A stretch of DNA of 36,771 nt from a virus: positions 1 to 36,771 of IMG/VR virus record IMGVR_UViG_3300012944_000020. One strand, written 5' to 3'. Position 1 is the first letter of the stretch. Each line of letters begins with the position of its first letter. The position numbers and the translations under genes were made by a program. The notes below the pieces were generated by a model, which saw only the letters and a list, made by a program, of their open reading frames with translations, made no database searches and was not told the origin of the DNA. Positions 1 to 36,771 of the stretch are shown here, one piece after another.

Positions 1-123
1 CACGCAGCTCGATACCGATCTCAAGGCCGGCAAGCCGGTAGGCGAGATCAAAACGCAAATCGACAAAGCAACCGCCGACATTGTTGCCGTTCAAGAAAAG
101 TACACGGCGCTTGCCCTACGCAC
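1..123. repeat. Terminal direct repeat, left copy
   Basis: These bases are identical to the last 123 bases of the window (36649-36771). The capsid reading frame runs without interruption across the join, so the repeat marks a circular or circularly permuted molecule opened at an arbitrary point, not a biological duplication inside the gene. An assembler overlap explains the exact length best. Confidence 0.95.
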
Positions 124-1153
124 TGATGCGGCGGAAGTGAAGGCCGCCGATCTCTTGCGCCGGTTGCAGGCCGGGCCTGAAATGCCGAAGGGCCTCGGCG
201 CTTCTGTGATGGCCGATGAAGCCTTTAAAACGTATCTTCAGAGCCCGCCGCCGCGCGTGGCGTACACGGTTGTGCTCAAAGGCAAAACGATTGCCGAGTT
301 TCTGGCCGCAAAGGTGATTACGGGTGTTGGCGTCAACTTCCCGCAAATCATACCGGGCTTTCCGGCAATCCCGCCGCGCCCGCCGATAGGTGTTCGCCCG
401 CTCTTCCCGTCTGGCCGTACCTCGGCAAGCCTGATCGATTACGTGGAAGAAACCTCTTTCACGAACCTGGCCGCGACGGTGGCAGAAGGCGCGGCGAAAC
501 CGCAATCCACCAAGACGTACACGCCGAAGAGCGCGCCAGTACGTACCATCGCGCATTACTTCAAAGTTGGCAAGCAATCGCTCGCCGATGCGCAGGGCCT
601 GGAAGCGAACATTGAGAACAACGGGATTTATGGAATCCAGGTGGTGGAAGACGGTCAGTTGCTCGACGGCGACGGAACAGGCACGAACCTTACCGGCATC
701 AACAAAAACGCAGTAGCCGCGCCCGCGCCCGCGCCTGCAACGGGCGCAACGCTGATCGACGCCATCGGCACGGCCTACTTCGATCTCGCCTCGAAGGGCT
801 TTTTGCCGGATGGAACGGTGGTCAATCCCGCCGATTGGGGCCATGTCTCGCTGTTGAAAAACTCACTCGGCAACTACCTGTTCGCGAATCCGGTGGACTA
901 CTCGGCGATACAGCGCATATGGGGTATGCGCCTCGCGCAATCGGCAAACCAGGTGGCCGGGACGTTCACGGTTGGCGCATTCCAAGGCAACTCGCTGTTG
1001 CTCGATCGCGAGGACGTGAATGTGCAAGTGGCAACGCAAAACGAAGATGATTTTATCAAGAACATCGTCACGATCTTGATAGAGGAAAGACTCGCCTTGC
1101 TGATCTATCAGCCTACGGCCTTTGAGAAGGGCGTTGTGCCGGCAGGTACCTAG
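2..1153 (+). CDS. Major capsid protein, HK97 fold (C-terminal 384 residues; start is at 36572)
   Basis: This forms the icosahedral head shell. The window begins inside the gene; joined to the segment starting at 36572 it gives a protein of about 409 residues, normal for HK97-type capsids. Roughly the first 100 residues look helical and charged, as expected for the delta/scaffold domain removed by the prohead protease, which is encoded immediately upstream at 35881. The remainder has the family pattern, with an FPSGRTSA-like N-arm start, an ETSFTN segment and an LLDGDGTGTNLTGI loop. It is the last gene before a strong terminator hairpin at 1177, so it closes the head gene block. Family assignment is from recognisable sequence pattern and synteny. 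Confidence 0.93.
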   Translation, partial: TQLDTDLKAGKPVGEIKTQIDKATADIVAVQEKYTALALRTDAAEVKAADLLRRLQAGPEMPKGLGASVMADEAFKTYLQSPPPRVAYTVVLKGKTIAEFLAAKVITGVGVNFPQIIPGFPAIPPRPPIGVRPLFPSGRTSASLIDYVEETSFTNLAATVAEGAAKPQSTKTYTPKSAPVRTIAHYFKVGKQSLADAQGLEANIENNGIYGIQVVEDGQLLDGDGTGTNLTGINKNAVAAPAPAPATGATLIDAIGTAYFDLASKGFLPDGTVVNPADWGHVSLLKNSLGNYLFANPVDYSAIQRIWGMRLAQSANQVAGTFTVGAFQGNSLLLDREDVNVQVATQNEDDFIKNIVTILIEERLALLIYQPTAFEKGVVPAGT

Positions 1154-1176
1154 CCTCCTAGTGAAACTCCAAAGTT

Positions 1177-1220
1177 GGGAAACCCGTTTTCATTCCAGGT
1201 TACGGGTTTCCCGTTTTTTT
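1177..1220 (+). terminator. Rho-independent terminator after the capsid gene
   Basis: A perfect 10-bp stem (GGGAAACCCG at 1177-1186 with CGGGTTTCCC at 1203-1212) encloses a 16-nt loop and is followed by GTTTTTTT to 1220. It lies 24 nt beyond the capsid stop codon. It is probably partial, letting the very abundant capsid message end here while some transcription continues into the connector and tail genes. Confidence 0.9.
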
Positions 1221-1236
1221 GCCGGAAGGGAATTAG

Positions 1237-1635
1237 ATGAAACATTGGCGGAACGAAACGAGCGGCACGCTATCGCAGGCAGTGCAGCGATTCATCGGCG
1301 GTGCCGAGCCGCAAGAGGGAGATCAAAAAATGCTGGAAGCATATCGCGCCGTGAATGCCGGCGTGCCGGATGAGGTGCTGTTTCAAGGCCGCGGGCTCGA
1401 CGGTGAGCAATGGTCAATAGTTGGGCCGCTTGTTGCCGGTGTGGATTCGGGCACGTCCGATCCGCCCGAGGGACCGGATACTGCCGAGGAAGACGATTTG
1501 GGCGAGCGGGCGGGCGATGCCGCCGCCGCCGAACCGCCGCCGCCTGAAAAGCGCAAGCCTCCCGTGACGCCTCATAACAAGCTCTATGAGCCGGAAAACA
1601 AGGGCGGCAAGAAATCGGCCAGGCGGCGAAAGTAG
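1237..1635 (+). CDS. Unrecognised phage protein with acidic Pro/Ala-rich linker and basic tail
   Basis: This 132-residue protein lies between the capsid and the first head-tail connector. A good ribosome binding site (GGAAGGG) precedes the ATG by 6 nt. Residues 1-65 appear folded. The region from about 70 to 105 is rich in Asp, Glu, Pro and Ala, and the C-terminus is strongly basic, ending KSARRRK. The position after the capsid suggests a head decoration or head-completion role, but nothing in the sequence proves this. I do not recognise the family. Confidence 0.7.
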   Translation: MKHWRNETSGTLSQAVQRFIGGAEPQEGDQKMLEAYRAVNAGVPDEVLFQGRGLDGEQWSIVGPLVAGVDSGTSDPPEGPDTAEEDDLGERAGDAAAAEPPPPEKRKPPVTPHNKLYEPENKGGKKSARRRK

Positions 1636-1641
1636 GGCGCT

Positions 1642-2214
1642 ATGCGATTCGCCGCGATGGAATTGGAGAAACCGCCCGATACCCTTCCCGTCACCGTGGA
1701 GGGTTTTATCGAACAGGCGCGCCTTAATGGGTTGACTGTTGCCAGGCAGCCGAACCTAATCGAGCGCGAGCTCGCCGCCGCAACCTTGCGCGCCGAGCAA
1801 TACCTACGCCGCTCGCTGATCACGCAAACCCTCCGCGGGCTCTTTGTGCCGGATGGCCTCGATTGTGCCTGTGGGCTCAATCTAGCCTTGCCACGGGGCC
1901 GGGTGCAATCGGTGGAGTCTATTACCTCGGGCAGCACTGAGGTCGATCCTGCGACCTATACGCTCAATTGGAACGTGGTTACGCTCCAATCGCCGCTTTT
2001 GGGTGCGGCCACTGTAATATGGGTGTCCGGGTACGGCGACGATGCCGCGGCCGTACCAGACTTGATCATCGAGGGGATTTACCGCTACGCAACGGAACTC
2101 TATGATAACCGTAGTGGCGTCAGTGATCAGAAGTATGAAGCGCAGGCCTCGGCGACGTTGGCTCAAGGCATCGTGGGTTGCTGGCGGCCGTACCAGGTGG
2201 AGTTGAGCGGATGA
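1642..2214 (+). CDS. Head-tail connector, phiE125 gp8 / HK97 gp6-like
   Basis: This 190-residue protein should form the ring docked under the portal. It shows the family layout: an N-terminal helical part with a leucine/alanine-rich helix and the phrase RRSLITQT near residue 60, a central strand region with LPRGRVQSVESI and DPATYTLNW, and the late VSGYGDDAAAVPDLI and ATELYDNR motifs typical of phiE125 gp8 proteins. It is followed, with ATGA overlap, by the next small gene and lies in the standard connector position after the capsid. Assignment is by motif recognition; confidence is high for the family and moderate for the exact structural role. Confidence 0.85.
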   Translation: MRFAAMELEKPPDTLPVTVEGFIEQARLNGLTVARQPNLIERELAAATLRAEQYLRRSLITQTLRGLFVPDGLDCACGLNLALPRGRVQSVESITSGSTEVDPATYTLNWNVVTLQSPLLGAATVIWVSGYGDDAAAVPDLIIEGIYRYATELYDNRSGVSDQKYEAQASATLAQGIVGCWRPYQVELSG

Positions 2215-2474
2215 GCGCGCCGGCGAAACCGGGCAAGCATATCGAGCGGATGTGGCTCGACTATCGGGCGCAAGCCCTTCCGGCCGCCGCGCCGAGTGTG
2301 CAAGTGAGCGAGTGCCGGCGCGCATTCTACGCGGGCGTGTGGGCATTTTATAGCGTGCTCATGAACGGGTTCGAGTCTGGCGCGACCGAGACGACGGCCG
2401 ATCTGAATCTAATGCGCGAGATTGATGCCGAGTTGACGGCATTCAACGATCAGGTAAAGCGAGGCCTCGCATGA
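2211..2474 (+). CDS. Small unrecognised phage protein
   Basis: This 87-residue protein starts at the ATG that overlaps the connector stop codon (ATGA), so translation is coupled. The N-terminus is basic. The middle contains a conserved-looking SECRRAFYAGVWAFY stretch followed by acidic helices. An upstream in-frame ATG at 2178 lies inside the connector gene and is less likely. Proteins of this type occur near head-tail connectors of other siphophages, but I cannot name a function. Confidence 0.75.
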   Translation: MSAPAKPGKHIERMWLDYRAQALPAAAPSVQVSECRRAFYAGVWAFYSVLMNGFESGATETTADLNLMREIDAELTAFNDQVKRGLA

Positions 2475-2713
2475 TAAATGATTCGGATCCAAAGAATTGG
2501 CACATTTCCGGCACGTCGCCACTGATCGCCGCGGGCGTTACGGCGAGGATCGTGCCGCCGCAAAAGGTTCGGGCAATTCTCTATGTGTGGGGCGGACTGC
2601 AAATCATTTCTTACCGGCCGATGCCGGGATGGTGGCGGCGGTTCTGGACAAAGGCGCTACTCGGGTGGGAGTGGGAGCCGGTAGAAAATGGCGACACTGA
2701 AAATCTTGGGTGA
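2471..2713 (+). CDS. Small unrecognised Trp-rich protein
   Basis: This 80-residue protein begins with an ATGA overlap on the preceding gene. It has a strikingly tryptophan-rich C-terminal half (MPGWWRRFWTKALLGWEWEP) and no obvious signal peptide. The Trp cluster could contact membrane or another protein, but this is only inference. It overlaps the next gene by 26 bases, typical of this tightly packed block. Confidence 0.65.
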   Translation: MINDSDPKNWHISGTSPLIAAGVTARIVPPQKVRAILYVWGGLQIISYRPMPGWWRRFWTKALLGWEWEPVENGDTENLG

Positions 2714-2915
2714 GCCGGGCGGCGGGGATCGCAGGTCCATCTTTCACAAGAAAATTGTGGAGGCGGTTCGTATTCCGGGGACTCAGGCTGGGTGGGATAT
2801 CACGCTCGAATGCGGGCATAGGGCCTCGGTCTTCGGCGCAATCGAGCGTGCCCAAGGCCGCATTATCTGTATGCCGTGCATGGAAGAGAAATCCGAAAAG
2901 GCGGGCTCTAATTGA
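2688..2915 (+). CDS. Small zinc-ribbon-like protein
   Basis: This 75-residue protein contains one Cys-Gly-His unit (LECGH near residue 43) and one CMPC pair near residue 64, a spacing able to hold one zinc ion. The same arrangement appears in the gene at 3657, where a CGH is followed by CGEC, so the two may be distant paralogues. It sits in the connector block and overlaps its neighbours closely. The role is unknown; zinc binding is inferred from Cys/His spacing only. Confidence 0.65.
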   Translation: MATLKILGEPGGGDRRSIFHKKIVEAVRIPGTQAGWDITLECGHRASVFGAIERAQGRIICMPCMEEKSEKAGSN

Positions 2916-2916
2916 A

Positions 2917-3252
2917 ATGATGGCCTCGGCGCTCCGCGATTGGATCGCAATTTTCATGATGGATTTGACGCCAGACGGCGCGGGCGGCTTTATCGAAACC
3001 GTTCCGCCTGGCCTCGTGGCGGACACGCCTGCAAACGTGGCGCGTGTGTCGCCGCGGCAAACCACGGCGGCCGATCAGTTGGCGGATCGCATCACTTACA
3101 CGGTGACTATTCGCTTCCAGGATTGGGTGACGGACAGCTATCGCGTCATGTTCAACGATCAGTATTGGGACATTACCGGAGTCAAGAACGTTGAGCAGCG
3201 CGATATGTGGCTGGAGTTGACGTGCGAGCGATTCGAGGCTGGTAAGCAGTGA
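2917..3252 (+). CDS. Head-tail adaptor (phage head-tail joining family)
   Basis: This 111-residue protein is the expected second connector protein, closing the head and receiving the tail. The best start is the ATG-ATG at 2917/2920, just past the stop of the upstream zinc-ribbon gene; the longer reading frame from 2710 is an accidental extension across that gene. The sequence has the beta-rich pattern of head-tail joining proteins: WIAIFMMDLTPD at the start, a TYTVTIRFQ strand, then MFNDQYWDITGVKN and a final LTCERFE. Position and strand pattern both support the call. Confidence 0.78.
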   Translation: MMASALRDWIAIFMMDLTPDGAGGFIETVPPGLVADTPANVARVSPRQTTAADQLADRITYTVTIRFQDWVTDSYRVMFNDQYWDITGVKNVEQRDMWLELTCERFEAGKQ

Positions 3253-3422
3253 GCGAGCGGACAGTCAGGGTTACGGTGTGTCCGAAGTGCGGCGGTACGG
3301 GTATGGCCTCGGCGGTGCTCACGCTGGAAGAGCTCGCGCGGGCTATCGTGCATAAGACCGTCAAATGCCAAGGATGCAACGGCGCGGGCGTTGTTCGGAA
3401 GGAGATCAAGGGATGCCGCTAG
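3249..3422 (+). CDS. Very small CxxCxGxG zinc-finger protein, GTG start
   Basis: This 57-residue reading frame starts with a GTG overlapping the stop codon of the adaptor gene. It encodes two DnaJ-type cysteine motifs, CPKCGGTG near residue 11 and CQGCNGAG near residue 41, separated by a helix containing LTLEELARAIV. Two such motifs form a single rubredoxin-like zinc site in DnaJ and related small phage proteins. The partner and role are unknown, but the paired motifs make this a real gene in spite of its size. Confidence 0.7.
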   Translation: MSERTVRVTVCPKCGGTGMASAVLTLEELARAIVHKTVKCQGCNGAGVVRKEIKGCR

Positions 3423-3652
3423 CACTTAAGGCGCAATGTACGGTTACTGCGGGCGTCATTCCTGGCGAGATGATGAGCGACCACACGCGGGTGTGGAGCT
3501 ACACAGGCCTTGATTACGTGGCGGATCAGGCAATACCGGCCGATCAACCAACACGTTTCAGTAAGATGCTCGATGAGGCGCACGCATACGCCAAGGGGTT
3601 ATCGAATCCTGCCTATCTCAATTGGGTCAAGACGATTTGGATGTGGATGTAA
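3413..3652 (+). CDS. Small unrecognised protein
   Basis: This 79-residue protein has its ATG 12 nt inside the preceding zinc-finger gene and is preceded by a GGAG ribosome binding site. It has hydrophobic, aromatic-rich segments (SYTGLDYVADQAIP; the C-terminus ends KTIWMWM) and one Cys. I do not recognise it. Its place among connector genes suggests a virion or assembly accessory, without direct support. Confidence 0.6.
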   Translation: MPLALKAQCTVTAGVIPGEMMSDHTRVWSYTGLDYVADQAIPADQPTRFSKMLDEAHAYAKGLSNPAYLNWVKTIWMWM

Positions 3653-3656
3653 CGTT

Positions 3657-3896
3657 ATGCCGAATGATCCCAAGCAAGTTGATGAAAGCCTGATGCGCCG
3701 CAGGGCGGTCGTGACGGCGCTTCCCGATCCTGATGGCGGGTTGGGTTGGGTGGTCGAATTGTCGTGTGGGCATACCGTCTGGTGTGCCGTGCGGCCGATG
3801 AATTTCACACACTGCGGCGAGTGCATCGTGAAGCTTACCGAGCAGGCGCGGGCGCTTTGTCTGACGCAACAACGGCCGATCACGGAGGCGGAATAA
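3657..3896 (+). CDS. Small zinc-ribbon-like protein, possible paralogue of the gene at 2688
   Basis: This 79-residue protein starts at the ATG four bases after the previous stop codon. It carries LSCGH near residue 38 and HCGEC near residue 53, plus single cysteines between and after them. The order (beta strand with WxVELxCGH, a short linker, then CxxC) matches the gene at 2688, suggesting an old duplication. Function is unknown and zinc binding is inferred. Confidence 0.65.
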   Translation: MPNDPKQVDESLMRRRAVVTALPDPDGGLGWVVELSCGHTVWCAVRPMNFTHCGECIVKLTEQARALCLTQQRPITEAE

Positions 3897-4381
3897 TGGC
3901 GGCGATTTTCAAAGTCGATATGCGCGGCATCGAAGGGCTGCAAAAGAACATCCTGGCGGTGCGCAACGGCTTTCCCGAGTGGGCGGCCGAGGCGAATGCC
4001 GAAACTGCCGAGGTAATCCGCACGCTCGCGCAACGCAACATTCAGGAGATTGACGCCATCGCAACCGGCAAGATGGCCGCTGGTGTGGAAGTGGCGTACT
4101 CGCGGGCCGGGCTTGTGTTCGCGGTAGGCACTAAGGCCGCATACGGTGTGTTTGTCGAGCTCGGCACGCGGCCTCACTTCCCGCCGCTCGATGCGATCCG
4201 CGAATGGTGCCGCGTCCGCGGGATCGATGAAAAGGCGGCGTATCCGATTGCCCTGGCGATCTCGCGGCGAGGCCTTCCCGAGCGGCCGTGGTTGCGTCCG
4301 GCGTTTCTTGCCGGGATCGCGCAACATGCAAACCGGATCCGCCTAACCTACGCCGCGGGGCTGAGGAGCAAACTGGCATGA
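3896..4381 (+). CDS. Tail completion/neck protein, HK97 gp10-like
   Basis: This 161-residue protein matches the HK97 gp10 family, which caps or completes the tail before it joins the head. Family signatures are visible: an N-terminal KVDMRGIEGLQKN segment, central helices, the AYGVFVELGTRPHFPP motif near residue 85 and the C-terminal RRGLPERPWLRPAF motif. The ATG overlaps the preceding TAA, so initiation is coupled. Order (connector, adaptor, gp10, tail terminator, tail tube) is standard for HK97-like phages. Confidence 0.85.
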   Translation: MAAIFKVDMRGIEGLQKNILAVRNGFPEWAAEANAETAEVIRTLAQRNIQEIDAIATGKMAAGVEVAYSRAGLVFAVGTKAAYGVFVELGTRPHFPPLDAIREWCRVRGIDEKAAYPIALAISRRGLPERPWLRPAFLAGIAQHANRIRLTYAAGLRSKLA

Positions 4382-4710
4382 GGGGGGAAAGGCCGATGGG
4401 CAGGGGTAGAAGATTGCCGGATGGATCGCCAGATTTCCGCACGCTTGATGACGATCTCGGACCGGCTGAAGTGTCGCCGATAGCCGCCGAGAACATCACA
4501 CCGGCCATCGATGCGGGCGCGGTCATGCTGCAAGAGCTCGGGCTCGCACGTAGACGCCGCGTTCGCGCGCGGCGGATGATGTGGTTCTCGCTCTTCTGTG
4601 CGCTTGCGGGTATCGGCATGACGGTATGGCGGCATGAGTGGTTATTGATGGCAGTCTGTCTCTGGTGCGCGTTCACGGCGGTGTGGGCGCTGCGGAGACT
4701 GCGGACCTAA
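4378..4710 (+). CDS. Small membrane protein with two predicted transmembrane segments
   Basis: This 110-residue protein starts with an ATGA overlap on the gp10-like gene. Residues 1-65 are soluble and charged, with a basic RRRRVRARR run before the first hydrophobic segment (MMWFSLFCALAGIGM). A second hydrophobic segment (WLLMAVCLWCAFTAVWAL) precedes a basic end. A membrane protein inside the tail-assembly block is unexpected. It could be a holin-like or superinfection-exclusion protein, but neither is proven. Confidence 0.7.
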   Translation: MRGERPMGRGRRLPDGSPDFRTLDDDLGPAEVSPIAAENITPAIDAGAVMLQELGLARRRRVRARRMMWFSLFCALAGIGMTVWRHEWLLMAVCLWCAFTAVWALRRLRT

Positions 4711-4711
4711 G

Positions 4712-5098
4712 ATGCTTCCGCTTCATGAAATGCAAAAGGCGGTTTTCGATAAGCTTGTGCCGGTGCTCGCTCCGGTGCCCGTGCTTGACAATGCCGGGCC
4801 GAATCAGGCGTATCCCTATGTCACGCTCGGCGAGTTTATTGGGTTGCCACAGGATACGCTCGATAAGTCGGGAATCAATACCGAGCTCACCATACATTCA
4901 TGGAGCCGGCAACTTGGCATGGCGGAAATCTCGGAGTTGATGACGGCCGTTTGGGATACGCTGCATCGCCAGGATTTGCCTTTGCAGACTTGCCAGTTTG
5001 TAGCGATGCGGTGCGACAATGCGCAGACCTTGAGGGATGCTGATGGCAGGACGCGGCACGGTATCGTGCGCGTGGTGATTCAGACGTTTCAAGTTTAA
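4712..5098 (+). CDS. Tail terminator-like protein, DUF3168 family
   Basis: This 128-residue protein matches DUF3168 proteins, which sit between gp10 and the tail tube and act as tail terminator or joining components. Visible family features are the start EMQKAVFDKL, the AYPYVTLGEF segment near residue 32, the ELTIHSWSR strand near residue 58 and the DGRTRHGIVRVVI ending. It is the last rightward gene before an antisense insertion at 5136-5396. Confidence 0.82.
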   Translation: MLPLHEMQKAVFDKLVPVLAPVPVLDNAGPNQAYPYVTLGEFIGLPQDTLDKSGINTELTIHSWSRQLGMAEISELMTAVWDTLHRQDLPLQTCQFVAMRCDNAQTLRDADGRTRHGIVRVVIQTFQV

Positions 5099-5135
5099 GC
5101 CGGGCCGGGCCATTCACGATTTCAGATATTCACGT

Positions 5136-5396
5136 TTAGCGATGGATGAGGCGGGTATCGATGCGTTCATTGAGGCGCATTTCAACATGCGCAAGCTCGC
5201 CACGCACGCTAGCTGATTCGGTTTTGATCTCTGTACGGAGGATCGCGGATTCGGCTTTGATCTCCGCGCGTAGCGTCTCCATCTCCGCTTTCAGAAGAGC
5301 CATGATCGGGCGGGTTACGACTGCATAAATACCGCCCAACAATGCCGCAAGAGCGGCGATGATTTGCGCGGCGGATTGGAGACCGTTCCAGTTCAT
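5136..5396 (-). CDS. Antisense moron: membrane-anchored coiled-coil protein
   Basis: This 86-residue protein is encoded against all neighbouring structural genes, between the tail terminator and tail tube. It has one N-terminal membrane segment (AAQIIAALAALLGGIYAVVT, residues 8-27) followed by a continuous charged coiled coil (heptads with LRAEIKAES and LRTEIKTES). The start chosen is the ATG at 5396; a longer frame to 5498 lacks a sensible initiation signal. An extended -10 promoter (TGCTATACT) lies 9 nt upstream, so the message would be nearly leaderless. A similar antisense membrane plus coiled-coil gene occurs at 34833. Superinfection exclusion or envelope modification is a reasonable guess only. 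Confidence 0.72.
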   Translation of the reverse strand: MNWNGLQSAAQIIAALAALLGGIYAVVTRPIMALLKAEMETLRAEIKAESAILRTEIKTESASVRGELAHVEMRLNERIDTRLIHR

Positions 5397-5405
5397 CGTT
5401 AATTC

Positions 5406-5414
5406 AGTATAGCA
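5406..5414 (-). promoter_or_regulatory. Extended -10 promoter for the antisense moron
   Basis: On the minus strand the sequence reads TGCTATACT, an extended -10 element (TGnTATAAT type, 5 of 6 matches in the hexamer). It ends 9 nt before the ATG at 5396. No convincing -35 is seen, which is usual for extended -10 promoters. It also lies immediately upstream of the tail tube gene on the other strand. Confidence 0.55.
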
Positions 5415-5443
5415 CGTAACACATTGAAAGAGAGGGTAGTTAT

Positions 5444-6181
5444 ACGGCAAAATACACAGGTAAGGGCGCAGAATTCTTGATCTCAGACGGCGCCTCACCG
5501 CCCGTCTATACCGCAGTTGGCCAGGTGCAGGAAATCGGCGACATCTCAGTCACTGCCGAGGAGGTGGATGTAACCACGCTCGATTCGGGCGACTATCACG
5601 ATTATATTCAGGGCTTCAAAGATCCCGGGGAATGCCAGATCACCGTGCTTTTCGATCCGGCGATGGCAGATCAGGACGATAGTCCCGACGGATTGATCGG
5701 CTTATTCATTTCAGGCGAAACGCGCAACTGCGCGATTCGCTGGAACGCTTCAAATACCGGTGGGCAGGAATACGGTTTGTTCCAGGCATTTCTGCGCGAT
5801 ATGGATTACGCCGCGCTCAATGCGAGCGATCCGCAGACGATTCAACCGACATTTCGGCTGAGATCGCCGATCACGCTTGCCGACACATTGCCGATTACGC
5901 TCGTTGGCGGCGCCACTACCGTGCTTACGGCCGCGGCGGCGGATCGAGCTGCTAAGAAGGCGGCGGCCGATGCAGCAGCAGCGAAGACGGCGGCCGACAC
6001 AGCAGCAAAGACCGCGGCAGACCGGGCAGCAGCCGCTCAGGCAGCCGCTCAGGCAGCTCAAGAGGCGACAGCTAAAGCTGCGCAACTTGCGGCAGACGAA
6101 TGCACGCAAAAAGCACAACTGGCGGCGCAACTCAGTGGACAGCAAACCTCGCCTGTGGCGCCCACGGGCGGCACTCTATGA
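5444..6181 (+). CDS. Major tail tube protein with Ala-rich C-terminal extension, apparent ACG start
   Basis: This protein polymerises into the tail tube around the tape measure. The family N-terminus (AKYTGKGAEF) is present in frame, but the initiator position holds ACG, 7 nt after an excellent AGAGAGGG ribosome binding site. The first conventional start is TTG at 5477, which would delete the conserved strand. Residues 15-155 show the tube fold, with DISVTAEEVDVTTLDSGDY and a GLFISG segment. From about residue 165 to 230 the protein becomes an alanine-rich helical or coiled-coil tail (many AAADxAAAKTAAD-like units), where related proteins often carry an Ig-like domain. It is followed by the tail chaperone with ATGA overlap. 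Confidence 0.85.
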   Translation, partial: TAKYTGKGAEFLISDGASPPVYTAVGQVQEIGDISVTAEEVDVTTLDSGDYHDYIQGFKDPGECQITVLFDPAMADQDDSPDGLIGLFISGETRNCAIRWNASNTGGQEYGLFQAFLRDMDYAALNASDPQTIQPTFRLRSPITLADTLPITLVGGATTVLTAAAADRAAKKAAADAAAAKTAADTAAKTAADRAAAAQAAAQAAQEATAKAAQLAADECTQKAQLAAQLSGQQTSPVAPTGGTL

Positions 6182-6642
6182 GCCGTTCCCTGATTTCCGC
6201 GGCCGTTCCAATTTCGCTCGACGGCCAGGAATACAAACTCCGCTATCCGGCGCTTGCTTTCATCGAATATGCCGAGCAGACCGGCCACGATCTGTTGGCC
6301 GATATCCGGGAGATCGGACCGGCGCTCCAATCCATGCCGGCCGCCCAAGGCGCCGGGCTGGGCGCAATATTCGGCAAGGTACGGGATCTGCTTTGGGCCG
6401 GGTTGCTCGACGCACACCCTGAAATCCGGCGTGAGGAAGTGGCCCGTATCTTTACTTTGGGCGATCTGAACCGCATTGCGCTTGCGATTGTGGAGGCTCT
6501 TCGGTTGACCTTGCCCGAACAGACCGAGCGACGCCCTACCGCGGCGCCGAAAGCTCCCGTTTCACGCCGGATCGATGGGCCAGACTTTGGAGCACCCTCC
6601 GCGATGGATCTGGAATCGGCGCCGGTGAGTTTAAATCACTAA
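6178..6642 (+). CDS. Tail assembly chaperone, G-like product
   Basis: This 154-residue protein is the equivalent of lambda gpG, which coats the tape measure protein during tail assembly. It starts on an ATGA overlap with the tail tube gene. The N-terminal half is a compact domain (ISLDGQEYKLRYPALAFIEYAE); the C-terminal part from residue 115 becomes Pro/Arg-rich. Three codons before its stop lies the heptamer TTTAAAT in the correct frame for -1 slippage, so a fraction of ribosomes should make a longer G-T fusion. Position immediately before the tape measure gene supports the assignment. Confidence 0.85.
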   Translation: MSRSLISAAVPISLDGQEYKLRYPALAFIEYAEQTGHDLLADIREIGPALQSMPAAQGAGLGAIFGKVRDLLWAGLLDAHPEIRREEVARIFTLGDLNRIALAIVEALRLTLPEQTERRPTAAPKAPVSRRIDGPDFGAPSAMDLESAPVSLNH

Positions 6643-6681
6643 CCCTTCGCGAAATCGCATATCTCTCCGCGGCCCGCGAAG
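6630..6681 (+). promoter_or_regulatory. Programmed -1 frameshift signal: TTTAAAT plus downstream stem
   Basis: The heptamer T TTA AAT at 6630-6636 fits the X XXY YYZ rule in the zero frame (codons AGT TTA AAT CAC TAA). After an 8-nt spacer, CTTCGCG (6645-6651) can pair perfectly with CGCGAAG (6675-6681), a 7-bp stem at the usual distance for a stimulatory structure. The zero frame stops at 6642 and the -1 frame continues to 6911. Confidence 0.85.
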
Positions 6682-6911
6682 CGCGCGATACGCGGATGGA
6701 CTGGTATACGGCGCGGATCGTGGCGATGCTTGCGGCGATCAACAGCAAGCATCACCACTACCGGCCGCAGGTTTATATGCTCGACGCGGATGCGCTACGC
6801 AAACGCTCAGAAACGGCGGCGGAACGGCCGCCGATGACGGGCGAGCAGGTAGTGGCGCGTTTCCGGGCGATGGGCGTGCCGGTAATCGACCTCAGGGAAA
6901 GGAGAAATTGA
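6636..6911 (+). CDS. Tail assembly chaperone T-like extension, made by -1 frameshift
   Basis: This 91-residue segment lies in the -1 frame relative to the G-like gene and has no good start of its own; the first ATG, at 6696, is internal and lacks a ribosome binding site. The frame stays open upstream through the slippery site and reads as ordinary protein (SLTLREIAYLSAAREAR, then a helical region and RPPMTGEQVVARFRAM). Fused to the first 153 residues of the G-like protein it gives a G-T product of about 244 residues. The T part normally recruits the tail tube subunits to the tape measure complex. Confidence 0.82.
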   Translation, partial: SLTLREIAYLSAAREARDTRMDWYTARIVAMLAAINSKHHHYRPQVYMLDADALRKRSETAAERPPMTGEQVVARFRAMGVPVIDLRERRN

Positions 6912-6915
6912 AATC

Positions 6916-9900
6916 ATGGGCGCTTTTTCAGGCAGCGGACTTTCGCTCGGAACCCTTTGGGTCAATATAGCCGCTTCGGTCGATGACGCGCTGGCTGAGT
7001 TCACGAAGTTCTCGAAGGATGCGACCGCCCTTGCCCAAACTGCGGGCGCGAGTATCACGGATAGTCTCGACGTAACTATAGCAGCGCCCGATTTGTCGCC
7101 CTTGAGCGCTGCTATGGCAACGGCTGGTGAATCCGCCAAGCAGGCGGGCGAGCAGTTGAACTTGTTCGCGGCGGATGCTGATGGAATTTCCTTTGCGAAC
7201 GCGGACGGCCAGCTCAACATGTTTACCGACGAGCTGGGCGCCTTCGCCAGTGGGACCAAGGACGCGGAGGCCGGGGCGAGCGGGCTCGGCCAGGCATTCG
7301 GGCAGTTAGGCCAGGAGGCAGCTTCCGCAGGGGAGGATGCGCATTCGGGCGGCGAGGGTTTCGCCGAGTTTGCCGACAAGATTCCCCTGATCGGCGGATT
7401 ACTCGCCGCGCTTGCGGGCGGAGCCTTGCTCGACATCGGCAAGGAACTGCTCGACATTGGTGAGAAAGCGATCCAAGTCGCTGAAATCTTCGACAATGCT
7501 TCGATTCAGATGGAACGCGCCACGGGAGCTGAAGGTCAAGCTCTCGCCGGTTTGGATGAGAGTTTTAAGACGTTATTTGCCAACTCCTCAGCCTCGGCAG
7601 AGGGAATCGCCACCGCGCTAACGCAGATCACTGTACGCACGGGAGCCACGGGAGCCGCGCTTGAAGAGCTGACTAAATCCGCGATTGACTTCGCCAAGAT
7701 CACTGGAACGGATCTTGCCACTTCGGTTCAGCTCAATGAGAAATTATTCGCGCGATGGAGCATCGCCACCGCGGACCAGGCCGGCAAACTCGATGTCTTA
7801 TATGAAGCCGCGCGGCGTTCCGCTGGAACGGTCGCTTCGCTTGCGCAATCGCTCACTACGCTCAGTCCGGTGCTACGTAGTTTCGGTATGGATTTTACCG
7901 AAGCAGCGGCGTTGGTGGGCAGTTTCGAAAAGGCGGGTCTCGACGCCACTGACATGACGATGGGGCTGAAAAGCATCCTTGCGAAATTTGTGGAAGCCGG
8001 GAAAGATCCCAAGCAGGCGCTCGCTGATTTAATCCAGGAATTACAGGACACCGAATCGCGGGAGCAAGCGTTGAAGGCTGGTTTGGACGCCGGGTTGACC
8101 GGACGGTCGCTTCCGGCCTTCGTCGATGCGGTCAAAAACGGAGCCTTCCAGTTGGGTGTAATGAAGACGGCCCTGGATAATGCCGGGGGCAGCGTCGCGG
8201 CTATGGCGGCAAAGACAGACACGTTGTCCGAATCCTGGTCAAAATTAGGCCATGGTGTTCTGGTGTCGCTAGATCCACTAACCAAAGCATTTGCCGAGGC
8301 TTTGGCGAATCTGAATCAGTTTCTCGATGCCCTGTCGCGGGGGAAGGACCTTATTGCAGAAGCGCAAAAGAATGCCCAAAAGATAACGCCGCCGGCAATC
8401 ACAAAGACGGGGACTTCGGATGCTCTTAAAGATCCCACGCTCATTCAATCCCCGGCTCTGCAAGGGATCAACGCGCTTAACGATGCCATAGAGAAGAACG
8501 CCAAAGCGGGCGCGGCATTGGCGAATACAACGCTACCGGGCATAGCAAATGCATTGCAAAAGATAGTCCCGCCGGCGAAGCAGGGTGCAGATGGCCTGAG
8601 GGATCATGCGGCCGCCGCCACTGCCGCCGCCAGTGCCACGGGTCTACTATCGCAGGCCTCTGAAGTCTGGTTTGCGATAGCAAGCAAGTTGACCGCGCTG
8701 CACAAGCAATATATCGGGACTCTCGCGGATACAGCGCTCGGTCTCAAACAAGTGGAGGACGTGACAAAGATCCTAGCGCCATCGGCGGATGGCCTGGGCA
8801 CGGCGCTCGGCACCGTGACTTCCGGTTTAGCGCCAATACCGGCACTGACCGCAGACGTAGCCCAAGTAATCGCTCAATTGGGCAATGAGGCCGGTAATGC
8901 CGTCACGCCAGTCATAACCCTTCAAAACCAGTTACATATTCTGGGACTCAAATCGAAAGAGGAGTATCAAGGAATTGCCGACACGGCAGCGGCTGCTTAC
9001 CGGGCGATTCTAAACGATCAGGATGCGAGCGAGACGGAAATTCTCCAGGCGGAGGAGGTAATGCTTGAAACTCGCATTGCCGCCTGGATTTACGCCGGAA
9101 ACGCCATCGATCAAACCGATAAAGACACTCTCGCCAAGGTAAAGGCGCGGCTTGCTGAACTGGAGGGCTCCATAAAAACCTCCGGGCAGCGCCAGTTGAC
9201 CATATGGCAGGACACCATGAAGAAGGCCGGCCGGATTATTGAATCGGCGGCGGGCACGTTCGCTTCCGATATCTTCAAACGTCTTTTCGAGGGATCGGAC
9301 ACTAACAAGCAGCTCGATCAGCAGGCGGCCGATCTTCAGAAGTCGCTAGCGGACAGGCAGACGGCTCTTGACAAGTTCGAGGCCGATAACAATCAGAAGC
9401 AGGCAGATGCCACTCAGCAATACGAGCAATCGCTCGCCGACGAAGACGCGGCCTACGCCAAATCGCTAGCCGATAAACAGGCAGCCTTCGACAAGGATGC
9501 AGCGGATATCGCCGGGAAACAGGCGAAACTCGACGCGAATTATCAGGCCGATCTCGCCAAGACGACGAAAGATTATCAGGATTCGCTGGCCTCGAAACAG
9601 CAGGACTATGACAAGTTTGTCCAGGATGCGACCGCCGCGGAAGCGGGCAAAGAAAAGGACTTGGCAGACCGGCTCGCGAGCGAACAGAAGGATCTTCAGG
9701 AGTCGCTGGCCAAGGAGACGCTCGACTACAACCGGTATGCCGGGGACGTTACCGCCAAGATCGCCGAGATCCAGAAATCGCACTCGGAATCGCTCGCGAG
9801 CGAGCTGGCGGATCTGGACCAATCATTGGCCGATCGCCGCCAGGAGTACAGCGATTATGTCCAGGACGCCAACCGCTCGCTCGCCCGAATCGGCGAGGAC

Positions 9901-11472
9901 CACGCGCAGAATATCGCCGATCAAACCTCCACCACGCAAGACAACATCGCCGCGCAGACCAAGGACTACAAGCGCTATGCGCAGGACACGCAGGCGCAAC
10001 TTGCGCAGATCCGCAAGAAGCACGGCGGGGTCTACTCGCAGGAAGAGGCGGACCTACAAAAATCATTCGACCGGCGGACCGAGGACTATAACTCTTCGAT
10101 CGATGATCAGAACAAGAAGCTGGCCGACTTCGTTACCGCCGAAAAACGCAAGCAACAGCAGGAGGAACAGGACTTACAGGATAGTCTGGCCCGCAAAGCG
10201 CGAGATCAGGCCGAATATGAAACCCAGATTCAAACCAAGCGCGCTGAGACGATAGGCAAGAACGCAGAGGATCAGGCCAGCGAGATCGCCGCGCAACAGC
10301 AGGCGCTGGCGCGAAAGACGCAGGACTTCGACGCCTACCAGCTGGAGATCGCAGGCAAGCTGACGGCGGCAGAGCAGCAGTATGAGCAGGGGCTTGCCGA
10401 CAACCGCGCCGCGCTTCAACAGGAGCTGACCGACAAGAAAACGGATCTTGACCAATACAATACCGACGCCGCGGGGAAATATGACGCGGACGTGGCGAAA
10501 CTCAATGCGAACTATGCCGAGGACCGTGGAAACCTCGATCAGAACTTGGCGGATAAACTGGCGGATCTTGAGCAGTTCAATACGGACGCCAAAACGAAGC
10601 ATGACGGCAACGTCGCCAATGCCAAGGCCGCTTACCAGCAGACGACTACCGATCTCGAAACGGAATTGACCAATCAGCTCGCCGATTACACGCAATTTGT
10701 AACGGACACAAAGACCAAGCTGGAAGAGATCCGCCAGGCGCATAAGACGCTGTGGCAGGATATCGGCGGCTTCGGGGTATCAGCGATCGAATCGATCGGC
10801 CAGGCGCTCGTTTCGCTGGCAGCAAGCGAGGCCGTAAAAGAACTGGGCAAGCTGGTGTTTGGCACTGCCACAGCAGCGGCGGGCGGGGCGGCACAGGGCT
10901 CGGGCAGCGCGGCAGGCGCGGCCGGCCAGGTCGCGGGCCAGGTCGCCAGCGGGCTCGCTGGCCTGGTGACGGCGATTAGCGGCGTGGTTACATCGATTTC
11001 AAGCGTGATCCAGAATTTTCAGTTGGCCGCCGTCAATAAGTCGCTCGACGTGATTGTCAATCACACACTGCGCATTTTCAATGAACTCTATTACTTCCGC
11101 ATAGATGCATGGAGCCGGTGGAGCAGCTTTCAGTACATCAAGGACGACATCATTAGGGACCTAAACGCGATCATGGATGACAGCAATCTGTCGATCCTGA
11201 AATTCGATGACATGATCACAAAGCTTACTTCGATCAGCGACTCGTCGGCGCATGCATCGGCCATGCTGGATCGCATCGCAGGCGCGCCGGATCAATACGG
11301 CAGCGCTTCTCTACTCGATCAATTATTGACTAAAATCACCAGCCTCTCGGGCAGTCTCGATGGAGCGGGACTTTCCAGCTCTTCGATGAGCATGAATCTG
11401 TACGGCACCGATCCGACGCTTGTCGCATCCAGGATCGCTCAACAATTGCGCTTGCAGGGCGGCTTCTCCTAG
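6916..11472 (+). CDS. Tape measure protein with 40-residue repeats
   Basis: This 1518-residue protein sets the tail length and is the largest gene in the window. Residues 1-160 are helical with Ala/Gly-rich parts; a hydrophobic segment (IPLIGGLLAALAGGALLDIG) near residues 157-176 is typical of the part that enters the host membrane. Residues about 200-520 resemble the TP901 tape measure core, including ATGAEGQALAGLDESFKTLF and a QLNEKLFARW segment. Residues 817-1256 are eleven consecutive 40-residue charged coiled-coil repeats, each starting with a DYxxY/DLxxF-like motif, and a twelfth starts at 1257. A second Gly/Ala-rich hydrophobic region lies near residues 1320-1370. It follows the chaperones by 4 nt and precedes the tail-tip genes. 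Confidence 0.93.
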   Translation: MGAFSGSGLSLGTLWVNIAASVDDALAEFTKFSKDATALAQTAGASITDSLDVTIAAPDLSPLSAAMATAGESAKQAGEQLNLFAADADGISFANADGQLNMFTDELGAFASGTKDAEAGASGLGQAFGQLGQEAASAGEDAHSGGEGFAEFADKIPLIGGLLAALAGGALLDIGKELLDIGEKAIQVAEIFDNASIQMERATGAEGQALAGLDESFKTLFANSSASAEGIATALTQITVRTGATGAALEELTKSAIDFAKITGTDLATSVQLNEKLFARWSIATADQAGKLDVLYEAARRSAGTVASLAQSLTTLSPVLRSFGMDFTEAAALVGSFEKAGLDATDMTMGLKSILAKFVEAGKDPKQALADLIQELQDTESREQALKAGLDAGLTGRSLPAFVDAVKNGAFQLGVMKTALDNAGGSVAAMAAKTDTLSESWSKLGHGVLVSLDPLTKAFAEALANLNQFLDALSRGKDLIAEAQKNAQKITPPAITKTGTSDALKDPTLIQSPALQGINALNDAIEKNAKAGAALANTTLPGIANALQKIVPPAKQGADGLRDHAAAATAAASATGLLSQASEVWFAIASKLTALHKQYIGTLADTALGLKQVEDVTKILAPSADGLGTALGTVTSGLAPIPALTADVAQVIAQLGNEAGNAVTPVITLQNQLHILGLKSKEEYQGIADTAAAAYRAILNDQDASETEILQAEEVMLETRIAAWIYAGNAIDQTDKDTLAKVKARLAELEGSIKTSGQRQLTIWQDTMKKAGRIIESAAGTFASDIFKRLFEGSDTNKQLDQQAADLQKSLADRQTALDKFEADNNQKQADATQQYEQSLADEDAAYAKSLADKQAAFDKDAADIAGKQAKLDANYQADLAKTTKDYQDSLASKQQDYDKFVQDATAAEAGKEKDLADRLASEQKDLQESLAKETLDYNRYAGDVTAKIAEIQKSHSESLASELADLDQSLADRRQEYSDYVQDANRSLARIGEDHAQNIADQTSTTQDNIAAQTKDYKRYAQDTQAQLAQIRKKHGGVYSQEEADLQKSFDRRTEDYNSSIDDQNKKLADFVTAEKRKQQQEEQDLQDSLARKARDQAEYETQIQTKRAETIGKNAEDQASEIAAQQQALARKTQDFDAYQLEIAGKLTAAEQQYEQGLADNRAALQQELTDKKTDLDQYNTDAAGKYDADVAKLNANYAEDRGNLDQNLADKLADLEQFNTDAKTKHDGNVANAKAAYQQTTTDLETELTNQLADYTQFVTDTKTKLEEIRQAHKTLWQDIGGFGVSAIESIGQALVSLAASEAVKELGKLVFGTATAAAGGAAQGSGSAAGAAGQVAGQVASGLAGLVTAISGVVTSISSVIQNFQLAAVNKSLDVIVNHTLRIFNELYYFRIDAWSRWSSFQYIKDDIIRDLNAIMDDSNLSILKFDDMITKLTSISDSSAHASAMLDRIAGAPDQYGSASLLDQLLTKITSLSGSLDGAGLSSSSMSMNLYGTDPTLVASRIAQQLRLQGGFS
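9364..10683 (+). repeat. Eleven in-frame 120-bp (40-residue) repeats in the tape measure gene
   Basis: The motif series ALDKF, AFDKD, DYDKF, DYNRY, EYSDY, DYKRY, DYNSS, DQAEY, DFDAY, DLDQY, DLEQF, DYTQF begins every 40 residues exactly, from residue 817 to residue 1257, with no insertions or deletions. The DNA copies are strongly diverged, so this is an old, selected register and not a recent tandem expansion. Confidence 0.9.
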
Positions 11473-11475
11473 GCG

Positions 11476-11509
11476 AGCGGGCGGAAAGTCCGCCCGCCGC
11501 CCGCCCGCT
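11476..11509. repeat. GAGCGGGCGG-type palindrome, copy 1
   Basis: AGCGGGCGG (11476-11484) and its exact complement CCGCCCGCT (11501-11509) flank a 16-nt centre. A competing 8-bp hairpin, CGGGCGGA-AAG-TCCGCCCG (11478-11496), is also possible. It fills most of the 53-nt gap between the tape measure stop and the next tail gene. Read in the frame of that next gene it gives ERAESPPAAR, the same peptide pattern as the copies at 34356 and 29700. Confidence 0.8.
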
Positions 11510-11525
11510 GAAAGAATCCCCGATT

Positions 11526-13913
11526 ATGCGCGTCCGCGCGTTTCTCGACAGTTACGACGTTTCCGGCGCGATCCTCATCGATAGTGTGCAGATCGAGCAG
11601 GATTCCACGCAAGCCATTTCGACGGCTGCCGCTGCGTTTGTGCAGGTATATGGCGAAGCGCGGTACGACAATGCCACGTACGATCACGCGAGCTATCGCT
11701 ATACATGGACCGCGCAAGAGTGGTCCCAATTCGTGCTTTCCGATCAGGATACCGGGCAGATTCTCTTCGCCGGGTACGTTCTTTCGGTGCAGCGCCGCAC
11801 TGAGGGGCCACACGTCCGGATTGATCTACAGGCTTCTGATTGGGGCATTCTGTTTGAGCGCGCCGTGATGACCGAGGTTTGGCCGGCGGGCACGCTCGAT
11901 TCGACCATTATCGAAGATTGCCTGGCGGCCGTGCCGCAGCTCGGCCGGGGCACGATCGTGACGCAAATCGCCGATATCGGCGAATTCGCCGTCAAGGATC
12001 AACGGGTGCGGGACGTGCTCGACCAGGTTTGCCAGTTGACGGGCGGTGAGTGGAACGTGAGCTATGACGGAAAGCTGAATTACTACCGTTCGGGCTCGAT
12101 TGTGGCTCCGTTCATTCTCTCCGATCAACCGGCCGGGCCCGACAACGAGCCGTTTTCATTGGACGATTATCAGAACGATTTTACAGATGCCGCGAACCGC
12201 GTCCTGGTTCTGGGGGCGATTGACGATATCTCCGAAGTTCGCGAAACCGCGGAGGATCTTTCGAGCCAACAGCAATATGGAGTGCTCTCAGTCACGCTCG
12301 TAAACCGGGAGATTTACGATCCGGCGATGGCGCAACTGCTAGCCGAGAGTGAAATCGAAGAGCGGGCGTGGCCCAAGGTGACGATCAAGGCGTCTTATTA
12401 CCGGCCTGGCCTCACGCGCGGAATGACCGTCGAAATCGTAGCTGTCAAGTATGGGCTATCCGGAAGTTTATTGTTGCGCACGCTCGCGATCGCGATCGCG
12501 GCGCCGGATCGGACGAGGCAACCGGCCGGCCATGTGCTCAAGTATACGGCGACACTCGGCTGGCGTCCACCCGATCTGGTTTATTCCCTGCGTCGGATGC
12601 AACGCAATCCGTTGCAGCCGACGATCGTCGCGGACACGCCGGTAGCGCCCGGGTCGATCACCGAGGGCGATCTGGCGGCCGGGCTTGAACTGGTTCATGT
12701 GGTAGACGCGCTGCCAGTGCCGCCGCCGCCCGATTGGAGCGCGACGGCGTTGGCCGTCATCGCAGGCGATCCGTTTCACAAGCTATACCGGCGAACTGGC
12801 AACACGTGGACACTCGTTGTTGACGCCGATTCGATCCAAGGGCAGCTCCAAACAAGCCAATTGGCGCCGGGCTCGGTAACCTCAACGGTGCTCGCCGATG
12901 GCTCAGTTGTCACGGCGAAAATCCCCGCGGGCGCAATCGGCGCGCCGCAGCTCGCCGCATCGAGCGTCACCGCGAATGCGATCGCCGCCAATGCGATCTA
13001 TGCGCAAGCGCTACAGGCCAACTCGGTAACGGCGATCGCGCTCGCCGCAAATTCTGTTGTGGCCGGCAAGATCGCCGCGCTCGCGGTGATCGCGGGGACG
13101 ATCGCGGCCGATGCTGTGACGGCCGGGACAATCACTGCGGGCGCGGTCCGTGCCGGCAACCTGGCCGCGGGCGCGGTGACGGCGGGCACTATCGCGTCCG
13201 GATCGATCCGCGCGCAAGATGCGGTATTCCAAACGGGCGCGATTCAAAGCGCCGACATTCAGAGTCTCACTGGCGATAAGATCACGGCGCACAGCATCAC
13301 TTCGGACAAGTTGAGCGCGCTTGAAATTGCAGTAGGGTACGGCGGCGACAAGCCGGGCCGCGTGGGCGTGTATTCACAGAGCGGCCTTTTCGCCGTGTTG
13401 GGCGACATGGGCGCGAGCGGGTTGCCGGCCGGGAACTATTGGGGCATTTGGGCGAAGGTCGCGGCCTTCGGCGGCAGCGGGTACAGCGATTCCAAGATGT
13501 ACACGGATCTCGTGGGGAACATGTTCCTTCGGAACGTCTCGCTTACGATTTCGGCCTCGGATGGGAGCACAATCGTTACCAGTCCGACAACCTTCGATTC
13601 GAGCTATGCAAATGCGCTCGCGATCACAAACACAAAGCCGGGCGATTCCCAATCCAATCTGATATCGCGCGGCCTCGTGATCCGCAATTCTATCGGTACG
13701 GCAATCGGCGCGCTCGTGCGCAATCCGTCTAGTATGACGTGCGACTTGGTTTTATACTCTTTAGCCGGCGCATTTAGCGTGCTAATCGAAGGCGCATCGG
13801 GCATCGTGCGTGCGACGGGTTTTCAAGTCGGCGGCAATCCCGGCTTCACTGGGCAGGTTCCGGCCGGCCGCGCCATCAACGTGCAAGGCGGCATGATCAC
13901 AGGGTATGTCTGA
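11526..13913 (+). CDS. Tail hub / central tail tip protein with five-residue repeat stalk
   Basis: This 795-residue protein follows the tape measure, where distal tail and hub proteins are encoded. Residues 1-330 resemble the hub domains of tail-associated proteins, with an AFLDSYDVSGAILID strand start, QFVLSDQDTGQILFAGYV and a later RGMTVEIVAVKYGLSGSLLLR segment. Residues about 450-570 are a stalk with a five-residue period (V/I/L-x-A-x-x, for example VTAGT ITAGA VRAGN LAAGA), as seen in central tail fibres. The last 200 residues form a separate tip domain. It probably joins the tail tube to the host-contacting apparatus. The exact homologue is uncertain. Confidence 0.78.
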   Translation: MRVRAFLDSYDVSGAILIDSVQIEQDSTQAISTAAAAFVQVYGEARYDNATYDHASYRYTWTAQEWSQFVLSDQDTGQILFAGYVLSVQRRTEGPHVRIDLQASDWGILFERAVMTEVWPAGTLDSTIIEDCLAAVPQLGRGTIVTQIADIGEFAVKDQRVRDVLDQVCQLTGGEWNVSYDGKLNYYRSGSIVAPFILSDQPAGPDNEPFSLDDYQNDFTDAANRVLVLGAIDDISEVRETAEDLSSQQQYGVLSVTLVNREIYDPAMAQLLAESEIEERAWPKVTIKASYYRPGLTRGMTVEIVAVKYGLSGSLLLRTLAIAIAAPDRTRQPAGHVLKYTATLGWRPPDLVYSLRRMQRNPLQPTIVADTPVAPGSITEGDLAAGLELVHVVDALPVPPPPDWSATALAVIAGDPFHKLYRRTGNTWTLVVDADSIQGQLQTSQLAPGSVTSTVLADGSVVTAKIPAGAIGAPQLAASSVTANAIAANAIYAQALQANSVTAIALAANSVVAGKIAALAVIAGTIAADAVTAGTITAGAVRAGNLAAGAVTAGTIASGSIRAQDAVFQTGAIQSADIQSLTGDKITAHSITSDKLSALEIAVGYGGDKPGRVGVYSQSGLFAVLGDMGASGLPAGNYWGIWAKVAAFGGSGYSDSKMYTDLVGNMFLRNVSLTISASDGSTIVTSPTTFDSSYANALAITNTKPGDSQSNLISRGLVIRNSIGTAIGALVRNPSSMTCDLVLYSLAGAFSVLIEGASGIVRATGFQVGGNPGFTGQVPAGRAINVQGGMITGYV

Positions 13914-14116
13914 TGGGCGCGGAGTTGAAAGACATTCCGCTCGATGTGCCGATTCCACTCGCGCATGCGGTGTGCCGGTGGAGCGAGGAAGACGGCGTGT
14001 GGCTCTCGTGGGACGCATGGGTGGATGGAATTTTCAGGCGCAATGCCGAGCGGCGGTCTAAGCAATCGCAACAATCACTTTTCGAGGAGAAACGATCATA
14101 TGCAAGTCAAACATAA
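13913..14116 (+). CDS. Small unrecognised tail-region protein
   Basis: This 67-residue protein starts with an ATG overlapping the stop of the hub gene. The first 40 residues contain several tryptophans (CRWSEEDGVWLSWDAW) and the rest is basic and Gln-rich. Its 3' end overlaps the next gene by 17 nt. Position suggests a tail-tip accessory; I do not recognise it. Confidence 0.6.
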   Translation: MGAELKDIPLDVPIPLAHAVCRWSEEDGVWLSWDAWVDGIFRRNAERRSKQSQQSLFEEKRSYASQT

Positions 14117-14453
14117 GCTTTCGCCCGCGATGGCGGAATTTTCGCAGCAAGCGGTAAAGCAGTTGGGCGAGCTCCGCAACCGATGGCTGATGGCGATGGG
14201 CTCGGTCAAAGAGATCGAAGGGCAGATTGAGATTCTGAATACCTCGATCAATCAGCAAGTGCTGATCACTCGCCAGGCGGAAAGCTTGCCGCAACCGCTC
14301 GCGGGCGGCAGCTATCAACTCTCGGCCGACTGCCAATATCTCGTTGGCGAGGTTGCGGACGTGCCGGCCGTGGCAGACAAAGCGCCCGCGGCCATCGTCG
14401 AAGTGCCGGCCGCGCATGTAAATGGAGCCGATCGGGAGACCGGCAATGTCTGA
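14100..14453 (+). CDS. Small helical tail-region protein
   Basis: This 117-residue protein has a good GAGGAG ribosome binding site before the ATG at 14100. Residues 1-60 are helical with a probable coiled coil (FSQQAVKQLGELRNRW and VKEIEGQIEILN). The second half is Ala/Val/Pro-rich. It overlaps the next gene, the receptor-binding fibre, by ATGTCTGA, so the two are translationally coupled. A chaperone or adaptor for the fibre is plausible but unproven. Confidence 0.65.
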   Translation: MQVKHKLSPAMAEFSQQAVKQLGELRNRWLMAMGSVKEIEGQIEILNTSINQQVLITRQAESLPQPLAGGSYQLSADCQYLVGEVADVPAVADKAPAAIVEVPAAHVNGADRETGNV

Positions 14454-16821
14454 CTCGCGGGCGCCGTTCCGTCTGGGAGCCGCGCCGGCGGCGCCCGCCG
14501 GCTTTCCGCCAGACGTGGCGCCGAATCAGATTATTTTCGCCTCGCACATTAATGCGATTCGCAATTCCGTCGCCCTTTGGCCTGGCGACGTGAATGCGCA
14601 GTCTCACACGTTGAGCAACGTCAATCTCGTGAATGCCACGGGCGTGATGATCGATCCGACGACGACGCCAGGGGACTTGATCTCGCGTGGCGCGGTGGCA
14701 ACGGAGCGGTTGCCGGTGGGGACGACCGGCCAGGTGCTTACGGCTGATACCGCGCTTGTGGGCAAGCTCAAATGGGCGACTCCTATAGGGGCGGTTTCGA
14801 GCGTTTTCGGGCGCGTGGGCGCGATTGTGGCGGCGGCGGGCGACTATACCGCCGCGCAAGTGCTCAACGCAGTGTCCGATGCTGTATCCTACGCGAATCC
14901 TACATGGCTCGCTTCCCTGGCATGGGCGAAAATCGCTGGCGCGCCTGCTACCTATGCGCCATCGCCTCACACGCATGATGCTTCCGAGATTGTTTCCGGC
15001 CGGATGGCCTCGGCGCGCCTCGGTACCGGCATAGCCGATGCGAGCGTGTATCTTCGCGGCGATGGGGTGTGGGCGGCGGCGGGCGGCGGATCGGGCGGCG
15101 GTGTGTCCACCGTGTTCGGGCGAGCGGGCGCGGTGATCGCGCAAACCGGCGACTACAATGCGGCGCAAGTAACCGGCGCGGTACAAGACAAGACTTCGGT
15201 CAAGGGTGACTTGCTGGTACGCTCTGCGGTGCAAATCGAACGGTTCGGCGCGGGCGCGGACGGGCAAGCGCTTGTATCCGATTCGACGCAACCGGCCGGG
15301 CTTAAATGGTCAACAGTAACCGGAACGTGGATCGATCCCACAACCACGCGCGGGGATTTGCTGGTACGCAACTCGGTAACAATCGTCCGGTTGCCGGTGG
15401 GCGGCGATGGGCAAGTGCTCACGGCGGACAACGCGAGCGCGAACGGCGTCAAGTGGGCAAATCCTACGGGCGGCGGCGGTGCGGTTTCGAGTGTGTTCGG
15501 GCGGACTGGCGCAATCGTGGCCGCGCCAGGCGACTATACGGCGGCGCAAGTGCTTAACGCGCTTTCCGATCTCAACGCTTATGCGAATCCGTCTTGGTTG
15601 GTTTCGCTGACGTGGGGCAAGATTACGGGCACTCCGGCATTCCTAGTCGATCCGACTACCACGAAGGGCGATGTGCTGGCGCGCTCGGCGACGGCGGTAG
15701 GGCGTTTGCCGGTTGGATCAGACGGGCAAGTGCTGACGGCGGATGCGGCCTCAACGCTCGGCGTCAGGTGGGCGCAAGCGGCGGCGGCGGCGCAAACGCC
15801 GTGGACTAGCGACATCGACGGCGCGGGTTTCACGCTCAAAAACGTGGGTAAGATCGGCATCGGAACGGCGGCTCCCAGCTATCTCCTCAGCGTTGTAGCG
15901 GCACCAGCCACTAATTGCGTCGCTGAATTTGTCGCTCCTTCGGGCCAGGGCACTTATATTGAGTTGGGGGTTAAGGGGCAAAGTGCTGAACTCCTGGCGG
16001 CAGCCAACGGTGATTTCCAGATCGGTTGCTTTGGCTTAGTGGGCAACGTCTTTCAGCTTATCCGCTCTGGAGCAGTTACCAACACAATGACGCTGAAGGG
16101 CGGCAACGTCGGCATCGGGACGACGAATCCCGGCTGCTTGTTCCAGGCGCTCACTAGTTCTGTAGGGGCATCGGCGGCGGCGTTTTCCGGGCCTGCGGTC
16201 AATATCTATCTGACGCCATTCGCCGGTGCGCCAAATCCGGGCAGCAATGCGGCGCAAGCGGATGCGGGACTGATTGGGCTGGCCACGGCAGCGGGTCATT
16301 TCGGTTTGAACCAAGGCGACCTTGCAATTGTCACGCAAACCCGCACGGGAACGGCGGGCGGCAATCGAATCGTGTTTGGGCATCCGATAACCAATGTTGG
16401 TGATTATGTTTTCGGGATGTATTACAACCGGGGCAAGCTCGGTATCGGACAAGGTACGCCAACGTATCCGCTCGATGTGCTCGGCGACGTGAATTGCACC
16501 GGTGCGTTCCGCGTCAACGGCGTGGCGCTCTCGGGCGGCGGTGTAACCACACAAACGCAACCGGCGCGTGCTCTGAACACCATTTATCAGAACACTACAG
16601 GCAAATCGATATTCGTGAACGCTGTGGTCAGTGTCCCTGTTGGCGGCTCTATTTCGGCTCTTTCAGATTCAGCAACAAATCCAGGTACGATTGTGGCTGC
16701 TGGGTATAACGCTAGTACAACTACTGCGGCTACAGTGACACTTCCGTTTTGGGTGCTACCAGGAAATTATTACAAGGTTTCTGGTGGGACGTCTATATTT
16801 ACCTGGATAGAGTGGGTTTAA
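14446..16821 (+). CDS. Tail fibre, probable receptor-binding protein
   Basis: This 791-residue protein has repeated modules typical of trimeric fibres: three DPTTTxGD units, a fourth variant starting VKGDLL, each followed by an RLPVGxxGQVLTAD-like stretch, alternating with three or more SVFGRxGAIVAxxGDYTAAQV units. Residues about 470-700 form a larger beta-rich head. A separate tip follows residue 705, ending with NYYKVSGGTSIFTWIEWV, a pattern seen at the ends of other phage fibres. The tip is encoded by DNA visibly poorer in GC than the rest. The start is the ATG at 14446 overlapping the previous stop. It is expected at the tail end and should define host range. Confidence 0.85.
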   Translation: MSDSRAPFRLGAAPAAPAGFPPDVAPNQIIFASHINAIRNSVALWPGDVNAQSHTLSNVNLVNATGVMIDPTTTPGDLISRGAVATERLPVGTTGQVLTADTALVGKLKWATPIGAVSSVFGRVGAIVAAAGDYTAAQVLNAVSDAVSYANPTWLASLAWAKIAGAPATYAPSPHTHDASEIVSGRMASARLGTGIADASVYLRGDGVWAAAGGGSGGGVSTVFGRAGAVIAQTGDYNAAQVTGAVQDKTSVKGDLLVRSAVQIERFGAGADGQALVSDSTQPAGLKWSTVTGTWIDPTTTRGDLLVRNSVTIVRLPVGGDGQVLTADNASANGVKWANPTGGGGAVSSVFGRTGAIVAAPGDYTAAQVLNALSDLNAYANPSWLVSLTWGKITGTPAFLVDPTTTKGDVLARSATAVGRLPVGSDGQVLTADAASTLGVRWAQAAAAAQTPWTSDIDGAGFTLKNVGKIGIGTAAPSYLLSVVAAPATNCVAEFVAPSGQGTYIELGVKGQSAELLAAANGDFQIGCFGLVGNVFQLIRSGAVTNTMTLKGGNVGIGTTNPGCLFQALTSSVGASAAAFSGPAVNIYLTPFAGAPNPGSNAAQADAGLIGLATAAGHFGLNQGDLAIVTQTRTGTAGGNRIVFGHPITNVGDYVFGMYYNRGKLGIGQGTPTYPLDVLGDVNCTGAFRVNGVALSGGGVTTQTQPARALNTIYQNTTGKSIFVNAVVSVPVGGSISALSDSATNPGTIVAAGYNASTTTAATVTLPFWVLPGNYYKVSGGTSIFTWIEWV

Positions 16822-16841
16822 AACAAAAAAGGAAGCAAACG

Positions 16842-17135
16842 ATGGCACTTACTTACGAAGAATCCGCCGCTCTGATGCAGGACTCCGTCTTCCGGGGCCG
16901 CGTCAAGGTCTCGTGCTTGAAATTCGCGGGCTCGATTCTTGATGAATCGCCGAGCGTACCCGCGCACAACACGCGCTATCGGTGGGCACAACAATGCGAA
17001 CAGCAGCCGGACCTAGTGGCCGGCCAGATTCAACCGCCTACCGTGATGGACCCCGCAGTACAGGCGGACGGCGCGGCGATCAGCGATGGGGCGTTGCAGG
17101 GGTCAGTTGAGACCGTGATAAACAAGTTGATCTAG
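16842..17135 (+). CDS. Small conserved phage protein of unknown role, end of tail operon
   Basis: This 97-residue protein has a strong AAGGAAG ribosome binding site before ATG 16842. The sequence (start LTYEESAALMQDSVFRGRV, middle RYRWAQQCEQQPDLVA, then QIQPPTVMDPAVQADGAAI) resembles small proteins found after fibre genes in other siphophages; I recall the pattern but no function. It ends the long rightward structural block. Confidence 0.72.
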   Translation: MALTYEESAALMQDSVFRGRVKVSCLKFAGSILDESPSVPAHNTRYRWAQQCEQQPDLVAGQIQPPTVMDPAVQADGAAISDGALQGSVETVINKLI

Positions 17136-17158
17136 CGTGTTGTACACTCCGGGAGAGG

Positions 17159-17659
17159 ATGGCATCTTCCCGAAAGCCGCAACCACGTGAACATAACGGC
17201 TTCCCGATGCGGGAAGACCGCATCTTCAAGATCGAGGTTCACGTCGCCGGTATCTGCGTCCGCGAGCAGCGCGGCCGATGGAAGCTGCTCGCGGCCAGAC
17301 GCAGCTCAGAGCGTTCGCTCTTTCCCGGTAAATGGGAGTGCGGCGGCGGCATGGTCCATCCCGGCGAAGGTTTCGAGGCCGCGATTGCGCGGCAGATGTT
17401 TGAGGAATTCGGCCTCGAAGTGGAGCCGTGGTTTCTAGCCGAGACCTACACAATCCACGTCCCGCGTAGTCAGCGGATCATACCCGGTGTCCGTTGGGTC
17501 TGCCTGTGCCGCAAAGGAGAAACCCGGTTGAATGTCCGGGAATTTGCGGAGTACCGCTGGTTGAAGCTACCGCTAGTTGAATCACTCGATTGGATTGGCG
17601 GGATTCCGGAGGCGATCCACCAGGTAACGCCGCGAATCTTAGGCGGGCGAGGCGTTTAA
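17159..17659 (+). CDS. Nudix hydrolase with an altered catalytic box (Glu to Gln)
   Basis: Nudix proteins hydrolyse nucleoside diphosphates linked to another moiety, such as oxidised dNTPs, NAD or ADP-ribose. This 166-residue protein has the Nudix box at residues 64-86: G64, E70, R78, then Q79 where the family has the catalytic Glu, and E82, E83, G85, L86. Loss of that Glu may mean weak catalysis or a binding role. The start is uncertain: ATG 17159 directly abuts a GAGAGG sequence, while the in-frame ATG at 17207 lies in the loop of a perfect 7-bp hairpin and would remove 16 residues of ordinary linker. The substrate cannot be inferred. It stands alone after the tail operon, like a cargo gene. 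Confidence 0.83.
   Translation: MASSRKPQPREHNGFPMREDRIFKIEVHVAGICVREQRGRWKLLAARRSSERSLFPGKWECGGGMVHPGEGFEAAIARQMFEEFGLEVEPWFLAETYTIHVPRSQRIIPGVRWVCLCRKGETRLNVREFAEYRWLKLPLVESLDWIGGIPEAIHQVTPRILGGRGV
17200..17216 (+). promoter_or_regulatory. Hairpin with an in-frame ATG in its loop
   Basis: CTTCCCG (17200-17206) and CGGGAAG (17210-17216) form a perfect 7-bp stem whose 3-nt loop is the in-frame ATG of the Nudix gene. Another CTTCCCG lies at 17165-17171 and could compete for the same strand. Start choice or translation control could be involved, but coincidence in a GC-rich gene is also possible. Confidence 0.4.
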
Positions 17660-17919
17660 TGTTTGGTCTTGCCGTTCGAGTGTTCGGCCGTGATCGCGCG
17701 GATCAGTGCATCGAGATTGGCTTCCATCTGTTTCATGCGAGTGTCGGAGGCGTCGATATAGCCGTTGATCGACTTTGTTAGCTCCGTCATGGCTTCCACC
17801 TGGCGCACTTGGGCCTGGGCAAGAACGACGTGCAACTGGGCAAGAACTTTTACATTTTCCTGAATTTCGAGCGTATTGCGCTCCATCCGCTCGAACCGTT
17901 CGATCACTTCGGCTTCCAT
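17656..17919 (-). CDS. Small coiled-coil protein, last gene of leftward cluster
   Basis: This 87-residue protein is helical almost throughout (heptads in VIERFERMERNTLEIQENV and VEAMTELTKSINGYID) and has no membrane segment. The start at 17919 is preceded by AAAGGTGG at good distance and overlaps the stop of the upstream gene (TAATG). The C-terminus (LIRAITAEHSNGKTKH) resembles part of the upstream gene (ILRAITTERPNEA) and the end of the coiled-coil gene at 18291 (NERSNGHT), suggesting shared ancestry inside the cluster. Function is unknown. Confidence 0.65.
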   Translation of the reverse strand: MEAEVIERFERMERNTLEIQENVKVLAQLHVVLAQAQVRQVEAMTELTKSINGYIDASDTRMKQMEANLDALIRAITAEHSNGKTKH

Positions 17920-18080
17920 TAGTCCACCTTTCCAGTTTCTCTCCGCAGCCATTCGACGAGGCACGCTTCGTTCGGCCGCTCGGTTGTGATCGCGCGGAGT
18001 ATTCTTTGCCATTTTGCCGATAGCCGTTTCGCCACGGCCAATTGTTTGGCTCTTTCGGCCTCAAGCTCCTCGCTCGTCAT
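17919..18080 (-). CDS. Very small helical protein in leftward cluster
   Basis: This 53-residue protein begins at ATG 18080, overlapping the end of the KGG-motif gene, and ends on the start codon of the next gene. It is charged and helical (SEELEAERAKQLAVAKRLSA), with one cysteine and a basic end. Coupled overlaps on both sides argue that it is translated. I do not recognise it. Confidence 0.55.
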   Translation of the reverse strand: MTSEELEAERAKQLAVAKRLSAKWQRILRAITTERPNEACLVEWLRRETGKVD

Positions 18081-18304
18081 TTCGATTTCTTCCCTTCCCA
18101 CCGCTTCGCCGCGGCCTTCCGCGCGATCTCGCTACGCTCGGCCGGCGTGAGTGCGGCGGCGCGGGCCTTCCCGCCGGCTTTCCCGCCTTTCCTACCAATC
18201 TTCGACAGTTGAGCTGGAGTGAGGTTCGCCGCACGGGCCTTGCCTGGCTTAGATCCGGCAAGTTTCCGTAGCGCGACGGCATGAGGATTTTTACGTGTGG
18301 CCAT
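18077..18304 (-). CDS. Small basic KGG-motif protein, possible nucleic-acid binder
   Basis: This 75-residue, very basic protein contains two similar helical units (ANLTPAQLSKIGRKGG and AALTPAERSEIARKAA), a pattern common in small proteins with KGG repeats that are thought to bind nucleic acid or respond to stress. The chosen start is ATG 18304, with GGAG five bases before it; another ATG at 18316 has no such site. The leftward gene at 25708 shares the opening KNPxAVAL and an LTP/MTP helix, so the two may be paralogues. Confidence 0.65.
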   Translation of the reverse strand: MATRKNPHAVALRKLAGSKPGKARAANLTPAQLSKIGRKGGKAGGKARAAALTPAERSEIARKAAAKRWEGKKSK

Positions 18305-18638
18305 TGCTCCGCTCATTCTGTATTTTACTGATCAGAGAGCCGATGGCTGAAACGAGATCGGCAATCCTCTTATCCTGCCTTTGCTCGCGTTCCTGGCTTT
18401 CCGTGGCGTATACACGAAGGATTGCCCTAGTCTCGTTGGCCGAGTCATGAAGCGCCTCCCGCGTCTCTTCAAACCGCCGATCCGTTGTCTTTCAGATTGC
18501 AGCGATGTCCGCCTGTTGCTCACGCCATAGACGCCGATTTTCTTCATAATCCTGGCGGGCCTGTTCGATATGTGCGGAGACCGAAAACTCGGTACGGTCC
18601 AGGCGCTTTTTGGTATCAGCGCCGTTGTTCTCTTCCAT
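18291..18638 (-). pseudogene. Coiled-coil gene interrupted by one in-frame TGA
   Basis: From the ATG at 18638 the frame codes for 48 residues (starting MEENNGADTKKRLDRTEF), meets TGA at 18494-18492, and then continues open for 66 more codons to a TAA at 18291. Both parts are charged and helical and read as one coiled coil (EENRRLWREQQADIAAI, stop, KTTDRRFEETREALHD). A single nonsense mutation in a 115-residue gene explains this best; two small genes or a sequencing error are alternatives. No good internal start is seen after the TGA. It is the first gene of the leftward cluster. Confidence 0.55.
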
Positions 18639-18673
18639 ATTCCAAGCTTAACCTTTTCGCCGAGCGAAAGGAC

Positions 18674-18697
18674 ATAGACGGCTTTCTCACTGTCTAT
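18674..18697. promoter_or_regulatory. Inverted repeat in the divergent intergenic region
   Basis: ATAGAC (18674-18679) and GTCTAT (18692-18697) are exact complements separated by 12 nt. They lie between the start of the leftward cluster at 18638 and the rightward promoter at 18719. A 6-bp stem, TTTCGC-CGA-GCGAAA, lies just beside it. This is a candidate operator controlling one or both directions; no repressor is identified. Confidence 0.35.
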
Positions 18698-18718
18698 ATT
18701 TTCGGGGGTGAAAGTTGA

Positions 18719-18747
18719 TTGACGATTACGTAAAGGTCAAGCATACT
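18719..18747 (+). promoter_or_regulatory. Sigma-70-type promoter for the 18782-21427 operon
   Basis: TTGACG (18719-18724) and CATACT (18742-18747) are separated by exactly 17 nt, matching the sigma-70 consensus at 5 of 6 and 4 of 6 positions. The predicted start near 18754 leaves a leader of about 28 nt before the first gene. It is the clearest rightward promoter in the window and drives the operon containing both ribozymes. Confidence 0.65.
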
Positions 18748-18781
18748 AGAAGAGTAGACAGCAAACAGACGAGGCAACCAA

Positions 18782-19039
18782 ATGGCAATCAACGAAGAGT
18801 TTTACGACGAATACGACGTGAACGGCGATGCACCGGAAGCAATCGTGAAGTGCATTTCCTGCGTCGAGAAGTTTGCGGAATCGGAAACGCACTCGCACAA
18901 GGAAAACGGCAAGCGCGTGAACATCTGCAACTTTTGCTTCGAGCAGGAGAACCCGGAAGATCCGGCTTGCACCTGCTACTACGTTGACGCCGATGTCATG
19001 GAATCCCGCTTTTGTGATGCTCACGGAGAGGCAGCATAA
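18782..19039 (+). CDS. Small acidic Cys-rich protein, probably zinc-binding
   Basis: This 85-residue protein is the first gene after the promoter at 18719. It has an acidic start (EEFYDEYDVNGDAPE) and eight cysteines including CISC, CNFC and CTC, with two histidines between the first pairs. The spacing suggests one or two structural zinc sites. A small early regulator that binds a host protein is possible. I do not recognise a family. Confidence 0.7.
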   Translation: MAINEEFYDEYDVNGDAPEAIVKCISCVEKFAESETHSHKENGKRVNICNFCFEQENPEDPACTCYYVDADVMESRFCDAHGEAA

Positions 19040-19041
19040 CA

Positions 19042-19236
19042 ATGAAGAACAAACGAAAAGACGGAATCCCCGCACTCGCCTTCATGGCGAGTTTTTCATC
19101 GGCCGGCCGGCTCGATGCGATCGCAGTGCCCGCGCCCACGCAACCACAGATCACCGTGGTGGATCGGTGGGATGGGCAGAAGTGGACTGAAGTATGTCTC
19201 GAATGGGACGGCACGCAGTACAAGGAGACGAAGTAA
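19042..19236 (+). CDS. Small unrecognised protein
   Basis: This 64-residue protein begins two bases after the previous stop. The N-terminal half is basic then neutral; the second half (ITVVDRWDGQKWTEVCLEWDG) reads as two short beta strands. Tight spacing on both sides shows that it belongs to the same operon. Function unknown. Confidence 0.6.
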   Translation: MKNKRKDGIPALAFMASFSSAGRLDAIAVPAPTQPQITVVDRWDGQKWTEVCLEWDGTQYKETK

Positions 19237-19923
19237 ATGGCGAACATCGTGAAATTCGAGATCGGGCAACCCGTCGAGGTTGCCCTGAAGTACACCGAGG
19301 GCAAGGTCTACGACGGCGACTATGGCGAGCGCGTCATGTACTCACTGACTGACGGCCGGGTAATGTACCTCGATCCGCTCACCGCGGCGCGGATCAAGAG
19401 CCTGGGCGTGCAGCCGGGTGAAGCGTTTTTCATCCTGAAGTCGAAGAAAGGCCGGCTGACAGAGTGGTCCGTATTCCGTGAAGGCGATGAACCGCCCGTC
19501 GAGCCGCCCACGCGCAAGCGTACACCTCCTGCGCACGTGCTCGCCGAGCGATTGCCTGAGATCGTGGCGGCGCGGAATGCCGGCGCGAATTTGGAACAGC
19601 AGCTCGCCGATTCGATCACTCTGGTAGAGGCGAAAAAAGCAGCCGGCAGAGCAACCGCGGCAGTCCCTAGCACCGCCGCGGCGCCGGCTCGGGCGGAATT
19701 GCCCGCGCCGTCTCCAGCAACGAATGGCAGTAATTCTACCAGCGCGGAGGAACGTTGGAAAGCGGTGTTGCTCAAGCAAACGAACGCTTTGACGGATGTG
19801 CTCGCCGAGGCGCTTCGCCACAGCTCGCAGCATGGCGGCCTGGTGAAATCGGAAGACGTGCGGTCGATGATGTTGTCCGCGTTTATCAATCTCGCCAAGG
19901 GGGGCAATCAGCGTGCCGCATAA
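19237..19923 (+). CDS. Phage protein with beta-rich N-terminal domain and helical tail
   Basis: This 228-residue protein begins directly at the end of the previous gene. Residues 1-88 look like a small beta-barrel domain (KFEIGQPVEVALKY, RVMYSLTDGRVMYLD, EAFFILKSKKG), which could be an OB-fold able to bind single-stranded DNA. Residues 90-165 are a Pro/Ala-rich linker, and the end is helical with KQTNALTDVLAEALRHSS. A role in recombination or replication is a guess from fold impression and early operon position. Confidence 0.6.
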   Translation: MANIVKFEIGQPVEVALKYTEGKVYDGDYGERVMYSLTDGRVMYLDPLTAARIKSLGVQPGEAFFILKSKKGRLTEWSVFREGDEPPVEPPTRKRTPPAHVLAERLPEIVAARNAGANLEQQLADSITLVEAKKAAGRATAAVPSTAAAPARAELPAPSPATNGSNSTSAEERWKAVLLKQTNALTDVLAEALRHSSQHGGLVKSEDVRSMMLSAFINLAKGGNQRAA

Positions 19924-20185
19924 CGATAGCGAAATGGAATTTCCCACGGTGACCGAACCGTGGGACGCGGGCGAAGAGGCCGTGGTGGTTCCCTTCCGCC
20001 GCCCGCGCCGCCCGAAGACGGCGGGCGAGCCGAAGCCGGCCGCCGCGCGTGCCGTGTCGCTGTCGAGCGTGCTCATGCAGGCCGTACGCGCGGCAGCTCG
20101 GCCTGGCCGGGCCTCACGCGAAGAGACGATCCGCGAGGATACGCTGCTTGAGGTCTTGCAGGTCATGCGGAAGGCGCGGGAATGA
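19913..20185 (+). CDS. Small basic protein of unknown function
   Basis: This 90-residue protein overlaps the previous gene by 11 nt. It starts acidic, then is rich in Arg and Pro (VVVPFRRPRRPKTAG), with a C-terminal helix (REETIREDTLLEVLQVMRKA). It is the last gene before the structured RNA region containing the first ribozyme, so its message would be freed at its 3' end by ribozyme cleavage at 20321. Function not recognised. Confidence 0.6.
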   Translation: MPHNDSEMEFPTVTEPWDAGEEAVVVPFRRPRRPKTAGEPKPAAARAVSLSSVLMQAVRAAARPGRASREETIREDTLLEVLQVMRKARE

Positions 20186-20187
20186 CC

Positions 20188-20265
20188 GCCCGTGGCTTCA
20201 CCCGTGAAACGCACCGGGCGGATGTGGGGAAACGTCCCACAGATAACCGCCCGTGTGCGCTGCCA
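20188..20265 (+). ncRNA. Structured RNA segment upstream of the first ribozyme
   Basis: CCGCCCG (20188-20194) can pair with CGGGCGG (20215-20221), and the same CGGGCGG could instead pair with a second CCGCCCG at 20247-20253. A further 5-bp hairpin GTGGG/CCCAC lies between. GCGGAT (20218-20223) is also complementary to ATCCGC (20265-20270), the 5' strand of ribozyme stem I. These exclusive pairings suggest that the segment could gate ribozyme folding. A 30-codon ORF (20182-20274) also overlaps this region but has no support beyond its ATGA overlap. Confidence 0.45.
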
Positions 20266-20326
20266 TCCGCCTGATGAGCTGCCCGCGCGGGAGCGGGCGC
20301 GAAACCGGCGTTCGGCCGGTCGCGGA
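20266..20326 (+). ncRNA. Hammerhead self-cleaving ribozyme 1 (type I)
   Basis: All core elements of a hammerhead are present in order: stem I strand TCCGC (20266-20270), CTGATGA (20271-20277), stem II (G20278-C20300 and C20279-G20299, one bulged T, then GCCCGC with GCGGGC, loop GCGGGA), GAAA (20301-20304), stem III (ACCGGC with GCCGGT, loop GTTCG), C20321 as the cleavage nucleotide in a GTC triplet, and stem I strand GCGGA (20322-20326). Both required closing pairs, G10.1-C11.1 and A15.1-U16.1, are present. Predicted cleavage is between 20321 and 20322, leaving a 43-nt leader on the gene at 20365. Confidence 0.9.
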
Positions 20327-20335
20327 AATCTCCGC
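20322..20335 (+). ncRNA. 5'-end hairpin of the ribozyme 1 downstream product
   Basis: GCGGA (20322-20326), AATC loop, TCCGC (20331-20335). The second strand repeats the ribozyme's own 5' stem I strand, so the same GCGGA can pair either upstream, giving an active ribozyme, or downstream, giving a released product with a hairpin cap. This would help the products separate and protect the new 5' end. Confidence 0.65.
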
Positions 20336-20364
20336 AAACTATTAAAGGAAAATTCAGAAATTAC

Positions 20365-20832
20365 ATGAAGAAAGTTATTGCATTAAGCCTCTGCCTGGCG
20401 ATCGCTTCGTGCGCGTTCGCGGGCGTAGGCGGCGACAAGGTAGCGTATCGCGGCGGCACCGCCGCCGGCTTGAAAGACGGTTTCGAGGCGAAGGCTAATC
20501 TGAAGCGACCGGATGCTTTTACGTTCGGCACGTTGACCATTCCGTATGACAAGATTCAGTCAATCGAGTACGGCCAGAAGGCTGGCAGGCGCGTTGGCGC
20601 TGCGATCGCGACGGCCGTGCTGGTGTCGCCGGTTGGGCTGTTCCTGCTGTTCTCAAAGAAACGCAAGCATATGGTTTCGCTCACGTGGATGAACGTCGAA
20701 GGTAAGACGGACGCGGCCGTGTTTGAATTCGGAAAGAATGCGATTCGTCCGGCTCTGAAGATCCTCGAAGTGAAGAGCGGTAAGCAGATCGAGTACGAAT
20801 CGGAGGACGCCAAGGCCAATATCGGCAAATAG
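20365..20832 (+). CDS. Exported protein or lipoprotein, bacterial-type cargo gene
   Basis: This 155-residue protein has a clear signal peptide (MKKVIALSLCLAIASCAFAG), with either a lipobox (IASC) or a signal peptidase I site after AFA. The mature part begins with VAYRGGTAAGLKDG and contains YDKIQSIEYGQKAGRRVG, a hydrophobic LVSPVGLFLLF stretch followed by SKKRKHMVSLTW, and ends with SGKQIEYESEDAK. From memory this pattern is frequent in chromosomal proteins of Acidobacteriota, so it may be a captured host gene. It lies exactly between two hammerhead ribozymes: one cleaves 43 nt before its ATG, the other starts 2 nt after its stop codon. An effect on the host envelope is the natural inference. 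Confidence 0.82.
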   Translation: MKKVIALSLCLAIASCAFAGVGGDKVAYRGGTAAGLKDGFEAKANLKRPDAFTFGTLTIPYDKIQSIEYGQKAGRRVGAAIATAVLVSPVGLFLLFSKKRKHMVSLTWMNVEGKTDAAVFEFGKNAIRPALKILEVKSGKQIEYESEDAKANIGK

Positions 20833-20833
20833 A

Positions 20834-20889
20834 TCGTCCTGATGATCGCGGTTGGCTGCCGCGTGAAACGCCCGTGAGGGCGTAGGCGA
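20834..20889 (+). ncRNA. Hammerhead-like self-cleaving ribozyme 2 (type I, variant)
   Basis: The elements are in canonical order: stem I strand TCGTC (20834-20838), CTGATGA (20839-20845), stem II (CGCGG 20847-20851 with CCGCG 20859-20863, loop TTGGCTG), GAAA (20865-20868), stem III (ACGCCC with GGGCGT, GTGA loop), A20884 as cleavage nucleotide in a GTA triplet, and stem I strand GGCGA (20885-20889, one T-G wobble). The one departure is a T-T mismatch (20846/20864) where the family has the G10.1-C11.1 pair, which may lower activity. Predicted cleavage at 20884/20885 leaves a 39-nt leader on the gene at 20924. Confidence 0.75.
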
Positions 20890-20894
20890 AAGCC
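20885..20894 (+). ncRNA. 5'-end GNRA hairpin of the ribozyme 2 downstream product
   Basis: GGC-GAAA-GCC forms a three-pair stem with a GAAA tetraloop starting at the first base of the predicted cleavage product. It uses the 3' strand of ribozyme stem I, the same competing arrangement as at 20322-20335. Confidence 0.5.
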
Positions 20895-20923
20895 AAAAAA
20901 ATCCCCTTGAAGGAAATGGAACG

Positions 20924-21427
20924 ATGCTAAAGAGGGAGAGATTATTCTTAGCTGGCCTTTGCGGGCTGATCGTGATCGGTATGGGGAGCAAGCTGCACGA
21001 TTCGGGGCCGGCCGCGAATCATCCGGCCGTCAGTAAGGCGGCAGCTCAGGCCAGAACAGCGGAGGAGGCGGTGGCTTGGGCGAAAACAGAGGCGTCGGAG
21101 GCGGCGGCTCAGGCGACAATAGCGAAGGAAGCGCGGGCGGTTTCCGCGGCGGCGGCCGTCGAGCCGTCAAAACCCGATTTCGAACTGTTGAATTTCAAGG
21201 GCGAGACGGATCGGTACGGCACAACAATTGTAGGGCGGATTCGGAATAACACGGGAAGGCAATACGATTCGGTCTGGGCCAGTTTCAGTTTATATGATGA
21301 AGCGGGCGAACAGGTTGGCAGAGCATTAGCTAGTGTCTATAACTTGGAACCGGGTAAAGTCTGGAAATTCAAGGCGAGTGGTGAACGCGCCGCAACGTTC
21401 AAGCTTGCTGAGATTAGAGGCTATTGA
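20924..21427 (+). CDS. Membrane-anchored FxLYD-domain protein
   Basis: This 167-residue protein has an N-terminal membrane anchor (LFLAGLCGLIVIGMG), an alanine-rich helical stalk at residues 35-85, and a C-terminal beta domain with the FxLYD signature (VWASFSLYDEAGEQVG) after LNFKGETDRYGTTIVGRI and before LEPGKVWKFKA. FxLYD domains are small extracytoplasmic modules of unclear binding role. A good ribosome binding site (AAGGAA) is 8 nt before the ATG. The gene lies immediately after the second ribozyme, so like its neighbour it is an envelope cargo gene with a ribozyme-made leader. Confidence 0.8.
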   Translation: MLKRERLFLAGLCGLIVIGMGSKLHDSGPAANHPAVSKAAAQARTAEEAVAWAKTEASEAAAQATIAKEARAVSAAAAVEPSKPDFELLNFKGETDRYGTTIVGRIRNNTGRQYDSVWASFSLYDEAGEQVGRALASVYNLEPGKVWKFKASGERAATFKLAEIRGY

Positions 21428-21431
21428 ACCG

Positions 21432-21956
21432 TTATTTGGCAGGCTCGGCCGGCGCGCTCGCGAGACGCTTTCTTTCCTCGATGGCCTTCAGCAGCTTATC
21501 CGTCAATTGTTGGCGGTAGTCTACCGTGCGGATCTCGTTTGACGTGGCGTCAAAAGTCTGAATCCGATGAGCCTCTAAAACCTCACGCATGATTTGAACG
21601 AAGGCCGCGCCTTGCGCCGGGTCCACGTCGCCCGCGGCGACTTGCGCGAGTACCTTGTGCATCGCTTCCCGCAGTTGCGCGGGATTGGCGGTTGCCGGCA
21701 ACTGGATATCGATTGGCGCGGTGCGAGGCCTCGGCCAAACGCGATCCAAAATCAGGCGGGCGGCAAGCACGTCGCCCGCGATGGCCTGATTGATCAGAGT
21801 TTGCACGATGCGCGGTGCATCCTTGTGAGCCATCGCCTCAAGCGTCCGGAAGCGCGTAGTATTCCGTGGCCGGCCGCCTCGGTTCGTAACCTCGGCCGCG
21901 CGCTCGGAATCCTCCAGGGGCTCCAGAACCTCGGGAATGAGCGGCTCTTGCTCCAT
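21432..21956 (-). CDS. DUF5681-like protein, possible small-terminase relative
   Basis: This 174-residue leftward protein has the layout of DUF5681 proteins: a GRPRNTTRFRTLEAM opening near residue 28, then QTLINQAIAGDVLAARLILDRVWPRPR and a DIQLPA strand. The rest is helical (AHKVLAQVAAGDVDPAQGAAF). Such proteins are common in prophages near terminase genes and may bind DNA, but no function is established. Here it lies far from the large terminase, between the cargo operon and the integration genes, ending 4 nt from the convergent FxLYD gene. Confidence 0.7.
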   Translation of the reverse strand: MEQEPLIPEVLEPLEDSERAAEVTNRGGRPRNTTRFRTLEAMAHKDAPRIVQTLINQAIAGDVLAARLILDRVWPRPRTAPIDIQLPATANPAQLREAMHKVLAQVAAGDVDPAQGAAFVQIMREVLEAHRIQTFDATSNEIRTVDYRQQLTDKLLKAIEERKRLASAPAEPAK

Positions 21957-22001
21957 AGGGCTATTCTACGTCTTGCGGCCCGTGCCACAATATACGCAGT
22001 T

Positions 22002-22262
22002 GTGGAAAAGGTAGTTTTGGAAGATGCCGGTATCCGCCCGCGGCAAGGGTTTGATGCCTGGGATCGGGAAGGCAAGCTGGCCTTTCGGACCATGCAGATG
22101 TCCAACGTGTTTCGCCGGCATGCCGCTTTCTTCCGCGTCAACTCTACAGGCAAGGTTTACCGCGTGGTTTCCCGCTATAAGACCGTTGAGGTGAACATGG
22201 CGAAACTGAGCGGCGATTTGGCGAATCCGCGCAGTTCCGCCGGCACGCAGGCAAACTTATAG
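22002..22262 (+). CDS. Small unrecognised protein, probable GTG start
   Basis: The frame from GTG 22002 codes for 86 residues that read as a normal compact protein (KVVLEDAGIRPRQGFDAW, FRTMQMSNVFRRHAAFFRV, VYRVVSRYKTVEVN). The frame is open farther upstream, but there it lies opposite the DUF5681-like gene and is a shadow. No ribosome binding site is visible, so a leaderless start is possible. It may be a regulator of the adjacent excision genes, by position only. Confidence 0.5.
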   Translation: MEKVVLEDAGIRPRQGFDAWDREGKLAFRTMQMSNVFRRHAAFFRVNSTGKVYRVVSRYKTVEVNMAKLSGDLANPRSSAGTQANL

Positions 22263-22361
22263 ATTCCGTTGCCAGTTCCGCCATGGTAACGGCGGACAGT
22301 AGCGGCGGAAAAGATATTCCGCTATCCGGTTCCCTTTCGGTCTGTGATACACTGACGCGGC

Positions 22362-22829
22362 ATGGCGACTCCTAAATCGCAATACCTCTCGAAGCGGGCC
22401 GCGGCCGATCTTCTGAAACTTAGCGTGCGGCGCGTGATGGAACTCTCGACAGAAGGAAAGTTAAAACGTTACCGGCGGTTCGACTCCGAGACGCGGCGGC
22501 AGACGGCCGTCTTCCGCGCCGATGACGTCGCACGGCTGGCTTCCGAATGGGCGGCGCAGGCAGAGCCGCTTCTGAATGCCGCGGATCTTCCCATCGGTCT
22601 GCCGCCCGCGCCGCGGGCGCTGCCAGCGCCGTCCGCCATGCCATCCGCGCCGCGAGCGTGGCTCACCTTTGATGAGAGCGCCGGCTATTCCGGCCTTCCG
22701 GCCTCCGTGCTGCGCGATCTGGTCGCGGCGGGCCGTTTGCCGGCGCTCGATGTCGGCGTGCGGCCAGGCGGCCGCTATCGCGTGCGGCGCAACGATCTCG
22801 ATGCGCTCGAAGGCGAGCGGATCAGCTAG
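22362..22829 (+). CDS. Excisionase-like protein with two helix-turn-helix domains
   Basis: This 155-residue protein carries two MerR/excisionase-type helix-turn-helix domains. The first is at residues 7-60 (YLSKRAAADLLKLSVRRVME, wing, then VFRADDVARL). The second is at about 100-153 (WLTFDESAGYSGLPASVLRD, then GGRYRVRRNDLDAL). A Pro/Ala linker joins them. It is convergent with the integrase, and their stop codons overlap on CTAG. Excisionases bend DNA at the attachment site and bias the integrase towards excision; two joined domains could bind two sites. The start ATG has no ribosome binding site but follows a TGTGATACACT element by 8 nt, suggesting a leaderless message. Confidence 0.75.
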   Translation: MATPKSQYLSKRAAADLLKLSVRRVMELSTEGKLKRYRRFDSETRRQTAVFRADDVARLASEWAAQAEPLLNAADLPIGLPPAPRALPAPSAMPSAPRAWLTFDESAGYSGLPASVLRDLVAAGRLPALDVGVRPGGRYRVRRNDLDALEGERIS

Positions 22830-23791
22830 AGGCCGAGTTGCCGGCATGGATTCGTGCGTAAGGCATAGATCGGCCGGAAGTAGGTTCGCAGCATTTCGAG
22901 TGAGGCGTGGCCGGTGTGATCCATGATGTGAATGTCGTTGACGCCGGCGAGAATCGCCTCGGTGACAAAACCGGAGCGGAGCGAGTGCCCGCCGTAGGAT
23001 TTGGAATCAAGGCCGATTGCGTGTGCGGCGTGCTGTACGATTTGACCAATCCGGTTGCCGAGGATTGCGCGGCCGGTTGGCTTGCCGTTGCCAATACCTT
23101 GGAAGAGCGGGCCGGGTGAGTTGCCGCGCCATTTAATCCACGCCTTGACTGCGGTTATCGGGCAGAGTGAGGCATCTTTGCCGAGGGGTATGGTCACTGT
23201 GCGCCCACTGCCTAAGCGGTCTTGTTTTTCGTGGCGGATATGAGTTGTAATACTTACTTCGCTGATAGAGAGATCGTCAAGAGTCAATTGGGCCAGTGTG
23301 GAACGGCGAAGGGCGGTAGCGAAGCCGAAAAGTAACAGGGCCGAGTTTCTAGCCTGTATCGCAGTGGCGTTGCCGGTGTGCTCGATCATCTTGCGTAACT
23401 CGATAAGCGTGAGGGCGCGCTTTTGTTTGGGCTTTTGGCCGAGCATCCGTTTAGCGCCGATCAGGACGGCGCGCACGGCCTGATTGCATGGATTCGGGAG
23501 GCCGGCGAATGAATGGGCATGGCGAATCGCGCTGACGTGCCGTTGTAGGGTACTTACCTTTCTGCCGTGGCCGATTAGATCCGCTATGTATAGTTCGATG
23601 GTGTCCGCGGCGGCGGGCAGGCTAGTAAGTTGTGCGGCCTCACACCATGCTTGAAAGACGCGGAGATCGCGGCCGTAGCTCGCGATGGTATTTCGGCTGT
23701 AAGTGGCAGCCCTAAATTGATCCCGTTGCCGCTTCACGATCTCGAAACTCGGCGCGGGAAATTGCACGAATGCATGTCGGGGAGATGGCAT
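22826..23791 (-). CDS. int: Tyrosine recombinase (phage integrase)
   Basis: This 321-residue integrase carries the phage into and out of the host chromosome. The N-terminal SAM-like core-binding domain covers about residues 20-110 (YSRNTIASYGRDLRVF). The catalytic domain shows the active set: Arg162/163 in ALRRS, Lys189 in HEKQD, His269 and Arg272 in GGHSLRSGF, His295 in DHTGHAS, and the nucleophile Tyr304 in LRTYFR. Start at 23791 is chosen because the longer frame to 23857 has no initiation signal. A perfect TTGACA lies at 23817-23812, but its matching -10 would overlap this ATG, so promoter and start are not settled. Confidence 0.93.
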   Translation of the reverse strand: MPSPRHAFVQFPAPSFEIVKRQRDQFRAATYSRNTIASYGRDLRVFQAWCEAAQLTSLPAAADTIELYIADLIGHGRKVSTLQRHVSAIRHAHSFAGLPNPCNQAVRAVLIGAKRMLGQKPKQKRALTLIELRKMIEHTGNATAIQARNSALLLFGFATALRRSTLAQLTLDDLSISEVSITTHIRHEKQDRLGSGRTVTIPLGKDASLCPITAVKAWIKWRGNSPGPLFQGIGNGKPTGRAILGNRIGQIVQHAAHAIGLDSKSYGGHSLRSGFVTEAILAGVNDIHIMDHTGHASLEMLRTYFRPIYALRTNPCRQLGL

Positions 23792-23857
23792 GTAGTAAAG
23801 TGTGTGATTGATGTCAAGCGCACAATCAGAGGGGAAAGGAGGTAGCAGAACGAACAT

Positions 23858-24091
23858 TATGCCACGATGGCAATACCCTCGCCTGCCGCGGTCGCCTCCA
23901 TTTTTTCCTGAGATTTAAAGCCAACCTTCGTAGAACTGCAAAATTCCGGCCAAGGTCTCACGCAGTTCAACGGGGCAGCTTCAGGGCATCAAAGAAGGGT
24001 GGAAGCGACCTGCCGTTATTCTGCCATAGGTTCCCACCCCTTGTCTTTACCCTTATTCGATTTTTTTCAGGTGACGTGAAGGGACAAGGCT
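23858..24091. other. Non-coding region upstream of the integrase, candidate attachment region
   Basis: No convincing gene is seen here. It contains a 7-bp inverted repeat, GAACTGC (23933-23939) and GCAGTTC (23962-23968), 22 nt apart, plus T-rich tracts at 23902 and 24060. Since the 3' side of the integrase is occupied by the excisionase gene, this is the most likely place for attP, but no core sequence or tRNA fragment can be recognised. Confidence 0.35.
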
Positions 24092-24262
24092 ATGACAACG
24101 GGGCAAACCACTGAAATTCCAAGCAGGATGGTTCGTATATGCGGCAGACGAGCGCGCGTGGCGGCACAATTGGGTTGGTTCCATCGCACGACCATCCGCG
24201 CGCTGCGTCCGGGGTTATGCGTACCGGAAATAATTCTCTCACATTGTGGGGGTGAGCAGTGA
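24092..24262 (+). CDS. Small basic protein, 56 residues
   Basis: ATG 24092 is preceded by AAGGGA at a 7-nt distance. The protein (start TTGQTTEIPSRMVRICGRRA, later QLGWFHRTTIRALRPG) is basic with a helical centre that could be a short DNA-binding helix pair, and its stop codon overlaps the GTG start of the next gene. Coupling and the ribosome binding site support translation. A Cro-like role is possible by location but not shown. Confidence 0.5.
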   Translation: MTTGQTTEIPSRMVRICGRRARVAAQLGWFHRTTIRALRPGLCVPEIILSHCGGEQ

Positions 24263-25737
24263 GCGCGGCGGCGGCGGTGTTTCCCTTCCCGGACGTTCCG
24301 GGTTGGGGAAAATCCCGCTACGGTGCCGCTGAAGACGGCAAACCCGATGATGAACCGCTTTGGAACTGCCATGAATTGCGGTGGCGCGTCGGATCTATCC
24401 GGAAAGACCTGGTTGTGGATATCATCCACTCGGCATGGGGCAAACGCCGTTATGCGCCGGTGGATATTGTAAAGGAGGCAGAGTGCTCACGAGTTACGGT
24501 CCGGTATATTCGCATGTTGCTTGATGAGCTGGTGGAGGCGGGCTACCTGGAGGCCGATCCTGATCGCCGCAATTGGTACATGCCGCTCTACGAAAATTTC
24601 AAGACAGCCAAAATTCTTGCAGAGGAAATCAAACATCCCAATTACAGGAGAAAAGGTCCAAACCATGCGGAAGAACAGCATGGAGATGGACCGATAGAAT
24701 ATGAAGCCAAACGCGAAGCAACAAACGATCGACCGATGGAAGAGGAGGCGGATAGAGGATCGCAAACACCAGTGGGTACGCGAGGAAGCAATGGCGATGG
24801 CTTTCTCGGTTTTGGGGGGGTATCGCTCATCAGAGCCCCAGGAATTGAGGCCGATCAGGGCATACATCAGGTTTCTAGCCATCCGGACGATGGAGATGAC
24901 CGGGGATCCATCTACCAAGACGATCTGCCCGTATCCAGAGGATTTAGCTCACTTGATGCTTCTGGTGGAGATATTGGAGGGATTGGAGCGGGGGAACATG
25001 AATGCCCTACATGCGAAGGTCGAGGACACGTTTCGGCGAGCGTACCGGATTGGCGGTCCGATTCCGGCGTGGGCGATTCCAGTTCAGGATCTATCCAGGA
25101 ATTTACCCGAGGATCAGAAGTTATCCGAGGATCAAGAAGTGAAGTAGGCTTCACTTCTACGGAAGTACACTTCCCACAAACGGAAATAGATTTCCCAGAG
25201 AACCTCACGTATCGTCATCGAATCAATGAGTTACATGCTGCTAAGACTTTAAGACATAGAGAAGAAGAGCGGGCGGAAGGAGAAGCTACTAGTATTCCAG
25301 GGCCGCCCGCCCGCTTAACGCCACCCGAGGTATCGCTCTTCTCCTACCTGAACGGTCTCAAGTGGGATGTCATGGGCACGTGGAAGGGCCTTGGCTTAGA
25401 TCCTGGGAATGCGGGCGACGTGGGCCTGATTCGCAAGGTTGTGGGTATGCTGGTGTCCGGCTTTTGCGCTTACGATTCCGGCATCAAGCACACACAACCG
25501 CGCGGGCCGGGTATAGCAGAGCATTGGGTTTCCGACTATTTGCGCTCTCGCTCGCGTGAGGTTATAGCGGGAAATTGGGCGGCGAGCCGGTTGCCTGCAA
25601 GCGCGGAAAATCCGGAACGCCTTACACTGTCTTTTTATCGGGAGCATTGCGAGCAGTGCCGCGCTCGTGGTGAGGAGCCGGTTTCCTACGAGACATGGAA
25701 GGCCGGGTTAGACGCCGAAGCGGGCGGCGAGAGCTGA
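24259..25737 (+). CDS. Winged-helix protein, probable replication initiator, with dual-coding centre
   Basis: This 492-codon frame begins with GTG overlapping the previous stop. Residues 40-115 form a winged helix (VVDIIHSAWGKRRYAPVDIV, SRVTVRYIRMLLDELVEAGYLE), as in phage replication initiators. Residues about 148-296 are Gly/Ser/Asp-rich, apparently disordered, and lie over another open frame (24701-25147) that reads as the more natural protein. The centre nevertheless contains a CPTCEGRG zinc-type motif. The C-terminal 140 residues (SLFSYLNGLKWDVMGTWKG onward) are clearly folded. A palindromic element lies at 25268 inside the gene. Whether one long protein or two separate products is made is unresolved; no other replication gene is visible in the window. 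Confidence 0.65.
   Translation: MSAAAAVFPFPDVPGWGKSRYGAAEDGKPDDEPLWNCHELRWRVGSIRKDLVVDIIHSAWGKRRYAPVDIVKEAECSRVTVRYIRMLLDELVEAGYLEADPDRRNWYMPLYENFKTAKILAEEIKHPNYRRKGPNHAEEQHGDGPIEYEAKREATNDRPMEEEADRGSQTPVGTRGSNGDGFLGFGGVSLIRAPGIEADQGIHQVSSHPDDGDDRGSIYQDDLPVSRGFSSLDASGGDIGGIGAGEHECPTCEGRGHVSASVPDWRSDSGVGDSSSGSIQEFTRGSEVIRGSRSEVGFTSTEVHFPQTEIDFPENLTYRHRINELHAAKTLRHREEERAEGEATSIPGPPARLTPPEVSLFSYLNGLKWDVMGTWKGLGLDPGNAGDVGLIRKVVGMLVSGFCAYDSGIKHTQPRGPGIAEHWVSDYLRSRSREVIAGNWAASRLPASAENPERLTLSFYREHCEQCRARGEEPVSYETWKAGLDAEAGGES
24701..25147 (+). CDS. Overprinted protein inside the winged-helix gene (+1 frame)
   Basis: This 148-residue frame is entirely contained in the larger gene, in the +1 frame. 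Its composition and third-position GC look more like the rest of the phage than the containing frame does here. The protein has a charged helical start (KQQTIDRWKRRRIEDRKHQW), a central helix AHLMLLVEILEGLERGNMNA and the end YRIGGPIPAWAIPVQDLS. A stop codon lies two codons upstream of the ATG, which fixes the start region. It is probably a real gene that was overprinted by, or inserted into, the linker of the replication gene. Function unknown. Confidence 0.6.
   Translation: MKPNAKQQTIDRWKRRRIEDRKHQWVREEAMAMAFSVLGGYRSSEPQELRPIRAYIRFLAIRTMEMTGDPSTKTICPYPEDLAHLMLLVEILEGLERGNMNALHAKVEDTFRRAYRIGGPIPAWAIPVQDLSRNLPEDQKLSEDQEVK
25268..25315. repeat. GAGCGGGCGG-type palindrome, copy 2 (inside a gene)
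   Basis: AGCGGGCGG (25268-25276) pairs with CCGCCCGCT (25307-25315) across 30 nt. It lies in coding sequence and is read as ERAEGEATSIPGPPAR, in the same codon phase (GAG CGG GCG) as the other copies. Confidence 0.7.
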
Positions 25738-26097
25738 GTACAGCTCGGTGAGCAAGCTATCGCCGAGCTGATCGACGGCCTCTTTCAAGCCGGTAATTTC
25801 TTCGGGCGGCGCTGCCGGCGTCCCGATCTCTGCCGGATTCGTCTCGGGTTTCGGCGCTACCGCCTCATTCGTGGCCGAATTTTGAGTAGTTGCCTTCACT
25901 GACGTGCGGTTGTAGCGAGCCATCGCAGCGCGCCTGGCGAAGCGCCGCTTTTCTTCGGCGGTGCGTTTGGCATGCACGCGCTTGGTTCCGATGGCAGCGA
26001 CTCGCGATAGTTCGGCGCATTCCTCGGGCGTCATCAATTCCCGCCGCCTTCTGCCGAGCGCGACCGCTGCCGGGTTCTTTTCCCGCGGGGGTTCCAT
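25708..26097 (-). CDS. Basic protein with KNPxAVAL motif, possible paralogue of the gene at 18077
   Basis: This 129-residue leftward protein starts at ATG 26097; the frame is open to 26193 but the additional part has no support. Residues 1-65 are basic and helical (KNPAAVALGRRRRELMTPEE, then RRFARRAAMARYN), matching the layout of the small KGG protein at 18077. Residues 70-129 are a Pro/Thr-rich linker and a helix (LKEAVDQLGDSLLTELYSAL). It overlaps the end of the winged-helix gene by 30 bases, convergently. DNA binding is inferred from charge and pattern only. Confidence 0.6.
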   Translation of the reverse strand: MEPPREKNPAAVALGRRRRELMTPEECAELSRVAAIGTKRVHAKRTAEEKRRFARRAAMARYNRTSVKATTQNSATNEAVAPKPETNPAEIGTPAAPPEEITGLKEAVDQLGDSLLTELYSALAARFGV

Positions 26098-26411
26098 ACC
26101 TGTAATTCTGCCGGAATTGGTTTTCCGTTGCCAGCACGAAAAACATTTCCGCCCGTCTTCGTATGGGTGGAAACCCTGAGGACTAACTGTCACAATTCTG
26201 TGGATTTCTTTGTGAACTGATATTGACCGCGATGTATTCAGGGTGACAGAATAGCTGCAATCGTTGAACGGGGTAATAGTAGTACCATCGGGCGTAGCCG
26301 GCCAAAGGTGATTGCCCGATCAGGAAGGCGCTAATCCGGTGAACGCGCCGAGCCGAGACACAAACTGTCCGGTTACCAACTTTGTCGTTTTGGCAACTTG
26401 TTACACCATGA
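26098..26411. promoter_or_regulatory. Divergent regulatory region with repeated CAACTTGT-like motifs
   Basis: This gap separates a leftward gene from the long rightward block and holds no convincing gene. Near its right end are two similar motifs in direct order, CAACTTTGT and CAACTTGT (about 26370-26401), next to a TGTTACACC element just before the GTG at 26412. Farther left is a short CACA-ATTC-TGTG dyad near 26192. These look like operator and promoter signals for divergent transcription; the binding protein is not identified. Confidence 0.4.
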
Positions 26412-26747
26412 GTGTCTCTTGCAACCTCCCCCAAACTCTCAGTATATGCGCCTGGTAGCGACGAGCTTGTTTTAGACGTTACCGCCGCTGAAGCTGCCCG
26501 AATGATCGCGCGTGGACAAGCACGCCGCATCCGCGGCGGGCGTGCGCTCAAGCTCGCCGCCCACTTCCAAATGCCGCCTGATCCGGGCGGACGCACCCGC
26601 ACTTCCCGCGGGCCGATCATGGGTGCTATCGGCCGATCCCAAAAATACGTAATCGAAGATTGCAAGGGCCACGTAACCGGCTTCAAGCGAATCTGTGCCG
26701 AGGATCGGTACATCTTCCACGCGGCGGCGCTGGGGCTCGATGTATGA
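26412..26747 (+). CDS. Small basic phage protein, GTG start, possibly leaderless
   Basis: This 111-residue protein opens the rightward block leading to terminase. Residues 20-50 contain VTAAEAARMIARGQARRIRGG, a basic helical region, followed by RTRTSRGPIMGAIGRSQKYV, and the end contains RICAEDRYIFHAAALG. There is no ribosome binding site; GTG 26412 follows a TACACC element by 4 nt, so leaderless translation is possible. It overlaps the next gene by ATGA. I do not recognise a family. Confidence 0.65.
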   Translation: MSLATSPKLSVYAPGSDELVLDVTAAEAARMIARGQARRIRGGRALKLAAHFQMPPDPGGRTRTSRGPIMGAIGRSQKYVIEDCKGHVTGFKRICAEDRYIFHAAALGLDV

Positions 26748-26899
26748 TGCGGGCGCTGACCACGGCGGAAGCGAAAGCCGATTATGAGGCCGATGTGCTG
26801 AGGCGTCCAACCTATGACGATGGAGAGCCGCGAAAGACCTGGGAGCAATTGGGATCTCTGGAGCAATGGTCTTGGAGCAAGGCGAGGCTCTTCCGATGA
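26744..26899 (+). CDS. Small unrecognised protein
   Basis: This 51-residue protein starts at ATG 26744, overlapping the preceding stop codon, and ends on the start of the next gene. It is helical and charged (RALTTAEAKADYEADVLRRP) with two tryptophans near the end. Coupled overlaps on both sides support translation. Function unknown. Confidence 0.55.
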   Translation: MMRALTTAEAKADYEADVLRRPTYDDGEPRKTWEQLGSLEQWSWSKARLFR

Positions 26900-27120
26900 A
26901 AGCGTATTGGCTGACGTGCCAAATGTGTACCGTATCGGTTGAAACTGACGATAACAACGTGATCACGAAGACGCCGCCCATCGCGCGGAAGTTTATCGGG
27001 CAACCGCTGGCGGATCTCAAGCGGTGGATGGCGAAGTACGGCGGATTCCGCGTGGAGCCGATAGCGGGGCAATCGGCGCTGTTCAGCGATGGCGAAACAA
27101 CTCCACCTAGTGCCGCCTAA
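26896..27120 (+). CDS. Small unrecognised protein with CxxC
   Basis: This 74-residue protein starts with ATGA overlap. It has a TCQMC pair at residues 7-11 but no second pair, a hydrophilic centre (VSVETDDNNVITKTPP) and a helix ADLKRWMAKYGG. It overlaps the next gene by 32 nt. A metal site would need a dimer or another partner. Function unknown. Confidence 0.58.
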   Translation: MKAYWLTCQMCTVSVETDDNNVITKTPPIARKFIGQPLADLKRWMAKYGGFRVEPIAGQSALFSDGETTPPSAA

Positions 27121-27277
27121 GCCGGTACGGACAGTCCGTGAGCACGTGCGCGATAAGCTGCAAAATCTCAATCTGCGGCAGGAAGAGCGTACACGCCGGC
27201 GACGACAGGGCAGCCGTCGGCGTGTACAGCCGGAGACGGAGCAGCGCTCGCTAGACTTCGAGGATGATCAATCTTGA
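27089..27277 (+). CDS. Small, very basic protein before terminase
   Basis: This 62-residue protein is extremely rich in arginine (ERTRRRRQGSRRRVQ) with an acidic end. It overlaps both its neighbours, 32 nt before and 14 nt after. The position immediately before the large terminase is where a small terminase often lies, but this protein has no helix-turn-helix that I can see. It may bind DNA or RNA simply through charge. Confidence 0.55.
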   Translation: MAKQLHLVPPKPVRTVREHVRDKLQNLNLRQEERTRRRRQGSRRRVQPETEQRSLDFEDDQS

Positions 27278-28556
27278 CCTCGGCGCTACGCCAGAACATA
27301 TCGGGGATGCGGTCAAGGGTCTGTCTGATGCCGAGATTGCGAGCGTGCTCTACCACTGGCCGAATTGGGCGCGGCCGGAACAACTCATGCCGCCTGGCGA
27401 GTGGCGGACGTGGATACTACTTGGCGGCCGTGGCAGCGGCAAGACACGGCCAGGGGCGGAAGCGATTCGGCAAATCATGACAGACTATCCGGGTATCCGC
27501 GTGGCTCTGATCGGTCCAACGTCGAGCGATTGCCGCGATGTGATGATCGAAGGCGAATCCGGTTTGCTGAACTGCTTTCCGCCCGAAGAGCGGCCGTACT
27601 ACAAACCATCGCGCCGCCTGATTCAATGCCGCAACGGATCGGTAGGGTTCACATACTCGGCCGAGGAGCCGGAACGGTTGCGCGGGCCGCAACACGGCGC
27701 GGCCTGGCTCGATGAGATCGGCACGTATCCCGATCTGAAAGCGCTATGGGATTTGATGGTTCCGGGGATTCGCCTCGGCACATTCACGCGGCGGATCGCC
27801 ACGACGACGCCGCGGCCGTTGCCGTTCTTGCACGAGCTGTTGAAAGATCCGACCTCGCGCATTTCGCGGATGCGCACTAAAGACAATGCCGCCAATCTCC
27901 CGAAGGAAACCATCGAAGAGTTGTACCGGATCTATGGCGGTACGCGCATCGGCCGCCAGGAGCTCGACGGCGAATTGTTGGAGGAAGCGGAAGGCGCCCT
28001 CTGGACTCACTCCCGCATCGATGCGCTACGGGTGCGGCCGGAAGATGTGCCGGAACTGGCGCGCATTGTTATTCCGATTGATCCGAGCACAACGAGCGGG
28101 CCGGATTCGGATGCTTGCGGTATGGTGCCGGTGGCGCTCGGCGTCAATGGCCACGGCTATGTGCTCGATGATGTCACGGCGGTGCTATCGCCCGATGATT
28201 GGATCTCGCGGGCGGTTGCGCAGTATGACAAGTGGGATGCGGACCGGATCATCGGTGAGGCGAATAACGGCGGCGATCTCATCGAATCGCTGCTACGCAC
28301 GCAGCGCAAGAATATTTCCTATGAGAAAGTTCACGCCTCGCGCGGTAAGATCACTCGCGCCGAGCCGGTTGCGGCGCTCTATGAACAGGGCAAGATCCAT
28401 CACGTGATCGGGCGCAATTTGAAGGATCTTGAAAACGAGATGTGCAACTACGTGCCGGGTATGTCCAAGTCGCCGAACCGCATGGATTCGCTGGTGTGGG
28501 GCGTGTCGTATCTGATGCTGAAGAGGATGCGGGTAGGCGGATCGCATTCGATATGA
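27264..28556 (+). CDS. terL: Terminase large subunit
   Basis: This 430-residue motor packages DNA into the prohead and cuts it. The ATPase domain has a Walker A motif GGRGSGKT at residues 54-61, a Walker B WLDEIG ending near residue 153, and the coupling segment RIATTTPRP near 177. The nuclease domain begins near residue 265, with the first metal ligand in IPIDPSTTSG (Asp273) and later acidic sites in GEANNGGD and NRMDSLVWG. The length and motif spacing match the Terminase_6/GTA-type large subunit. Portal, protease and capsid follow after an accessory region of about 4 kb. Confidence 0.93.
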   Translation: MINLDLGATPEHIGDAVKGLSDAEIASVLYHWPNWARPEQLMPPGEWRTWILLGGRGSGKTRPGAEAIRQIMTDYPGIRVALIGPTSSDCRDVMIEGESGLLNCFPPEERPYYKPSRRLIQCRNGSVGFTYSAEEPERLRGPQHGAAWLDEIGTYPDLKALWDLMVPGIRLGTFTRRIATTTPRPLPFLHELLKDPTSRISRMRTKDNAANLPKETIEELYRIYGGTRIGRQELDGELLEEAEGALWTHSRIDALRVRPEDVPELARIVIPIDPSTTSGPDSDACGMVPVALGVNGHGYVLDDVTAVLSPDDWISRAVAQYDKWDADRIIGEANNGGDLIESLLRTQRKNISYEKVHASRGKITRAEPVAALYEQGKIHHVIGRNLKDLENEMCNYVPGMSKSPNRMDSLVWGVSYLMLKRMRVGGSHSI

Positions 28557-28852
28557 TGGCCGGCATGAAAAACACTACGATCATCGAGGACGCCTGGCGA
28601 TCCTATAAGTCGGCGGTACTTCTACAAGAGATTCCGGATTTCGTGGTTGCCGGGTATCGCGCAACGTTCTTTAGCGGCGCGGGCATTGTGTTTAAGGCAC
28701 TGTTTCCCGATGATGCGCCGGCCAGTAATGCCGAGTACCGCAAAGTGGTTGAGGGGCTCTCCGATGAAATCCAGCGTTATTTTGAGCAGATAGCGGCGGA
28801 TGCCGAGGCCGATGCCCAGGAAGCGGCAGCAGCGAAGCTTCTGGTTATATGA
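28553..28852 (+). CDS. Small helical protein after terminase
   Basis: This 99-residue protein starts with ATGATG overlapping the terminase stop region. It is largely helical (IIEDAWRSYKSAVLLQEIPD, then SDEIQRYFEQIAADAEADAQ) with an Ala-rich end. An alternative ATG three codons downstream is possible. It is translationally coupled to terminase and to the next small gene. I do not recognise it. Confidence 0.62.
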   Translation: MMAGMKNTTIIEDAWRSYKSAVLLQEIPDFVVAGYRATFFSGAGIVFKALFPDDAPASNAEYRKVVEGLSDEIQRYFEQIAADAEADAQEAAAAKLLVI

Positions 28853-29022
28853 GCGGCGCGAATCAAGAGATTGCCGAGGCATTGGAGGAAGCGCGGCCGG
28901 TTGTGCGCTCGGTAGTGGCGCTACTGATTTACCTGTCGGCGCATTCGCACGTCCAGATTAACGGGTGCTATGTTGCCGCCGATGAATTTCTGCAAACGCT
29001 AGACGCGGACTTGGGGAAGTGA
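28849..29022 (+). CDS. Very small helical protein, 57 residues
   Basis: ATG 28849 overlaps the preceding TGA. The protein has an acidic helix (NQEIAEALEEARPVVRSVVA) followed by a hydrophobic LLIYLSAHSHVQI segment and a helical end. It could attach to membrane or be a small soluble dimer. The ATGA coupling is the main support. Function unknown. Confidence 0.55.
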   Translation: MSGANQEIAEALEEARPVVRSVVALLIYLSAHSHVQINGCYVAADEFLQTLDADLGK

Positions 29023-29025
29023 TTC

Positions 29026-29244
29026 ATGCCGGCAGAGTTGCAGCCTACCGATTTGGCCTGTCTCAAGTGCATGCACGAGTGGACAGAGCCGCTTATTGTC
29101 CAGGTGGCGCTCGCGGTCTTTTGCGCGCACGTCGAAAGCTTGCGGTGTCCGGTGTGTGGCGTCGATAGTTCACAGCTTGCATTCCGGACGGCGCGCCCGC
29201 GGGCGGCCGGAACCGCCGCCGTGTTGCCGGAAGGCGAAGGGTAA
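29026..29244 (+). CDS. Small zinc-ribbon protein
   Basis: This 72-residue protein has two cysteine pairs, CLKC at residues 12-15 and CPVC near residue 41, the spacing of a classical zinc ribbon. The end is Ala/Arg-rich and disordered. It is one of at least six small Cys-pair proteins in the window. The role is unknown. Confidence 0.65.
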   Translation: MPAELQPTDLACLKCMHEWTEPLIVQVALAVFCAHVESLRCPVCGVDSSQLAFRTARPRAAGTAAVLPEGEG

Positions 29245-29253
29245 GGGGGGATT

Positions 29254-29400
29254 ATGACTCTACTGCCATTGATCCTGATGATTGCCGCTTTCGTTTGTTT
29301 CACGCTCGCCGCCTTCAACGTGGCGCATACCAAGATTTCGCTGACGCCGCTCGGCCTGGCGTTGTGCGCACTGGTCTGGATTCTGATCAGCGTAAGATAA
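29254..29400 (+). CDS. Tiny membrane protein, two hydrophobic segments
   Basis: This 48-residue protein has an ideal ribosome binding site (AAGGGGGG) 4 nt before ATG. Almost all of it is membrane-compatible: LLPLILMIAAFVCFTLAAF and, after a short polar turn, LGLALCALVWILI. Size and topology fit a small holin or an immunity peptide. No endolysin gene is adjacent, so the holin idea stays unproven, but it is one of the better candidates in the window. Confidence 0.6.
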   Translation: MTLLPLILMIAAFVCFTLAAFNVAHTKISLTPLGLALCALVWILISVR

Positions 29401-29405
29401 CCGGC

Positions 29406-29633
29406 ATGGAATCCAAGCCGAATTGTTTATTTTATGGGCGCTTCATGTACGTGAGCGCGGTGGCGGCGAACCTCAGCCGGGGGTTGCCATTTATTTTACT
29501 GGCACAAGACGGTAACGCTTGCGGGTTGCGCACCGATGCGCACTCACCGTGTTGCATGGAGCAAAACCGCGAGCCGGTGGAATGGTCTAAGTGCCCATAC
29601 GTCAAAGCGATGCGCATGGAGCCGGTTGATTGA
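29406..29633 (+). CDS. Small Cys-rich protein
   Basis: This 75-residue protein starts 5 nt after the previous stop. It has five cysteines, including a CC pair (AHSPCCMEQNREP) and an ending WSKCPYVKAM, with a hydrophobic middle (LSRGLPFILLAQDG). Cysteine placement is irregular, so a zinc or iron-sulfur site is possible but not clear. Function unknown. Confidence 0.58.
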   Translation: MESKPNCLFYGRFMYVSAVAANLSRGLPFILLAQDGNACGLRTDAHSPCCMEQNREPVEWSKCPYVKAMRMEPVD

Positions 29634-29908
29634 GCATTATCGAGTACCTTACCGCTGATCTATGCCGCCGCCTTGCGAGGGGATCGGTGGAAGGTGGCGG
29701 CGAGCGGGCGGACGGCATACCGCCCGATCCACCGCCCGCTCGCGAGCCGATCTCGATTGAGGATGAGCTCGGCCTCGCGGCGGTCGATCCTCGGCATTGG
29801 CCGGAACGGTCGCGGCGCGTTCGGCGGCACAAGGTGGTGGGAGCAACGAGCGAGCGGGTGACCTTACCTCACCGCTCGCCCGCTCGTTCCGGGGTTCTCT
29901 CGAAATGA
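29630..29908 (+). CDS. Small protein with embedded palindromic element, TTG start
   Basis: This 92-residue frame starts at TTG 29630, overlapping the previous stop. Residues 1-20 are helical; residues 24-40 (GERADGIPPDPPPAREP) are encoded by a perfect 12-bp palindrome; residues 44-70 contain EDELGLAAVDPRHWPERSRR. A second, less perfect palindrome lies at the 3' end and is read out of its usual frame. The gene appears to have been reshaped by palindrome insertion. Function unknown. Confidence 0.5.
   Translation: MSIIEYLTADLCRRLARGSVEGGGERADGIPPDPPPAREPISIEDELGLAAVDPRHWPERSRRVRRHKVVGATSERVTLPHRSPARSGVLSK
29700..29743. repeat. GAGCGGGCGG-type palindrome, copy 3 (perfect 12-bp arms)
   Basis: GCGAGCGGGCGG (29700-29711) and CCGCCCGCTCGC (29732-29743) are exact complements around a 20-nt centre. 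It is the longest and cleanest copy of the family and lies inside a reading frame, coding for ERADGIPPDPPPAR. Confidence 0.85.
29845..29888. repeat. GAGCGGG-type palindrome, copy 4
   Basis: AACGAGCG (29845-29852) pairs with CGCTCGTT (29881-29888). Inside it, GAGCGGGTGA pairs with TCACCGCTC apart from one bulged base. It lies at the junction between two overlapping small genes. Read in the frame of the following gene it gives ERAGDLTSPLAR. Confidence 0.7.
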
Positions 29909-30210
29909 TGACGGATTCAGAGATTATGCTCGATGCCAGGATTTTCGCGCAAGCGCGTCTGATGGCGACCGATGAGGAGTTGTGTAAGGCGTGCAGCGTC
30001 ACGCCCGCGGAGATCGAAGATTACCGCGGCACTATCGAGCAGGCGCGGACCGAGGCGCTTGTCTCGGTTCGCTTTGAGCGGGCCCGCCGGCATGGTACGG
30101 CGATAAGTCGCAAACTACGGTATGGGCTGTCGGAGGGGATCAGGATAGCGGTCAGCATCCGACACAGAAACCCGTCGAGTTGTTCGCTGTGCCGATTCGC
30201 AACCACTTGA
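29905..30210 (+). pseudogene. Truncated helix-turn-helix protein, small-terminase-like
   Basis: The first 60 residues (DARIFAQARLMATDEELCKA, SVTPAEIEDYRGTIEQARTE, then LVSVRFERARRHGT) resemble the N-terminal DNA-binding half of phage small terminase-type proteins, which normally continue with an IWLxKxxLG motif. Here that continuation is absent. After codon about 63 the frame runs over sequence that codes in another frame for a methyltransferase C-terminus, and it ends at 30210 with random-looking residues. This points to a deletion that joined two genes near 30090. It could still give a truncated DNA-binding protein. Confidence 0.55.
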
Positions 30211-30389
30211 AACCCGGTGATCTCTGCTATGAACCATTCGCCGGATCGGGTACGCAGTTTCTCGCCGCGCAACAACTCAAGCGGGTGTGCTATGGCATGG
30301 AGATTGCGCCGGAATACTGCGGAGTGATCCTTGAGCGGATGGCACAAGCCGGGATGAAACCGCAACGTGCCGAAGACTCAGCGGGTTAG
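30078..30389 (+). pseudogene. C-terminal fragment of a DNA methyltransferase
   Basis: The frame open from 30078 to the TAG at 30389 codes for the end of a methyltransferase: WYGDKSQTTVWAV, HPTQKPVELFAVPIRNHL, then the SAM-binding motif EPFAGSGTQFLAAQQL and the ending GMEIAPEYCGVILERM. The catalytic N-terminal half with the DPPY/SPPY motif is missing, with a stop codon just upstream of the conserved part. A complete methyltransferase follows at 30437, so this is probably a relic of an earlier or second enzyme. Confidence 0.75.
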
Positions 30390-30436
30390 GGATCGCGCCG
30401 CGGGCGCGGGTTGCCTCACTACGTTGTGGCACAGTT

Positions 30437-31375
30437 ATGTCAGGTCAATCTATGCGGCAATTCCGAATTATCGAAGGCGATGCTCTCCAGGCACTACGTA
30501 CATTGCCGAGTGGCGCGGTGCATTGTTGCGTTTCCTCGCCGCCATATTGGGGACTACGGGATTACGGTATTACTGGACAGATCGGCTTAGAGCACACGCC
30601 GGAAGAGTATGTTATGCGATTGGTTGCCGTGTTTAATGAGATGCGGCGCGTACTGCGGGCGGACGGCACGGTGTGGGTGAACCTCGGCGACAGTTACAAC
30701 AGTACGCCGAGCGGGGATAACACCGGCCTTGCGGCATGCAAAGAAAGGCAGGATGGTAGGCAGCGTGGCGACAATTGGCGGGCAACCTATTCCAGCGTCA
30801 AGCGGCATCGCCGCGACGTGCCGGGTCTCAAGCCCAAGGATCTCGTTGGTATCCCGTGGCGTCTCGCGTTTGCACTACAAGCGGACGGGTGGTATCTGCG
30901 ATCGGACATCATTTGGCACAAGCCGAATCCAATGCCTGAGAGTGTAACGGACCGTCCGACAAAGGCGCACGAATACATCTTTTTGTTGACGAAGAGCGAG
31001 CGGTATTGGTATGACGCGGATGCCATCGCGGAGGTGAGTCAAACAGCAGGCGAATCGAGGATCTCTTCGACGATGATGATTCGTGGCGAGACGCGCAACC
31101 GCCGCACTGTTTGGACGGTTGCCACGCAACCGTACAGCGAAGCGCATTTTGCCACGTATCCCGAAGAGTTGATTAGGCCGTGTGTGCTCGCCGGTTGTCC
31201 GCTCGGCGGCGTGGTGCTCGATCCATTTGCGGGGAGTGGAACAACGGGTGTTGTGGCGCTCGGGTTGGATCGCGAGTTTATCGGCATCGAGTTGAATCCG
31301 AAGTATGCGGATATGGCCCGCGGCCGGATCGCGGGCGATCAACCGTTGTTGAATTTGGATGCCGCTAGTATATGA
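30437..31375 (+). CDS. Site-specific DNA methyltransferase (beta class, N4-cytosine or N6-adenine)
   Basis: This 312-residue enzyme transfers a methyl group from SAM to a base in DNA. Catalytic motif SPPY is at residues 34-37 and SAM-binding motif DPFAGSGT at 261-268; this order (catalytic first) defines the beta class. Middle motifs such as GTVWVNLGDSY and SDIIWHKPNPMPES are typical of phage enzymes that protect DNA from host restriction. SPPY does not by itself decide between cytosine N4 and adenine N6. Start may be 30437 or the second ATG at 30452. No partner endonuclease is visible, so it is an orphan enzyme. Confidence 0.9.
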   Translation: MSGQSMRQFRIIEGDALQALRTLPSGAVHCCVSSPPYWGLRDYGITGQIGLEHTPEEYVMRLVAVFNEMRRVLRADGTVWVNLGDSYNSTPSGDNTGLAACKERQDGRQRGDNWRATYSSVKRHRRDVPGLKPKDLVGIPWRLAFALQADGWYLRSDIIWHKPNPMPESVTDRPTKAHEYIFLLTKSERYWYDADAIAEVSQTAGESRISSTMMIRGETRNRRTVWTVATQPYSEAHFATYPEELIRPCVLAGCPLGGVVLDPFAGSGTTGVVALGLDREFIGIELNPKYADMARGRIAGDQPLLNLDAASI

Positions 31376-31691
31376 CGCTCGATGCCCGGAGCGCCGCCTA
31401 AGGGCACTTGGGCGGTTCGTATGGTGGGGTGAGTGAGCCGCTGGTGAAACGCTTGGGGCCAGCGCCGCAAGTGGGACAACGCATGAAGGTAAGTTTATCA
31501 GGACGGGGAGCGGTAAGGGTGAACCTCGGCCGGAGTAATGGCCCGGGGTGCTAGCGCAAAAGCGCGAATGCGAACACAGAGGGGCCGCCATCGCCGGACG
31601 CGGCAAGCCGGCTGAACTGCGAGCGGGCGGCGGGCGGAGGCGGATTTTCCGCCCGCCCACTCGTTCTTTTTTTCGGGTTGCGGAGTTTCCA
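31376..31691. other. Intergenic region of about 316 nt with hairpins and a possible small ORF
   Basis: A GTG-started frame at 31429-31554 could code for 41 basic residues (SEPLVKRLGPAPQVGQRMK), but no ribosome binding site stands out and I give it low weight. A 6-bp dyad CGCTGG/CCAGCG lies near 31438. The right part contains a palindrome-family copy and a T-tract terminator at 31632-31675. The remainder shows nothing I can name. Confidence 0.4.
31632..31675 (+). terminator. GC hairpin plus T-tract, probable terminator overlapping palindrome copy 5
   Basis: GGGCGG (31632-31637) pairs with CCGCCC (31649-31654), or GGCGGA with TCCGCC as a tighter alternative at 31639-31653. An uneven T-run (GTTCTTTTTTT) ends near 31673. 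A GAGCGGGCGG arm at 31621-31630 marks it as part of the dispersed palindrome family. It would end transcripts from the methyltransferase before the virion genes. Confidence 0.6.
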
Positions 31692-32090
31692 ATGTCAGAT
31701 CACAACATCGGCAGCGGGATTTACTCGGTCAAGTACACCTTCACGCGCGAGGAGTTGCGCGAACTCGGGCTACGCCTGGCGGACAAGGCGCGCTCTATCG
31801 CCAACACGCGCACGGCGAAGCTGGCCGCCATTGCCGAGTTTTCGAGTCAGATCAAGACTCTCGAAAAGGACGCCTACGAGCTGGTGGATAAACTCAACTC
31901 GCTTTCTGAACACCGCGACATGGAATGCGCCATTCACTACCACACGCCGAAACACGGTTTCAAAACCGTGATCCGTCCGGATACCGGCGAAACGGTGCGA
32001 GATTCGGAGCCAATGAGCGAGGCCGAAATGCAATCGAGTTTTGTGTTTGTGGATGCGCCGCCTAAGGGCAAGAAAGACAAACCGCAATGA
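31692..32090 (+). CDS. Conserved small phage protein, helical N-terminus
   Basis: This 132-residue protein starts at ATG 31692. Residues 1-75 are helical (TFTREELRELGLRLADKARS, then FSSQIKTLEKDAYELVDKLN); the second half has short strands (CAIHYHTPKHGFKTVIRPDT, TGETVRD) and an acidic end. I recall proteins with this RPDTGE pattern in other phages but not a role. The last 26 nt of the gene are repeated exactly at 32767-32792, marking the left edge of an inserted module. Confidence 0.68.
   Translation: MSDHNIGSGIYSVKYTFTREELRELGLRLADKARSIANTRTAKLAAIAEFSSQIKTLEKDAYELVDKLNSLSEHRDMECAIHYHTPKHGFKTVIRPDTGETVRDSEPMSEAEMQSSFVFVDAPPKGKKDKPQ
32063..32088 (+). repeat. 26-bp direct repeat, left copy
   Basis: The 26 bases coding for the GKKDKPQ ending recur exactly at 32767-32792, about 704 bp away. 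The two copies bracket the zinc-finger gene, so the segment between them looks like an insertion formed by duplication, or the relic of a recombination event. Confidence 0.85.
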
Positions 32091-32119
32091 CGAGTCATTT
32101 AATGGACGGTCGATGAGCG

Positions 32120-32593
32120 ATGAGGCGCGCGCGGCTATCGGATGTCGAGTTGGCCGTCGGCTTAGTAGTCGAGATCCGCGACACGGAATGGACGATACGC
32201 GAGATCCTGCTAACCGAGGGCGGGCGCTGCGTTCTGGTATGCGAACCCATGCCCGGCAACATCTGCTATTGGGAGCCGGTAATCTGGCGGTATTGGGACG
32301 GCCGCGAGGAAATCCGTCGCCGTCCGAGCGGTCAGCTCTATCGATTTCTTACCGAGCTGGATGAGGTGTATGCCGCAAGCGGTAATCTGCCAGTGGTGCC
32401 GAAAGGCGAAGTTGATCCGCCCAAGCCATGTGGCACACACGAAGTATTGCAGCGTATCATGTTGGCGCGCAGCGCAGCGGAAGGCGCAAGAGAAGATGGT
32501 GATGTGCAAGTATTGCGGCGCATTGATGCGACTCAAGAGACTCGGCAAGCGCTACTGTTCGAGGACGTGTTTCCATCGGGCGACGCAGTGTGA
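32120..32593 (+). CDS. Small protein whose 3' half is dual-coding
   Basis: This 157-codon frame has a natural-looking first half (LSDVELAVGLVVEIRDTEWT, GRCVLVCEPMPGNICYWEPV, then RRRPSGQLYRFLTELDE). From about residue 82 it overlaps the zinc-finger gene at 32361 in another frame, and the translation becomes less protein-like. The original gene may have ended near residue 90, with the longer frame remaining open by chance. Function unknown. Confidence 0.55.
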   Translation: MRRARLSDVELAVGLVVEIRDTEWTIREILLTEGGRCVLVCEPMPGNICYWEPVIWRYWDGREEIRRRPSGQLYRFLTELDEVYAASGNLPVVPKGEVDPPKPCGTHEVLQRIMLARSAAEGAREDGDVQVLRRIDATQETRQALLFEDVFPSGDAV

Positions 32594-32747
32594 TCGCGTG
32601 TGTGCCGGATGCGGCAAGCGCCAGCGGGTCCGGCTGTCGGATTATCCGCGCAGCCGTTTCTGTTCGCGCGCATGCTGGCGGCGATCGGGATCGCCGAGGA
32701 GTGGGGCCGCGATGACCAGCGCTTTCTCCCGCGATGTAAGGTCATGA
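32361..32747 (+). CDS. Triple zinc-finger protein (CxxC ... YCSxxC type)
   Basis: This 128-residue protein has three similar zinc units in order: CQWC with YCSVSC (residues about 10-34), CKYC with YCSRTC (about 49-70) and CAGC with FCSRAC (about 81-105). This TRASH/FCS-like spacing occurs in small homing-endonuclease-type and DNA-binding accessory proteins, but no nuclease residues are visible. The first 233 nt overlap the previous frame. It lies between the two copies of a 26-bp direct repeat, as if it were the cargo of an inserted module. Confidence 0.7.
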   Translation: MRCMPQAVICQWCRKAKLIRPSHVAHTKYCSVSCWRAAQRKAQEKMVMCKYCGALMRLKRLGKRYCSRTCFHRATQCDRVCAGCGKRQRVRLSDYPRSRFCSRACWRRSGSPRSGAAMTSAFSRDVRS

Positions 32748-32794
32748 TCGATAAGGTCATGATCGATAAGGGCAAGAAAGACAAACCGCAATAG
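32600..32794 (+). CDS. Doubtful small ORF with repeated C-terminus
   Basis: This 64-codon frame overlaps the zinc-finger gene for most of its length. Its end, VMIDKVMIDKGKKDKPQ, comes from a 15-bp tandem duplication followed by the 26-bp repeat shared with the gene at 31692. Only the repeated end looks genuinely protein-coding, and it is probably a relic of the duplicated gene end. I doubt that it is a separate functional gene. Confidence 0.25.
   Translation: MCRMRQAPAGPAVGLSAQPFLFARMLAAIGIAEEWGRDDQRFLPRCKVMIDKVMIDKGKKDKPQ
32741..32770 (+). repeat. 15-bp tandem repeat, two copies
   Basis: GTCATGATCGATAAG occurs twice in succession (32741-32755, 32756-32770). It abuts the right copy of the 26-bp direct repeat and encodes VMIDK twice, so it is an in-frame slippage or insertion scar. 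Confidence 0.9.
32767..32792 (+). repeat. 26-bp direct repeat, right copy
   Basis: Exact copy of 32063-32088. Both copies are followed by a similar CGAGTCA-containing stretch, so the duplicated segment may have been slightly longer at first. Confidence 0.85.
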
Positions 32795-32808
32795 GAGCGA
32801 GTCAAGCA

Positions 32809-34158
32809 ATGCCGCAATTACGCTCTGTTTTGTCAAGTATGGGATTCTACCGGAAGGCGGATGATCCGCCCGCGCCGCCCGTCATTAGCTGGCGGCCGAG
32901 CGTAAACGTCCGCTTTTCCTCGGGCTCGGGTTTGTCCTACGGTTGGCCGCAAGACTATGAAACCCTGGCAACTGCGGGCTATGCGCGCAACTCCGATGTG
33001 TACGCCTGTATTTCGCTGATCGCGCAAACCGGGAAAGCGGTCAAATGGGACACGGCGACGGGCTCTCAATCGCTCGCATCCATCGATGTGATTAACCGCT
33101 CGGGCGGGCCGAGTCTGATTGAGGGGTGGCTTTCCTACCTCTTGCTGGCCGGTAACAGCTACATGCAGGTTGGGCGCGTCAATGACGGGCGGCCGTACGA
33201 TGTTTACCTGGCATCGCCCGCGGGCGTGAAGGCGATACCGGATCTTGGGGCCACGCGGCCGGGCACGATTTCGTCATGGACCGTCCGCAACGCCCGCGGC
33301 GTGCCGATGCCATATCCCTATGATGACGTGGTACAGAGCAAGCTTTTTAATCCGCTCGATCCGATCTATGGCATGGCTCCAATGGAAGCGGCCTACATGC
33401 GTGTTGAGGCCGAGAACGAAGGCGCGGCCTTGATGCGGCAATTGCTCGCCAACGGCTATTCGCCGGGTTGGATCGAAGCGCGGGAAGATTCGGAATGGAC
33501 CGACGATCAGGTAGCGCAACTGAAGTTGCGGGTGCAACAAACGAGGCAGCGCGGCGAGGCGATGTTTCTCGAAAATGCACTCTGGCATGAGATGGGATTC
33601 AAGCCGGGGGAATCGGGCGTTGCCGAGCAACACATGTTGAGCAAGCGCGATATCGCGAGCGTGTTCCATGTACCCTCGCAACTGATCGGCGATGCCAACA
33701 CGCAAACCTACTCGAACAACCGCGAGGCGCGCCAGGCGCTCTATACCGAGGCCGTGTTGCCGTTGCTCGGGCAGTTCCGCGAGGATTGGAATGATTCGAT
33801 AGGCGCCGAGCTCAACTCGCCGCTTTCGTTTGACAAAGATACCTTTGACGCCATCGCCGCCGCCCGCGCCGATGCTGCGGATCGCGTTACTAAGCTTTTC
33901 CAGAGCGGCATTGTCATGCAGAACGAAGCGCGGAAGGAACTCAACTACGATGCGGTCGAAGGTGGCGACGTGTTCTATGCGCCCGCGAATATGATCCCGT
34001 TGGGCGAAGGCGCGCCAGCGCCGCCGCCCGCGCCAGTGCCGCCTAAGACTCTGGCCGAGCTCGCCGAGGCTAACACCGTGGTTGCGAAGTGGAGCAAGAG
34101 CGCGGCGGTTGAAATTCAGCTTGCGATAGAAGGGCCTCAAAATGGCACAGAAGTTTAA
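32809..34158 (+). CDS. Portal protein, HK97 family
   Basis: This 449-residue protein forms the twelve-subunit ring through which DNA enters the head. Family motifs are clear: ARNSDVYACISLIAQTGKAV near residue 58, LLLAGNSYMQVGR near 110, a clip-region YPYDDVVQSKLFNPLDPIYG near 168, MLSKRDIASVFHVPSQLIGD near 280 and the C-terminal AARADAADRVTKLFQSGI. A Pro-rich linker precedes a helical end. It is followed by two small genes, the Mu F-like protein, protease and capsid, the usual head-gene order. Confidence 0.93.
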   Translation: MPQLRSVLSSMGFYRKADDPPAPPVISWRPSVNVRFSSGSGLSYGWPQDYETLATAGYARNSDVYACISLIAQTGKAVKWDTATGSQSLASIDVINRSGGPSLIEGWLSYLLLAGNSYMQVGRVNDGRPYDVYLASPAGVKAIPDLGATRPGTISSWTVRNARGVPMPYPYDDVVQSKLFNPLDPIYGMAPMEAAYMRVEAENEGAALMRQLLANGYSPGWIEAREDSEWTDDQVAQLKLRVQQTRQRGEAMFLENALWHEMGFKPGESGVAEQHMLSKRDIASVFHVPSQLIGDANTQTYSNNREARQALYTEAVLPLLGQFREDWNDSIGAELNSPLSFDKDTFDAIAAARADAADRVTKLFQSGIVMQNEARKELNYDAVEGGDVFYAPANMIPLGEGAPAPPPAPVPPKTLAELAEANTVVAKWSKSAAVEIQLAIEGPQNGTEV

Positions 34159-34387
34159 ATTATCAACCGCGGATCAGTTGATCGAACGGCTGAATGAGGC
34201 CGGTATATTGCCCAACAACTGCCGGCGTTTCATTATCGATGCGGAGGTTGGCGAGGTTCCTATGATGTGGTTCGAGTGCTATGGCGATGAACGATTACTC
34301 GTGGCGCTCGCTGATGCGAAATTGATTGCTACTGAGGCTAAAGAGAGCCGGGGCGAGCGGGCGGAATCGCCGCCGCCCGCCCGCTGA
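34142..34387 (+). CDS. Small protein ending in a palindromic element
   Basis: This 81-residue protein overlaps the end of the portal gene. Residues 1-65 form a compact unit (FKLSTADQLIERLNEAGILP, EVPMMWFECYGDERLLVALA). The last 12 residues (GERAESPPPAR and stop) are encoded by a palindrome-family copy and share GERAESPP with the peptide encoded at 11476. Function unknown. Confidence 0.62.
   Translation: MAQKFKLSTADQLIERLNEAGILPNNCRRFIIDAEVGEVPMMWFECYGDERLLVALADAKLIATEAKESRGERAESPPPAR
34356..34385. repeat. GAGCGGGCGG-type palindrome, copy 6
   Basis: AGCGGGCGG (34356-34364) pairs with CCGCCCGCT (34377-34385) around a 12-nt centre. It includes the codons just before the stop of the small gene and is read as ERAESPPPAR. 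Confidence 0.8.
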
Positions 34388-34397
34388 GGGCTTTGTT

Positions 34398-34730
34398 ATG
34401 GCGCGGAAAGTTGAAGAGTTGCGCGTGTTTACGCGGGTGCGGATCTCGGCCGACGGAATACCGGGGTGCATCGGGCGCATCGAAGATATCCGACCGATTG
34501 CCGAGTTGCCGGATGCGGATGAAATGCGGGCCGAGCTGCCGCGGTCGATCCTGACCGAATGGGGCGTGTCGCGTGTCGCCATGATTTCGTACTACATGTT
34601 CCCGGATAACCAAGTGATGTTCGCAGCGCTGGAAGTCGAGGGCCAGTGGTACGACTTGCAACGGAAGGAACTCACGCTTGAGGTAGTGGGGCAACGGTTG
34701 AAAGCTACGCTCGAAACGGTGGGGCAATGA
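34398..34730 (+). CDS. Small unrecognised head-region protein
   Basis: This 110-residue protein starts at ATG 34398, 10 nt after the previous stop; an in-frame extension upstream is the opposite side of the palindrome and is rejected. It contains a beta-rich start (VEELRVFTRVRISADGIPGC), an acidic helix, and strands around MISYYMFPDNQVMFAALEVE. It lies between portal and Mu F-like genes. Function unknown. Confidence 0.62.
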   Translation: MARKVEELRVFTRVRISADGIPGCIGRIEDIRPIAELPDADEMRAELPRSILTEWGVSRVAMISYYMFPDNQVMFAALEVEGQWYDLQRKELTLEVVGQRLKATLETVGQ

Positions 34731-34755
34731 GGCGCGGGCGGGCGGGCGGAAGTTT

Positions 34756-34780
34756 GAGCGGGCCGTATCGTCGCCCGCTC
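34756..34780. repeat. GAGCGGG-type palindrome, copy 7
   Basis: GAGCGGGC (34756-34763) pairs exactly with GCCCGCTC (34773-34780) around 9 nt. It lies in the gap between a rightward gene and the end of the antisense moron, where it could act as a terminator hairpin. Translated in the family phase it gives ERAVSSPAR. Confidence 0.8.
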
Positions 34781-34832
34781 GTGCCGGTTGCGAAGCCGGA
34801 ACGCTCCGCATAAGTGGAGTCTTACAGGGAGA

Positions 34833-35039
34833 TTAGGTAATGCCGAGTTTTTCCTTTACGCGGGCCATATCGAGCGCATAGCCCACTAGAAGTTGCTCGA
34901 TGTGATCCAGCTTGTTTTCCACACGGTCAATACGCTTACTCATGTCGTTAAAACGCTGGCTGTTGATCAATAGTGCAACGATGGCAACGAGCGTTGTAGA
35001 ACTCGCGCTGATAATTGCAACGGTTACGTTTGAATCCAA
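34833..35039 (-). CDS. Antisense moron: small membrane-anchored coiled-coil protein, TTG start
   Basis: This 68-residue leftward protein lies among rightward head genes. After the start (read as MDSNVTVAII) it has one membrane segment (VTVAIISASSTTLVAIVALL) and a coiled coil (FNDMSKRIDRVENKLDHIEQ) ending with VKEKLGIT. TTG 35039 is chosen because GGAG lies 6 nt upstream; the longer frame to GTG 35072 has no such signal. An extended -10 (TGGTAAAAT) lies upstream. It parallels the gene at 5136 in layout and orientation. Function unknown; superinfection exclusion is a guess. Confidence 0.72.
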   Translation of the reverse strand: MDSNVTVAIISASSTTLVAIVALLINSQRFNDMSKRIDRVENKLDHIEQLLVGYALDMARVKEKLGIT

Positions 35040-35078
35040 GGTTTCTCCAGTGATCGGATAGCGTCCGCTCACTCTTCT

Positions 35079-35087
35079 ATTTTACCA
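35079..35087 (-). promoter_or_regulatory. Extended -10 promoter for the antisense moron
   Basis: On the minus strand the sequence reads TGGTAAAAT, an extended -10 with 5 of 6 hexamer matches. Predicted transcription start near 35072 leaves a leader of about 33 nt containing the GGAG ribosome binding site of the gene at 35039. Confidence 0.55.
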
Positions 35088-35103
35088 GTTCCGGCATTTC
35101 TCT

Positions 35104-35865
35104 ATGATCGCTAACCCTGTGAAATCACGCCGCGTATGGTGGTCTTTCGATGCCGCCATCCATCAAGATATCACCACGTTTTCGGCCGTGGCGCGGCGGC
35201 GGTTGCGCGGCGAGGGCGCGGCCGCGGCGCTCGGGTACGCCGCGCACGGGCGGCCGGGCGCGCTCGATGCCGTCACAGACAAGGCATGGGTGGACTATCT
35301 CACGAGGGTTTGGATGAATACTGTTGAGACGGCGGGCTCGCACACGGCCGTTGTGCTCGGCCTGGGGCCTCAAGGCGGGCTCTTTCAATCCGCGGCGGCC
35401 GGTTACCTCAAGCGCAATGCCCGCGGGCGCGGCCAAATGATCGCCGACACTTCGCGTAAGGGAATCGCGAATGCCATCGATGCCGGCGAGCGATTCGGAG
35501 ACACCATCGAGCGCATGAAGCGGCGCATTGTGACGGCGGTAGAAAATGCGTCCGGCTGGCGCTCTGCAACGATTGGCTCCACTGAGGGGCATGCCGCGGC
35601 CGGGCTCGGCACTTTTACGGCTGCATGCCAGGCGCGCGGCCTGGTGAAGATTTGGGTAGGGCCTCGAGCCGAGCGCGTGACGTGCGATCAGCACAAGATG
35701 GTCCGCGGGCAACGCCGGCCGATCCGCGATCCGTTTGCAGTTCGGAACGATTACGACGATGCCGGCATTGCGGATCGCATGCAGTATCCCGGTGACGGGG
35801 AGCTCGGCGCGCAACCGGCGAACGTCATCAATTGCCGGTGCTACCTCGATTTTGAAAGGGCATGA
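35104..35865 (+). CDS. Head morphogenesis protein, Mu F / SPP1 gp7-like
   Basis: This 253-residue protein belongs to the minor head proteins that join portal to capsid and may travel with the DNA. The N-terminal two thirds is helical (TRVWMNTVETAGSHTAVVLG, ADTSRKGIANAIDAGERFGD). The C-terminal domain has the family signature, with ERVTCDQHKMV near residue 197, PIRDPF, and a final ANVINCRCYLDF. Position between portal and protease fits the usual order. An ATG at 35104 opens the frame; no strong ribosome binding site is visible, so the start may be slightly later. Confidence 0.88.
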   Translation: MIANPVKSRRVWWSFDAAIHQDITTFSAVARRRLRGEGAAAALGYAAHGRPGALDAVTDKAWVDYLTRVWMNTVETAGSHTAVVLGLGPQGGLFQSAAAGYLKRNARGRGQMIADTSRKGIANAIDAGERFGDTIERMKRRIVTAVENASGWRSATIGSTEGHAAAGLGTFTAACQARGLVKIWVGPRAERVTCDQHKMVRGQRRPIRDPFAVRNDYDDAGIADRMQYPGDGELGAQPANVINCRCYLDFERA

Positions 35866-35880
35866 AGGGAGAAGCGGACC

Positions 35881-36579
35881 ATGCAAAAGCAATACACCAG
35901 CTTTTACGAGTTTGAAGTGAAGGCCGGCGTTTCCGATACGGGCGTTTTCGAGGGTTATGCCTCGACGTTCAACAACGTGGATTTACAGGGCGACGTGGTA
36001 CAGCCTGGCGCATTCACGGCAACGCTCGCCAAATCGGGCGGCGTGGTTCCGATCCTGATGGCGCATAACTCGGGGCGGCCAGTGGGCTATGGGATCGACG
36101 CGGCCGAGGACACCAAAGGGCTATGGGTCAAGGGGCAATTCACGGTAGGCGCGGACGATGGCCGCAACGCCTACGAAACGGTAAAGCATGCCGCCGAAGT
36201 GGGCCATAAATTCGGCCTCTCCATTGGCTATCGCGTGCCGGACAAGGGTTCCGAATGGGACGAAACAACCAACGTCCGCAAGCTGAAAAAGATCGATCTT
36301 TTGGAATATTCGCTCGCCGCGGTGCCGGCGAATCCGCGAGCGCGGGTTACCGGCGTCAAGAGCGATAGCGAGTGGAGTATTCGCGAGTTTGAGAAACACC
36401 TACGGGATGTAGGGTTCTCGGTCAGTGCGGCGCGCACCATTGCGAGCCGCGGGTTTAGCGCGCTTGATCCGCGGGATGCGGACAATGCGTCCGAGCGCGT
36501 GACCGATGGCCTGATGGCCGAGGTGCGCAAGGCCGCGTTTCTCATGGAATTAAAGAAAGGATTCAATTTCAATGTCTGA
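35881..36579 (+). CDS. Prohead protease, HK97 family
   Basis: This 232-residue serine protease removes the N-terminal delta domain of the capsid protein and itself during head maturation. The catalytic set is visible: His62 in LMAHNSGRPVGY, Ser114 in FGLSIGYRV and Glu142 in LLEYSLAAVPANP. Early strands (FEGYASTFNNVDLQGDVV) are typical. A GGGAGAAG ribosome binding site lies upstream, and the stop overlaps the start of the capsid gene (ATGTCTGA), so the two are coupled. The C-terminal helical tail probably anchors it inside the prohead. Confidence 0.93.
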   Translation: MQKQYTSFYEFEVKAGVSDTGVFEGYASTFNNVDLQGDVVQPGAFTATLAKSGGVVPILMAHNSGRPVGYGIDAAEDTKGLWVKGQFTVGADDGRNAYETVKHAAEVGHKFGLSIGYRVPDKGSEWDETTNVRKLKKIDLLEYSLAAVPANPRARVTGVKSDSEWSIREFEKHLRDVGFSVSAARTIASRGFSALDPRDADNASERVTDGLMAEVRKAAFLMELKKGFNFNV

Positions 36580-36771
36580 AGGCCTCTTACTATCCGATCA
36601 GGACAAACAGGACATTCTCAAGCTGTTTAACGGCATGAAGGGAATGTACACGCAGCTCGATACCGATCTCAAGGCCGGCAAGCCGGTAGGCGAGATCAAA
36701 ACGCAAATCGACAAAGCAACCGCCGACATTGTTGCCGTTCAAGAAAAGTACACGGCGCTTGCCCTACGCAC
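36572..36771 (+). CDS. Major capsid protein, HK97 fold (N-terminal part, continues at position 2)
   Basis: ATG 36572 overlaps the protease stop. The segment begins MSEGLLLSDQDKQDILKLFN and continues as charged helices (KPVGEIKTQIDKATADIVA), the scaffold-like delta domain that the protease removes. The reading frame leaves the window inside the 123-bp terminal repeat and continues without a break at the start of the window. Confidence 0.93.
   Translation, partial: MSEGLLLSDQDKQDILKLFNGMKGMYTQLDTDLKAGKPVGEIKTQIDKATADIVAVQEKYTALALR
36649..36771. repeat. Terminal direct repeat, right copy
   Basis: Exact copy of positions 1-123. Removing one copy gives a unit circle of 36,648 bp with an intact capsid gene. 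Confidence 0.95.

Follow-up and report, generated by a model that had tools for sequence, protein, structure and literature searches.

Hammerhead ribozymes clustered around single genes in prophages were reported by Perreault et al. in 2011 (PMC3088659). Clusters lie at ardA of Agrobacterium tumefaciens, in Azorhizobium caulinodans and in Clostridium scindens; they cleave in vitro, the Agrobacterium cluster also cleaves in E. coli, and processing into single-gene mRNAs was proposed for them at that time. What phage hammerheads do has been an open question since 2011, and a review in 2017 still called it open. RiboJ, an engineered sTRSV hammerhead joined to a 23-nt hairpin (PMC6206723, PMC8794103), increases the amounts of both transcript and protein in E. 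coli (PMC6206723).

Here we describe two hammerheads, HHR1 and HHR2, in an IMG/VR virus record of 36,771 bases, the whole of which was analysed and is referred to as the window. The original prediction held that two ribozymes divide a cargo operon of this phage, and it knew of no described phage system of this kind. The latter statement is corrected by PMC3088659, which describes one, and by our survey, in which the layout is routine.

Phage record and gene context

Both ribozymes belong to a small cargo region that follows the forward operon and precedes the integrase gene (Table 1). The transcript of the final upstream operon gene presumably continues into the ribozyme region, and a weak consensus scan from 20185 to 21427 found no promoter-like site and no terminator-like site on the plus strand. 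A convergent gene (21432-21956, minus strand), with a weak DUF5681 match below the cut-off (E 0.0005), lies 4 nt past the stop codon of cargo gene 2, and no terminator-like site was found between the two. Among named phages, no similar DNA or protein was found for the window. No viral locus was obtained for the relatives of cargo protein 2 or of the integrase, and four terminase relatives contained no hammerhead.

Table 1. Positions of the ribozymes, their parts and the neighbouring genes in the window.
Feature	Position	Strand	Remarks
Tape measure gene	6916-11472		
Final upstream operon gene	19913..20185	+	90 aa, without assigned family
HHR1, type I hammerhead ribozyme	20266..20326	+	GUC triplet; descriptor scan; predicted cut 20321/20322
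HHR1 stem I	20266-20270 with 20322-20326		UCCGC with GCGGA, 5 pairs
HHR1 core	20271-20277		CUGAUGA
HHR1 stem II	20278-20300		8 pairs and a U bulge
HHR1 loop II GCGGG	20287..20291	+	possible pseudoknot partner of 20331-20335, by complementarity; moderate confidence
HHR1 GAA	20301-20303		
HHR1 stem III	20304-20320		H17 is C20321
5' end of middle RNA	20322..20335	+	predicted hairpin GCGGA-AAUC-UCCGC after cleavage; UCCGC 20331-20335 also pseudoknot strand
Cargo gene 1, exported protein	20365..20832	+	155 aa, N-terminal signal-like segment
HHR2, type I hammerhead ribozyme	20834..20889	+	GUA triplet; predicted cut 20884/20885
HHR2 stem I	20834-20838 with 20885-20889		UCGUC with GGCGA, 5 pairs
HHR2 core	20839-20845		
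HHR2 stem II	20846-20864		U.U first, then 5 pairs
HHR2 loop II UUGGCU	20852..20857	+	fully complementary to AGCCAA 20891-20896; 6-bp pseudoknot
HHR2 GAA	20865-20867		
HHR2 stem III	20868-20883		H17 is A20884
5' end of last RNA	20885..20896	+	predicted hairpin GGC-GAAA-GCC after cleavage; AGCCAA also pseudoknot strand
Cargo gene 2	20924..21427	+	167 aa, N-terminal membrane or signal segment and FxLYD domain
Tyrosine integrase gene	22826-23857	minus	
Terminase large subunit gene	27264-28556		

The two cargo genes were as first described, one with a signal-like segment in its product and the other encoding an FxLYD protein (FxLYD_dom NF038353, E 3.7e-20; phrog_14275, E 7.1e-11). The product of cargo gene 1 had no match in Pfam, PHROG or NCBIfam. 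Its homologues were found at L001, L002 and L143-L172, and relatives occurred in 29 of the 297 Acidobacteriota genomes that were sampled. To this phylum belongs a Pyrinomonadaceae genome in which the homologue adjoins what we take to be an M16 peptidase gene. The family is widespread in Acidobacteriota chromosomes. Because of these chromosomal relatives, the host of the phage is probably a soil acidobacterium, and capture of cargo gene 1 from the host is suggested.

None of the 32 homologue loci (30 genome loci, L001 and L002) contained a ribozyme. The idea of a ribozyme travelling with cargo gene 1 was therefore rejected, and the ribozymes are ascribed to the phage operon and not to the cargo gene. 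The original prediction had named loci without ribozymes but with conserved gene order as evidence against it; in these ribozyme-less loci the phage gene order was not conserved. The idea that hammerheads are frequent in the Acidobacteriota was also dropped, as a strict pattern that matches HHR1 occurred in 0 of the 297 genomes.

Two type I hammerheads in the window

A descriptor scan allowing bulges found exactly two type I hammerheads in the window, and a search for any arrangement of CUGANGA, stem II and GAA returned just the same two. Both have the CUGAUGA and GAA strands, the A15.1-U16.1 pair, H17 and predicted cleavage at an NUH triplet, and both consist of three stems, of which stem I is open and stems II and III are closed, as in the type I class. 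Coordinates and scan agree with the sites and with the 5'-OH ends predicted earlier (20322 and 20885), and the leaders, expected at about 40 nt, measure 43 nt for HHR1 and 39 nt for HHR2 to the ATG codons.

Nothing in the whole window reached the Rfam gathering score, which is an annotation threshold and not a structural criterion, and which is too strict for these hammerhead forms. RF00163 (Hammerhead_1) aligned to every core position of HHR1, in which all consensus positions are present and 10.1-11.1 is a G-C pair. The alignment scored 14.2 bits, below the cut-off of 34, and the length of stems II and III is the probable reason. HHR2 had no Hammerhead_1 match in Rfam; its score was lowered by a U.U mismatch at 10.1/11.1, the stem II pair beside the core, which is its sole departure from the consensus.

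The weak Rfam score, together with a high GC content that makes short stems easy to form, might point to hammerhead-like sequence arisen by chance. However, 300 third-order Markov simulations of one 36.8-kb strand yielded 0 comparable motifs, and the HHR1 pattern occurred once in the window and in 0 of 100 shuffles. Moreover, the two motifs share a strand, lie 568 nt apart and are each followed directly by a gene. We therefore regard chance as extremely unlikely; both motifs look genuine and well placed, and they are probably active.

A different concern is that HHR1 alone is active and HHR2 is a decaying copy, so that a single cut would leave both cargo genes on one message. The U.U at a pair that is usually G-C, the lack of an Rfam match and the triplet GUA instead of GUC would all fit such decay, and the mismatch may slow HHR2. 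Against this, every other position of HHR2 is intact and its loop II can form a 6-bp pseudoknot. In PMC3088659, U10.1-U11.1 is reported to be tolerated: it is among the natural hammerhead variants and, on evidence cited there, is more active than any other mispair. A variant scan of viral contigs for the U.U pattern gave one convincing match, the phage relative L129 (2217-2260); the remaining 15 of 16 matches were apparently due to chance, as their pairing failed. L129 shares the GUA triplet with HHR2, and its stem II (UCGCGG...CCGCGU) is nearly the same. Its stem I, which is still paired, and its stem III differ, and its pseudoknot pairs with other letters (UGGUU/AACCA, compared to UUGGCU/AGCCAA in HHR2), as would be expected for a selected variant. 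Because L129 keeps the mismatch, stem II and the pseudoknot pairing, HHR2 is more plausibly a functional variant than a remnant, and we consider decay improbable.

Ribozymes of retrozymes are near-identical repeats that yield circular RNAs. A comparable fate can be imagined for the RNA of cargo gene 1, which would be excised as a predicted 563-nt molecule and then circularised in a viroid-like or retrozyme-like manner, either by reverse action of the ribozymes or by a host ligase. As in retrozymes, a single unit is indeed enclosed by two type I hammerheads on the same strand, and the ends of the excised RNA, 5'-OH and cyclic phosphate, would match. But HHR1 and HHR2 differ in stems and loops, and UCGUC, the 5' strand of stem I in HHR2, does not form a proper helix with the GCGGA that HHR1 leaves at the 5' end, which disfavours re-ligation by the ribozymes. 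Perreault et al. also sought circular or spliced products in their study and found none (PMC3088659). The circular RNA appeared very unlikely and was rejected on the mismatch of the ends.

Recurrence of the layout in other phages

The survey comprised about 180 further phage hammerheads, among the matches listed; its two large scans demanded a canonical G-C rich pattern, and it is a sample rather than a census. Among the matches listed, 29 of 107 hammerhead loci held two to seven ribozymes; in these 29 loci the ribozymes always shared a strand and were spaced by a median of 645 nt. In the first set, again among the matches listed, the median leader to the next start codon was 26 nt (IQR 22-32). 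An ATG with a Shine-Dalgarno-like site 15-60 nt downstream was present for 72 of 142 of the hammerheads listed, compared to 7.8 at random positions, and 155 of 167 followed a same-strand ORF ending within 160 nt upstream. In 158 of the listed hammerheads the upstream ORF had 60 aa or more; its stop codon lay between -11 and -7 relative to the core in 72 cases, where about 3 would be expected if stops were evenly spread, and it was the core's own UGA in 20. Loci L077, L084 and L106 exemplify a stop 7-11 nt before the core. HHR2, which begins 1 nt past the stop codon of cargo gene 1, has the textbook placement (-9), and HHR1 does not (-88).

L023 (8745-13228, minus strand) and L033 (592-4545, minus strand) contain seven ribozymes each, nearly every one directly ahead of a small ORF, and these runs are far denser than the pair in the window.

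Examination of other phages for the order of ribozyme, gene and ribozyme, as had been advised, thus revealed the same arrangement in many of them, with unrelated genes. The genes adjoining ribozymes in these phages had no common annotated function. Because the layout recurs in this way, the envelope-protein cargo, by which the original prediction had defined the messages, is not a defining property.

The position of the stops raises the possibility that the ribozymes are regulatory switches, in which cleavage is not constitutive but is set by translation of the upstream gene, by salt or by a ligand. Surveyed upstream stops commonly lie just before stem I, HHR2 fits this exactly, and a terminating ribosome would therefore cover stem I and the core. 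However, the stop upstream of HHR1 is 88 nt away, a ligand-binding domain is not apparent, and compact packing of genes also accounts for the placement. Regulation of this kind is rather unlikely in our opinion.

Hairpin and pseudoknot

The small hairpins GCGGAAAUCUCCGC and GGCGAAAGCC, proposed as one element in an order of ribozyme, hairpin, leader and gene, were both found in the sequence. They are not a separate module, though, but an alternative pairing of the 3' strand of stem I. Because this strand is also the 5' strand of the hairpin, the hairpin is incompatible with the intact ribozyme. The 3' strand of the hairpin is complementary to loop II, and the pseudoknot and hairpin pairings are mutually exclusive. 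The hairpin is better read as a candidate switch, in which the 3' strand of stem I would re-pair once cleavage occurs.

By complementarity, the loop II contact comprises 6 bp in HHR2 and 4-5 bp in HHR1, as expected of type I hammerheads; a pseudoknot of this type was estimated for about 40% of hammerheads by Perreault et al. (PMC3088659). Confidence in the HHR1 pseudoknot is only moderate because the region is GC-rich, and this pseudoknot and its hairpin could partly be due to chance because the pairs are all CCGC/GCGG. In the minimum-energy folds of both isolated precursors, the product hairpin took the place of stem I, and misfolding could therefore reduce the fraction that is cut.

We examined this double use in phage hammerheads from two scans after removal of redundancy, using tails swapped between ribozymes as the control. 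Set 1 (138 ribozymes, among the matches listed) contains HHR1 and HHR2, and set 2 (41 ribozymes) is independent. The pseudoknot was found in 27 of 138 in set 1, among the matches listed (11.5±2.9 in tail swaps), and in 22 of 41 in set 2 (12.9±2.6). Pseudoknot and product hairpin occurred together in 18 of 138 of the listed matches of set 1, compared to 3.1±1.6 in tail swaps, and in 17 of 41 in set 2, compared to 7.6±2.2; these excesses are indicative and not exact probabilities, because some of the ribozymes are related to each other. The product hairpin alone exceeded the control in set 1 (matches listed) and showed no excess in set 2 (20 vs 16.8±2.3). It was dropped as a general feature, and our claim is limited to the coupling of hairpin and pseudoknot because the hairpin alone was not replicated. 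L129 does not have the product hairpin, so the hairpin is not universal.

Discussion

On the anatomy of the two ribozymes, their non-randomness, the recurrence of the layout in phages and the enrichment of the pseudoknot and hairpin double use, we consider it likely that these type I hammerheads act as intercistronic processing sites, cutting the operon transcript into separate messages. The modular device suggested earlier, with two ribozymes splitting the end of a cargo operon and leaving short defined leaders, is still the best inference, and it is the claim of novelty that has to be given up.

RNA polymerase would continue past the upstream operon and across both cargo genes. Once the 3' strand of its stem I had been made, each ribozyme would fold with the help of a pseudoknot linking loop II to the tail, and would then cut its own strand. 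The first message would carry the upstream operon, with the hairpins of stems II and III at its end and a terminal 2',3'-cyclic phosphate; the second would be the 563-nt RNA of cargo gene 1 with its 43-nt leader; and the third would be the RNA of cargo gene 2 with its 39-nt leader. After the cut, the freed 5' strand could refold with the pseudoknot strand to form a hairpin at the extreme 5' end, which should hinder re-ligation and might shield the 5'-OH end, much like the separate hairpin of RiboJ. An effect on stability or translation of the messages may follow.

More tentatively, phage type I hammerheads may be a general intercistronic punctuation with a pseudoknot-to-cap-hairpin switch, although we hold this to be possible rather than probable. 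If it is true, the upstream message gains a hairpin at its 3' end, and a defined leader is left on the downstream message. Among ribozymes of the pseudoknot class, the tail strand would hold the active fold and later build the cap hairpin, making cleavage irreversible, and cleavage would possibly be sensitive to a ribosome terminating upstream. The locus is a clean two-ribozyme example that was missed by Rfam, and the quantitative rules from the survey (strand, spacing, stop, start and reusable strand) make the idea of mRNA processing directly testable.

Compared to known systems, the pair resembles retrozymes and other circular RNAs with hammerheads (PMC4918200) in that paired type I hammerheads bracket a unit, but here the two ribozymes are unlike and their ends are incompatible. 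HHphage of the haloviruses HF1 and HF2 (PMC3088659) is likewise a phage hammerhead immediately ahead of a start codon (13 nt); it differs in being a core variant with insertions, at an early helicase gene in a haloarchaeal host. RiboJ, which serves as a trimmer of 5' leaders, shares the order of ribozyme, hairpin at the new 5' end, leader and gene. However, it is synthetic and its hairpin is separate, whereas the hairpin proposed for the phage would be built from strands that the ribozyme already uses in stem I and the pseudoknot, and the likeness is a functional analogy and not membership.

The closest relatives are the prophage clusters of PMC3088659. Shared with them are several same-strand hammerheads flanking single genes, the pseudoknots and the U10.1-U11.1 mismatch, and, with the Agrobacterium cluster, the position between tail and integrase genes; the cargo genes and the probable host differ. 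The passages of that paper considered here mention neither an alternative hairpin nor a preferred position of the stop codons. The pair in the window is therefore a further case of the known clustering of prophage hammerheads, and what the present analysis adds is the geometry of stop and start codons and the double use of one strand in pseudoknot and hairpin.
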